Assembly: GCA_007121535.1 (NCBI GenBank)
Contig: SKKK01000289.1
Coordinates: forward strand, 1-42,477
Direction: 5' to 3'
Source: Planctomycetaceae bacterium
GTDB taxonomy: Bacteria > Planctomycetota > Planctomycetia > Pirellulales > Pirellulaceae
Length of the DNA stretch: 42,477 bases
Below, piece after piece: positions 1-42,477 of the stretch. Position numbers and translations under genes: made by a program. The notes under the pieces are model-generated. The model was not told the DNA's origin and made no database searches. It saw only the letters and a program-made list of their open reading frames with translations. The first letter of the stretch is position 1. Each line of letters opens with the position of its first letter.

Positions 1-26
1 ACGGCGGCTAGCGCCGTGCCGCTCAC
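1..26 (+). repeat. GGCTAGCGCC-core interspersed repeat, copy at window edge
   Basis: The first bases contain CGGCTAGCGCCGTGCCGCTCA, cut by the window edge or nearly complete. The same sequence recurs, in one or the other orientation, at 4914-5010 and 41095-41310. The core GGCTAGCGCC is partly palindromic. This is a family of short interspersed repeats; its function is unknown. Sequence identity is seen directly; a REP-like nature is inference. Confidence 0.75.
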
Positions 27-113
27 TGATCGCGACCCCAAGTTTTCGCCTGGACAACGCACTAGCCTGATGACGCGGGGCAATTGGCAAAAACTTCGGG
101 GGAGATCCATGCG

Positions 114-1214
114 ATGAAACCAAGCGACAATCCGGCCGTTCCGATGCGTGATTCCAAGGGTTCCCAAGCTGCGTTGGCAGGCGCTCGGTGCGGATGCTAC
201 GCAGAAGCTATGAAGAGATTTGGACAGGCACCTTGCCGATCCCTGTTTTTCCATGGCTTTCGGCGCCTTTGCTCGAAGCCAGTCCCATTTTTTCACAGCC
301 TCGAGGTGTGGGGGTGGCTGCTCCTCAGCATGTTGGCGGTCAGCAACGCGTTCGCAAGCGAAACGATTCAAGTCGTGGCACAACAGGGCAAGGTGACCGT
401 TCGACGGGGCGACCAGACGTTGATGGTCTATCAGAGCGAACCCAATCCCTACAAGGTGTACGTGCATTCCCTGATGACACCGGCAGGTCGTCAGATCCTC
501 CGCGATTCCCCCGGCGACCATGTACACCACCGTTCGTTGATGTATGCCATCGGTGTCGATGGCGTTGATTTCTGGCACGAAGCGCCGTCCGCTCGGCCCG
601 GCAGCCAGATCCCGATCGGCTCGCTCACCACACGGTCGGCATCCTCCAATGGACGTTGGCAAGCCAGCATTCGGCAAGACATCGACTGGAAGGACTTCGA
701 TGGTCAGGTGTTGCTACGAGAGACACGTCGATTGAATTTGGACGGAGGCACTTTGCCGGATGCGACTTTGCTGGTCTGGGACAGCCAGTTTCGCACACCG
801 GAAGGCAGAGATCAAGTCGAGCTGTGGGGACAACACTACTTCGGGCTGGGATTACGGATGATCCCGTCGATGGACCAAGGCGCGAAGGTGTTGCGATCGA
901 CCGAGGACGACGCCCGAGAAGTTCGTGGTACCGAGAGGCTTTGGACCGGGCCATGGTGCGGTCTTACGGCCATGGCGGATGGCCATCCCGTCACAGTCGC
1001 CATGTTCGACCATCCTGAAAACGTTCCGGCCACCTGGTTTACCATGACCGGACCATTTGCGTATCTCTCGGCCACCCTGGGATGGGATGACGAGAAGAAG
1101 ACGCTGACCGCCGATGCTCCGCTTCGACTGCGCTACGCAGTCGTCCTGTGGGATGGCGAAAAATCACCGGCTGAGATCGCTGATGCCTACTCCCGCTGGA
1201 TTGAACAACAGTAA
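114..1214 (+). CDS. Secreted PmoA-like (DUF6807) protein
   Basis: The mature part matches the PmoA-like/DUF6807 family, which is common in planctomycetes. It has the family-typical DHVHHRSLMYAIGVDGVDFW segment, a central WGQHYFGLG stretch and a C-terminal RLRYAVVLWDG segment. Despite the PmoA name the function is not established; carbohydrate-related roles are often suggested from gene context. A hydrophobic stretch (WLLLSMLAVSNAFA) ending near base 357 looks like a signal peptide, but it lies far from the first start. ATG 114 has a purine-rich GGGGGAGA upstream and was chosen. ATG 210 gives a more normal signal peptide, and TTG 84 is also open. A 23-bp sequence at 280-302 also occurs in inverted form at 41443-41465, so the 5' end may have been remodelled. 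It stands 138 bp before the next gene. Confidence 0.75.
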   Translation: MKPSDNPAVPMRDSKGSQAALAGARCGCYAEAMKRFGQAPCRSLFFHGFRRLCSKPVPFFHSLEVWGWLLLSMLAVSNAFASETIQVVAQQGKVTVRRGDQTLMVYQSEPNPYKVYVHSLMTPAGRQILRDSPGDHVHHRSLMYAIGVDGVDFWHEAPSARPGSQIPIGSLTTRSASSNGRWQASIRQDIDWKDFDGQVLLRETRRLNLDGGTLPDATLLVWDSQFRTPEGRDQVELWGQHYFGLGLRMIPSMDQGAKVLRSTEDDAREVRGTERLWTGPWCGLTAMADGHPVTVAMFDHPENVPATWFTMTGPFAYLSATLGWDDEKKTLTADAPLRLRYAVVLWDGEKSPAEIADAYSRWIEQQ

Positions 1215-1352
1215 GGCAGGTGTCACGTTGCACGATTGCTGCTGCCCGTCTTCCGGTCCCGGTCGGCTGCGGGTATCATCAAGGGCTGATTTCTACGATC
1301 GGCGTTCCTTTGGCAACCATCTGAAGATCACATCACGGGGGACTTTCGTCGC

Positions 1353-2186
1353 ATGAGGCTTGGACTGATCAATTCGGCCTGGGTGCAGACCGGGCGTCCC
1401 ACGACGTACGGACTGCAGAAAACGAAGGAAATCGGCTTCGATTATGTGGACATCTTTGCCGATCCACTGGATATTGATATCCGCGAGCGGCGACTGGTCA
1501 AAGACGAGTGCGATCGGCTGCAATTGCCCATTGTCTCGATTTGCTGTGTGGCGGTGGGGCTGATCGATTTCAACCCCAGCGTCCAGCGGTTCCATCTGGA
1601 TCGAGTGCGGGCCTATTTGGATTTGGCCTACGAGTACGAAGCGGAAAACCTGCTACTTGTGTTGGGAGAATACATTTGGAATCGTGAGGTGATTGGGCCG
1701 CAGGAACAATGGCAGTGGGCCGTCCAAAATTGTCGAAAATTGGCAGAGTACGCAGCCGAACTGGACCTGAAGATCGCTTTAGAACTAGAGCCGTTTCCGC
1801 TGTCGCTGCTGAATTCCGTCGACCGGATGCTCCGATTCGTAGAGGACGTGGATCATCCGGCTCTGGGGGCGAATCTGGACATTTCGCATTTGGTCTTGGC
1901 TGGCGAAAGCCCGGAACAGATTCGGCGACTGAAAGACCGGGCGATTCACGTCCACATTTCGGATTGTGACGGCAAAGTGCATGGGGATCTTCCACCCGGT
2001 CGAGGCGTGATCGATTTCGAACCGTACCTGCGTGAGATCGCCGCGTTGGACATCGACGCCGCATTGAGTATCGAACTGGAGTATTCGCCCGAGCCGGACC
2101 AGATCGAGCAGTGGGTATTGGAAGCATTTCAGGAAACGGACCGGTTGATGCGATCAGCGGGTCTTCGTGAAGGGAGGGGAAGTTGA
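1353..2186 (+). CDS. Sugar phosphate isomerase/epimerase (xylose isomerase-like TIM barrel)
   Basis: A 277-residue single-domain protein of the AP-endonuclease-2/xylose-isomerase-like TIM barrel family. Likely metal ligands are the glutamate in ALELEPF (around residue 146), the aspartate in NLDISH (around 176), the histidines in HVHISD (199-201) and the glutamate in SIELEY (around 241-243). Such enzymes isomerise or epimerise ketoses, sugar phosphates or inosose derivatives through a divalent metal; the substrate cannot be read from sequence. There is no signal peptide, so it is cytoplasmic. Its stop codon overlaps the TTG start of rpiA, and it is the first gene of a four-gene operon that also has a dioxygenase and a Gfo/Idh oxidoreductase. 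This suggests breakdown of an unusual sugar or polyol feeding the pentose phosphate pool. Confidence 0.85.
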   Translation: MRLGLINSAWVQTGRPTTYGLQKTKEIGFDYVDIFADPLDIDIRERRLVKDECDRLQLPIVSICCVAVGLIDFNPSVQRFHLDRVRAYLDLAYEYEAENLLLVLGEYIWNREVIGPQEQWQWAVQNCRKLAEYAAELDLKIALELEPFPLSLLNSVDRMLRFVEDVDHPALGANLDISHLVLAGESPEQIRRLKDRAIHVHISDCDGKVHGDLPPGRGVIDFEPYLREIAALDIDAALSIELEYSPEPDQIEQWVLEAFQETDRLMRSAGLREGRGS

Positions 2187-2881
2187 CATCGGTGACAGCG
2201 ACAGCAGACCTCGAACACGAGAAACGGTTGGCGGCGGCCAGAAGCTTGGAGTTTGTCCGGGACGGCATGTACTTGGGATTGGGCTCCGGATCGACGGCGA
2301 CCATCATGTTGCAGATGCTGGGTCAGCGGGTCCGTCAGGGACTGCGCTTGGCGGGTGTCCCCACGTCGGAAGCGTCCCGTCAATTGGCCCGGCAGGTAGG
2401 GATTCCCTTGGTAGGATTCGATCAGGTCAGCCAGTTGGATCTGACGATCGACGGCGCCGACGAGGTCGATCAGGATTTGAATTTGATCAAAGGGGGTGGC
2501 GGCGCCCTGTTACGGGAAAAGGTGGTGGCGTCGTTCAGCCGTCGCGTCATCATCATTACCGACTCCAGCAAACAGGTGGCTCAACTGGGCGGGTTCCCCT
2601 TGCCGGTCGAAGTGGTTCGGTTCGCATGGCAGCCGGTGGCGGATCGACTTCGCCATCTGGGCGCGCAGACCGACTTGCGTCTCGACCGGGACGGCAGTCC
2701 GGCGCTGACCGATGAGGGCAATTTCATCTTGGATTGCGATTTCGGACCGATCGACGACCCGGCAGGGCTGGATCGCACGTTGAACGCGATCCCCGGCGTG
2801 ATGGAACATGGATTATTCGTCGGGCTGGCCAACGTGTTGGTTGTCGGTCACCACGATGAATCGCGAGTGATCGAACGTTGA
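2183..2881 (+). CDS. rpiA: Ribose-5-phosphate isomerase A
   Basis: Interconverts ribose 5-phosphate and ribulose 5-phosphate in the non-oxidative pentose phosphate pathway. The 232-residue length fits the family. All signature motifs are present: phosphate loop GLGSGSTAT (32-40), DGADE (90-94) with the catalytic aspartates, KGGGGALLREK (103-113) with the catalytic lysine and glutamate, and GVMEHGLF near the C-terminus. The start is TTG at 2183, overlapping the previous stop by four bases and preceded by a strong GGGAGGGG ribosome-binding site at 2172-2179; translational coupling is likely. The gene sits inside an apparent carbohydrate operon rather than alone. Confidence 0.95.
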   Translation: MTSVTATADLEHEKRLAAARSLEFVRDGMYLGLGSGSTATIMLQMLGQRVRQGLRLAGVPTSEASRQLARQVGIPLVGFDQVSQLDLTIDGADEVDQDLNLIKGGGGALLREKVVASFSRRVIIITDSSKQVAQLGGFPLPVEVVRFAWQPVADRLRHLGAQTDLRLDRDGSPALTDEGNFILDCDFGPIDDPAGLDRTLNAIPGVMEHGLFVGLANVLVVGHHDESRVIER

Positions 2882-2911
2882 TCGTTTTTTGTTTCTTCTG
2901 GGGAGCCTGGC

Positions 2912-3757
2912 ATGACAAGCGGACCTTTGACTGAGCAGCAAGTGGCTCGGTTTCATCAAGACGGTTACTTGTTTATCGAGAATTTTCTGGACGACGAAGA
3001 GACCGGTTTGCTCCAGCAGGCTTGCCGAGCCGATTCCATCATGCAGCAGCATGCCATGGATGTCCGGGATTCGGCAGGTCGCCGCACCAACCTGTCGTTG
3101 TGGAATCATCCGGGCGACGACATCTACGGCATCATCGCTCGCAGCGCGCGAATGGTCGACGCGGTCGAGCAATTGTTGCAGGACGAGGTCTATCACTATC
3201 ATTCGAAGTTGAGCGCAAAGGAACCGAAGATAGGCGGCGCCTGGGAGTGGCACCAGGACTACGGCTATTGGTACAACAACGGCTGCCTGTTCCCGGACAT
3301 GCTGAGCGTGTTTATCGCGATCGACCCTTGCACCAAGGAAAACGGCTGCATGCAGGTGCTTCGCGGATCGCATAAGATGGGCCGGATCGATCATGGGTTC
3401 TCTGGCGAACAGACCGGCGCGGATCTGGAACGCGTCGAACAGGCCAAAAAGCGGCTGGAACTGGTCTATTGCGAGATGAAGCCGGGCACCGCCCTATTGT
3501 TCCATGGAAACACGTTGCATACTTCCGAGCCGAATCTGAGCGAATATCCGCGGTGGGGCCTGATCTGCTGTTACAACACGAAGAGCAACGATCCTTACAA
3601 GGAACACCACCATCCTCGATATACGCCGCTGCACAAGGTTCCGGATTCGGCCATTCGAGAAACCGGCGCCAAACCCACCGCGGCAACGCAGCGTTTTCTG
3701 CAGCAGGATCGAGACGATACGACCCGGCGGATGGAGACCGAAGCGAGCCGATCATGA
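2912..3757 (+). CDS. Phytanoyl-CoA dioxygenase (PhyH) family Fe(II)/2-oxoglutarate oxygenase
   Basis: A 281-residue cytoplasmic oxygenase of the PhyH family. The iron-binding facial triad is visible as H114-x-D116 in [10 protein letters not shown] and H203 in TLHTSEP; R214 is a candidate 2-oxoglutarate-binding arginine. The N-terminal [20 protein letters not shown] is the classic family opening. The family hydroxylates small molecules such as acyl-CoAs, ectoine or mitomycin-type compounds; the substrate here is unknown. It lies 30 bp after rpiA with a GGGGAG ribosome-binding site, and its stop overlaps the ATG of the downstream oxidoreductase (ATGA). The two may therefore act on the same substrate in sequence, hydroxylation then NAD(P)-dependent oxidation. 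Confidence 0.88.
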
Positions 3758-4881
3758 ACGAAACATCGGACCCCTGGCTCGATTTGAGCTACCTGCCTCG
3801 CTTGCCGGCAGACAAGACCCCGGCGATCGGCTGCATCGGCGCCGGGTTCATCATGGCCGATTGCCACCTGGTCGCTTACCGTCAGGCGGGCTTTCGACCC
3901 GTGGCCATCGCATCGCGCCATCCCGAACGGGCGCGGCAGGTCGCCGAACGGCATGGTCTGGATGCTTATGACACCTACCAGCAAATGCTCGAGAACCGCG
4001 GCGTGCAGGTGGTGGACATCGCCGTCCCCCCGGACCTTCAGTTCCGGGTGATTCGCGACATCGTGGATCATCATCCGCACGTTCGTGGCATCTTGGCTCA
4101 AAAACCGTTGGGTGTCGATTACGCCCAGGCCGCGAAGATCGTCCACATGTGCCAGGCCGCGGGGATCACGCTGGCCGTCAACCAGAACATGCGTTACGAC
4201 CAGTCGATTCGCGCCTGCAAGGATCTGCTGAATCGCGGGTTGCTGGGCGAACCGGTATTCGCCAGCATCGACATGCGCGCCATCCCGCACTGGATGCCCT
4301 GGCAGCAACGGATGGGCTGGGTAACCCTGCGGATCATGTCGATCCATCACCTGGACACCTTCCGCTACCTGCTGGGCGATCCGAGCCGCGTGATGGCCAG
4401 CGTCCGTCCCGATCCCCGTACAAGCAAGCAGTTCGAACACCGCGACGGGATCTGTCTGTATATCTTGGAATACGACGATCATCGGCGCGCGGCGGCCTGG
4501 GACGACGTGTGGACGGGACCGGCTCGCGAGGGGGCTTTGTCCGACCTGGGTATCCGTTGGCGCGTCGAAGGGCTGGAAGGAATGGCTCGCGGCACGATCG
4601 GTTGGCCGGACTATCCGCACCGTACTCCCAGCACCCTGGACTTCACCACCTGCCATCGGCCCGGCTATTGGTTCCAACCGCGTTGGGACGAGGTCTGGTT
4701 CCCGGATGCGTTCGTCGGCCCCATGGCCCAGTTGCTGGTCGCATTGGAAGAAGGTTCCGAGCCGGAGATCAGCGGGCGGGACAACCTGGGCACGATGGCG
4801 TTGGTCGACGCCTGTTACCTGTCCGCCGAACAGCACCGCGCCGTCGACCTGGCGGAAATCACCTCTGGCGACAAGACGTAG
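3754..4881 (+). CDS. Gfo/Idh/MocA family oxidoreductase
   Basis: A 375-residue NAD(P)-dependent oxidoreductase. The Rossmann dinucleotide-binding motif GCIGAGFI is at residues 26-33. The usual EKP motif appears as QKP (116-118), keeping the lysine but changing the glutamate. The C-terminal domain has the expected histidine-rich [14 protein letters not shown] segment. The start is the ATG that overlaps the stop of the PhyH gene, so the long open frame reaching upstream to 3469 was rejected. Family members oxidise or reduce sugars, inositols or sugar acids in the cytoplasm. It is the last gene of the four-gene operon and is followed by the inverted repeat cluster at 4914-5010, which could end transcription. 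Confidence 0.87.
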
Positions 4882-4913
4882 GATTGGCAAAGAAATAACA
4901 GTCGGTTATTACG

Positions 4914-5010
4914 TGAGCGGCACGGCGCTAGCCGCCGGTTTTTGCGGCACGGCGCTAGCCGCCGGTTTTTTCACTGCACGGGAACCGGTGGCTAGCGCCA
5001 TTCCGCTCAG
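4914..5010. repeat. Inverted cluster of three GGCTAGCGCC-core repeats
   Basis: Two copies in minus orientation (4914-4941 and 4944-4971, sharing GCGGCACGGCGCTAGCCGCC) are followed by one plus-orientation copy at 4983-5010. Either minus copy can pair with the plus copy over roughly 25 bases with a few mismatches, giving a long hairpin; runs of T follow each minus copy. It lies 32 bp after the stop of the oxidoreductase gene. A role as terminator or as a REP-like element is inference. The rest of the spacer to 5178 shows nothing else recognisable. Confidence 0.8.
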
Positions 5011-5178
5011 TTGTTTCTTTGCCGATCGACGACCCCGTTCGGGCTGGCAAGATTTTACGGAATGGAACCGTCCTGGCGCCTTTGGGGGTGGCCGCTTTTC
5101 CAAGCAAGATCGCTCGGGTGATCCGTCGATAACCAACGAGACTGCAAAGTCGGTTTGTCGAGGGGGGGAAACGTCACC

Positions 5179-5922
5179 ATGATCAGTCGAAAAGCCATCT
5201 ATCCCGTGCTGTTGGTAGCTGCGGCGGGGACTCCCTATCTATTGATGGAAGAGGACAGCGTTTCGACGCTCACCGCTCCCTTGACCAACGCCTTCAGCCG
5301 TTCGGACGAGCAAGCGCCGGTGGCGAAACCGGCCGAATCGGGTTCGGGATTGGCTCGCAGCGTCCCCTCGGAATTCCGCTATGGCCCGGCGGCGCAACAT
5401 CCGGAGCTGGAGTCGATGGACGGGCTGGTTGGCCCCCCGGTGCGCGAGTTGTACGAGGTGATCCGCTTTGACATCGGCCCTTCGTGGGTCACCGCACGCT
5501 GGCCCCGCGTCACAACGACGCTCTCGGAAACCGGCCTGGAGGGGCTTCGAGTCCCCGTGGTGACCGGCACGCGGATCGATGATCTGGCGGGTTCCTTGAC
5601 GTACTATTTCGATCATCACCACCGCGTTCAACGGCTGACTTTCGAAGGCTTCACCGGCGACGACCGGCGATTGGTACATCTGATCACGGGAGATTTTGGT
5701 TTACGACAAGAACCGACGTTGCACGCCGGCATGTATGCCGCCTGGTGGAACGCGGTTCCTACCAGCGTGCTGCGGGTCACCCGCGCGCCGGTGGTCACGA
5801 TCGCCTCGCCTCACGCTCAACTGCAAGTCTTCCTGGAACTCAATCGACCGGGCATGCAATACGGTTTGAGTCCGACGGCTCACGAGATCCTGCAAAAGGA
5901 TCGGGCGACGTTCCGCTGGTAG
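5179..5922 (+). CDS. Planctomycete-type hypothetical protein with N-terminal membrane anchor
   Basis: 247 residues. The N-terminus (MISRKAIYPVLLVAAAGTPYLLM) is a signal peptide or membrane anchor, followed by a polar linker to about residue 70 and a compact domain with FDIGPSWVTARWPRV, LTYYFDHHHRVQRLTFEGFTGD and a proline-rich C-terminal part. I do not recognise a characterised family; it resembles uncharacterised proteins found only in planctomycetes (possibly DUF6690, unverified). ATG 5179 was chosen because a GGGGGGG purine stretch precedes it by about 10 bases; the in-frame TTG at 5155 is less likely. Its 3' end overlaps the 3' end of dusB on the other strand by 83 bp. Confidence 0.7.
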   Translation: MISRKAIYPVLLVAAAGTPYLLMEEDSVSTLTAPLTNAFSRSDEQAPVAKPAESGSGLARSVPSEFRYGPAAQHPELESMDGLVGPPVRELYEVIRFDIGPSWVTARWPRVTTTLSETGLEGLRVPVVTGTRIDDLAGSLTYYFDHHHRVQRLTFEGFTGDDRRLVHLITGDFGLRQEPTLHAGMYAAWWNAVPTSVLRVTRAPVVTIASPHAQLQVFLELNRPGMQYGLSPTAHEILQKDRATFRW

Positions 5923-6967
5923 TCGGATCGCCGGGGAAATGGTTCGCCACGACATCACGGAACTCCCGGGGCGTTTGGACGCGTGCTGCCAGCGAGCGGA
6001 AATGACGAGCCCCCGGGCGTCCCTGGGCATAGCAGCAAGCAAATTTGCGCATCAGGACCGTGCCCTTTTGTTCGCCAAACCGCTGCAGGATGTGTTCGAA
6101 ATGCTGCAACAGGATCGCTCGCTGCTCGTCCGCGCTCGGGTCCGCCGGGACGGGTTCTTTGCGAAGTGCTGCTTGGATCTGCCGAAACAGCCAGGGCCGC
6201 CCCAGCGCCGCGCGGGCGATCATCACACCATCGACCGGGTACCGGCGAAATGCCCGGACCACGCTTTCCGCCGAATCCAGGTCGCCGTTGCCGATCAACG
6301 GAATCCGCCGCAGGACGGACTTCAGCCGGGCGATCTGCTCCCAATCCGCCTGACCTCGAAAGAAATCCTGAGCCGTCCGGCCATGGACGGTCAAGGCGGC
6401 ACCGCCCGCCTGCTCGACGGCCTCCGCCACTAGGGCCGCCGTCAAACGATCGCGCGAGCACCCCAAGCGGATCTTGGCCGTCACGGGCGTCGGGTGGCAG
6501 GCCTGAACCACCCGCGAGACGATTTCGCCGATGTGGTCGGGATCCTTCAACAGGTACGAACCGCTGTGCGCTTTGGCCGAAACACGGGGTACCGGGCATC
6601 CGAAGTTGATATCGACCACGCTGACACCGTACTCGTGGACCAGACGCTGTCCGGTTCGCGCAAGCACCTCGGGATCGTTGTCCCAGATCTGCACGGCCAG
6701 CGGACGAGGTTCGTCGCGCACGCCCCACAGTCGATCCGGATGTTCCGCTTGCTGCCGTTCTTTCCAGACAAAGCTGCGGGCGCTGATCATTTCGGTCGCC
6801 TGCAGACCGGCGCCGCCGAACTGCCGTACCAGATGGCGATAGGCATAGTTGGTGAATCCGGCCATCGGCGCCTGTAAGACGGGCGGGTCGATTCGCAACG
6901 GGCCGATCATCAGCGGGGCGATGGAAGGAAGTTCGGTACACGGAGGGGAATCGGTCGAAACGGTCAT
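5840..6967 (-). CDS. dusB: tRNA-dihydrouridine synthase (DusB-type)
   Basis: FMN enzyme that reduces uridine to dihydrouridine in the tRNA D-loop using NADPH. The 375-residue protein opens with LQAPMAGFTNYAYRHLVRQFG, the family's FMN-binding start. It has NFGCP with the catalytic cysteine, LTVHGRT, and IPLIGNGDLDS and GVMIARAALGRPW for FMN phosphate binding. The glycine-rich stretch after NFGCP is unusual (SAKAHSGSYLL). The C-terminal 30 or so residues are a low-complexity tail encoded antisense to the neighbouring gene. The start was set at ATG 6967, 16 bp after the stop of the BMC shell gene; a start at 7012 would overlap that gene. It is probably co-transcribed with the two BMC-related genes upstream, although no functional link is known. 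Confidence 0.93.
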   Translation of the reverse strand: MTVSTDSPPCTELPSIAPLMIGPLRIDPPVLQAPMAGFTNYAYRHLVRQFGGAGLQATEMISARSFVWKERQQAEHPDRLWGVRDEPRPLAVQIWDNDPEVLARTGQRLVHEYGVSVVDINFGCPVPRVSAKAHSGSYLLKDPDHIGEIVSRVVQACHPTPVTAKIRLGCSRDRLTAALVAEAVEQAGGAALTVHGRTAQDFFRGQADWEQIARLKSVLRRIPLIGNGDLDSAESVVRAFRRYPVDGVMIARAALGRPWLFRQIQAALRKEPVPADPSADEQRAILLQHFEHILQRFGEQKGTVLMRKFACCYAQGRPGARHFRSLAARVQTPREFRDVVANHFPGDPTTSGTSPDPFAGSREPSDSNRIACPVD

Positions 6968-6983
6968 TGTCGGCTGGTGTGGG

Positions 6984-7538
6984 TTAGAGGAACTCCTGGA
7001 CGATCTCGGCACGAGGCCGCGGGATGACCACTTTCTCTACAAGCAGACCGCGACGCTCGATAACCCGGCTGCCGATCTCCACCGCTTCGGTGACCGAAGC
7101 CACGTCGCCGGTCAACGAGACCCAACCTTTGCCGCCGATCGCCATGGCCAAATTGATCGCGATCAATTGAACCGGAGTGGCCTTGACGGCCGCGTCAGCC
7201 GCTTCGATGACCGAGGCCACACTGAACGATTCAATGACGCCCAGCGCTTCCAATTTCGGCAGATGGGACACGCCGCTGATCGCCGGAAAAACAGCCGGGT
7301 GAACGTTGGGAATGACGAAATGATCGACTACCGTGTGAGCCCCCGCCGCCAATCCGGCTTCGATGCTGGCGTTGACCGCGTCGACATCGCCCCCGATCAG
7401 CACCATGTACTTGCCCGGGCAGATGGTGCGATTCAGGATGATCTTCACGTTCGCCGTTTTCAACACCGTATCCGCGATCTCGAACCCCTTCGCGATGCTG
7501 GAGGTTTCTACGATGCCGATTGCATTGCCGTTTTTCAT
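6984..7538 (-). CDS. Tandem-domain bacterial microcompartment shell protein, PduT-like
   Basis: 184 residues with two BMC domains in tandem (about 3-85 and 98-180), so a BMC-T trimeric pseudohexamer. The first domain has IGIVETSSIAKGFEIADTVL and RTICPGKYMVLIGGDV; Cys40 in the ICPGK loop matches the pore cysteine that binds a 4Fe-4S cluster in PduT. The second has IGVIESFSVAS and the C-terminal VIPRPRAE typical of PduT. The known role of PduT is electron transfer across the shell in partnership with PduS, and a PduS-like protein is encoded directly upstream (stop 7609, 70 bp away). No BMC-H or BMC-P shell genes or core enzymes are in this window, so they would have to be elsewhere. Confidence 0.92.
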   Translation of the reverse strand: MKNGNAIGIVETSSIAKGFEIADTVLKTANVKIILNRTICPGKYMVLIGGDVDAVNASIEAGLAAGAHTVVDHFVIPNVHPAVFPAISGVSHLPKLEALGVIESFSVASVIEAADAAVKATPVQLIAINLAMAIGGKGWVSLTGDVASVTEAVEIGSRVIERRGLLVEKVVIPRPRAEIVQEFL

Positions 7539-7608
7539 CGTGGTGCCGTCGTTCCGTTGAGTAAATCAGTTGCAGCCAAGCGTCGCTGCCCGGTGGAGTC
7601 GTTACCTC

Positions 7609-8958
7609 TTACGCGGTGATTTCGATCGTACGCGACCCGATGGCGGTCACGCGCCCGTCGATACTGGCGTGGACCGGGCATCCGAGCTGCCGGTCGTCCA
7701 CTCGTGCGATCGGATCGCCTCGCCGCACCCGGTCGCCCCTGCCGACGATCGGCTGGGCTGGCGAGCCGATATGCGAGTCCAAGGGGATCGACACGCGTCG
7801 GGGTTGCCAGTCGTCGAAACGCCGGAATTCGGCCTTGCGATCATACGGCCGCAGCCCCAGTCGCGTGATCAGCGTCGGGATCGGGATCTCGCGGCCTTTC
7901 CGAGCCGGATGCGGATCGCGGAACAACACCTCCAGTTCGGCTTCGCTTCGTCCCAGCCCGTTTTCACGGAGGATCTGTTTGGCGTCCACGCAGATATTTT
8001 TCGGATCCAACGATTCCGGACACGCGATATACGAACAGACGTTGCATTCACAGCAATACTGAGCCCAAAGGCTGCCGCGCTGCTTCGCCTCGCCCGTCAT
8101 CAGCAGCGTTCGCATGACTTTGTGCGGTTCGATCGGGTAACCCATGATGTATCGAGGACACAACTCGGTGCACAGCGAACACTGATCGCACTGGCCATGA
8201 CCGATCCGCGTATACGTCGCTTGACTTTGCGATTTCCGCATCGCCAGATGATGGTCGGCCGGCAACGGGATGATGCCTCCCGTGTTCTTTGTCACCGGGA
8301 CCGAGGCATCGGTCGTGACGCCACCCATCATCAGCCCGCCGGTCAGAATCACCGGATCATCGACCTGGCATCCCCCGGCCAATTCCAGGCAATCGGCGAT
8401 CGAGGTGCCGATCGGCACGATGGTGGTCACCGGATGATTCACCGCACCGCAGATCGTCAGGTACTTGTCCGTCACCGGGCGACCTTCCAGAGCGTGAGCG
8501 ATGTTGATGATGGTTTCCACGTTGTCCACCACCGCTCCGACTTGCAGCGGAATCCCGCCCGGCGGGATCAATCGACCGGTGATCTCGTAAACCAACAGAT
8601 ACTCGTCGCCTGCCGGATAAACGTCCGGGTAGATCAACGTCTGAAAATCGTGACGAGCCAGGTGCTGTTGGAACTGGTCCAGCACGTCGGCGTTCTTGCG
8701 TTTGACCGCCAGCGTGACCGTATGCGCGTCGGTCAGTTGCTGCATGATCTCCAGGCCGCGAAACATCGCCTGCTGGTCTTGCAGCATCGATTCACGATCC
8801 TTTTGCAGCAACGGTTCGCACTCGGCACCGTTGGCGATCACAAACGGGACCCGGGTCTCCAACTTTTTGTAGGTCGGAAAGCCCGCACCTCCGGCACCGG
8901 TGACGCCGGCGTCCCTGATTTGACGCAGTATTTCCTGTTTGTTTATCGTCGAAGGCAT
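7609..8958 (-). CDS. PduS-like flavin/iron-sulfur electron-transfer protein (RnfC-like)
   Basis: 449 residues, close to the PduS length. The N-terminus carries the NADH/FMN-binding motif VTGAGGAGFPTYKKL (19-33) and FVIANGAECEPLLQKD. An SLBB-like region lies around 165-220. Two 4Fe-4S motifs follow: C257, C260, C263, C267 and C302, C305, C308, C313. The C-terminus (about 370-449) is an RnfC-type barrel-sandwich hybrid domain. In Pdu microcompartments PduS is a cobalamin reductase associated with PduT; here the partner gene for a PduT-like shell protein lies immediately downstream. What it reduces in a planctomycete is unknown, NADH recycling across the shell being a reasonable inference. A 15-bp palindrome is located 16 bp upstream of the start. 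Confidence 0.92.
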   Translation of the reverse strand: MPSTINKQEILRQIRDAGVTGAGGAGFPTYKKLETRVPFVIANGAECEPLLQKDRESMLQDQQAMFRGLEIMQQLTDAHTVTLAVKRKNADVLDQFQQHLARHDFQTLIYPDVYPAGDEYLLVYEITGRLIPPGGIPLQVGAVVDNVETIINIAHALEGRPVTDKYLTICGAVNHPVTTIVPIGTSIADCLELAGGCQVDDPVILTGGLMMGGVTTDASVPVTKNTGGIIPLPADHHLAMRKSQSQATYTRIGHGQCDQCSLCTELCPRYIMGYPIEPHKVMRTLLMTGEAKQRGSLWAQYCCECNVCSYIACPESLDPKNICVDAKQILRENGLGRSEAELEVLFRDPHPARKGREIPIPTLITRLGLRPYDRKAEFRRFDDWQPRRVSIPLDSHIGSPAQPIVGRGDRVRRGDPIARVDDRQLGCPVHASIDGRVTAIGSRTIEITA

Positions 8959-8973
8959 CTGACTTCACAAATG

Positions 8974-8988
8974 GCTTGATCATCAAGC
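8974..8988. promoter_or_regulatory. 15-bp perfect palindrome, candidate operator
   Basis: GCTTGAT-C-ATCAAGC is a perfect 7-bp inverted repeat around one base. It sits 16 bp upstream of the PduS-like start codon, in the spacer between the minus-strand BMC group and the plus-strand hydrolase gene. The position suits a repressor or activator site for the BMC group; no regulator gene is adjacent, so the assignment is inference. Confidence 0.4.
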
Positions 8989-9216
8989 GGTAAAATCCGC
9001 CCGCTTTCTTTGCAATGACGCTGCAGAATCATATCACATCCCGGCAATGTTTGCGTAGCAGGCACACTCGTCTTTCGTCGAGGGAAGCATTGCAGTCATC
9101 CGCCCGACCGCGCCGATGGAAGAACAGGCTGTTGCCTGGCGGTGCCCGGTCGACGGCTGACCGAGAGCCCCTCCTGCAGATACAAATCATCCCCGCTGCA
9201 TGGCTGAACCTGACTA

Positions 9217-9909
9217 ATGGCGTATGCCGACCAACCCACACATACGGTTTGTGCATCGGCGAGAGCTGCCTTGCCTCGTGCGGTTCCATCTCCCGCGAAG
9301 CTGGGCGCACTTCTGTTGATGCTAACCGCAATGGATTCGGTGGCCGAAGCGCAAACGACTCGTGGTACAGTTCTTCTGGTGCGAGGCGTCATGACGGTTT
9401 TTTCGCTGGGATTGGACGATCTGGCGACGAAACTTCCCCGCGAGACGTTGGAAGTCCAGGTGGTACCGACTTCCTGGTCGCCCCATGCGACACGAAACAT
9501 CGCCGAACGCTACCGGCGAGGTGAATTGAACGGTCCGCTGGTATTGATCGGACATAGCCTGGGAGGCGACATGTTGCCGGGTCTGGCTCGACAATTGGGC
9601 ACTGCCGGCTTGAACGTCGATTTGATGATCCTGATCGACTCGACCAATCCCGCGGATGTTCCCGTGAACGTCCGCCGATGTATCAATCTGTATCAGTCGA
9701 ATCTTTCGCCGACTTGGTTTCGCGTATTCCGCGGAGCACCGATCCGCGCGACCAACCCGGCCACCCAGTTGGTGAACGTGGACCTCCGTCAGTTTCCGGA
9801 AATCGGGCAAACGCCGACACTCCACCACTTCAACATCGACGCCTCGACCTGGGTCCACCAGATCGTCATGGGCGAGATTCAGCATCTCATCCGTTCCAGC
9901 GGCCAGTAG
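9217..9909 (+). CDS. Secreted alpha/beta hydrolase (lipase/thioesterase-like)
   Basis: 230 residues. A hydrophobic stretch at about 28-45 (LGALLLMLTAMDSVAEA) suggests export with cleavage after AEA. The nucleophile elbow GHSLGG (112-117, Ser114) is clear, with a candidate acid Asp141 in LMILIDSTNPADVP and a candidate histidine in LHHFNIDAS (203-204). The segment TVLLVRGVMTVFSLGLDDLA near the start is typical of a small family of lipase-like hydrolases. The substrate is unknown. The ATG at 9217 has no strong ribosome-binding site, so the start is uncertain. It is divergent from the PduS-like gene; the 258-bp spacer holds the palindrome and no recognised gene. Confidence 0.75.
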   Translation: MAYADQPTHTVCASARAALPRAVPSPAKLGALLLMLTAMDSVAEAQTTRGTVLLVRGVMTVFSLGLDDLATKLPRETLEVQVVPTSWSPHATRNIAERYRRGELNGPLVLIGHSLGGDMLPGLARQLGTAGLNVDLMILIDSTNPADVPVNVRRCINLYQSNLSPTWFRVFRGAPIRATNPATQLVNVDLRQFPEIGQTPTLHHFNIDASTWVHQIVMGEIQHLIRSSGQ

Positions 9910-10249
9910 GCAGTACACACGTCCCAAGGCGGCGAATTACGGCGTTTCGTGCCGAATTATCCCTGCCCATTAGCGATTGCAATGGCCAGCTATGGTCCGA
10001 ACGACGACTCTCACTTCGACACAATGCCTTTCACTGCGAAACGACGATACCCCCAAAGTGGTAATCTCACTACTTCCTTGACGGTAAAGAATATCGGTCG
10101 CAGCCAATATTTGAAACAGAATCGGTGTCGAACCATTGTGAATTCGACAGCCGACTGTTATGATTTATATTGTGAGTATTCCGTTGGATTTGTCGCGGAC
10201 CACTCCCGTCAGTTACGTTCTCGTTACCTTCGTTAGCAGGAGCAACATT
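9910..10249. other. 340-bp intergenic region upstream of the DUF1559 gene
   Basis: No coding sequence is supported here. The region becomes visibly AT-richer after about 10040 and contains the promoter candidate at 10136-10164 and the ribosome-binding site at 10238-10242. No repeat or RNA gene was recognised. Confidence 0.6.
10136..10164 (+). promoter_or_regulatory. Sigma70-type promoter candidate for the DUF1559 gene
   Basis: TTGTGA at 10136-10141 and TATGAT at 10159-10164 are separated by exactly 17 bases, close to the sigma70 consensus, within an AT-rich stretch 86 bp upstream of the start codon. No experimental support; called from sequence only. Confidence 0.5.
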
Positions 10250-11320
10250 ATGCGTCTCGTAACTCGTCGCGGTTTCACTTTGGTGGAATTGCTAGTAGTG
10301 ATCGCAATCATCGGCGTTCTCGTCGGCTTGCTGCTCCCTGCAGTACAAGCTGCTCGCGAGGCCGCTCGACGGACTCAATGCACAAATAATCTCAAGCAAA
10401 TCGGCTTGGCGATGCACAACTATCATGATAGCTACAGAAGTCTACCGGCTCCAGGCTATGAATGGGGCGGAGGGGTTTTTAGGAACCGCTGTCGCGCCAC
10501 TCGTGGCATGGCGACTGCAGTTCAAGATGAGCCTCTCGACGCAAGCAGTATGAACCATGGTCAATCGTGGGTGGTGGGAGTCTTGCCGTATCTCGAACAA
10601 CAGCCGCTTCAGGATTCGTTTTTCGCCGCCGCGCCTACATTGGATTCTGGGTGGGGTTCACCAAGAAGTTGTTGGTTCAGTTTAGGCACAACATCCGAAG
10701 GCCATGCATTGGCGCCGGTGCTCGAAAATGAGCTGCCATTTCTTCAGTGCCCCAGCGACGCCGGAATTAAGACGGCCTTTGCAGTCGGCCCATCCGGATC
10801 CCAGGCAAGGATTTCCAGGATCAATTACGGTGTCAACGCTGGCCCATCTCCAGCAGCTTCGTGGGGAGAGCCTGCGTTTCGAAATAACGAGGCGGATCGT
10901 GGACCGTTTAGCTTCGGAATAGCATGGGAGTATTGTGCGGATTTTGCCGCGATGACCGATGGTACGTCGAATACGATTCTCTTGGGTGAATTGGTTGCAG
11001 CTTCGAATGGAGCCGATACTCGAGGCGCGTGGGCTTTCTCGTCTGGCCCGTTTATCAACGGTGGAGATGTAATCGGTCCGAATAGCCGGTTCCCGGATCA
11101 TCCGCCACGGTGCGGTCACGTGGACAGCACTAACCGTCACTTGGTTTGTACCGACGCGATCAATCCCGTTGCGTACCAGACTGCTCGAAGTTACCATCCC
11201 GGTGGGGTCCACATCTGCCTAGGCGATGCCTCGGTACGCTTTGTCAACGATACAATTGACGGAACGGTTTGGCGAAACCTAATGGCTATGTCTAGCGGTC
11301 AGACCGTTACTGATTTTTAG
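10250..11320 (+). CDS. DUF1559 protein with prepilin-type N-terminus
   Basis: 356 residues of the planctomycete-expanded DUF1559 family. The N-terminus MRLVTRRGFTLVELLVVIAI is a class III prepilin signal: cleavage is expected between G and F, leaving the F/E residues needed for methylation and assembly, followed by a hydrophobic helix. Then comes the family hallmark AREAARRTQCTNNLKQIGLAMHNYHD, and near the end YHPGGVHICLGDASVRFVNDTID, the H-x9-DG type motif. The function is unknown; pseudopilin-like surface assemblies are suspected. ATG 10250 was chosen for its AGGAG site at 10238-10242; the open frame continues upstream to 10160 but overlaps the promoter candidate. Its DNA looks less GC-rich than the flanking genes. 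Confidence 0.93.
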   Translation: MRLVTRRGFTLVELLVVIAIIGVLVGLLLPAVQAAREAARRTQCTNNLKQIGLAMHNYHDSYRSLPAPGYEWGGGVFRNRCRATRGMATAVQDEPLDASSMNHGQSWVVGVLPYLEQQPLQDSFFAAAPTLDSGWGSPRSCWFSLGTTSEGHALAPVLENELPFLQCPSDAGIKTAFAVGPSGSQARISRINYGVNAGPSPAASWGEPAFRNNEADRGPFSFGIAWEYCADFAAMTDGTSNTILLGELVAASNGADTRGAWAFSSGPFINGGDVIGPNSRFPDHPPRCGHVDSTNRHLVCTDAINPVAYQTARSYHPGGVHICLGDASVRFVNDTIDGTVWRNLMAMSSGQTVTDF

Positions 11321-11358
11321 GGACGCCATACATTGACAAGAAAATCCTGGCCGGGTGC

Positions 11359-12099
11359 TTAATACGGGTTCAGCATGTCCCGGACCTGTTTGGTTCCCCA
11401 GATGATCGCTTCGTCGATGACGCACGATTCCGGGATGTCGATGCAGTGGACCAACGTTCGCGCAAATTCGTACGCGTCGGGATAGCCGTCCTGCCAATCG
11501 GAATCGATGCCTGCTGCGTCGCAGAATCCGGTGCGGGCAGCACCCGGTACAAAGCTGCTGGCTTTGCCGCCCCATAGACACATCTCTTTGTGCAGGCACC
11601 GCGTGAAGGCGACCAACCCGGCTTTCGCCGCCGTGTAGGTCGCCCATTGACCCCAAGAATAGTGGGCACAACCGCTCGATACGTTGACGATCTGTCCTTG
11701 GCCCCGCGGCTTCATTACCTTGACCGCCTCGCGACAGCCTTTGATCACCGACGCCAGGTTGATGTCCAGGATCGTCCGAATGTCATCGTCACTCAACTCT
11801 TCCAGGTCCGCGATCTTCACGCCGGCTCCGTGGTTGTTTACCAGTACATCCACGTGCCCGAACCGATCGATCGTCTGCTGAATCACTTTCTGCCAATCGG
11901 CCGTGTTGACCGCGTCCGCCTGAACGGCCGACAGATGGGGCGACGCCAGTTCGGTGGCAGCCGCCTCCAAACGCTGTTGGTCGCGACCGGTGATCACCAC
12001 ACGAGCGCCCATCTCCAGCAGGATCCTGGCCGCTTCTAGTCCAAAGCCTGACGACCCTCCCGTAATGATGATCACCTTGTCTTCAACATAGTGCTTCAC
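11359..12099 (-). CDS. Short-chain dehydrogenase/reductase (SDR)
   Basis: 246 residues, classical SDR length. Cofactor motif TGGSSGFG (13-20), NNHG in place of the common NNAG (88-91), and the catalytic Ser in NVSSG (141-142) with Tyr155-x3-Lys159 in YTAAK. An NAD(P)-dependent alcohol or keto substrate is expected; the substrate is unknown. The start was set at GTG 12099, preceded by AAGGGG at a good distance and beginning right before the first beta strand; the frame stays open upstream and ATG 12135 is an alternative. The C-terminal half has several cysteines (HCIDIPESCVIDEAIIWG). It is convergent with the DUF1559 gene and is probably a single-gene unit. Confidence 0.88.
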   Translation of the reverse strand: MKHYVEDKVIIITGGSSGFGLEAARILLEMGARVVITGRDQQRLEAAATELASPHLSAVQADAVNTADWQKVIQQTIDRFGHVDVLVNNHGAGVKIADLEELSDDDIRTILDINLASVIKGCREAVKVMKPRGQGQIVNVSSGCAHYSWGQWATYTAAKAGLVAFTRCLHKEMCLWGGKASSFVPGAARTGFCDAAGIDSDWQDGYPDAYEFARTLVHCIDIPESCVIDEAIIWGTKQVRDMLNPY

Positions 12100-12630
12100 G
12101 ATTCCGAACCCCTTGCAACAACTTGGTTTCTCCATCGCCACGCGGCTGGGCACCAACGAAGCCCACCGCTTGATGGTCCAGCATAGTCGCCGAACAAACC
12201 TGCAGTCAATCGGCCTCGCCTGCCGAGCTTCCGTTGGCACCCTTCGATCAAGACAGCCCGACGGTGCCAGATAGGTGCCATCCACTAAGTGTGACAATCG
12301 ATGCTTGGCAAAGGGTCGTCGACGCGTTTGATCGAGTTGAAGAGGCAAGCCAAGCAGGAGATTCTTGCCGTTTTCGAGTGCGGTGGCTTGACGCCGTTTT
12401 CATTTTGCGTCAGCTTTCATTTTGCACGATAGGTGTTGAACGAGCGGAAAGAAAGGCACAGCCGAAGCGGTGTCAAGCCACCGCACTCGAAAAAAAGCGG
12501 GCGGCCTCTTGGAAACACGAAATTTTACTTTCCACAAACACCAAACCGGGCGAAACCGGTACAAATCCAACACCCCGGGTCAGGCTCTTTTCCTGATAAG
12601 CCTGGCTCGGAGGTTTAGGGAGGAAATCAG
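12100..12630. other. 530-bp intergenic region
   Basis: The stretch between the divergent SDR and beta-helix genes holds no supported gene. It contains the inverted repeat at 12371-12493 and, just before the downstream ribosome-binding site, a small hairpin (CAGGCT at 12581-12586 with AGCCTG at 12599-12604). The part 12136-12370 shows nothing recognisable. Confidence 0.6.
12371..12493. repeat. 123-bp element with 26-bp imperfect terminal inverted repeats
   Basis: The left arm at 12371-12396 and the right arm at 12468-12493 are inverted copies of each other with 25 of 26 bases matching; the arm includes CGAGTGCGGTGGCTTGAC. The 71-bp interior is AT-richer and has two close copies of TTTCATTTTGC. 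The form fits a small non-autonomous mobile element or a REP-like pair. The arm sequence resembles interspersed repeats I associate with Rhodopirellula-type genomes, which is unverified. Confidence 0.75.
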
Positions 12631-15543
12631 ATGAATCGATGGTTCGTTCTTTTGGTGGGGTTTTGGCTGCTGGGTGTTGGTTCGGTCGCTGGTGGTCAAT
12701 CGGCGAAATTTTTTGTTGGGCCGGGCGGGGATGACGGGAATCCGGGGACGGCCGAGCGGCCGTTTGCCACATTGGTACGCGCTCAACAGGCGGTGCGGGC
12801 ACTTGGCCAGGGTCATGGGGCGACGGTTCGCTTGCAAGGCGGGACGTACTATCTGGACCAGCCGCTGGTCTTCACCTCGGCCGACTCGGGCAGCGCGGAC
12901 GCTCCGGTGGTTTTCGCCGCTGCGGCGGGCCAGACGGTGGTGGTCAGTGGCGGGCGACGTTTGCAGTTGGATTGGCGGCCGTACCGCGACGGCATTTTCC
13001 AGGCCGCCACGCCGGATGGACTGGAGATCGACCAGGTGTTCGTCGATGGCCAGCGTCAACCGATGGCTCGCTACCCGAACTTCGATCCGCAGGTGGCGAT
13101 CTACAACGGCTACGCGGCCGATGCGTTCAGCCGCGAGCGGGCCGCGCGCTGGAGCGATCCGGCCGGCGGCTATATCCACGCCATGCACCGCGCTCGTTGG
13201 GGCGGCTATCATTATCGGATCCTGGGCAAAGAGCCGGAAGGCAGCGTGATCTACGAAGGCGGTTGGCAGAACAATCGCCAGATGGGTATGCATCCCGAAC
13301 ACCGGTTCGTCGAGAACATCTTCGAGGAACTCGACGCACCCGGCGAATGGTATCACGACGCGGATAACCAAATCTTGTACTTCTACCCACCGGCCGACCT
13401 GAAGTTGGACGAAGCAACGATCGAGGTGGCCGGGCTCAGGCATTTGATCGAGTTCCGGGGCCAGCCGCAGTCGCCCGTACGGCACGTGCAGCTCTGCGGG
13501 TTGACCTTCCGCCACGCGGCACGGACGTTCATGGATACCAACGAGCCGCTGCTGCGGAGCGATTGGACGATCTACCGAGGCGGCGCGGTGTTCTTCGATG
13601 GCGCCGAAGACTGCAAATTGATCGATTGCGAGTTCGATCAATTGGGCGGCAACGCCGTGATGGTCAGCGGCTACAACCGTCGAATCACCGTGCGTGGCTG
13701 TTTGATCGGCGACAGCGGAGCCAGCGGTGTGGCGTTCGTGGGTGATCCCGATTCGGTCCGCAGCCCGCTGTTCGAATACCACCAGCGCCAGAGTTACGCC
13801 CGGATCGACGGCACTCCGGGACCGAAGAGCGAGCATTACCCGGCAGATTGCCTGGTCGAAGATTGTTTGATCCGTCGAGTCGGGCGAGTTGAGAAACAGG
13901 CGGCGGGCGTGCAGATCTCGATGGCCGCTCGAATCACCATCCGGCATTGCTCGATCTACGAGACGCCTCGCGCCGGGATCAACATCAGCGAAGGCACCTT
14001 CGGCGGGCATCTGATCGAGTTCTGTGATGTGTTCGACACGGTATTGGAGACGAGCGATCACGGCAGCTTCAATTCCTGGGGCCGCGATCGTTTTTGGGGG
14101 CTGACCGAGGCGCCCGACGATCAACTGTCCGACCTGGCTCTGTTGGACATGCTGGCGCCCAATGTGATCCGCAACAGCCGCTGGCGCTGCGATCACGGCT
14201 GGGATGTCGATCTGGATGATGGCTCCAGCAGCTACCACGTCTACAACAATTTGATGTTGCACGGCGGCTTGAAGTTTCGCGAAGGCTTTCATCGCATCGC
14301 GGAGAATAACATCATGGTGAACAATTCATTCCATCCGCACGTTTGGTATCCCGACAGCCGCGACGTGTTTCGCCGCAATATCGTGTTCACCCCCTATCGT
14401 CCGATCCGCGTCGATCGGCCGTGGGGCCAGGTCGTCGATCACAATCTGCTGCATCGGTCCGACGCGAACCAGCAGCCGGCCGAGATCTTGCAGCAGCAGA
14501 GCGGACGCGACCAGCATTCCTCGATCGCCGACGCTCGGTTCGTCGACCCGGCCAGCGGCGATTACCGCGTCCAGGAAGACTCGCCCGCCCTGACACTGGG
14601 TTTCCAGAATTTTCCAATGGACCGCTTTGGCGTACAAAGCCCCCGCTTGAGGTCGATCGCTCGCACTCCGGATTTGCCGACAGTGCGAACGATCGAAGCA
14701 CAGGAGACGGGACCAGCGGAAAAGGCGGTCCGCGTCTGGTTGCAAGCCCGTGTGCGGGAGTTGGAGGGTGAAGAGTTTTCGGCGTTCGGCGTCAGTCGGG
14801 ATGCGGCAGGCGTGCATCTGGCGGAAGTGCCGGAGGGATCGCTGGCTGCGGCCAGCGGCTTGAGAACGAACGACGTGGTGCAACGTCTGAACGGCCGGCC
14901 CGTCAAACGGCTGAGCGATCTGTACCGGTTGCAGGATGCGGCGGATGGCCAACCACTGACCGTCGGGCTGGTGCGCGATCAACAGGAGCTGACGACGAAG
15001 GTCGTCGATTATCCATTCGTTGTGACCGAATCCCCGTCCGGCAGAAACTTCGTCATCGTCCCGCTGGCCGATGCGACTCGGACGATCCCGATCCACAAGA
15101 TCGAGTCCCGGCCGTCGACGGCCAACGAGCGGCTGGATACCTTGCACGATGGGCGACTGGCCGAAAACTACGGTCCGGTGTTTCGTAACCGCGTGGTGGG
15201 CGGCATGTATCGGGTCGACCTGGGCAGTGTCCAGCGTGTCGCTGCCGTCCGCACGTGGTCCTACCATCAGAACCGCAATCGCGGCCCCCAGCATTGGACG
15301 CTGTACGGCAGCGACAGCGACGACGATCCCGGCTGGGATGTCGACGATGCCGAACGTTTCGTACCGATCGTCGAGGTCAACACGTTGGGCAGGGCCGTCG
15401 ACCGCTTCCAAGCGACCAGCGTCCAGCGAGCTGGCAACCGCGCCCTGGGTTCGTTCCGCTGGTTGATCTGGGCAGTCCGTCCCGTCACGGCCATCCAGGA
15501 GAACACGGCCATGCAAGAGTTTCAGGTCATCCCGGCTGAATGA
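12631..15543 (+). CDS. Secreted parallel beta-helix protein with PDZ and discoidin-like domains
   Basis: 970 residues. Signal peptide MNRWFVLLVGFWLLGVGSVAGG, then KFFVGPGGDDGNPGTAERPFATL, the opening typical of right-handed beta-helix glycan enzymes. The beta-helix runs to about residue 660 with repeated CLIRRVG- and NIMVNN-type coils; GEWYHDADNQILYFYPP recalls glycoside hydrolase family 141, so a GH141-like activity is possible. Residues of about 715-800 form a PDZ domain (AASGLRTNDVVQRLNG), and about 825-965 look like an F5/8 discoidin-type beta-sandwich (MYRVDLGSVQRVAAVRTWS). The strong ribosome-binding site GGGAGG lies just upstream of ATG 12631. It probably acts on polysaccharides in the periplasm or at the surface. 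The three-part architecture is unusual. Confidence 0.85.
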   Translation: MNRWFVLLVGFWLLGVGSVAGGQSAKFFVGPGGDDGNPGTAERPFATLVRAQQAVRALGQGHGATVRLQGGTYYLDQPLVFTSADSGSADAPVVFAAAAGQTVVVSGGRRLQLDWRPYRDGIFQAATPDGLEIDQVFVDGQRQPMARYPNFDPQVAIYNGYAADAFSRERAARWSDPAGGYIHAMHRARWGGYHYRILGKEPEGSVIYEGGWQNNRQMGMHPEHRFVENIFEELDAPGEWYHDADNQILYFYPPADLKLDEATIEVAGLRHLIEFRGQPQSPVRHVQLCGLTFRHAARTFMDTNEPLLRSDWTIYRGGAVFFDGAEDCKLIDCEFDQLGGNAVMVSGYNRRITVRGCLIGDSGASGVAFVGDPDSVRSPLFEYHQRQSYARIDGTPGPKSEHYPADCLVEDCLIRRVGRVEKQAAGVQISMAARITIRHCSIYETPRAGINISEGTFGGHLIEFCDVFDTVLETSDHGSFNSWGRDRFWGLTEAPDDQLSDLALLDMLAPNVIRNSRWRCDHGWDVDLDDGSSSYHVYNNLMLHGGLKFREGFHRIAENNIMVNNSFHPHVWYPDSRDVFRRNIVFTPYRPIRVDRPWGQVVDHNLLHRSDANQQPAEILQQQSGRDQHSSIADARFVDPASGDYRVQEDSPALTLGFQNFPMDRFGVQSPRLRSIARTPDLPTVRTIEAQETGPAEKAVRVWLQARVRELEGEEFSAFGVSRDAAGVHLAEVPEGSLAAASGLRTNDVVQRLNGRPVKRLSDLYRLQDAADGQPLTVGLVRDQQELTTKVVDYPFVVTESPSGRNFVIVPLADATRTIPIHKIESRPSTANERLDTLHDGRLAENYGPVFRNRVVGGMYRVDLGSVQRVAAVRTWSYHQNRNRGPQHWTLYGSDSDDDPGWDVDDAERFVPIVEVNTLGRAVDRFQATSVQRAGNRALGSFRWLIWAVRPVTAIQENTAMQEFQVIPAE

Positions 15544-15691
15544 GCACCGTTCGAGAATTGAGATCCCGGCACCAGCGATTCCTGGAAACGGCCAACGATT
15601 TGAGATACGCTATGAGGACACGGATGAAGCTGGTTGTGGAACAGCGACCGGGAATTGACCCGTCTTCGTTCGGTATGACAAGGAGCTTGAC

Positions 15692-17605
15692 ATGAAAATC
15701 ATCTTGACGCAATCGGTGTGGACCATCATCTTGCTGTGGGGCATGGTGGACGCTCAGGAGTTGCCGAGAGTTACGCCCGTGGATTGGAGCCAGGTCGATC
15801 TGGCCGATTTTACCGACCAAGATATCGATGTCCTCACAGGAAACGCTCCCAATTTTCCCTTGCCCTACTATCTGGCCCATTTCCACCGATTGGCCGACGC
15901 GGTTGTGGAACAAGGCGAGCATCGCGGGTTCATTGATTTGGCCGTGTGGCGGCGGCCGGGGGATAATCGTCCGTACAATGCTCGTATCATGGAGAACATC
16001 TTGTCCCTGGCCTTTTTCTACTGTACGGACAAGCCCTGGAACCCCTATTTCGCCGACCAAGCCGTGCGTGCTCGGTTGGAGGCCGCTTTGCAATTCTGGA
16101 CGGAGATGCCCAACGAGCAAGGCCAGTTCAGCGAGTACGGCTGGGGACGTTGGAGTCTGGCACCGACGGCCTTTGCCACGAAATTCATGGGCGAGACGCT
16201 TCGGCTGCTCGCCGATGGCCCTCCGATCAACCCGGATATTCACCAAGCCGCGATCGACACGAATCGGAATGCCTTTCGGTCTTCGTTCGAGGACGGTCAC
16301 TTCATCAATCACGGCCGTGTGTTCACCAATCAGTGGGGCAACTTCTGGCCGGGCGCCATGGCACACATCGATCTTTTCAACGACGAGGACCTGGACCAGC
16401 AACTCAGGAAATGGACAGCGGCAACATCGGTCGGAGGCCCATACGCCTTTCAAAGCGTGGTGGGGTATTTCAATGAACAGCGCGGGCCTTGTTGGAGATA
16501 CAATTTCGGCACGCACATGTCGAACACGTTGATGGCTTGGCATTACGCCAAGGGGCACGGCGTCAACGCCATGAGCCGGGAAGACGCCGAGCTGATGCAC
16601 TGGCTTGTCGAAGAGCACACGCTGTTCGCCGAATGGTTGGGCTACAACGCGGTGCTGGAACCCGACGGCTCGGAATTCGTATTGAACCGCGCCATCGAAA
16701 CCCGCCAGCGTTTGGGTTCTTTCGCGTACCGGGAATTCCCCATGGCCGACGTGGTCGAGGGATTACGCCCCTACCTTCCGACGGCGGACCAGATAGCGGA
16801 ACGGCGCGCCGGAATACGGCAGGAGCTTCAGGCCCAATGGCCGCAGGTGGAAGCGTTGCGTGAGGAGGATTTCTCTGCGTTCAGCCCGTACGCCTTTCTC
16901 CATCGTTCTCACAATCGCTGGTATCCCAGCCAGGATGAACGGGAACAGGCGCAAGCCGAGTTGCCGTACTTGGCCCGGGCCAACTTCATTCACCAGCGAG
17001 TGGATGATCGGTACGTCTTCACGTACGTTCGCCGTCCCGATTATTATGCCGCGTTCAATACAGGCCGACGCGGTACGGGTCGACAGCGCATGGGTTTGGG
17101 ATTGGTTTGGCATCCGGACGCAGGAACGCTGGTCCAGTCGCAAAGCGATCGACGCCTGGAGGCTTGGGGAACGCGAGCCCGGAACGCGGAGCAAGTGTAC
17201 GAAGCGGGCGACATCCGACCGGACGCCATCAGATTCATGCTGGGGGACGAACCCTGGAAGCCGGAATACGGGGTCCACGATCTGCCTGACGATACGGCGG
17301 ATCTTGTCGCCAGCTACTCGCTCGGGGACGACCGTGGTTGGAAATCACTCGCGTTCACCAACGAGGCCATTTTGGTGACCGTCCAGCACGACGGCGCGTT
17401 TCAGGAACAGATCCCTCTGCTCGTTCGCCAAGATGACAACATCACGTTGGACGCCGACGGTGTTCGTCTTGAACGAGGCGGTGTGACGATGGTCATCGAA
17501 TTCAACGATGCCCAGACGCTGGAGGCGATGGACGGCGACCAGGTGACCGTGATCGTCGCGCGCGGGACCGACGAATTGAAATACGCCATCCGTTGGCAAC
17601 GGTAG
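15692..17605 (+). CDS. Secreted protein of unknown function, helical toroid-like N-terminal part
   Basis: 637 residues with a signal peptide (MKIILTQSVWTIILLWGMVDA). Residues of about 45-380 are helical and rich in aromatic residues (FWTEMPNEQGQFSEYGWGRWS, VFTNQWGNFWPGAMAHIDL), and about 420-637 are strand-rich (TGRRGTGRQRMGLGLVWHPDAGTLVQ). An alpha/alpha toroid followed by a beta-sandwich is the layout of several polysaccharide lyases, such as PL8 and heparinase-like enzymes, but I do not recognise a specific family and cannot place catalytic residues. An AAGGAG ribosome-binding site precedes ATG 15692. It follows the beta-helix gene by 148 bp on the same strand, which supports a role in polysaccharide turnover. 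Confidence 0.7.
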   Translation: MKIILTQSVWTIILLWGMVDAQELPRVTPVDWSQVDLADFTDQDIDVLTGNAPNFPLPYYLAHFHRLADAVVEQGEHRGFIDLAVWRRPGDNRPYNARIMENILSLAFFYCTDKPWNPYFADQAVRARLEAALQFWTEMPNEQGQFSEYGWGRWSLAPTAFATKFMGETLRLLADGPPINPDIHQAAIDTNRNAFRSSFEDGHFINHGRVFTNQWGNFWPGAMAHIDLFNDEDLDQQLRKWTAATSVGGPYAFQSVVGYFNEQRGPCWRYNFGTHMSNTLMAWHYAKGHGVNAMSREDAELMHWLVEEHTLFAEWLGYNAVLEPDGSEFVLNRAIETRQRLGSFAYREFPMADVVEGLRPYLPTADQIAERRAGIRQELQAQWPQVEALREEDFSAFSPYAFLHRSHNRWYPSQDEREQAQAELPYLARANFIHQRVDDRYVFTYVRRPDYYAAFNTGRRGTGRQRMGLGLVWHPDAGTLVQSQSDRRLEAWGTRARNAEQVYEAGDIRPDAIRFMLGDEPWKPEYGVHDLPDDTADLVASYSLGDDRGWKSLAFTNEAILVTVQHDGAFQEQIPLLVRQDDNITLDADGVRLERGGVTMVIEFNDAQTLEAMDGDQVTVIVARGTDELKYAIRWQR

Positions 17606-17610
17606 GGTGC

Positions 17611-18786
17611 TTAGTCCGCTTCGGATTCGTCGGAGAATTCGATGATCCCCAGCCGGTCGGCGCCGCGGTTGGGCATCACGATTTGGTCGCCCGAGGCGGT
17701 CAGGATGGCGCCGCTGAACCGCTGGCCGTGCGATAGTACCGGGACGTGGGTCACCGAAGGGCCTGATCGGTACTGCCCCGTGCTTGGATCGTAGATGCCC
17801 ACGTGCGATGCACGGTAGGGCGCCATCAGCACCGGACCGTTGGGCCACCGCCGGGCCGCCATGAACGCTGCCGCTCCCTCGCCATGCTCCGGACCCTTGG
17901 TAAACTGCCGGGTCGTCGGATCGTACAGCCCGATGCGCCTGGCATTCCGCGGCGCCATGACCGTCGTCCCGTCCGCCAGTTCTGCGATTCCCGAGTACGC
18001 GGCGGTCGTTCCAGCTTGATGCGGAGGGCCACGGACATACTCGTTCTTGTTCGGGTCGTAGATGCCTACGTGGGCACTGTCGAAAGGCGTGAAGATGACC
18101 TCGCCGGTCCGCGAGCTGACGTGGATGTCCGAGAACAGGTAGTGACCTTGCTCCGGCACTTCGGGGCCATCGCGGTAGGTATCGGTCTGCGGATCGTACA
18201 GCCCGACGACCCGAGCGTTCAACGGTGCAAAGACCACCAAGTCCGGCCGGACCAACGCACTGCCCAGGAACGCGTTGTTCGAAGACTGGCCGTGCGCCGC
18301 CCCATCGCGATATTGCTGCGTCTTGGAATCGTACAGACCGACGTTGCGGCTGCCGCGCGGAGTCATGACAACCAGCGTGCTGTCGACCACCGATCCGAAG
18401 CCGAACCCGCCCGGTTGGCCATGGCGAGCCGTCCGCGTCAGTTGCCCGGTGCTCGGATCGTACTCGGCAATGAACTCGCCGGTGCGGGGGATCAATACGA
18501 TCCGCCCACCGTCCACAACCACGCCGCCGCGAAATTCCCGGTTGCCTGTCAACTCCATGACGGGACCGTCTCGATAACGGAACCCTTCGACGTGTGGCTG
18601 CCGCGTGGCGTGGTCATCGCCCGGCTCGCCGGCTTCGTCCGCCAGCACTTCGGAAATCGGGCCGCCGATTGGAGCCGCCATCGGCCCCATAGCACCGGTG
18701 ATCACCCCGGCCAGCAGCGCGATGCGCACCAGCCGGCTGGCGGCGCAACGGGATCGAGGCATCATCATCGAACGGTTTCGGGTCAT
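17611..18786 (-). CDS. Secreted propeller-like repeat protein
   Basis: 391 residues. The N-terminus (MTRNRSMMMPRSRCAASRLVRIALLAGVITGAMG) is a signal peptide with a long basic n-region. The rest is built of about seven repeats of 45-50 residues, each ending in a G-[LI]-YDP-x-T-x-x-[YF]-x-x-G-P segment: EYDPSTGQLT, GLYDSKTQQY, GLYDPQTDTY, GIYDPNKNEY, GLYDPTTRQF, GIYDPSTGQY. This is the pattern of a beta-propeller related to kelch or YVTN-type proteins. Function unknown; ligand binding outside the cytoplasm is likely. The start at 18786 has GGAA at a suitable distance; starts at 18801 and 18828 are possible. It converges on the upstream gene with only 5 bp between the stops. Confidence 0.72.
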   Translation of the reverse strand: MTRNRSMMMPRSRCAASRLVRIALLAGVITGAMGPMAAPIGGPISEVLADEAGEPGDDHATRQPHVEGFRYRDGPVMELTGNREFRGGVVVDGGRIVLIPRTGEFIAEYDPSTGQLTRTARHGQPGGFGFGSVVDSTLVVMTPRGSRNVGLYDSKTQQYRDGAAHGQSSNNAFLGSALVRPDLVVFAPLNARVVGLYDPQTDTYRDGPEVPEQGHYLFSDIHVSSRTGEVIFTPFDSAHVGIYDPNKNEYVRGPPHQAGTTAAYSGIAELADGTTVMAPRNARRIGLYDPTTRQFTKGPEHGEGAAAFMAARRWPNGPVLMAPYRASHVGIYDPSTGQYRSGPSVTHVPVLSHGQRFSGAILTASGDQIVMPNRGADRLGIIEFSDESEAD

Positions 18787-18824
18787 GATCGGTTCCAGCA
18801 TAGCGGAGAAAAAGGTGTCAGGTT

Positions 18825-19595
18825 TCATTTGCGCGTGCGGCGGACGTACAGATTCACCAACAGCGGCGAGATGGGGGCTCCCAACACACAACCTCGGCCT
18901 CGGTCTCGATTGCGCGTGCTGCGCGACACGCGGCCTCGAGCGTCGGTGTACTCGACGGGGGCGAGCATCCACGTCTTGATCAACTGCAACAGATGCCGAT
19001 CGTTGATGCGACGCGCCAGCAGTTCCATCAGCGAGTCGTGGGGAATCGAATCGAAATACTGACTCAATTCCAGCTCGTCCATCTCCGTCCGGCCAGTCTT
19101 GACCAGACGCTGCACGTGTCGAATGGCAGCCAGCGAGCCTTTTTCGGTTTCGTAAGCATACTTCTCCGGCGGAAGATCGGCCTCGAAAATCGGCCCGACG
19201 ATCAGCAGCACCGCCAATTGCACCACGCGATCCCGGATCGTCGGCAAATGGACTCGCCGGATCTTGCCCCCGGGTCGCGGCATATCCACTCGTCGCACGG
19301 CCGTCGCCTGGTAGCGCAGGCTGGCCAGTTCATCTTCCAACTCGTCCAGAAAGTTGTCGACGCCGGAATTCTCGATGTCTGCAAACGTCTGGCCATCGAC
19401 GCCCGGACCACCCCCATTGATGCGACATTGGTGCCAGGCGGTTTCCAGCACATCCCGCTGACAAACCTGTTCGTACAACGCGTGGAAGCGATGGTCTGGC
19501 GAATCCATCGCCCGAGCGTGTTGCGATTCTTGCAACTTCCGAACGCGATGCGAAGGTCTCAAGTTCATCTGGCTGTCCCCCAAATTCTGCAGCAT
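18825..19595 (-). pseudogene. Truncated group II intron reverse transcriptase/maturase
   Basis: 256 codons that match the N-terminal half of LtrA-type proteins: VRKLQESQHARAMDSPDHRFHALYEQV, GGGPGVDGQTFADIE (RT0/RT1), HLPTIRDRVVQLAVLLIVGPIFEADL (RT2), SQYFDSIPHDSLM (RT3) and GAPISPLLVNLY (RT4). The frame ends at YVRRTRK, before the YADD catalytic box, the X domain and any endonuclease domain. The first catalytic aspartate of RT3 appears as glutamate (ELSQYFD), and the usual PQG before APIS is changed. The truncation point coincides with the sequence AATGAAACCTGACACC. No intron RNA domains were found around it; it is joined to the abgT stop by 16 bp. It is a dead remnant. Confidence 0.85.
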
Positions 19596-19611
19596 GGGCG
19601 CCGGGCGACGA

Positions 19612-21204
19612 TCACCCCGGCGGAACCACGGGTGGTTCGTAAGTGTACGGCGCTTGCAGCCCCAAAGGCAGCCCCAAGTGCCAGTAGATCAAAAGGAACA
19701 AAGTCCATAATACCAAAAACGTCAACGAATACGGCAGCATCATGGCCGCCAACGTGCCGATTCCCGTCTTTTTGACGTAACGTTGACAAAACACCACCAC
19801 CAGCGGGAAGTAAGGCATCATCGGCGTGATGATGTTTGTCGACGAATCCCCGACTCGATAGGCGGCCTGAGTCAACTCGGGACTCAACCCCACCAACATC
19901 AACATGGGCACGAAAATCGGTGCCAACATGGCCCACTTGGCTGATGCGCTGCCGATCATCAAGTTGACACAGGCGGTCAAACAGATGATTCCAACAATGG
20001 TCATCGCCGGGGAAGCACCGGCTTGCTGAATCGATTGAGCGCCTTTGACCGCGATCAGCACACCGATGTTCGAGTCGCGAAAAGCTCCGATGAAAAGCGA
20101 AGCGAAAAAGACCAGGACCAGGTAGTACCCCATCGATTCCATCGAACGCGTCATTCCCTCGATCACATCCCGATGCGACTGGAACCTGCCGGAAATGTAT
20201 CCGTACGCGACGCCCGGGACCAAGAAGGCAAGAAAGATGAGCGGAACGATGGACTCCATCAGCGGGACCGGGGGATCGGATGATGTCAACGAGCCGTCAG
20301 GTGCCCTCATGGCAGAATCGGCAGGCCAGACCCATGCCACCAAGCCCAGGAGCCCTAGCAGCATGATCCCCAACCCGCAGAACATGGCGATCTGTTCGCG
20401 GCGATTCATCGCATCGATTCGAGGCATCTCGTCATCGCCGTCCAACACCGTTTCCCGCAATCGAGGTTCGACAACCACGTCGGTCAGGAACCAGCCCACC
20501 AAAACGATCAGCAACGTCGACCAGGCGGTAAAGAAAATGTTGCACAACGGATTGACCGACTGGTCCGCCGCGACCAATTCGACGCCCGACTGGGTGATCT
20601 TCGCCAACATCGGATCGATGGCCGACGGGATAAAATTGGCGCTGAATCCCCCGGAGACTCCTGCAAACGCCGCCGCAATGCCCGCCAACGGGTGCCGACC
20701 GGCCACGTAAAACATGATCCCCCCGATCGGAACCACCAGCACGTAGCCCGCATCGACAACGATATTGCTCAACACGGCGGCCAGCAACAGCATCGGCGTC
20801 AACAACATTTTCGGAGCGATGGCCAACATTGTCCTCAAGCAGGCGTTGATGAACCCCGAATGCTCGGCGATCCCCACTCCCAACAAGGCAACAAGCACCA
20901 CACCCAATGGAGGAAACCGTGCAAATTCATCGACCATGCCCGTCAAAAAGAGCACAATCTGTTCCGACGACATCAAATTGACGATTTCGATCGGCTTGCC
21001 GTATCGGGGGTCCAACTCCTGGAACTCGATCCCGGAAAGCCAGTGGGAAAGAACCCAAGTCAACAACATCCCGACCAAGAAAAGCATCGCGGGATCGGGC
21101 AATTTGTTGCCCAGTCGTTCCAACAGGTTTAACGCGGAAACCAAGCATCCTGGAGCTTGTGTCGAGCCCGAGCGACCGCTGAGCGTATCTTCCTGCTGAT
21201 TCAT
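19612..21204 (-). CDS. AbgT family transporter
   Basis: 530 residues with about a dozen hydrophobic segments, an inner-membrane transporter. It matches the AbgT family (E. coli p-aminobenzoyl-glutamate importer; MtrF/YdaH act as sulfonamide exporters): ERLGNKLPDPAMLFLVGML near the N-terminus, SNIVVDAGYVLVVPIGG, SGGFSANFIPSAIDPMLA, and near the end MIGSASAKWAMLAPIFVPML and VGDSSTNIITPMMPYFPLV. The N-terminal 25 residues are polar. The substrate here cannot be decided between p-aminobenzoyl-glutamate and other folate breakdown products. The gene is divergent from the PtsN/V-ATPase operon; its 3' end abuts the reverse transcriptase remnant. Confidence 0.92.
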   Translation of the reverse strand: MNQQEDTLSGRSGSTQAPGCLVSALNLLERLGNKLPDPAMLFLVGMLLTWVLSHWLSGIEFQELDPRYGKPIEIVNLMSSEQIVLFLTGMVDEFARFPPLGVVLVALLGVGIAEHSGFINACLRTMLAIAPKMLLTPMLLLAAVLSNIVVDAGYVLVVPIGGIMFYVAGRHPLAGIAAAFAGVSGGFSANFIPSAIDPMLAKITQSGVELVAADQSVNPLCNIFFTAWSTLLIVLVGWFLTDVVVEPRLRETVLDGDDEMPRIDAMNRREQIAMFCGLGIMLLGLLGLVAWVWPADSAMRAPDGSLTSSDPPVPLMESIVPLIFLAFLVPGVAYGYISGRFQSHRDVIEGMTRSMESMGYYLVLVFFASLFIGAFRDSNIGVLIAVKGAQSIQQAGASPAMTIVGIICLTACVNLMIGSASAKWAMLAPIFVPMLMLVGLSPELTQAAYRVGDSSTNIITPMMPYFPLVVVFCQRYVKKTGIGTLAAMMLPYSLTFLVLWTLFLLIYWHLGLPLGLQAPYTYEPPVVPPG

Positions 21205-21417
21205 CGTGACTCCATGAATGACAAGAACGATCCTTGGCGGTTATGATGGCGTATAGGTCACCCGAAATCAAGAGTCCCAGGAGGGATGGTCGCGGCAAGG
21301 CCTTTCCTGGAAGGGCTTAGCCGAATAGGGATACCCTGCGGTTGGCTACAAAGTGGCAGCTTTATCCTCTTGGGGGTACTTCTGGGCTCGACTTGTCCAG
21401 TTTCTTTCGCCAAGCAG

Positions 21418-21446
21418 TTGAAACAGGCCGGCTTTCAACGTAGTTT
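21418..21446 (+). promoter_or_regulatory. Weak sigma70-type promoter candidate before the PtsN/V-ATPase operon
   Basis: TTGAAA at 21418-21423 and TAGTTT at 21441-21446 are 17 bases apart, 41 bp before the start of the PtsN-like gene. The -10 box is a poor match. The remainder of the 282-bp divergent spacer (21205-21486) shows no gene or repeat; the frame of the PtsN-like gene stays open into it but has no family similarity there. Confidence 0.25.
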
Positions 21447-21486
21447 AGTGAGTTTGCTGAATCACTCGTGCTCCGAGGATATTGGG

Positions 21487-21939
21487 ATGCGAATACGCGA
21501 TTTGTTAGACGAAGCGACAGTAAAAGTGCCGCTGGAGTCTGTCGACAAGGAGGAATGTCTGGAAGAAATGGTCGATTTGCTGGTTCGTAGCGGGCGGATA
21601 TCCGACCGCCAAGCGGCCTTGAAGGCTCTATTGAAACGCGAGGCTCAGGCGACAACGGGTATCGGCAAAGGCATCGCGCTGCCGCACGCCAAGCACGACT
21701 CGATTTCCGATCTCGTGGTGGCTATAGGTGTATCAAAAGATGGCATTGAATTCGACTCAGTGGATGATGAATTGGTGCATTTCGTGGTACTGTTGTTGGC
21801 CAACACCTCCGAGACGGGATCGCATCTACGGACGTTGGTCGAGGTGGCTCGACTGGTCGAGGTACCGGGCTTCTTTCGAAAGGCATTGGACTGCAAGACG
21901 TCGTCCGAGCTGCTCGACCTGATCGATTCGGAGGAGTGA
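21487..21939 (+). CDS. PtsN-like phosphotransferase system IIA protein
   Basis: 150 residues covering one PTS EIIA type-2 (fructose/nitrogen class) domain. The phosphorylatable histidine is H67 in GIGKGIALPHAKH. The family's DLVVAIGVSKDGIEFDSVDDELVHFVVLLL strand region follows. No transporter IIB/IIC domains are attached, so a regulatory role like EIIA-Ntr is more likely than sugar uptake. ATG 21487 has GAGGAT upstream and starts exactly at the domain, so the open 67 codons upstream were excluded. The stop overlaps the ribosome-binding site of the first ATPase gene, making this the head of the V-ATPase operon. Control of ATPase expression or activity by phosphorylation state is an inference from position only. 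Confidence 0.88.
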   Translation: MRIRDLLDEATVKVPLESVDKEECLEEMVDLLVRSGRISDRQAALKALLKREAQATTGIGKGIALPHAKHDSISDLVVAIGVSKDGIEFDSVDDELVHFVVLLLANTSETGSHLRTLVEVARLVEVPGFFRKALDCKTSSELLDLIDSEE

Positions 21940-21941
21940 CC

Positions 21942-22274
21942 GTGGCCAGCGAAGTGCCGATGACCGATGTCATGAGGATGGTGTTGGAGGCCGAGGAGCA
22001 GTCCAAGCACCTTCTGGAGAATGCCGAAGCCGAAGCATGGAAGATCGGCGAAGAAGCTCGTCGGCAAGCTCACGATTCGGTCCGAAAGTTACAGCACGAG
22101 ACAGCACAACAGGCGCACACGATCGTCGAGACTGCCCGTCACGAGGCAAACGAGGAGCGAAAGCAGCAATTGGAACAGGCGGCGCGCGAGGTTGAATCGA
22201 CGGTCCGATTGGATGATGCGGCCAAGCAGAGTTTGACGGAAGCCTTGATACGTTGTGTGAGCGGAACAGCCTAG
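21942..22274 (+). CDS. V/A-type ATPase subunit G/H (peripheral stalk)
   Basis: About 110 residues of almost continuous coiled coil (EAEEQSKHLLENAEAEAWKIGEEARRQAHDSVRKL) rich in E, A, Q and R, as in the small stalk subunit called G, H or AhaH. It pairs with subunit E to form the peripheral stalk. Assignment depends mainly on the coiled-coil composition and its place directly before subunit C. The start is GTG 21942 with AGGAG at 21932-21936; ATG 21960 is an alternative. Confidence 0.75.
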   Translation: MASEVPMTDVMRMVLEAEEQSKHLLENAEAEAWKIGEEARRQAHDSVRKLQHETAQQAHTIVETARHEANEERKQQLEQAAREVESTVRLDDAAKQSLTEALIRCVSGTA

Positions 22275-22296
22275 CGCGCAGAGATCGATCACCCTT

Positions 22297-23358
22297 ATGC
22301 CCTCAGTACCACTTCCCAATCTCGATTACCTGGTGGCCCGATTGCATGGGCGGCGCGGCCAGTTCGCCGAGGCCGACAAGTTGGATGCCTTGTGTCGTCT
22401 ACGAAACGTGGCGGATTTTGTGCGCGCCGTCAGTCCACGGACACGATTTACGACGGTCGTCGATTTCCAACACGGGCTGATCAACGAAATGGTGCAGGAG
22501 TTGGCGGATCTAGGCGCACAATTGACAGGCGCCGGTGCGGCTTTGATGGCATGGATGCGCGTCCGTTGCCAGATCGAGAACCTGAAGGTGATGGCCAGAG
22601 CGTTTGCCACGGGCAAGTCTTTCGACGTGGCTCGGCCATATCTGGTGCCCCTGCCCGACGACCTGTCTTTGGATTTGGAAGTCTTGGCAGCGGCTGATGA
22701 TGTCGAATCGTTCGCGATGGCCGCCCCGGCGGGACTGTTGCGGGATGGACTGGTCGCCTTTGCTCCTGCGTACGAAGTCGAGCCCAGCACGGTTGTATTG
22801 GAAGCAGCGTTGGATCACACCTATTTCCGCGAACTCTTGAAGCGGACGCAGGCCTTGCGGGGCGCGGCTCGCAATGACGCTTTGATCATCGCCAAGCAGG
22901 AAATCGACACCTTTCACCTGATGCTGGTGGCTCGCGGCTGCTTTCATTACGGGGTGCGCGGGGACAGCTTGGAGATGTTTCACGTGTCCGGGGGCAGGAT
23001 TTCACTCGATCGATTTCGCCAGATGGCGGACGCCGACAGGCTCAGCGATGCGGTCGCACTGGTCAGCGGCCTGGTGCTGGACACGTGGTCGGGCGTCGGC
23101 GGGCGTTACGCGTCGGGCACAGCGGAATGCAATACGGCCATGCTGGAATCGCTCGCTTGGAACCGCTATTATCGGCTGGCTCGGCAAGCTTTCCGACGCA
23201 ATCATATGGGCCTGGGCGCGGTGGTGGCGTTCGCCGCGATCCGACGGATCGAAGTTGCCAATTTGATCACCCTGTCCGAAGGAATTCGTACTCACATGCC
23301 CGCCGATGCGATCCGCAAACGCCTGATTCCGCGCAACACGGAGGCGATCCATGTTTAG
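22297..23358 (+). CDS. V/A-type ATPase subunit C (V0D/AC39 family)
   Basis: 353 residues, mostly helical, matching the AC39/V-ATPase C-subunit family, the funnel-shaped adaptor that joins the central rotor stalk to the membrane c-ring. The family's C-terminal RRIEVANLITLSEGIR segment is clear, and the internal ARNDALIIAKQEIDTFHLMLVARG is typical. The start is ATG 22297, 22 bp after the previous stop. The stop overlaps the next gene by 8 bp. Confidence 0.85.
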   Translation: MPSVPLPNLDYLVARLHGRRGQFAEADKLDALCRLRNVADFVRAVSPRTRFTTVVDFQHGLINEMVQELADLGAQLTGAGAALMAWMRVRCQIENLKVMARAFATGKSFDVARPYLVPLPDDLSLDLEVLAAADDVESFAMAAPAGLLRDGLVAFAPAYEVEPSTVVLEAALDHTYFRELLKRTQALRGAARNDALIIAKQEIDTFHLMLVARGCFHYGVRGDSLEMFHVSGGRISLDRFRQMADADRLSDAVALVSGLVLDTWSGVGGRYASGTAECNTAMLESLAWNRYYRLARQAFRRNHMGLGAVVAFAAIRRIEVANLITLSEGIRTHMPADAIRKRLIPRNTEAIHV

Positions 23359-25315
23359 TCCCGAACCGATGGTTCGAATCAACGCGATGGTGTTGAAGCG
23401 GGACGAGCGTGCCCTGCTGTACGAATTGGGCCGCGCCGGTGTGGTTCATCTGGCTCGCACGGAATCGGATCTGCCGGACGCCGAGCCCCCGCCGCTGGAC
23501 GAAAGCCCCGCCCTGGCCACCTGCGAAGAACTGATGGAGCGGGTCGAAACGTTGATCCGGGTGCTGCGTCTCCGCGAAGTTCGGCTGGTGGACGAGCCGG
23601 TGGAGATGTCCTTGGACCAAGTGGACCTGCGGCTGACGCGCATCGAACGGACATCGGACGAGATCGCGCGGCGCGGCGCGCAATTGGAACAGCAGTGGAG
23701 TCGGGTGACAATGCTGCTGGATCAGATCGCCGCTTACGAAGATCTGGACCTGCCGCTGGAGCAGTTGGCCAAGTTCGCGTTCCTGCATTTTTCCATCGGA
23801 TCGTTGCCGGAGCAGAACTTCGAGGCCTTGCGTCGCACGACGGATGAAAACGTGGTGCTGCTGCCTTTGGAGCTGCGCGGCGACCGGCGACCCCTTGTGG
23901 CCGTGACCAGCCGTAAAGGTCGATTCGCCTTGGAGACCACGCTGCGCGACGCCGATTTTCAACCCGAAAAACTGCCGACCAAAGAAGGCACCGATATCAA
24001 GGAACTTGCGGACGAAAGTCGAACGGAACAACGCCGGTTGGCGATCGAGTTGGAAAAGGTGCAGCAGCAGCAGCAGGAATTCGCGCTCGGCGTGGCCGGC
24101 GAACTGGGCGTCTTGCGTCAGGCGGTGCTCGAAGAACGCACGGTGCTGCAGGCGCAGCAGAATTTTTCGCGGACCACGACGACCGTGTTGATCGCCGGCT
24201 GGGTGCCTGCGGAACATGCCGAGGCGCTGCGGCGGCAGTTGAAGCAGGTGACCGAGGGGCGTTGCGAGATCCGGGTCGAACAACCGGTTGACGTTCCCAG
24301 CGACCAGATCCCCGTGTTGATGCGTCAACCGGTCTGGCTCCGGCCTTTTTCCGAACTGGTCTCCGGATACGGCTTGCCCGGGTATCGCGACGTGCAACCC
24401 ACGCTGATGGTGGCGATTACCTTCATGCTGATGTTCGGGGTCATGTTCGGAGATGTCGGCCACGGGGCGCTGTTGGCCGTGGGTGGGCTGGTCGCCGTCC
24501 TGTTCCTGCAAGAAGAAAAGCATCGGGACTACGGGATGTTGGTCATGATGGCCGGGCTGTCCAGCATCTTCTTTGGCCTGGTCTACGGCAGCTATTTCGG
24601 CCTGCCGGCCTTGCACTACTATGCGATCTGGCAAGAACCGCTGGATGATCCGGTGACCCTGATGGTGGCTGCCATCGGCGTCGGGGTGCTGATCGTGAGC
24701 ATGGGGCTTGTGATGAACATCGTCAACATGTTCCGCCGCGGGGATGTCGTGGGAGGGGTGTTGGATAAGTTCGGCGTGGTGGGGATCATCTTCTATTGGG
24801 GCAGCCTGTTGTTCATCGTTCGGTATACGATGCTGGACGAGATGGGGCTGGCAGGATTGGTGCTGGCGGTGGGCATCACCCTGCCTTTGCTGGCGATGAC
24901 GCTCAAGGAACCCGTACAGTACGCCCTTAGCGTCTTGGCTGGTCGCAAGCCCCACTCGGCCAACGTGGTGGTGGCGTTCGTGGAATCGGGAATCGAAGCG
25001 TTCGAGGCGGTCTTGTCCTATTTGGCCAACACGATCAGCTTCGTCCGACTGGCGGCGTATGCGATGGCCCACGCGGCGATCCTGATGGCGACGTTCGCGA
25101 TCGCCGAGGCCGTGGGCGATACGCCCGGCATCGGGTTCGTGTTGTACGTGATCATCGCGGTGGTCGGTAACTTGATCGCCCTGATCCTGGAAGGCGTGGT
25201 CGTGGCCGTCCAGGTCCTGCGTTTGGAATACTACGAGTTTTTCGGCAAGTTCTTTTCGGGAGATGGCCTGCCATTCAGGCCTTTCTCGTTTTTCGACAAG
25301 GAAAGGGTAAGGTGA
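23351..25315 (+). CDS. V/A-type ATPase subunit I (a-subunit, membrane stator)
   Basis: 654 residues, the normal family length. The N-terminal half (1-330) is a soluble coiled-coil arm (QQQQEFALGVAGELGVLRQAV), and the C-terminal half has about seven to eight membrane helices beginning near YRDVQPTLMVAITFMLMFG. The two arginines that face the c-ring in the proton path are conserved: R566 in TISFVRLAAYAMAH and R624 in VLRLEYYEFFGKFF. MFGDVGHGALL is also typical. The start is the ATG overlapping the subunit C stop. Confidence 0.95.
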   Translation: MFSPEPMVRINAMVLKRDERALLYELGRAGVVHLARTESDLPDAEPPPLDESPALATCEELMERVETLIRVLRLREVRLVDEPVEMSLDQVDLRLTRIERTSDEIARRGAQLEQQWSRVTMLLDQIAAYEDLDLPLEQLAKFAFLHFSIGSLPEQNFEALRRTTDENVVLLPLELRGDRRPLVAVTSRKGRFALETTLRDADFQPEKLPTKEGTDIKELADESRTEQRRLAIELEKVQQQQQEFALGVAGELGVLRQAVLEERTVLQAQQNFSRTTTTVLIAGWVPAEHAEALRRQLKQVTEGRCEIRVEQPVDVPSDQIPVLMRQPVWLRPFSELVSGYGLPGYRDVQPTLMVAITFMLMFGVMFGDVGHGALLAVGGLVAVLFLQEEKHRDYGMLVMMAGLSSIFFGLVYGSYFGLPALHYYAIWQEPLDDPVTLMVAAIGVGVLIVSMGLVMNIVNMFRRGDVVGGVLDKFGVVGIIFYWGSLLFIVRYTMLDEMGLAGLVLAVGITLPLLAMTLKEPVQYALSVLAGRKPHSANVVVAFVESGIEAFEAVLSYLANTISFVRLAAYAMAHAAILMATFAIAEAVGDTPGIGFVLYVIIAVVGNLIALILEGVVVAVQVLRLEYYEFFGKFFSGDGLPFRPFSFFDKERVR

Positions 25316-25319
25316 CGTA

Positions 25320-25676
25320 ATGCATCGAAGGGCTCTGACAACAGGGGCCATCATGGCCGGTATACTGCTGATCGCCTCGGTGGCGCCGGCCGTAGATCGC
25401 GAGGCGGCTGTGACCGACCCGACCGTCCGGCAAGGGGACGTTTCGATGACCGAAGTGTATTTCGCCGTCGGGTTGGCGACCGCCGCCGCGGTGACCGCAT
25501 CGGTCAGCATCCTGGGCGCCGGTTTCGCGGTCGGCAAGATCGGATCGGCCGCGTTGGGTTCGGCCGCCGAGCACCCCGAACTGCTGACTCGCAGCCTGTT
25601 GTTCGTGGCATTGGCCGAAGGTCTGGCCGTTTTGGGGTTCGCCGTGGCCATGTTGATCGTGATGAAGATCCCTTGA
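25320..25676 (+). CDS. V/A-type ATPase subunit K (c-ring proteolipid)
   Basis: 118 residues: an N-terminal signal-like hydrophobic stretch (TTGAIMAGILLIASVAPA), then one helical hairpin (YFAVGLATAAAVTASVSILGAGFAVGKIGSAALG, and SLLFVALAEGLAVLGFAVAMLIVM). The ion-carrying carboxylate is E100 in ALAEGLAVLG. Ser/Thr ligands that accompany the glutamate in sodium-binding rings are not seen next to it, so proton transport is more likely. Many bacterial V-type K subunits are double hairpins of about 150 residues; this one is a single hairpin. It lies 4 bp after subunit I. Confidence 0.92.
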   Translation: MHRRALTTGAIMAGILLIASVAPAVDREAAVTDPTVRQGDVSMTEVYFAVGLATAAAVTASVSILGAGFAVGKIGSAALGSAAEHPELLTRSLLFVALAEGLAVLGFAVAMLIVMKIP

Positions 25677-25752
25677 TCGGCGGGCGGTTTTCCGGGGACG
25701 TGACGGGTTCTGTGAAATGTGACGGAGCGATGGCGCAAGCGCGGAGCAAGCG

Positions 25753-26064
25753 ATGAAATTTTTTTGTATCGGCGATGAAGATACCGTCCGCGGGTTCCGG
25801 CTGGCCGGAATCGAGGGGCACGTGGTATCCGACGCCGAACAGGCGGAAACGGCGCTGGCCAACGTGGTCCGCCGCCGCGATGCCGGGGTGGTGATCGTTA
25901 CCGATGCCATCGCTGCCAAAATCCGCGAACAGGTCGATGAAGTCCGGTTGAAATGCGAGCGGCCGTTGCTGGTCGAAATCCCCGGTCCCGAGGGTCCGAT
26001 CGCAGAACGCAAGTCACTCCGCCAACTGGTCCAGGAGGCGGTCGGAATTCGCATCCAGGAATAG
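25753..26064 (+). CDS. V/A-type ATPase subunit F
   Basis: 103 residues with the CheY-like fold of the F subunit: MKFFCIGDEDTVRGFRLAGIEG at the start, then VVIVTDAIAAKI and ERPLLVEIPGPEGP. It binds the central stalk subunit D. It follows subunit K by 76 bp, the longest gap within the ATPase genes. A GGAGCAAGCG stretch precedes the ATG. Confidence 0.9.
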   Translation: MKFFCIGDEDTVRGFRLAGIEGHVVSDAEQAETALANVVRRRDAGVVIVTDAIAAKIREQVDEVRLKCERPLLVEIPGPEGPIAERKSLRQLVQEAVGIRIQE

Positions 26065-26084
26065 ATACAGGAGAAAGGATCAAG

Positions 26085-26741
26085 GTGGTCCAGTCCGAAA
26101 ACGGTTCGCACAACGTGCTGCGCGACGAGATCATCGCGGACGCCGAGCGCCAAGCCGAACGCTTGGTGCGCCGGGCGCGGCGCGAGTCGAAGTCGATGGT
26201 CGACAAGGCGGTATCCGAGTGCAAAGAGCAATGCCGGGAAAAACTCGAGGCTGCCGCCGTAGCAGCCGAACGGGAGAGAATGCTGATCCTGGCCACCGTG
26301 CCCGTCGAAATCAGCCGGATGCGAGCCACGCAAGCGGAAAAGGAATTGACGGAGCTGCGCGATGCCGTTCGCGATCGCTTGGCGGCGCGCCGGGGCTTTG
26401 ATTATAGTGACAGTCTGCTGACGTTGGCGTCCGAGGCGATTCGGCAGATGGAAGGGGATGCATTCGTGCTGCAGTTGGCTCCGCAGGATACCGAAAAGTA
26501 CGGCCCGTCGCTGGCAGCCGGCGCGGCCGCTCGTGCCGGCCGACCGGACGTTACGGTGACGATCGACCAGCAGACGGTCGACATCGGTGGCGGCGTGGTG
26601 GTGCGGGATCCCGAAGGACGCCAAGTCTGGGACAACAGCTTTCAGGCTCGATTGGATCGCCTGTGGCCCCTGTTGCGCCATCAGATGGCCGAGCACGTCG
26701 GGCTTGCGTCGATCTACCGGATGGAAGGAGCCGCTTCGTGA
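26085..26741 (+). CDS. V/A-type ATPase subunit E (peripheral stalk)
   Basis: 218 residues: a long N-terminal coiled coil (IIADAERQAERLVRRARRESKSMVDKAVSE) and a C-terminal globular head with IGGGVVVRDPEGRQVWDNSFQARLDRL, the E-subunit hallmark. It forms the stator stalk with the G/H subunit. The start is GTG 26085 with AAGGA and AGGAG close upstream; the open frame reaching to 25953 overlaps subunit F and was rejected. Its stop overlaps the GTG of subunit A. Confidence 0.9.
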   Translation: MVQSENGSHNVLRDEIIADAERQAERLVRRARRESKSMVDKAVSECKEQCREKLEAAAVAAERERMLILATVPVEISRMRATQAEKELTELRDAVRDRLAARRGFDYSDSLLTLASEAIRQMEGDAFVLQLAPQDTEKYGPSLAAGAAARAGRPDVTVTIDQQTVDIGGGVVVRDPEGRQVWDNSFQARLDRLWPLLRHQMAEHVGLASIYRMEGAAS

Positions 26742-28555
26742 GCGTAACGACCATCCCGCAGCACACCCCTTCGCCCGTCCAGCCGGCGAGCGCCGAATCC
26801 GCCAAGGTCGTTCGCGTCAGTGGCCCGATCGTCACCGCCTCGGGGATGTACGGCGCCCAGATGTACGAGGTTGTCGAAGTGGGCGATCAAGGGCTGATCG
26901 GCGAAATCGTGCGCTTGTCCGGCGATCTGGCAACGATTCAGGTTTACGAGAACACCAACATGTTGCGTCCGGGCGCCCCGGTCCGCAGGACGGCCGCTCC
27001 GCTGTCGTTGCAGTTGGGCCCCGGGCTGATCGGGAACATCTACGACGGCATCCAGCGGTCTTTGCCCGCCATGCACCAGGCCAGCGGCGCCTGGATCGAG
27101 CGTGGCGCGAAGGTTCCGCCGCTGGACGACCGGAAGCCCCGGACGTTCCAGCCGGCGGTGACCCCGGGCCAGCCGGTGATGGCCGGCCAAGTGCTGGGCG
27201 AGGTGCCCGAGACGCCGTTGATTCGGCACCGCATCCTGGTCCCGCCCGACGTGTCCGGGACGCTCAGGACCGTGGCGTCCGCAGGTTCGTATACGTTGCA
27301 GGACGTGATCGCGGTGGTCGATACGCCGAAAGGCCCAAGACAGCTTACCATGGTCCAGCAGTGGCCCGTTCGTGTGCCTCGCCCGATCCACGGCCGACGT
27401 CGTATCGCCGAACCGCTGGTGACCGGACAACGGATCATCGATACCCTGTTTCCGATCGGCAAAGGCGGAGCGGCAGCCATCCCGGGCGGCTTTGGAACAG
27501 GCAAGACGATCACCCAGCACCAATTGGCCAAGTGGTCCAACGCCGACCTGATCGTCTACGTAGGCTGCGGCGAACGCGGCAACGAGATGACCGACGTGCT
27601 GCGGGAGTTTCCCGAGATCGAAGACCCGGAAACGGGTCGGCCGCTGATCGAACGCACCATCCTGATCGCCAATACTTCGAACATGCCGGTCGCGGCTCGC
27701 GAAGTTTCGATCTACACCGGCATCACGTTGGCCGAATACTACCGGGACCAGGGGCGGCACGTGGCGGTCTTCGCAGATTCCACCAGCCGGTGGGCGGAAG
27801 CGCTCCGCGAGCTGGCCGCTCGCCTGGAAGAAATGCCGGCCGAAGAAGGGTTCCCGGCCAGCCTGGCCACGCGGTTGGCTCAGTTCTACGAACGAGGCGG
27901 CGCGGTGACCACGTTGGGCGGCCAGGAAGGCTCGATCACGATCGTCGGGGCGGTCAGTCCGCCGGGCGGCGATTTCTCCGAACCGGTGACCCAGCACACG
28001 CGGCGGTTCATCCGCTGCTTCTGGGCGCTGGATACCGATTTGGCCAACGCCCGGCATTATCCTTCGGTCCATTGGCTGCGCTCCTATTCGGAATATGTCG
28101 AGGACGTGCGGGCCTGGTGGGAACTGCGATCGCCGCAGTGGACCGAAGTGCGGCAGGAAACGATCGAGATCCTTCAGCGGGAAGATCGTTTGCAACAGAT
28201 CGTCAAATTGGTCGGCCCCGACGTGCTGCCCGATTCGCAACGGATGATCCTGCTGACCGCCGATATCCTGAGAGACGGGTTCCTGACGCAGAGCGCTTTC
28301 GACGAAAAGGATATGTACTGCCATCCCGATCGACAATTGGCTTTGCTGCGGCTGATCGTGACGCTGCACCGCCGCGCCAGCCAGATCATCCAGGCCGGAG
28401 CGCCGCTGGTACGTGTCCGGGAATTGCCTTGCGTGCCGAAGATCATCCGCGCAAAACAGGCCTTCGGCAACGACGAACTGGAAGCGCTGGCAGCCTTGGA
28501 AGACGAAATGAATCAGCAGTTCGACGACTTGGAAAGGGAGTACGAGCGTGATTGA
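26738..28555 (+). CDS. V/A-type ATPase catalytic subunit A
   Basis: 605 residues. The catalytic ATP site has Walker A GGFGTGKT (250-257; the more common form is GPFGSGKT) followed by ITQHQLAKWSNADLIVYVGCGERGNEM with the catalytic glutamate. The subunit-A-specific non-homologous insert (about 110-200) is present and distinguishes it from F-type beta. ADSTSRWAEALRELAARLEEMP is highly conserved. The start is GTG 26738 inside a GTGA overlap with subunit E, with AAGGAG at 26725-26730. The stop overlaps subunit B by 8 bp, so A and B are translationally coupled. Confidence 0.97.
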   Translation: MSVTTIPQHTPSPVQPASAESAKVVRVSGPIVTASGMYGAQMYEVVEVGDQGLIGEIVRLSGDLATIQVYENTNMLRPGAPVRRTAAPLSLQLGPGLIGNIYDGIQRSLPAMHQASGAWIERGAKVPPLDDRKPRTFQPAVTPGQPVMAGQVLGEVPETPLIRHRILVPPDVSGTLRTVASAGSYTLQDVIAVVDTPKGPRQLTMVQQWPVRVPRPIHGRRRIAEPLVTGQRIIDTLFPIGKGGAAAIPGGFGTGKTITQHQLAKWSNADLIVYVGCGERGNEMTDVLREFPEIEDPETGRPLIERTILIANTSNMPVAAREVSIYTGITLAEYYRDQGRHVAVFADSTSRWAEALRELAARLEEMPAEEGFPASLATRLAQFYERGGAVTTLGGQEGSITIVGAVSPPGGDFSEPVTQHTRRFIRCFWALDTDLANARHYPSVHWLRSYSEYVEDVRAWWELRSPQWTEVRQETIEILQREDRLQQIVKLVGPDVLPDSQRMILLTADILRDGFLTQSAFDEKDMYCHPDRQLALLRLIVTLHRRASQIIQAGAPLVRVRELPCVPKIIRAKQAFGNDELEALAALEDEMNQQFDDLEREYERD

Positions 28556-29951
28556 ATTTGGCGTCCGAGATCGAGGCCTGCAGTACGTCGGAACCCAGCG
28601 GATCGATGGTCCGCTGTTGGTGGTCCAGCGTGTGCGGGACGTCGGTTTCGACGAGATCGTCGAGGTGCTGGATGCCGAGGGCAAGCCGCGTTTGGGGCGC
28701 GTGCTGGACATTTCGGACCGCCAGGCGGTGGTCCAGGTGCTGGAAGGAACGACGGGTTTGGCCAACCAGAGTACCCGTGTGCGTTTTTTGGGCGAGAGCT
28801 TCATGCTGCCCGTGACCCCATGCATGTTGGGCCGCGTGTTCGATGGTTTGGGCCGACCGATGGACGGCGGACCACCGCCCTTGTCCGCTGACCGCCGGGA
28901 CATCAACGGGCTGGCGATCAATCCGCACGCGCGGCAGTATCCTCGCGAATTCATCCAGACGGGACTCTCCGCCATCGATGGTATGAATGCTCTGGTTCGC
29001 GGCCAAAAACTGCCGATCTTCTCCGGTAACGGTCTGCCCCACGATCGCGTCGCCGCCCAGATCGTCCGCCAGGCTCGGCTGCTGGACGAATCGGTCAGTT
29101 TTTCCATCGTGTTCGGCGCGATGGGAGTCAAACACGACGTGGCGGAATACTTCATCCGCAATTTTCAGGAATCTGGGGCGTTGGGCCGAGTCGTAGTGTT
29201 CCTGTCGCTGGCAGATGCGCCCAGCGTCGAACGGCTTTTGACGCCTCGCGTGGCCCTGACGATGGCGGAACACCTGGCATTCGATTGCCACCAGCACGTG
29301 CTGGTCCTGCTGACCGACATGACGAACTATTGTGAAAGCCTCCGCGAGGTAGGAACGGCTCGTGGCGAAATCCCCGGGCGCAAAGGGTACCCGGGTTACT
29401 TGTACTCGGACCTCGCCAGTCTGTACGAGCGAGCCGGACGGATCGTCCATTCGCAGGGATCGGTCACCCAAATGGCCATCCTGACGATGCCCGCCGACGA
29501 CATCAGCCATCCGGTGCCGGATCTGACCGGGTACATCACCGAAGGTCAGATCGTCTTGGATCGCGCGTTGCACCAGCGAGGCATCTATCCGCCGATCGCC
29601 GGGCTGCCCAGCTTGTCGCGTTTGATGAAAGACGGGGTGGGCAAGGGATACACGCGCGGCGATCACCCAACGCTGGCTAGCCAATTGTTTGCCTGCTATG
29701 CCTACGTCAAACGCGTGCGATCGCTGGTCGACGTTGTGGGCGAAGAAGAACTCAGCCTGCTGGACAAGGAATACCTTCGTTTCGGCGACTTGTTCGAACG
29801 CCGCTTTTTGCATCAGGAGGAGACCGAGAATCGATCGATCGAAACGACCTTGGAAATCGGTTGGGACGTTTTGTCGACACTGCCTCGCGACGAACTGCAT
29901 CGCTTGAGTGACGAACTGCTGGATCAATACTATCGTACAAAGCAGGAATAA
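28548..29951 (+). CDS. V/A-type ATPase regulatory subunit B
   Basis: 467 residues, non-catalytic partner of subunit A; there is no Walker A, as expected (SGNGLPHDRVAAQI in its place). Typical segments are YPREFIQTGLSAIDGMNALVRGQKLPIFSG, LTDMTNYCESLREV and GRKGYPGYLYSDLASLYERAGR. The start is GTG 28548 with AAGGGAG at 28534-28540. Subunit D starts one base after its stop. Confidence 0.97.
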   Translation: MIEFGVRDRGLQYVGTQRIDGPLLVVQRVRDVGFDEIVEVLDAEGKPRLGRVLDISDRQAVVQVLEGTTGLANQSTRVRFLGESFMLPVTPCMLGRVFDGLGRPMDGGPPPLSADRRDINGLAINPHARQYPREFIQTGLSAIDGMNALVRGQKLPIFSGNGLPHDRVAAQIVRQARLLDESVSFSIVFGAMGVKHDVAEYFIRNFQESGALGRVVVFLSLADAPSVERLLTPRVALTMAEHLAFDCHQHVLVLLTDMTNYCESLREVGTARGEIPGRKGYPGYLYSDLASLYERAGRIVHSQGSVTQMAILTMPADDISHPVPDLTGYITEGQIVLDRALHQRGIYPPIAGLPSLSRLMKDGVGKGYTRGDHPTLASQLFACYAYVKRVRSLVDVVGEEELSLLDKEYLRFGDLFERRFLHQEETENRSIETTLEIGWDVLSTLPRDELHRLSDELLDQYYRTKQE

Positions 29952-29952
29952 G

Positions 29953-30588
29953 ATGGCCAAACTGAATGTGGCACCCACAAAATCCAACTACTTGGAGTTG
30001 AGCCGGCAACTGGACACGGCCAAGGAGGGCTTCGATCTGCTGGATCAAAAACGGCAGATTCTGGTGTACGAATTGATGAGTCGGCTGGGGCGCGCTCGGG
30101 ATGCCCAGCGCCGGCTGAACGAAGCCCTGGCACCGGCTTACGACGCCTTGCGGGATGCTGAGTTGGACGTCGGCTCGGCTGGCGTCGATCGCGCCACCTT
30201 GGCCGTCGTGTTCGATCATCAGGTCGATATCCGCCAGCAGAACGTGCTGGGCATCCGGTTGCCCACCGTCACCGCCATGACGGCCGACTTGAGCATCCAG
30301 TTCGGCATCGGTGGCACGTCGGCACGGACCGATACGGCCATGCAGTCCTTCATCGAGGTCTTACCGCTGGTGGCCGAGTTGGCCGAACTGGAAAACTCGG
30401 TCATCCGACTGTCACGCGAACTGCGAAAGACGCAACGGCGCTGCAACGCGCTGTCGAAAGTCTTCATTCCGGATTGCTCGGAAACCGTCAATCATATCTT
30501 GTCGAACCTGGAGGAACGAGAACGCGAATCGTTCGTCATTCAAAAGATCATCAAGGACCGTCTTGCCCGTGAAGCCGAAGAGGGATAA
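29953..30588 (+). CDS. V/A-type ATPase subunit D (central stalk)
   Basis: 211 residues, two long helices forming the rotor shaft: VAPTKSNYLELSRQLDTAKEGFDLLDQKRQIL at the N-terminus and LEELENSV-like ELENSVIRLSRELRKTQRRCNAL plus IPDCSETVNHILSNLEERERESF at the C-terminus. ATG 29953 has CAGGAA upstream and fits the family start; the frame is open further upstream but overlaps subunit B. Confidence 0.93.
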   Translation: MAKLNVAPTKSNYLELSRQLDTAKEGFDLLDQKRQILVYELMSRLGRARDAQRRLNEALAPAYDALRDAELDVGSAGVDRATLAVVFDHQVDIRQQNVLGIRLPTVTAMTADLSIQFGIGGTSARTDTAMQSFIEVLPLVAELAELENSVIRLSRELRKTQRRCNALSKVFIPDCSETVNHILSNLEERERESFVIQKIIKDRLAREAEEG

Positions 30589-30593
30589 ACGCC

Positions 30594-31046
30594 ATGGCTA
30601 AGTCACCCATCAATCACATTCTCATCCTGGTCGACGGCACGAAATCTTCGTTCCAGGCCGCCGATTATGCGATCGAACTGGCCCGGTCCGTCGGCGCGCG
30701 ACTCACCGCCCTGGCGGTCGTCGATACGGACACGCTCAAACAACTGCTGAACGTCAAAATCCTGGTGGATACCGAAATGGAGGAGTTCGAGCGCGAGTTG
30801 GAACAAAGCGCGCAGAACCAGTTGGACGAAGTCCGGCAACGCGCCATGAACCGGCGAGTCAAGTTCGATGGCGTACGGCGATCCGGCAACAGCGAAGTGA
30901 TCGTCCCCATCGAACTGGCCGAACGCAATGTCGACCTTTTGGTCATGGGCGCTTTCCAGTCGGAAAAAGTCAAACACGACTTGATCGCGAGGCAACGTCA
31001 GCAGATCCTGGACCGTGCGGCCTGCTCGATCGTCGTCGTCAAGTGA
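30594..31046 (+). CDS. UspA-family universal stress protein
   Basis: 150 residues, a single Usp domain. It opens with HILILVDGTKSSFQAADYAIELARSVGARLTALAVVD and ends with AERNVDLLVMGAF and DRAACSIVVVK, the usual strand pattern. The nucleotide-binding G-2x-G-9x-G(S/T) signature is not well preserved, so ATP binding is doubtful. It starts 5 bp after subunit D and its stop overlaps the glycosyltransferase start, so it is part of the ATPase transcription unit. A role in sensing energy state is plausible but inferred from position only. Confidence 0.88.
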   Translation: MAKSPINHILILVDGTKSSFQAADYAIELARSVGARLTALAVVDTDTLKQLLNVKILVDTEMEEFERELEQSAQNQLDEVRQRAMNRRVKFDGVRRSGNSEVIVPIELAERNVDLLVMGAFQSEKVKHDLIARQRQQILDRAACSIVVVK

Positions 31047-32182
31047 TGCTGGCGATGGATGATCGTCGCCGTATCGCGCTGGTGATCACGGAACTCGAGC
31101 CCGGCGGCGCCGAACGCTGCCTGGTTCATCTGGCAACCGGCTTGCCCACAGAACGCTTCATAACCGCCGTCTACTGCCTGGCTGCTCGCCCCGCCCGCGA
31201 TCGGGACTGCCTGGTCCGTCGCCTGGAACGACAGGCCATTCCCACGCATTTTCTCGGCGCTCGCACGATCTGGCAGGCGCCAAGCACCCTCAGACGTCTC
31301 GGTCGCGCGCTGCGCGACTTCGATCCGGACATCGTCCAGTCGTTTCTGTTTCATGCCAATGTGCTGAGTGCCTTGGCTGTGGGGGGGCGGAAACGTCCCG
31401 CATTGTTCACGGGCATCCGAGTCGCCGATCCGTCACGCTGGCGTCAGCGCGTCGAAGCCTGGACCAGTCGCCGCGCCCGGCAGGTCGTCTGCGTCAGCCG
31501 CGACGTCGCCGATTTCTGCCGAGCACACACCGCCTTTCCATCCGACAAGTTGTGCGTGATTCCCAACGGGATCGATCCTGCGAGCTACCAGCACCCCGCC
31601 CAGCAATCGGCTAGGCAACTCGGATTGCCCGAGGACCGCCGCATCCTGCTGTACGTCGGTCGACTGCACCGCCAGAAAGCTGTCGACTGGCTGCTGGATC
31701 AAGCGCCACGCTTCCTTGCGACCTTACCCCAACACGATCTGGTCCTGGTTGGCGACGGTCCCGAACGACGGGCCTTGCAGCAGCAAGCCGAGCGTCTGGG
31801 GATCGCTCACCGAGTCCATTTCCTCGGTTACCGAGACGATATCCCCGACCTGCTAGCCGTTGCCGACCTATTGATCCTACCATCGCAATGGGAAGGCATG
31901 CCCAACGTCGTGCTCGAAGCCATGGCCAGCCGTTTACCCGTGGTCGCCACCCGAGCCGCCGGGGTACTCGAATTGCTCGGCCCGCTGGCCGACCAGCAAA
32001 CCGTCCAGCACGGCGACGGTCACGCCTTGGTCGAAGCCATAATCCGCGTCGTCCAACACCCCGAAGTAGCTCGACAATGGGGCCAAGCAAACCACGAGCG
32101 AGTCCTCCAACACTTCCACCTACGACAACTGATCGAAAACTACACCCACCTATACCACCAAGCCACCGTCCAACCCCCGTAG
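31046..32182 (+). CDS. Glycosyltransferase family 4 (GT-B fold)
   Basis: About 378 residues. The N-terminal acceptor domain opens with ALVITELEPGGAERCLVHLATGL. The C-terminal donor domain has LLYVGRLHRQKAVDWLL, LVLVGDGPERRAL and the EX7E motif in EGMPNVVLEAMAS (from residue 283). It transfers a nucleotide-activated sugar to a glycan or lipid; donor and acceptor are unknown. ATG 31046 overlaps the UspA stop as TGATG; GTG 31043 and ATG 31055 are alternatives. The last codons and the stop lie within the first 40-bp direct repeat. It may be transcribed with the ATPase operon, though its function is not obviously linked. Confidence 0.88.
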   Translation: MLAMDDRRRIALVITELEPGGAERCLVHLATGLPTERFITAVYCLAARPARDRDCLVRRLERQAIPTHFLGARTIWQAPSTLRRLGRALRDFDPDIVQSFLFHANVLSALAVGGRKRPALFTGIRVADPSRWRQRVEAWTSRRARQVVCVSRDVADFCRAHTAFPSDKLCVIPNGIDPASYQHPAQQSARQLGLPEDRRILLYVGRLHRQKAVDWLLDQAPRFLATLPQHDLVLVGDGPERRALQQQAERLGIAHRVHFLGYRDDIPDLLAVADLLILPSQWEGMPNVVLEAMASRLPVVATRAAGVLELLGPLADQQTVQHGDGHALVEAIIRVVQHPEVARQWGQANHERVLQHFHLRQLIENYTHLYHQATVQPP

Positions 32183-32243
32183 CCGGATTTGCCAAAATCC
32201 CGGCACCGTCCAACCCCCGTAGCAGGACTTACCAAAATCCCGG
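32164..32243. repeat. Two 40-bp direct repeats with hairpin, overlapping a gene end and touching the IS66 end
   Basis: Copies at 32164-32203 and 32204-32243 differ at three positions. Each contains CCAACCCCCGTAGC and a hairpin (GCCGGATTT, loop, AAATCCCGGC with one bulged base). The stop codon of the glycosyltransferase is inside copy 1. The left inverted repeat of the IS66 element starts two bases after copy 2. It may act as terminator; it may be REP-like. Confidence 0.8.
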
Positions 32244-32420
32244 CGTAAACATTCGCTGAACCCGCCGATTTGGCATGGGCAAGGTGGACAGTCAACGAAG
32301 TGGGAGGGGTGGCGGGTGCAGGTTGCACGGGCGGCTGGCATCGTAGACTGCGGCGACAGGTGGAAAGAAATTTGGTAAACCCGTCTGGACACGAGGAATT
32401 GGTTGTGGTAGATAGAGGGC

Positions 32421-33000
32421 GTGTCAACAGGCACCGCGCTCCTATCGACCCGGCAATCCACGACGGAAGAAATGCGGCAGGATGCTGCGCAGCTGTGGCT
32501 CGAATTGCTGGAAATGCGGCAACAGGCCGGTTATTGGAAGGCCCAATTCGGGCGCAGCAAGGAGCGGGAAGCCAAGCTCCAACGGAGAATCGAGGAGCTG
32601 GAGGCGAGGGTCAAACAACTGGAACACCAACTGTTCGGCAAGAAGTCGGAGAAAAAGAAGCGTTCCGAGTCATCTTCGGCCTTCGGCGGCGGGAAACGGC
32701 CTCGCGGCCAGCAAGTGCGGCAATCCCGGGCCCAAGCGGAAAAACCACGAGCATCTGCCACAAGTCGAAGAATCCCGAGATCTGCCCGAGGATCAAAAGC
32801 GTTGCCCCCAGTGCGGGCTGCCTTACCTGGACTTTCCGGGTACGGAGGACTCCGAAACGATCGAGGTCGAAGTCCGAGCCCATCGGCGTGTGATCCGCCT
32901 TAAGCGATACCGGCCGGGCTGCTGTTGTCCCGGCAACTCGGGCATCATCACCGCGCCCCCGGCACCTAAACTCATCCCCAAGGGACGGTCCGGATGCCAA
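32421..33000 (+). pseudogene. IS66 transposase, N-terminal part, frameshifted and truncated
   Basis: The first frame (32421 to about 32740) encodes the IS66 leucine-zipper-like coiled coil (REAKLQRRIEELEARVKQLE, HQLFGKKSEKKKR). After a frameshift near 32740 the reading continues in the next frame with HEHLPQVEESRDLPEDQKRC, the zinc-finger CPQCGLPYL, and VRAHRRVIRLKRYRPGCCCPG to APPAPKLIPKG. There homology stops at about 32985. The part of the DDE domain with the first catalytic aspartate (usually in an HxDET motif, roughly 130 residues) is missing. Confidence 0.85.
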
Positions 33001-33007
33001 AGGGATC

Positions 33008-34366
33008 TTGAACGTCGACCGGGCGAGCAACTACAAAGCCCTGATGGCGGTCAAGCAGGGAACCTTGCTGTTGGCCTTCTGCTGGACTCACACCCGGCGG
33101 GATTTCCTCGACGCCGCCCGCGGCGACCCGGAACAACAGCAGTGGGCCGAGTCGTGGCTGACGCGGATCGGCGAGCTGTTCCATCAGAACAAGTTGCGCG
33201 TGGCCGCCTGGAAACAAGACCCTCAGGGCCCGGAGTTCGCCCAGCACGACGCGGTGTTGCGGGCTCGCCTGGAAGACTTCCGAGCCGCCCGCGACGAACA
33301 ATTGCAACAGCAGCCGCCCGCGTCGATCCGCCAAAGGATTCTCAGCAGTCTGGTCAGACACTGGGAGGGGCTGCTGGTCTTCGTGGAGCATCCGGAAGTA
33401 CCGATGGACAACAGCGAAGCCGAACGTCGCTTGCGTGGCCCCGCGATGGGTCGGAAGAACTATTGGGGTTCCGGCGCGACGTGGGCCGGGGAGTTGGCCG
33501 AGCGTTGTTTTTCGCTGTTTGCCACATTGCTGCTGGCCGGCTTGAATGTCCGCACTTGGCTGACGGCTTATCTGACCGCTTGTGCCGAGGCGGGTGGTCG
33601 TGCCCCGGCCTGGGCGGCCCAACTGCTGCCCTGGAACTTGAGCCCCTGCCAACAGCAAGTCTTTCAGTTGCCGCTGGAAGGTCAGGGGTTGCCCGGCGAG
33701 GTGCGAAATTGCTTGGATGCACTGGCCGCCGCGGCCCAGCCGCCGCAGGAATTCAGCTTGCCACAGTTGGGTGATCTGCGATTGGAATTGGTCACCCGCC
33801 GCCGGTCGGCGTTATGGAACGAGTACATCGACCGTTATCACTACTTGGGCTACACGCCGCTGGTGGGCGCCCAGTTGCGATACTGGGTGTATGCCGAAGA
33901 CCGGCTGCTGGCCTTGTTCGGCTATGGCGCCAGTGCTTGGCGTCTGGCGCCGCGCGACCGCTGGATCGGCTGGAACGATGCCCAGCGGCAAGCCGGCTTG
34001 CCGCACGTCGTGGGGCAAGTCCGTTTTTTGATTCTGCCCTGGATCCGTTGTCCGCATCTGGCTTCCAAATTGTTGTCGTTGTCGGCCGCCCGGCTGCCCG
34101 CCGACTGGGAACAGCGCTACGGAATTCGTCCTTGGCTGTTGGAAAGTTTTGTGGATCGCAGCCGCTTTGAGGGCACCTGCTACCGGGCCGCCAATTGGAT
34201 CGATGTCGGACAAACCCAAGGCCGCGGCAAAAAGGACCGTCGTGGCCGCCCCGGCTTGCCCCGGAAGCAAATCTACCTGTATCCTCTCTGCCGGAATTGC
34301 CGAAGGCGGTTGACCAGCGACAGCACCGCCCAGCAGGACTTGCCGGGATCCCGGGTGGAAGGTTGA
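33008..34366 (+). CDS. IS66 transposase C-terminal part fused to a DUF4338 (DruA-like) domain
   Basis: 452 codons in one open frame. Residues 1-210 are the C-terminal IS66 DDE region: NVDRASNYKAL keeps the second aspartate, AFCWTHTRRDFLDAA, and PMDNSEAERRLRGPAMGRKN keeps the catalytic glutamate. After the usual IS66 ending LLPWNLS the frame continues into a DUF4338 domain (about 255-440): RYHYLGYTPLVGAQLRYWVY, AWRLAPRDRWIGWN, VRFLILPWIRCPHLASKLLS, RFEGTCYRAANWIDVGQTQG and KQIYLYPLC. DUF4338 is the domain of DruA from the Druantia phage defence system. The start codon shown (TTG) is only the first in frame after the deletion, so the protein is probably not made normally. The DUF4338 part shows no disruption. 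Confidence 0.85.
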   Translation: MNVDRASNYKALMAVKQGTLLLAFCWTHTRRDFLDAARGDPEQQQWAESWLTRIGELFHQNKLRVAAWKQDPQGPEFAQHDAVLRARLEDFRAARDEQLQQQPPASIRQRILSSLVRHWEGLLVFVEHPEVPMDNSEAERRLRGPAMGRKNYWGSGATWAGELAERCFSLFATLLLAGLNVRTWLTAYLTACAEAGGRAPAWAAQLLPWNLSPCQQQVFQLPLEGQGLPGEVRNCLDALAAAAQPPQEFSLPQLGDLRLELVTRRRSALWNEYIDRYHYLGYTPLVGAQLRYWVYAEDRLLALFGYGASAWRLAPRDRWIGWNDAQRQAGLPHVVGQVRFLILPWIRCPHLASKLLSLSAARLPADWEQRYGIRPWLLESFVDRSRFEGTCYRAANWIDVGQTQGRGKKDRRGRPGLPRKQIYLYPLCRNCRRRLTSDSTAQQDLPGSRVEG

Positions 34367-34964
34367 AAGGCTCTTGGGCAGACCATCCGCCTGAGCGGCT
34401 GGCGAACGGTTCTACCCTTTGCCGATGGCGGTTCGCCGTTGCCGCAGCCAGTTGCCGCTGGGCCGCGGCCAGTTGCCGCTGGGCCGCGGCCCAGCAAGAC
34501 TGCTACTGGCGGCAGGCCGTGCTCCGCGATCGGTGCTCCGCTCTCGCCGCCGATCTGCCCCAGGTGCTGACCTGTGTTGCCTTCCGGTCGACGTTACGGT
34601 TGGTCGCCGGGTGGCCGGTCCCGGCATGGTCCGATGTTGGCCTGCCGGTGCGATTGGCCCCGGCTGGTGTTGGTTCTCGGTCGCTCCGAAGCGTGTTGTC
34701 GATCTCGGTACTGGCTTCGCGGGCAGCGGGGCGTGCCGTTTGCACCAGCTTCGTGCTCGCCGTTGGCCTTCGAAAGCCCGGCCTGCTGTTGCTCGCCGGA
34801 GGACGGCGGACTTTGCGGAAGTGCCGCTGACGGGCAAAACACGCCGGACGTCCGAGCCTCCTATCCCCCGCCGCCGTTGTCCGCAATGCCAGGCACCCTC
34901 GCAGGCGGAGTCCGCCCCCACCCACCACTTCACCGGCCGTCCAACCCGCCGGTTCTCTTCTGGA
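34367..34964. other. GC-rich non-coding tail of the IS66 element with a 21-bp duplication
   Basis: About 600 bases between the transposase stop and the right inverted repeat. Several frames are open on both strands, as expected from the high GC, but none gives a recognisable protein. A 21-bp unit (AGTTGCCGCTGGGCCGCGGC plus one base) is directly repeated at 34450-34470 and 34471-34491. Confidence 0.55.
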
Positions 34965-35043
34965 GCGGGTTCAGCGAATGTTTACGATCGGCGAAGCACT
35001 GACTAGCCCCACTACTCTTGGTTGGTTACCGAGAGTCGTGGGC

Positions 35044-35071
35044 TTGATTCCAAGTCCCCAGCGGTTAGAAT
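35044..35071 (+). promoter_or_regulatory. Sigma70-type promoter candidate for the phosphofructokinase gene
   Basis: TTGATT at 35044-35049 and TAGAAT at 35066-35071, 16 bases apart, 54 bp before the start codon. Small inverted repeats surround it (for example ACTCTTGGT with ACCGAGAGT at 35013-35035). Called from sequence only. Confidence 0.35.
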
Positions 35072-35124
35072 CAGGCCCCATGGAACAAAGGGTGACGTCA
35101 TCCTGCACAAGGAAAGGTAGAAAT

Positions 35125-36324
35125 ATGACCAACGCAATCGTCAGCCAGTCTGGTGGTCCCACGGGGGTGATCAATGCCTCGCTGGTAGGTGTTATCGAGC
35201 AGGTACATAAGCAAGAACAGATCACCAACCTGTACGGTGCGGTGCACGCGGTGGCGGGGATCGTGAAGGAGGCCTTCATCGACTTGAAGAAAATCCCCTC
35301 GGCGACGCTTGAGCTGGTCGCAGCGTCGCCATCGTCCGCTTTGGGATCCAGTCGCGACAAGCCGGACGCAGCCTATTGCGAAAAGATCCTGGCCGTGTTC
35401 AAAAAACACGATATCCGTTACTTCTATTACATTGGCGGCAACGATTCGGCGAACACCTGCCACATCATCAACGAGATGGCTCAGCAGAGCGGCTACGAAT
35501 TGGCGGCCTTCCACATTCCCAAGACGGTGGACAACGACCTGCTGGTCACGGATCATTGTCCCGGTTTCGGGACGGCGGGCAGGTTTGTGGCCTGCGCCTT
35601 GATGGGTGACGACCTGGATAATCGAGCCCTGCCGGGGGTTAAGATCGATATTATCATGGGGCGCCACGCGGGGTTTCTAACCGGGACGGCTGCGTTGGCG
35701 AAGCAGAGAGAAGACGACGGGCCTCATTTGGTCTACGTGCCCGAGCGCCCGGTCACCATGGAACGTTTCCTGGCCCAGGTGGAGGCGGCGTACAAGCAGC
35801 ATGGTCGCTGTGTGGTGGCCGCTAGCGAGGGCATCTGCGACGAGGATCACGTGACCTGGGCCGAGAAGTTGGCTGATGCGGTCGAGCGGGACTCGCACGA
35901 CAACGTGCAGTTGTCGGGAACGGGCGCCCTGGCCGATTTCCTGGCCGCGCAAGTCAAGACCAAGTTGGGCATCAAGCGCGTTCGGGCCGATACGTTCGGC
36001 TACCTGCAACGCAGCTTTGCCGGCCTGCAAAGGTCGACGGTCGACGTCTTGGAGGCTCGTCAGTGCGGCCGGTTGGCCGTCGAGTGGTCGATGAGCGAAG
36101 CCAGCGGTTCGGTGGCCATCCGCCGCTTGGGGGACGGCGCCGATTACGGGGCCGATTATTTCCGCACCGAACTGAAGAACGTGGCGGAGAAGACGAAATC
36201 GGTTCCCGACGAGTACATCAACGCCGAGGGCAATGGGATGACGCGAGCGTTCATCGATTACGCCCTGCCGTTGGTGGGCGAGCTGCCGAAGACCGAATAC
36301 CTGGGTACCTACCCGAAGATCTGA
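35125..36324 (+). CDS. Pyrophosphate-dependent 6-phosphofructokinase
   Basis: 399 residues. It phosphorylates fructose 6-phosphate with PPi, reversibly, in glycolysis/gluconeogenesis. Visible motifs: SQSGGPTGVINAS (7-19), IGGNDSANT (103-111), PKTVDNDL (132-139) around the catalytic base, GFGTA, and IMGRHAGFLTG (177-187). The GGND form, with an acidic residue in place of the glycine in the ATP-type GGDGS, fits PPi rather than ATP use. The start is ATG 35125 with AAGGAAAGGTAG upstream; the open frame from 34978 overlaps the IS66 end and was excluded. It is convergent with the DUF1501 gene, 17 bp apart. Use of PPi links loosely to energy saving. Confidence 0.92.
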   Translation: MTNAIVSQSGGPTGVINASLVGVIEQVHKQEQITNLYGAVHAVAGIVKEAFIDLKKIPSATLELVAASPSSALGSSRDKPDAAYCEKILAVFKKHDIRYFYYIGGNDSANTCHIINEMAQQSGYELAAFHIPKTVDNDLLVTDHCPGFGTAGRFVACALMGDDLDNRALPGVKIDIIMGRHAGFLTGTAALAKQREDDGPHLVYVPERPVTMERFLAQVEAAYKQHGRCVVAASEGICDEDHVTWAEKLADAVERDSHDNVQLSGTGALADFLAAQVKTKLGIKRVRADTFGYLQRSFAGLQRSTVDVLEARQCGRLAVEWSMSEASGSVAIRRLGDGADYGADYFRTELKNVAEKTKSVPDEYINAEGNGMTRAFIDYALPLVGELPKTEYLGTYPKI

Positions 36325-36341
36325 TCGGCGCCCGGTCGATG

Positions 36342-37772
36342 TTACCCCAGTAGCGTGCGGCAGGCTTCGCCTTCGTTGATCGTAGGACGTTCCGGTCGGC
36401 CCTTGTGGAAGTAGGTCAGTTGCATGTGATCCAGTCCCATCAGATGCAGGATGGTCGCGTGCAGATCATGAACGTGCAAACGGTTCTCGATCGCGCGCAA
36501 ACCGATTTCGTCGGTGGCCCCGATCGTCCGGCCGCCACGGATGCCGGCCCCGGCCATCCACATCGTGAATCCGTACGGGTTGTGGTCGCGTCCGTCGCCT
36601 TGTTCGCTGACCGGCGACCGCCCGAATTCTCCGCCCCAGACGACCAATGTCTGGTCCAGCAGGCCGCGTCGCTTAAGGTCTTTGATCAGCCCGGCGACCG
36701 GCCGATCCATCTCGCGGCACAAACCGGCATGATTTCTTTCCAGCCCCGAATGGGCGTCCCAGCGGCTGCCCGAGCCGTGGTAGAGTTGAACGAAACGCAC
36801 ACCGCGCTCGACCAATCGTCGAGCCAACAAGCACTGGCGACCGAACGTCGCGGTTTCTTTCTGATCCATCCCGTACAGACTCTCCGTCTCGGCGCTTTCC
36901 TGAGCCAGGTCGACGGCCTCGGGAGCCGCCGATTGCATGCGGAACGCCAACTCGTAGCTTTCGATCCGTGCCTCTAATTCGGTCTGGTGGCTGCGGGTCG
37001 CCAAATGCCGGCGATTCCACTGGTTCAACAGATCCAACTTGGCTCGCTGCTGCGAATGGCTGATTTCGGCGGACGGTTCCAGGAAGCGGATCGGTTCTTC
37101 GCCGGGCAGCACGGCCGTGCCTTGGTACGAAGCGGGCATGAATCCCGATCCCCAATTCCGCGGACCGTTGACCACTCGTCCCGGATTGTCCTCCATGACG
37201 ACAAACACCGGCAGGCTGTCGTTGGCGGTGCCCAACCCGTAATGCACCCAGGATCCCAGCGAGGGGCGTCCCCCGAGAATCGAACCCGTGTTCATCTGGC
37301 AGACGCCGTTGGAATGATTCAGGCCGTCGGCCCAACAGGAACGGATGACGGCGATATCGTCCGCGCAGCCCGCCAGATGCGGCAGCCAGTCGCTGACCCA
37401 CGTGCCGTTTTCACCGTACTGCTTCCAGGTGCGTTTCGAGGCCATCAAGGGCGCGCCGTATTCCCCCATCGGCGCAATGATGGGCCCGAAACTCTCGGGT
37501 AACGGCTGACCGGCCAGTTCTTCCAAGCGTGGTTTGGGATCGAACAAGTCGATGTGACTGGGACCGCCTTCCATGAACAGAAAGATCACGCTCTTGGCTC
37601 GAGCCGGCGGCGACGTGGGGGACGACGTTTCGGCAGCCGCAGACGGCATCCACCGATCACGCCCTAACAGGAAACTCAAGGCCAACGCGCCAAAGCCGGC
37701 GCCGCCGTGAACCAACATCTCGCGCCGATTAACCGGCCGGATACGATGTGCGATGCGGGGGGTATCGGTCAT
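36342..37772 (-). CDS. DUF1501 secreted protein (sulfatase-like fold)
   Basis: 476 residues. A twin-arginine signal is likely: NRREMLVHGGAGFGALALSFLLG, residues 15-37. The body matches DUF1501, an alkaline-phosphatase-superfamily relative: VIFLFMEGGPSHIDLFDPKP, NHSNGVCQMNTG, GVRFVQLYHGSGSRWDAH, LVVWGGEFGRSP and GRDHNPYGFTMWMAGAGI. These proteins occur as partners of PSD1 proteins in planctomycetes; their function is unknown. It lies 31 bp downstream of the PSD1 gene in the same direction, so the two form an operon. Confidence 0.93.
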   Translation of the reverse strand: MTDTPRIAHRIRPVNRREMLVHGGAGFGALALSFLLGRDRWMPSAAAETSSPTSPPARAKSVIFLFMEGGPSHIDLFDPKPRLEELAGQPLPESFGPIIAPMGEYGAPLMASKRTWKQYGENGTWVSDWLPHLAGCADDIAVIRSCWADGLNHSNGVCQMNTGSILGGRPSLGSWVHYGLGTANDSLPVFVVMEDNPGRVVNGPRNWGSGFMPASYQGTAVLPGEEPIRFLEPSAEISHSQQRAKLDLLNQWNRRHLATRSHQTELEARIESYELAFRMQSAAPEAVDLAQESAETESLYGMDQKETATFGRQCLLARRLVERGVRFVQLYHGSGSRWDAHSGLERNHAGLCREMDRPVAGLIKDLKRRGLLDQTLVVWGGEFGRSPVSEQGDGRDHNPYGFTMWMAGAGIRGGRTIGATDEIGLRAIENRLHVHDLHATILHLMGLDHMQLTYFHKGRPERPTINEGEACRTLLG

Positions 37773-37803
37773 TCGTCCGTTTCCATTCTTCGTTGGGATC
37801 GGT

Positions 37804-40800
37804 TCAATCCAAGTAAAGGAATTCGTTCGAGTTCAAGAGGATGTGGCAGAGTTCCCTGAGCGCAATCGTTCGGGGGTCTTCCCGGTCAGCGGGCGAAGCA
37901 GATGCTCGCGTCAGGTGATTCGCTCGAGGCGAAGCATCCTGGAAAAACCCTGGCTCGGACTCGAAGCGCCAGAAGCCCACCGTGGCCTGGTCGACCTGCG
38001 AATCGTGAATCAGCAGTTCCTGTTCCGGGCGAGCCGAATCTGAGATGCGAACCTCGTCGATCAGCCCGTCCCATTGATGACGAGACGAACCGTCACGACC
38101 GCCGATCATCAGAGCGGCCGACGACCGGTGATGTCCGGTGACTTGATGAGCCACCCGGGCGGTCTGCAGCGGCGAATCCGGATCGGACAAGTCTTTCAGG
38201 TAGAAGGTGATGCCGGACGGACTGGTGTCGGTGATGCGGACGCTGACCGCCACGTAATACGGTTTGTTCAGTTCCGGGCGCAAATCCGAGGCGATGACTT
38301 CGTAACCGGCGCCGCCTTGAGCCGGATCACCGACCAGTTGCAGGATCAGGTTCCTGGGCTGATAGCTGGACCGCTGGCTGGTCACGCCCAACGCCCATCC
38401 GGGACGTGAATTGTTGTCATCCCAATGCGACACGATCGTACAGACCGTGGCGTCCTGGTACACCGATCGCAGCACGATCACGGCTTCGACCGTAAAATCC
38501 TCGCTGGGCAACGTCGGATTGTCGGGCAACGTCAAGCGATCTTCCGGGCGACTGCGATCGATGACGGCTGCCTGTCCTTTGCTCGGCAGGATCGTTCCGA
38601 CCGATGGCTCGGCGGCGGATCGAGCTTCCAGGTCAGCCCGCGCTTCGGCCAGCCGCTGCTGGTAAAACGCCAACGCCTGCTGCTGCTCGTCCGGCTGAAC
38701 CGGTCGTCCATACGCCAGCCGGAAAGCTTGATCGATCCGCTGGGCATCCGAGTCCAACGGCATGCGTTGCAGCCACTGGGCCATCGCCTGGGCTCGAGCC
38801 AGCGGCCAGGGCGCGTTCCACATCAACAGAGCCTGGGTTGGCGTCGTGGTGACGTGACGCTGGTCGGTACTGACGAACCCGTCCGCACCGTCGAACGCTT
38901 CGATCAAGGGGTTCCGCTGATTGCGCACCACCCGACAGTAGACACTGCGTCGCGGTTGTCTGGCATCGACGCTGGCGCCACCCGAGGCCAGATTCAATTC
39001 GCCGCTGACCGCCAGCATGGCATCGCGGATCTGCTCCGCATCCAGACGCCGCACGCTGCCTCGCCACAGCCAGCTATTTTCCGGGTCCGCTTCCCATGCG
39101 ATCGATGCGTCCTGGTTCGTCGCTGATTGCCGGTAGGTTGCCGACAGCACGATCATTCGGTGCAAAGGCTTGAATCGCATTCCACCTTCGATAAAACGCG
39201 ACGCCAACCAGTCGAGCAGTTCGGGATGCGACGGCAGATCGCCCAGACGGCCAAAGTCGCTGGGGGTTCCTACGATCCCTCTGCCGAAATGCTGCTGCCA
39301 CAAGCGGTTGACGATCACACGAGCGGTCAGCGGATTATCGGGACTGGTGATCCAACGAGCCAAGGCGGTGCGCCGCCCGGTGGAGTTTCCTGAAGCGGGG
39401 GGAGCGATCTCAGCGGGTGATGGATCCAGGACCGTCAGGAATCCGGGTGGGATATCGCGTTGCTGGCGATCCCCGGCGATGACGGTGGGCGGTGCAACAG
39501 GCCCGACATCGGTGACCGTCATCACGGGTGGCAACGGTCGAGGCTTGAGCGATTCGAATTCGTCCAGTTGCGACTTGAGCGATTTCCATCGCTCCAGTTC
39601 TTCTCCCTGCAACTGTCTTGCAAAGTCCACTCGATTCACCTCGGCGTGGGCCTGCCGCTCGGCCAATTCGGCCAACTGGTGCTCGAAGGGCTGGCGCTGC
39701 TCAGGCGGAGTGTCCATCATGGGCCGGATATCCAGCGGAAACTTATCGACGGCTCGTCGCCGAGCCCGTTCGATGACGGGTTGCTCCAACTCGTCCATCT
39801 GTCGACGGATATCTGCCGTCTTGGCTTCCCATTCGGCCAGTTGCCGCTGGTATTCGTCTTGCTGGTCTGCATCCGCGTAAGGCAGATCGTCGCGCGGCAG
39901 CAGCGGGGTGAAGAAGGCCTTGAAACGGTAGAAGTCATCTTGCAGAATCGGATCGAACTTATGGTCGTGACAACGGGCACAGCCGATACTCATGCCCAAG
40001 AACACGTCGCCCGTGACATCCGCGATATCCACCAGCATGCTGTCCCATTGACTTCGCACGTCGCGCTGGTTGTGTTCGTAGATACCCAGCCGCAGGTAGG
40101 TCGTGGCCGCCAGCGCATCCAGATCGTTCGGCAGCGCTTCATCGCCCGCCAGTTGCTCCAGCACGAATTGATCGTAAGGCTTGTCCTCGTTGAAAGCCCG
40201 AATCACATAGTCCCGATATCGCCACGCATGAGGCCGGTAGGCGTCCTGACGATAACCGTCCGATTCCGCATAGCGGACAAGATCCAGCCAGTGACGCGCC
40301 CACCGTTCACCATACCGAGGACTTTCCAAAAGACGATCCACCAGCCGCTCGTAAGCGTCCGGTTCCGTATCCGCCTCGAACGCTTGCACCTCGTCCGGCG
40401 TCGGTGGCAACCCGGTCAGATCGAACGTCACGCGGCGAATCAAGGCCGCTCGGTCCGCCTCCGGCGCGGGCGTCCACCCCACGGACTGCAAAAGGTCGAG
40501 GATAAAATAGTCGATTTCGTTGCGGCACCATGCATCGTCTTCGATCGACGGTGGCAGCGGGTCTTCGATCGGCTGGAACGACCACCAGGCGCGATCCTCA
40601 TCGGTGATCTTGCTGCCGTCTTCGGGTACTTCGCGGATCGTCGTCCCGTCGTAGCCAGGCCAGTGGGCGCCCGAGTCGATCCAACGCACCAGCACGTCGA
40701 TGTTCTCGTCCGACATCCTGCCGCCCGGTGGCATCTGGTACGATTCGTAACGGATCGCTTCGACCAACAGGCTCTGGTCGGCATGGCCGGGTGATAGCGC

Positions 40801-41028
40801 CGGCCCCGAATCGCCACCCGCCAACAAGTCTGCCATCGAATCGACTCGCAGACTGCCCCGTTGCCGATCCTGCCCGTGACACGAATAACAGTGTTCGGCC
40901 AAAATCGGACGCACCGATTCTTCGAAAAACCTGGTCTGATCATCAATCGGTTCCGCAACCGTCAGTGTCGGCAACGCCAACACCAGCAGAACCACCTGCA
41001 CCCCTCGAACGAATCGCATCGAGCCCAT
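37804..41028 (-). CDS. Planctomycete PSCyt1/PSCyt2 (DUF1549)/PSD1 (DUF1553) protein with inserted LamG-like domain
   Basis: 1074 residues, secreted (MGSMRFVRGVQVVLLVLALPTLTVA). Order: PSCyt1 with heme-type motif C47-YS-C50-H51 and MPPGG (28-115); DUF1549 (about 165-375) with RVTFDLTGLPPTPDE, WARHWLDLVRYAESDGY and a second CARCHDHKFDPI; a helical linker (400-490); DUF1553 (about 575-780) with NPLTARVIVNRLWQQHFGRGIV and LDAEQIRDAML. Then comes a concanavalin/LamG-like beta-sandwich (about 815-1045; FTVEAVIVLRSVYQ, HQWDGLIDEVRISDSARPEQE). The final ALRELCHILLNSNEFLYLD is the normal DUF1553 end, so the LamG-like unit is inserted inside that domain. ATG 41028 has AGGG upstream. Confidence 0.92.
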   Translation of the reverse strand: MGSMRFVRGVQVVLLVLALPTLTVAEPIDDQTRFFEESVRPILAEHCYSCHGQDRQRGSLRVDSMADLLAGGDSGPALSPGHADQSLLVEAIRYESYQMPPGGRMSDENIDVLVRWIDSGAHWPGYDGTTIREVPEDGSKITDEDRAWWSFQPIEDPLPPSIEDDAWCRNEIDYFILDLLQSVGWTPAPEADRAALIRRVTFDLTGLPPTPDEVQAFEADTEPDAYERLVDRLLESPRYGERWARHWLDLVRYAESDGYRQDAYRPHAWRYRDYVIRAFNEDKPYDQFVLEQLAGDEALPNDLDALAATTYLRLGIYEHNQRDVRSQWDSMLVDIADVTGDVFLGMSIGCARCHDHKFDPILQDDFYRFKAFFTPLLPRDDLPYADADQQDEYQRQLAEWEAKTADIRRQMDELEQPVIERARRRAVDKFPLDIRPMMDTPPEQRQPFEHQLAELAERQAHAEVNRVDFARQLQGEELERWKSLKSQLDEFESLKPRPLPPVMTVTDVGPVAPPTVIAGDRQQRDIPPGFLTVLDPSPAEIAPPASGNSTGRRTALARWITSPDNPLTARVIVNRLWQQHFGRGIVGTPSDFGRLGDLPSHPELLDWLASRFIEGGMRFKPLHRMIVLSATYRQSATNQDASIAWEADPENSWLWRGSVRRLDAEQIRDAMLAVSGELNLASGGASVDARQPRRSVYCRVVRNQRNPLIEAFDGADGFVSTDQRHVTTTPTQALLMWNAPWPLARAQAMAQWLQRMPLDSDAQRIDQAFRLAYGRPVQPDEQQQALAFYQQRLAEARADLEARSAAEPSVGTILPSKGQAAVIDRSRPEDRLTLPDNPTLPSEDFTVEAVIVLRSVYQDATVCTIVSHWDDNNSRPGWALGVTSQRSSYQPRNLILQLVGDPAQGGAGYEVIASDLRPELNKPYYVAVSVRITDTSPSGITFYLKDLSDPDSPLQTARVAHQVTGHHRSSAALMIGGRDGSSRHQWDGLIDEVRISDSARPEQELLIHDSQVDQATVGFWRFESEPGFFQDASPRANHLTRASASPADREDPRTIALRELCHILLNSNEFLYLD

Positions 41029-41094
41029 GGTATCCCTCGCCCTCACGAATTTCGTGCTTGCCTTCGAGCAGGACCGGCAATGAATAGCTTGCAA

Positions 41095-41310
41095 GAGCGG
41101 CACGGCGCTAGCCGCCGTTCCTCGTTCGCTTCTGAAACGGTGGCTAGCGCCATTCCGCTCAAGTATTCGGCCGGTGGCTAGCGCCAGTCCGCTCAGCTAT
41201 TCGGCCGGTGGCTAGCGCCAGTCCGCTCAGCTATTCGGCCGGTGGCTAGCGCCAGTCCGCTCAGCTATTCGACCGGTGGCTAGCGCCATGCCGCTCAGTT
41301 ATTCGTTTGC
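41095..41310. repeat. Five-copy 34-bp tandem repeat plus one inverted copy
   Basis: The core GGCTAGCGCC starts at 41142, 41176, 41210, 41244 and 41278, an exact 34-bp period. The unit reads CCGGTGGCTAGCGCCAGTCC then GCTCAGCTATTCGG; the first and last copies vary slightly. An inverted copy (GAGCGGCACGGCGCTAGCCG) lies at 41095-41115. The same family occurs at 1-26 and 4914-5010. Units are contiguous with no spacers, so this is not CRISPR. It sits downstream of no gene end but upstream of the PSD1 start. Confidence 0.92.
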
Positions 41311-41479
41311 CGGACCTTTATCCATGCTAAGCGAATCGTTGCGATCAATCAATGCGTCTGGATGCGAGTGTTCAAAAAAATTTCCAAGTAGGCTGCAAAA
41401 CGATATTTGGATAATGGTGTCGCCACAGCCAGTTCTCGGCAAGAGGCTGTGAAAAAATGGGACTGACCCAATACGGTCC

Positions 41480-41620
41480 GGCAGCGGCTGCACGCGCAGT
41501 TCGAAGTCGAGAAGTACGTGCCGACGCGGATCGACGTGACTACCAACACGGCGGCAGCAAGCGGGACGTGATGGAAAGCACACGCAAGAATCGTGCCGGA
41601 CGGGATTGGATCTGACTCCC
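41480..41620 (+). pseudogene. Probable IS4-type transposase fragment
   Basis: Plus-strand reading RLHAQFEVEKYVPTRIDVTT resembles the RLHxxxDV...PxRIDVT segment of IS4-family transposases near the second catalytic region. It runs into a stop at 41569-41571; reading from a shifted frame gives KRDVMESTRKNRAGRDWI, which could be the continuation. It is too short for certainty. Confidence 0.4.
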
Positions 41621-41649
41621 TTTCCAGACAGAGCTTTGTGTTCCTCTCT

Positions 41650-42477
41650 TCACTGCCCTTCCGTACCATCCGGGTGTCGTTCCCGAATGGCTTTGATGGC
41701 CCGATCCGCTTCCGTGATTCCCGAGCCGCGCGAGTTGGCGCGGAACGCTTCCAGTGGCGCGATGCTGTTTTCGGTGCCGATATCGCCCAGGATTTTGGCG
41801 GCTTCCAGCCGCACGATCCCGTCGGCGTGGTCCAGCAGCGAGGCCACGGCCGCTTCCGCCGCCGCGCCCATGGACCGTAGCGCCTGCCCGGCCTGTCGGC
41901 GAGTTTGCGTGCTCGACATGTGCCGGGCCACCGCCTCAGCACCTCGCTGGTCCGGGTGCTTGCCCAAGGCCGTGATCGCCGCCTGCCGCACGAGCATGTT
42001 CCCCTCGTCCAGCATTGCGATCAGCTTCGGCACGTCCTCGGCACCGCCCCACGTGCCCAAGGCCTCGACCGCCGCCACTGCCGCCACGCCGCCCCGGCTC
42101 AGCAGCGGCTCCAGCGCCTCGGCCACTTCGCGGCGGCGATCCTCCACGGGCTCCGCCCGCGCCAAACGCATGGCGGCAGCGCTCGCCTGGGAAGTCGAGT
42201 CCGCGCCCAACGCGGCCAGCAATTTGTCCAACTCGTCGCCGTCCACCGCCACCTGCTCGCGGTTCTGTCGCATCTCTTCCGCCCGCGCCCGCGCCGCCGC
42301 TATCGCCTCGTCCCGCTCCTTGATCACCTGCTCTGCCTCGGTCTGGTCGAGCAGTCTGGCCGATACCGTCACCGGGATCGTGACGGTCACCTGAGGCGCA
42401 CGCATCTCGATGCGGTACTCCATCTCCATCGACGCGGGCACGCGCTGCTGGAGGTCGAAGCGGATTTCTCCCTTGCC
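41650..42477 (-). CDS. HEAT-repeat protein, 5' end outside the window
   Basis: 275 residues visible; the frame is open to the right edge (GKGEIRFDLQQRVPASMEME), so the true start lies beyond it. About residues 55-85 are a charged helix (AEQVIKERDEAIAAARARAE), followed by HEAT or PBS-lyase-like repeats: VAAVEALGTWGGAEDVPKLIAML, VRQAAITALGKHPDQRGAEAV, RQAGQALRSMGAAAEAAVASLL and VRLEAAKILGDIGTENSIAPL. Such arrays act as protein-binding scaffolds; no enzymatic motif was seen. The N-terminal part visible looks strand-rich (VTVTIPVTVSARLL). Function unknown. Confidence 0.82.
   Translation of the reverse strand, partial: GKGEIRFDLQQRVPASMEMEYRIEMRAPQVTVTIPVTVSARLLDQTEAEQVIKERDEAIAAARARAEEMRQNREQVAVDGDELDKLLAALGADSTSQASAAAMRLARAEPVEDRRREVAEALEPLLSRGGVAAVAAVEALGTWGGAEDVPKLIAMLDEGNMLVRQAAITALGKHPDQRGAEAVARHMSSTQTRRQAGQALRSMGAAAEAAVASLLDHADGIVRLEAAKILGDIGTENSIAPLEAFRANSRGSGITEADRAIKAIRERHPDGTEGQ

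Follow-up and report, generated by a model that had tools for sequence, protein, structure and literature searches.

An IS66-family element with a DruA (DUF4338) domain in a planctomycete contig, and the similarity of transposon DruA proteins to the Mom protein of phage Mu

Structure of the IS66-family element

The window, a stretch of 42,477 nt from contig SKKK01000289.1 of a Planctomycetaceae bacterium, contains an IS66-family element flanked by a glycosyltransferase gene and a phosphofructokinase gene, both assigned with Pfam. The features of the element, in positions of the window, are as follows.

32245..34985, + strand: whole IS66-family element, 2,741 bp, with perfect inverted ends
32244..32265, + strand: left terminal inverted repeat CGTAAACATTCGCTGAACCCGC, 100% complementary to the right arm
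32532..32744, + strand: tnpC remnant 1, N-terminal leucine-zipper part (profile 39-118, local IS66 profile)
32710..32988, + strand: tnpC remnant 2, middle part, in another frame (profile 107-199, local IS66 profile)
32987..33643, + strand: tnpC remnant 3, C-terminal half of the DDE domain (profile 323-532, Pfam DDE_Tnp_IS66)
33764..34312, + strand: DruA/DUF4338 domain with a predicted Mom-like GNAT fold, in frame with tnpC remnant 3
34064..34066, + strand: codon for the invariant Ser of HLAS, whose counterpart in the alignment with Mom is the Ser that inactive Mom has mutated
34367..34964, no strand given: gap from the DruA stop to the right end, 598 bp, no recognised domain
34965..34986, - strand: right terminal inverted repeat, 22 nt, 100% complementary to the left arm

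The ends are of the GTAA type and resemble those of related elements, the left one being of the same kind as the ends of intact IS66-DruA elements, for example GTAAACATTCGGTGAACCCGTA in L148. When the 9.3-Mb assembly was searched with the 20-nt end pattern, allowing up to three mismatches, only two places were found, both belonging to this element. The 8-bp target duplication that is a feature of intact IS66 relatives is absent at the window copy (left flank ATCCCGGC, right flank GATCGGCG). A 40-bp direct repeat (93% identical, 32164-32243) abuts the left end, following the glycosyltransferase gene. Two overlapping ORFs in the 598-bp gap gave no Pfam match, and the gap gave no blastn match at E≤1e-4 among the fetched loci; short tandem 21-nt repeats and a GC-rich palindrome were observed within it at 34441-34495.

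The initial annotation had described an IS66 transposase fused in frame to a DUF4338 domain at 33008-34366, and this was borne out. The ORF encodes 452 aa in a single open frame, in which Pfam identified DDE_Tnp_IS66 at residues 3-162 (E 1.8e-23, 83.8 bits against a cut-off of 23.1), followed in the C-terminal part by a significant match to DruA/PF14236 at residues 251-411 (E 3.4e-41, 141.8 bits against a cut-off of 27). The ORF is real, but its TTG at 33008 is not a true start, the frame entering from a deletion junction near 32988, and the element itself extends from 32245 to 34985. The full-length IS66 model of NCBIfam matched the ORF with 125.4 bits, under its cut-off of 180, as expected since the ORF is a transposase fragment. 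Further upstream, LZ_Tnp_IS66 was identified by Pfam in ORF 32421-32903 (E 6.9e-5) and transpos_IS66 by NCBIfam in ORF 32482-33774 (E 2.7e-6, 26.7 bits, also under the family cut-off of 180).

The upstream transposase is broken, as first proposed, and with the local IS66 profile the remains of tnpC were resolved into three pieces, each in a different frame. The junction lacks profile positions 200-322 and with them the first catalytic Asp (profile 269), and the second Asp and the Glu motif are retained. The window transposase is dead, being frameshifted and without the stretch that holds the first catalytic Asp. The spacing between the IS66 and DruA profile matches is 120 nt in the window, compared with 294 and 312 nt in two uninterrupted fusions found elsewhere, and the region of ~100 residues that precedes the DruA core in relatives is missing. 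Because this helical region is missing and the linker is short, the exact in-frame junction may have arisen by deletion, as a secondary product. Judged by its transposase and ends, the window holds a decayed descendant of an IS66 element and not a working member, and with a dead transposase and no helical domain this copy probably does nothing on its own. The evidence suggests that it is a lead to the IS66-DruA group rather than a working example of it.

Pairing of IS66 tnpC with DruA in other bacteria

A scan of 84,980 species genomes yielded 589 confirmed relatives of the window DruA, of which the best 80 were taken; these loci hold the DruA proteins nearest to that of the window and are not a random sample of all DruA. 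Neighbouring transposase genes were counted with local profiles up to a limit of 1.7 kb. An IS66 tnpC was observed upstream on the same strand in 52 of the best 80 loci and downstream in nine, a Tn5-type transposase upstream in seven and downstream in one, and none of these transposases in 11. When the 16 copies from a single Accumulibacter assembly are entered as two, the same classes comprise 38, 9, 7, 1, and 11 of 66 loci. Of the 11 loci with none of these transposases, four start no more than 700 nt from a contig end (L086, L142, L146, and L162), and three have another transposase-like ORF (L092, L093, and L147). Ten proteins were submitted to Pfam, which confirmed IS66 in eight (L102, L129, L110, L112, L149, L088, L109, and L160); for L163 and L135 the submitted ORF held DruA only, and the IS66 match lay in another frame. 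According to the record titles, the tnpC-first hosts belong to Pseudomonadota, Thermodesulfobacteriota, Bacillota, Acidobacteriota, Planctomycetota, Verrucomicrobiota, and Spirochaetota, though many of these genomes are metagenome bins, where individual contigs may have been assigned wrongly. The window shows the arrangement of this group, with tnpC followed by DruA on the same strand inside one pair of ends, and it almost certainly belongs to a widespread group of IS66 elements that pair tnpC with DruA, usually as the second cistron and sometimes as a fusion.

Two of the 52 tnpC-first loci are single-ORF fusions, L102 from a Pirellulales MAG (827 aa) and L129 from a Spirochaeta MAG (829 aa), so that IS66-DUF4338 fusions also exist outside the window, alongside the 50 further loci of the best 80 with tnpC just upstream. 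In both, an uninterrupted frame runs from IS66 through the DruA N-terminal region to the DruA core, and the inverted ends match at 17 and 19 of 22 nt, respectively; no target duplication was found at the ends of either. Of the 50 pairs that are not fused, 43 have a possible DruA start that gives an overlap of exactly 4 nt with the tnpC stop (29 of 36 when the Accumulibacter copies are reduced to two), the start codons having been read mechanically for this count. A gene overlap of 4 nt is a recognised sign of translational coupling. The order DruA-before-tnpC is exemplified by L070. At L070:327-4147 we observed an IS66-type element with imperfect 31-nt ends, in which a small ORF and TnpB lie on one strand and tnpC and DruA, overlapping by 4 nt, on the other.

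A phage origin of DruA was rejected, as no tblastn match was obtained in 50,697 phage records with the window DruA at E≤1e-5 or with the L010 DruA at E≤1. Among the 5,000 plasmid records counted, none covered 80% of the query in one place, the matches listed being nearly all to IS66, so no plasmid-borne fusion came up in this set.

Mobility, phylogeny, and selection

In Accumulibacter ACC003, 16 copies (two subtypes, of 12 and 4) carry both genes inside IS66-type ends; they have common ends GTAAGTATTCGGTGAACCCGTA and a length of 2,716 or 2,728 bp, and a perfect 8-bp target duplication was identified at 15 of the 16, the exception being L118. Both ends and a target duplication were also found in eight further loci (L090, L094, L112, L137, L140, L148, L156, and L160), among which L137 and L148 have an identical duplication sequence and may represent one insertion. 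The tnpC-then-DruA elements with target duplications measure 2.6-2.8 kb (L112: 3.3 kb). IS66 tnpC and DruA are both enclosed by the transposon ends and transpose as one unit. A compact and apparently recently mobile test case is offered by the Accumulibacter element (L110 family).

In a quick tnpC tree, 34 of 38 tnpC-first rows fell in one branch (support 97), which also holds the window and 17 rows labelled as DruA-less, one of them being the window's own duplicate L080. The DruA-before-tnpC rows fell mostly elsewhere in the tree, 11 of 13 in a single branch (support 100) together with one IS66 without DruA. Tree tests, from which the long-branch or outlying rows L016, L021, L095, L104, L132, L135, and L163 and the duplicate L080 were left out, did not reject a single clade of DruA-bearing elements (p-AU 0.733). 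Placement of the window tnpC with the DruA-bearing elements (p 0.456) and with the DruA-less ones (p 0.827) both fit, and the window DruA was either retained or captured in a planctomycete-type IS66 element that has since degraded.

Selection was assessed on 14 locus pairs chosen by relatedness, covering both gene orders and not all independent. The dN/dS of DruA was 0.07-0.22 in these pairs; in each of the 13 pairs with both values defined it was below the tnpC value, in one by a hair. Several dS values exceed 1 and are approximate. DruA is under strong purifying selection and, since its dN/dS is low and below that of tnpC, is kept at least as strictly as the transposase.

IS66 relatives without DruA and DruA genes in the phylum

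A search of 397 genomes of the same class for the nearest IS66 transposases gave proteins 46-52% identical to that of the window over the part in common. Ten of these loci have both ends (such as GTAAGCATTCGGTAAACCC), are 1.84-1.93 kb long and carry tnpC; the window DruA gave no tblastn match in them at E≤1e-3. Such tnpC-only elements have in common with the window DDE_Tnp_IS66 and ends beginning with GTAA, whereas the window has a DruA domain between tnpC and the right end and is a dead copy. With similar ends and no DruA, they indicate that DruA is dispensable for IS66 transposition in general, and that the ends and transposase of the window are of the local IS66 type, to which DruA is an extra.

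In a phylum-wide draw, DruA was found in 42 of 392 genomes, that of the window included; one genome (G217) holds five DruA matches. Besides that of the window, 29 loci (L002-L030) were fetched with flanks of up to 1.5 kb and inspected with local profiles. Of the 29, six have DruA with IS66, ten with Tn5-type transposases (L013 and L028 being weak cases), two with a DDE_5 transposase, and 11 with none of these; the last count includes L005, in which the local DruA profile found no match. By PADLOC score, three of these 11 loci (L002, L003, and L004) are of the Druantia type, and another, L010, has a DDE_Tnp_1 ORF upstream. Those DruA proteins that are fused or linked to other transposases (Tn5-type IS4, ISAs1, and DDE_5) are like the window in having the DruA core beside or inside a transposase gene, but they differ in the transposase family and often have DruA first. 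Local profiles placed DruA in frame and N-terminal to a Tn5-type IS4 transposase in L011, L014, L018, L019, L020, L024, and L030, the L011 fusion being confirmed by Pfam. On a Thiodictyon plasmid, DruA is fused to an ISAs1-type transposase (L083:3908-5242).

The DruA domain and its similarity to Mom

Of 36 columns that do not vary among 43 other DruA proteins (window excluded), the window DruA retains 34, the two lost columns being an adjacent Asn-Asn pair; in the smaller alignment A1 it retains 15 of 15. The domain had been called undisrupted, which is correct for the core, open and well conserved, but not for the N-terminal three-helix region before it, which is absent from the window and whose helices are present in the L110 model. 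AlphaFold modelled the window domain with a mean pLDDT of 81.3 (core mostly above 90) and the full Accumulibacter DruA (L110) with 89.5.

Profile comparison matched DruA to nine phage Mom proteins at 97.2% (E 4.3e-11, 167 columns), and a larger DruA alignment gave 96.1% (E 3.1e-9). As controls, 15 generic GNATs of the same genome matched DruA at 0.3 and 0.6%, reversed Mom at 0.4%, and IS66 and Tn5 at 0.1% each; Mom did not match the 15 generic GNATs either (0.2%). The aligned identity between DruA and Mom is only 18%. Pfam Mom matched 23 of 42 DruA proteins at E≤0.05 (best 8.9e-6), and besides DruA and Mom these 42 proteins gave one weak match to one other Pfam family. The window protein itself had no match to Pfam Mom (PF25680) at E≤0.01, and the scores printed for three relatives (18.2, 19.5, and 22.2 bits) are all under the curated cut-off of 27.1. 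Against the sequences of solved structures, the DruA profile gave chance-level matches only (best E 0.18).

The predicted fold points to the same protein. With the window model as query, Foldseek ranked Mom of phage Mu (PDB 8bv8) first among solved structures (E 1.9e-7), and Mom was rank 1 of 999 aligned chains with Z 14.7 over 170 residues (rmsd 3.8 Å), the next entry having 12.6. For the Accumulibacter DruA model the values were Z 14.9 over 166 residues (3.4 Å) and 12.9 for the next entry, the match spanning 101-281 and barely covering the N-terminal three-helix domain. Since Z values of 11.5-12.9 are reached on these two models by many ordinary GNATs, the substrate is not fixed by the fold alone. 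Among predicted viral structures, a named Mom ranked fourth (E 1.7e-7), after two uncharacterised proteins and a NAT-domain protein. At the residue level, inactive Mom, as deposited in the PDB, carries a change from Mu Mom at the second Ser of NSES, the position to which two alignments assign the invariant Ser of LAS in DruA (HLAS in the window copy). The invariant His-Tyr of Mom and its closing F.[DE]..G..Y.A.N....G-like stretch have the same form in DruA.

By profile and modelled fold, the closest characterised relative that we found for the transposon DruA is the DNA-adenine-modifying enzyme Mom of phage Mu. Best fold match, significant profile match, His-Tyr, closing motif, and Ser are common to both proteins; on the other hand, Mom sits in a phage and DruA in an insertion sequence, DruA relatives carry the extra N-terminal helical domain, the identity and the Pfam Mom scores are low as given above, and the activity of DruA is a prediction only. 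Mom protects phage Mu DNA. The molecule name given to Mom in the PDB is "Methylcarbamoylase mom", Mom-family GNATs are presented as acyl modifiers of adenine N6 in a passage of PMC7824862, and DUF4338 is termed a GNAT domain in a passage of PMC10853773. Among the matches listed for open-licence PubMed Central, no report pairing IS66 with DruA or DruA with Mom was found, which does not prove absence; PMC12458937 contains none of DruA, DUF4338, Mom, or GNAT as whole words.

Comparison with Druantia

A link of the domain to DruA of the Druantia defence system had also been proposed. It holds at the level of the Pfam family, PF14236, which the window domain has in common with Druantia type I DruA and which is entered, as DruA/DUF4338, as a protein of unknown function in the Druantia gene table of PMC7251935. 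The relationship is distant, however: PADLOC gave 17.7 bits over 46 residues for the window domain and 18.2 bits for L110, with no match for L102 and L070, as against 587.2 and 595.8 bits for the full-length Druantia-type L003 and L004 and 295.7 for the shorter L002. Membership of the window DruA in Druantia was rejected on these scores. Seven ORFs of the window were scanned for a druB-druE context, and the genes flanking the element are those for the glycosyltransferase and the phosphofructokinase.

Profiles of Druantia-type and transposon DruA align at 94%. The Druantia-type profile, built from four sequences only, gave no match to Mom (0.7%), and the Druantia-type proteins have LGGK where the transposon branch has LASK. 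As far as tested, the Mom-like features thus appear to belong to the transposon branch of DruA, and as Druantia-type DruA lacks a Mom match, the comparison with Mom is not extended to Druantia.

Possible role of DruA in the transposon

The initial suggestion that the domain may be a nucleic-acid-acting module tied to mobile elements is supported by the relationship to Mom together with the pairing with transposons. Considering homology and modelled fold together, we lean toward DruA being a nucleic-acid acyltransferase, acyl-CoA-dependent and base-modifying, and the explanation that we favour, by a modest preference, is that these are IS66 transposons with a Mom-like DNA-modifying partner, the chemistry of which we infer. 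TnpC and DruA would be produced together, by co-translation or fusion, and the N-terminal three-helix domain or the fused transposase would bring DruA to the DNA of the element, where it might modify bases at the ends, in the excised intermediate, or in the target. The simplest benefit would be shielding of the transposing DNA from host nucleases, as Mom does for Mu. That IS66-DruA elements carry their own writer of a hypermodified base, a Mom-like domain marking the element or its intermediate and shielding it from restriction, is put forward as a tentative proposal, and that DruA protects the transposing element from host nucleases is, by analogy with Mu, conceivable and somewhat doubtful.

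To our knowledge, dedicated DNA base modification has so far been associated with phages. If the proposal is true, a dedicated base-modification enzyme would be present in simple insertion sequences, some of the simplest mobile elements having a DNA-marking enzyme of their own, tied to the transposase by overlap or fusion, and the view of the interplay between host restriction and transposition would change. Placing the transposon DruA next to Mom gives a concrete and assayable prediction, namely acyl-CoA-dependent base modification.

Several other roles were weighed. DruA could be a transposition accessory that replaces TnpA/TnpB, the helical domain binding the ends and the GNAT acting as a scaffold or acetylating TnpC. 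The compact tnpC-then-DruA elements leave little room beyond two genes, the 4-nt overlap is tight and fusions occur, and DruA has Tn5-type, ISAs1, DDE_5, and DDE_Tnp_1 transposases as partners too, all of which would suit an accessory; we nevertheless regard this as rather unlikely, as the related 1.84-1.93 kb IS66 elements with both ends have tnpC and no DruA, L070 has both DruA and TnpB and so argues against a simple TnpB replacement, and the conserved DruA residues include those common to Mom. A role as cargo, protecting host or element from phages or competing elements in the manner of Druantia or other GNAT defence proteins, is less probable again: the regular overlap or fusion with the transposase is not expected of cargo genes, neither flanking gene is a Druantia partner, and the PADLOC scores (about 18 bits or none) are far from those of Druantia, even though the profiles of the two branches align and a GNAT DUF4338 domain is, in a passage of PMC10853773, described as fused to some DndF proteins. 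Acylation of a protein or tRNA, for example by a GNAT-type toxin stabilising the element, would agree with the GNAT fold and with general GNATs coming next after Mom in the fold search, and we consider it quite improbable because the profiles match Mom and not the 15 generic GNATs of the same genome (0.3%), and because the mapped elements leave little room for a separate antitoxin gene. That the window junction is a chance decay product joining IS66 debris to a DruA gene would fit the broken transposase, the missing helical region, and the lack of DruA in the nearest tnpC relatives of the class, but is highly improbable and was rejected, since a single perfect pair of ends encloses both parts, the gene order is that of 52 of the best 80 DruA loci, and two uninterrupted fusions exist elsewhere (L102 and L129); the in-frame point itself is possibly secondary.

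A different gene pair was observed at L072:3252-5736, where the ORF that comes after a DruA-like ORF, and overlaps it, matches an ORC-CDC6-like ATPase; this is perhaps a conflict system of another kind.
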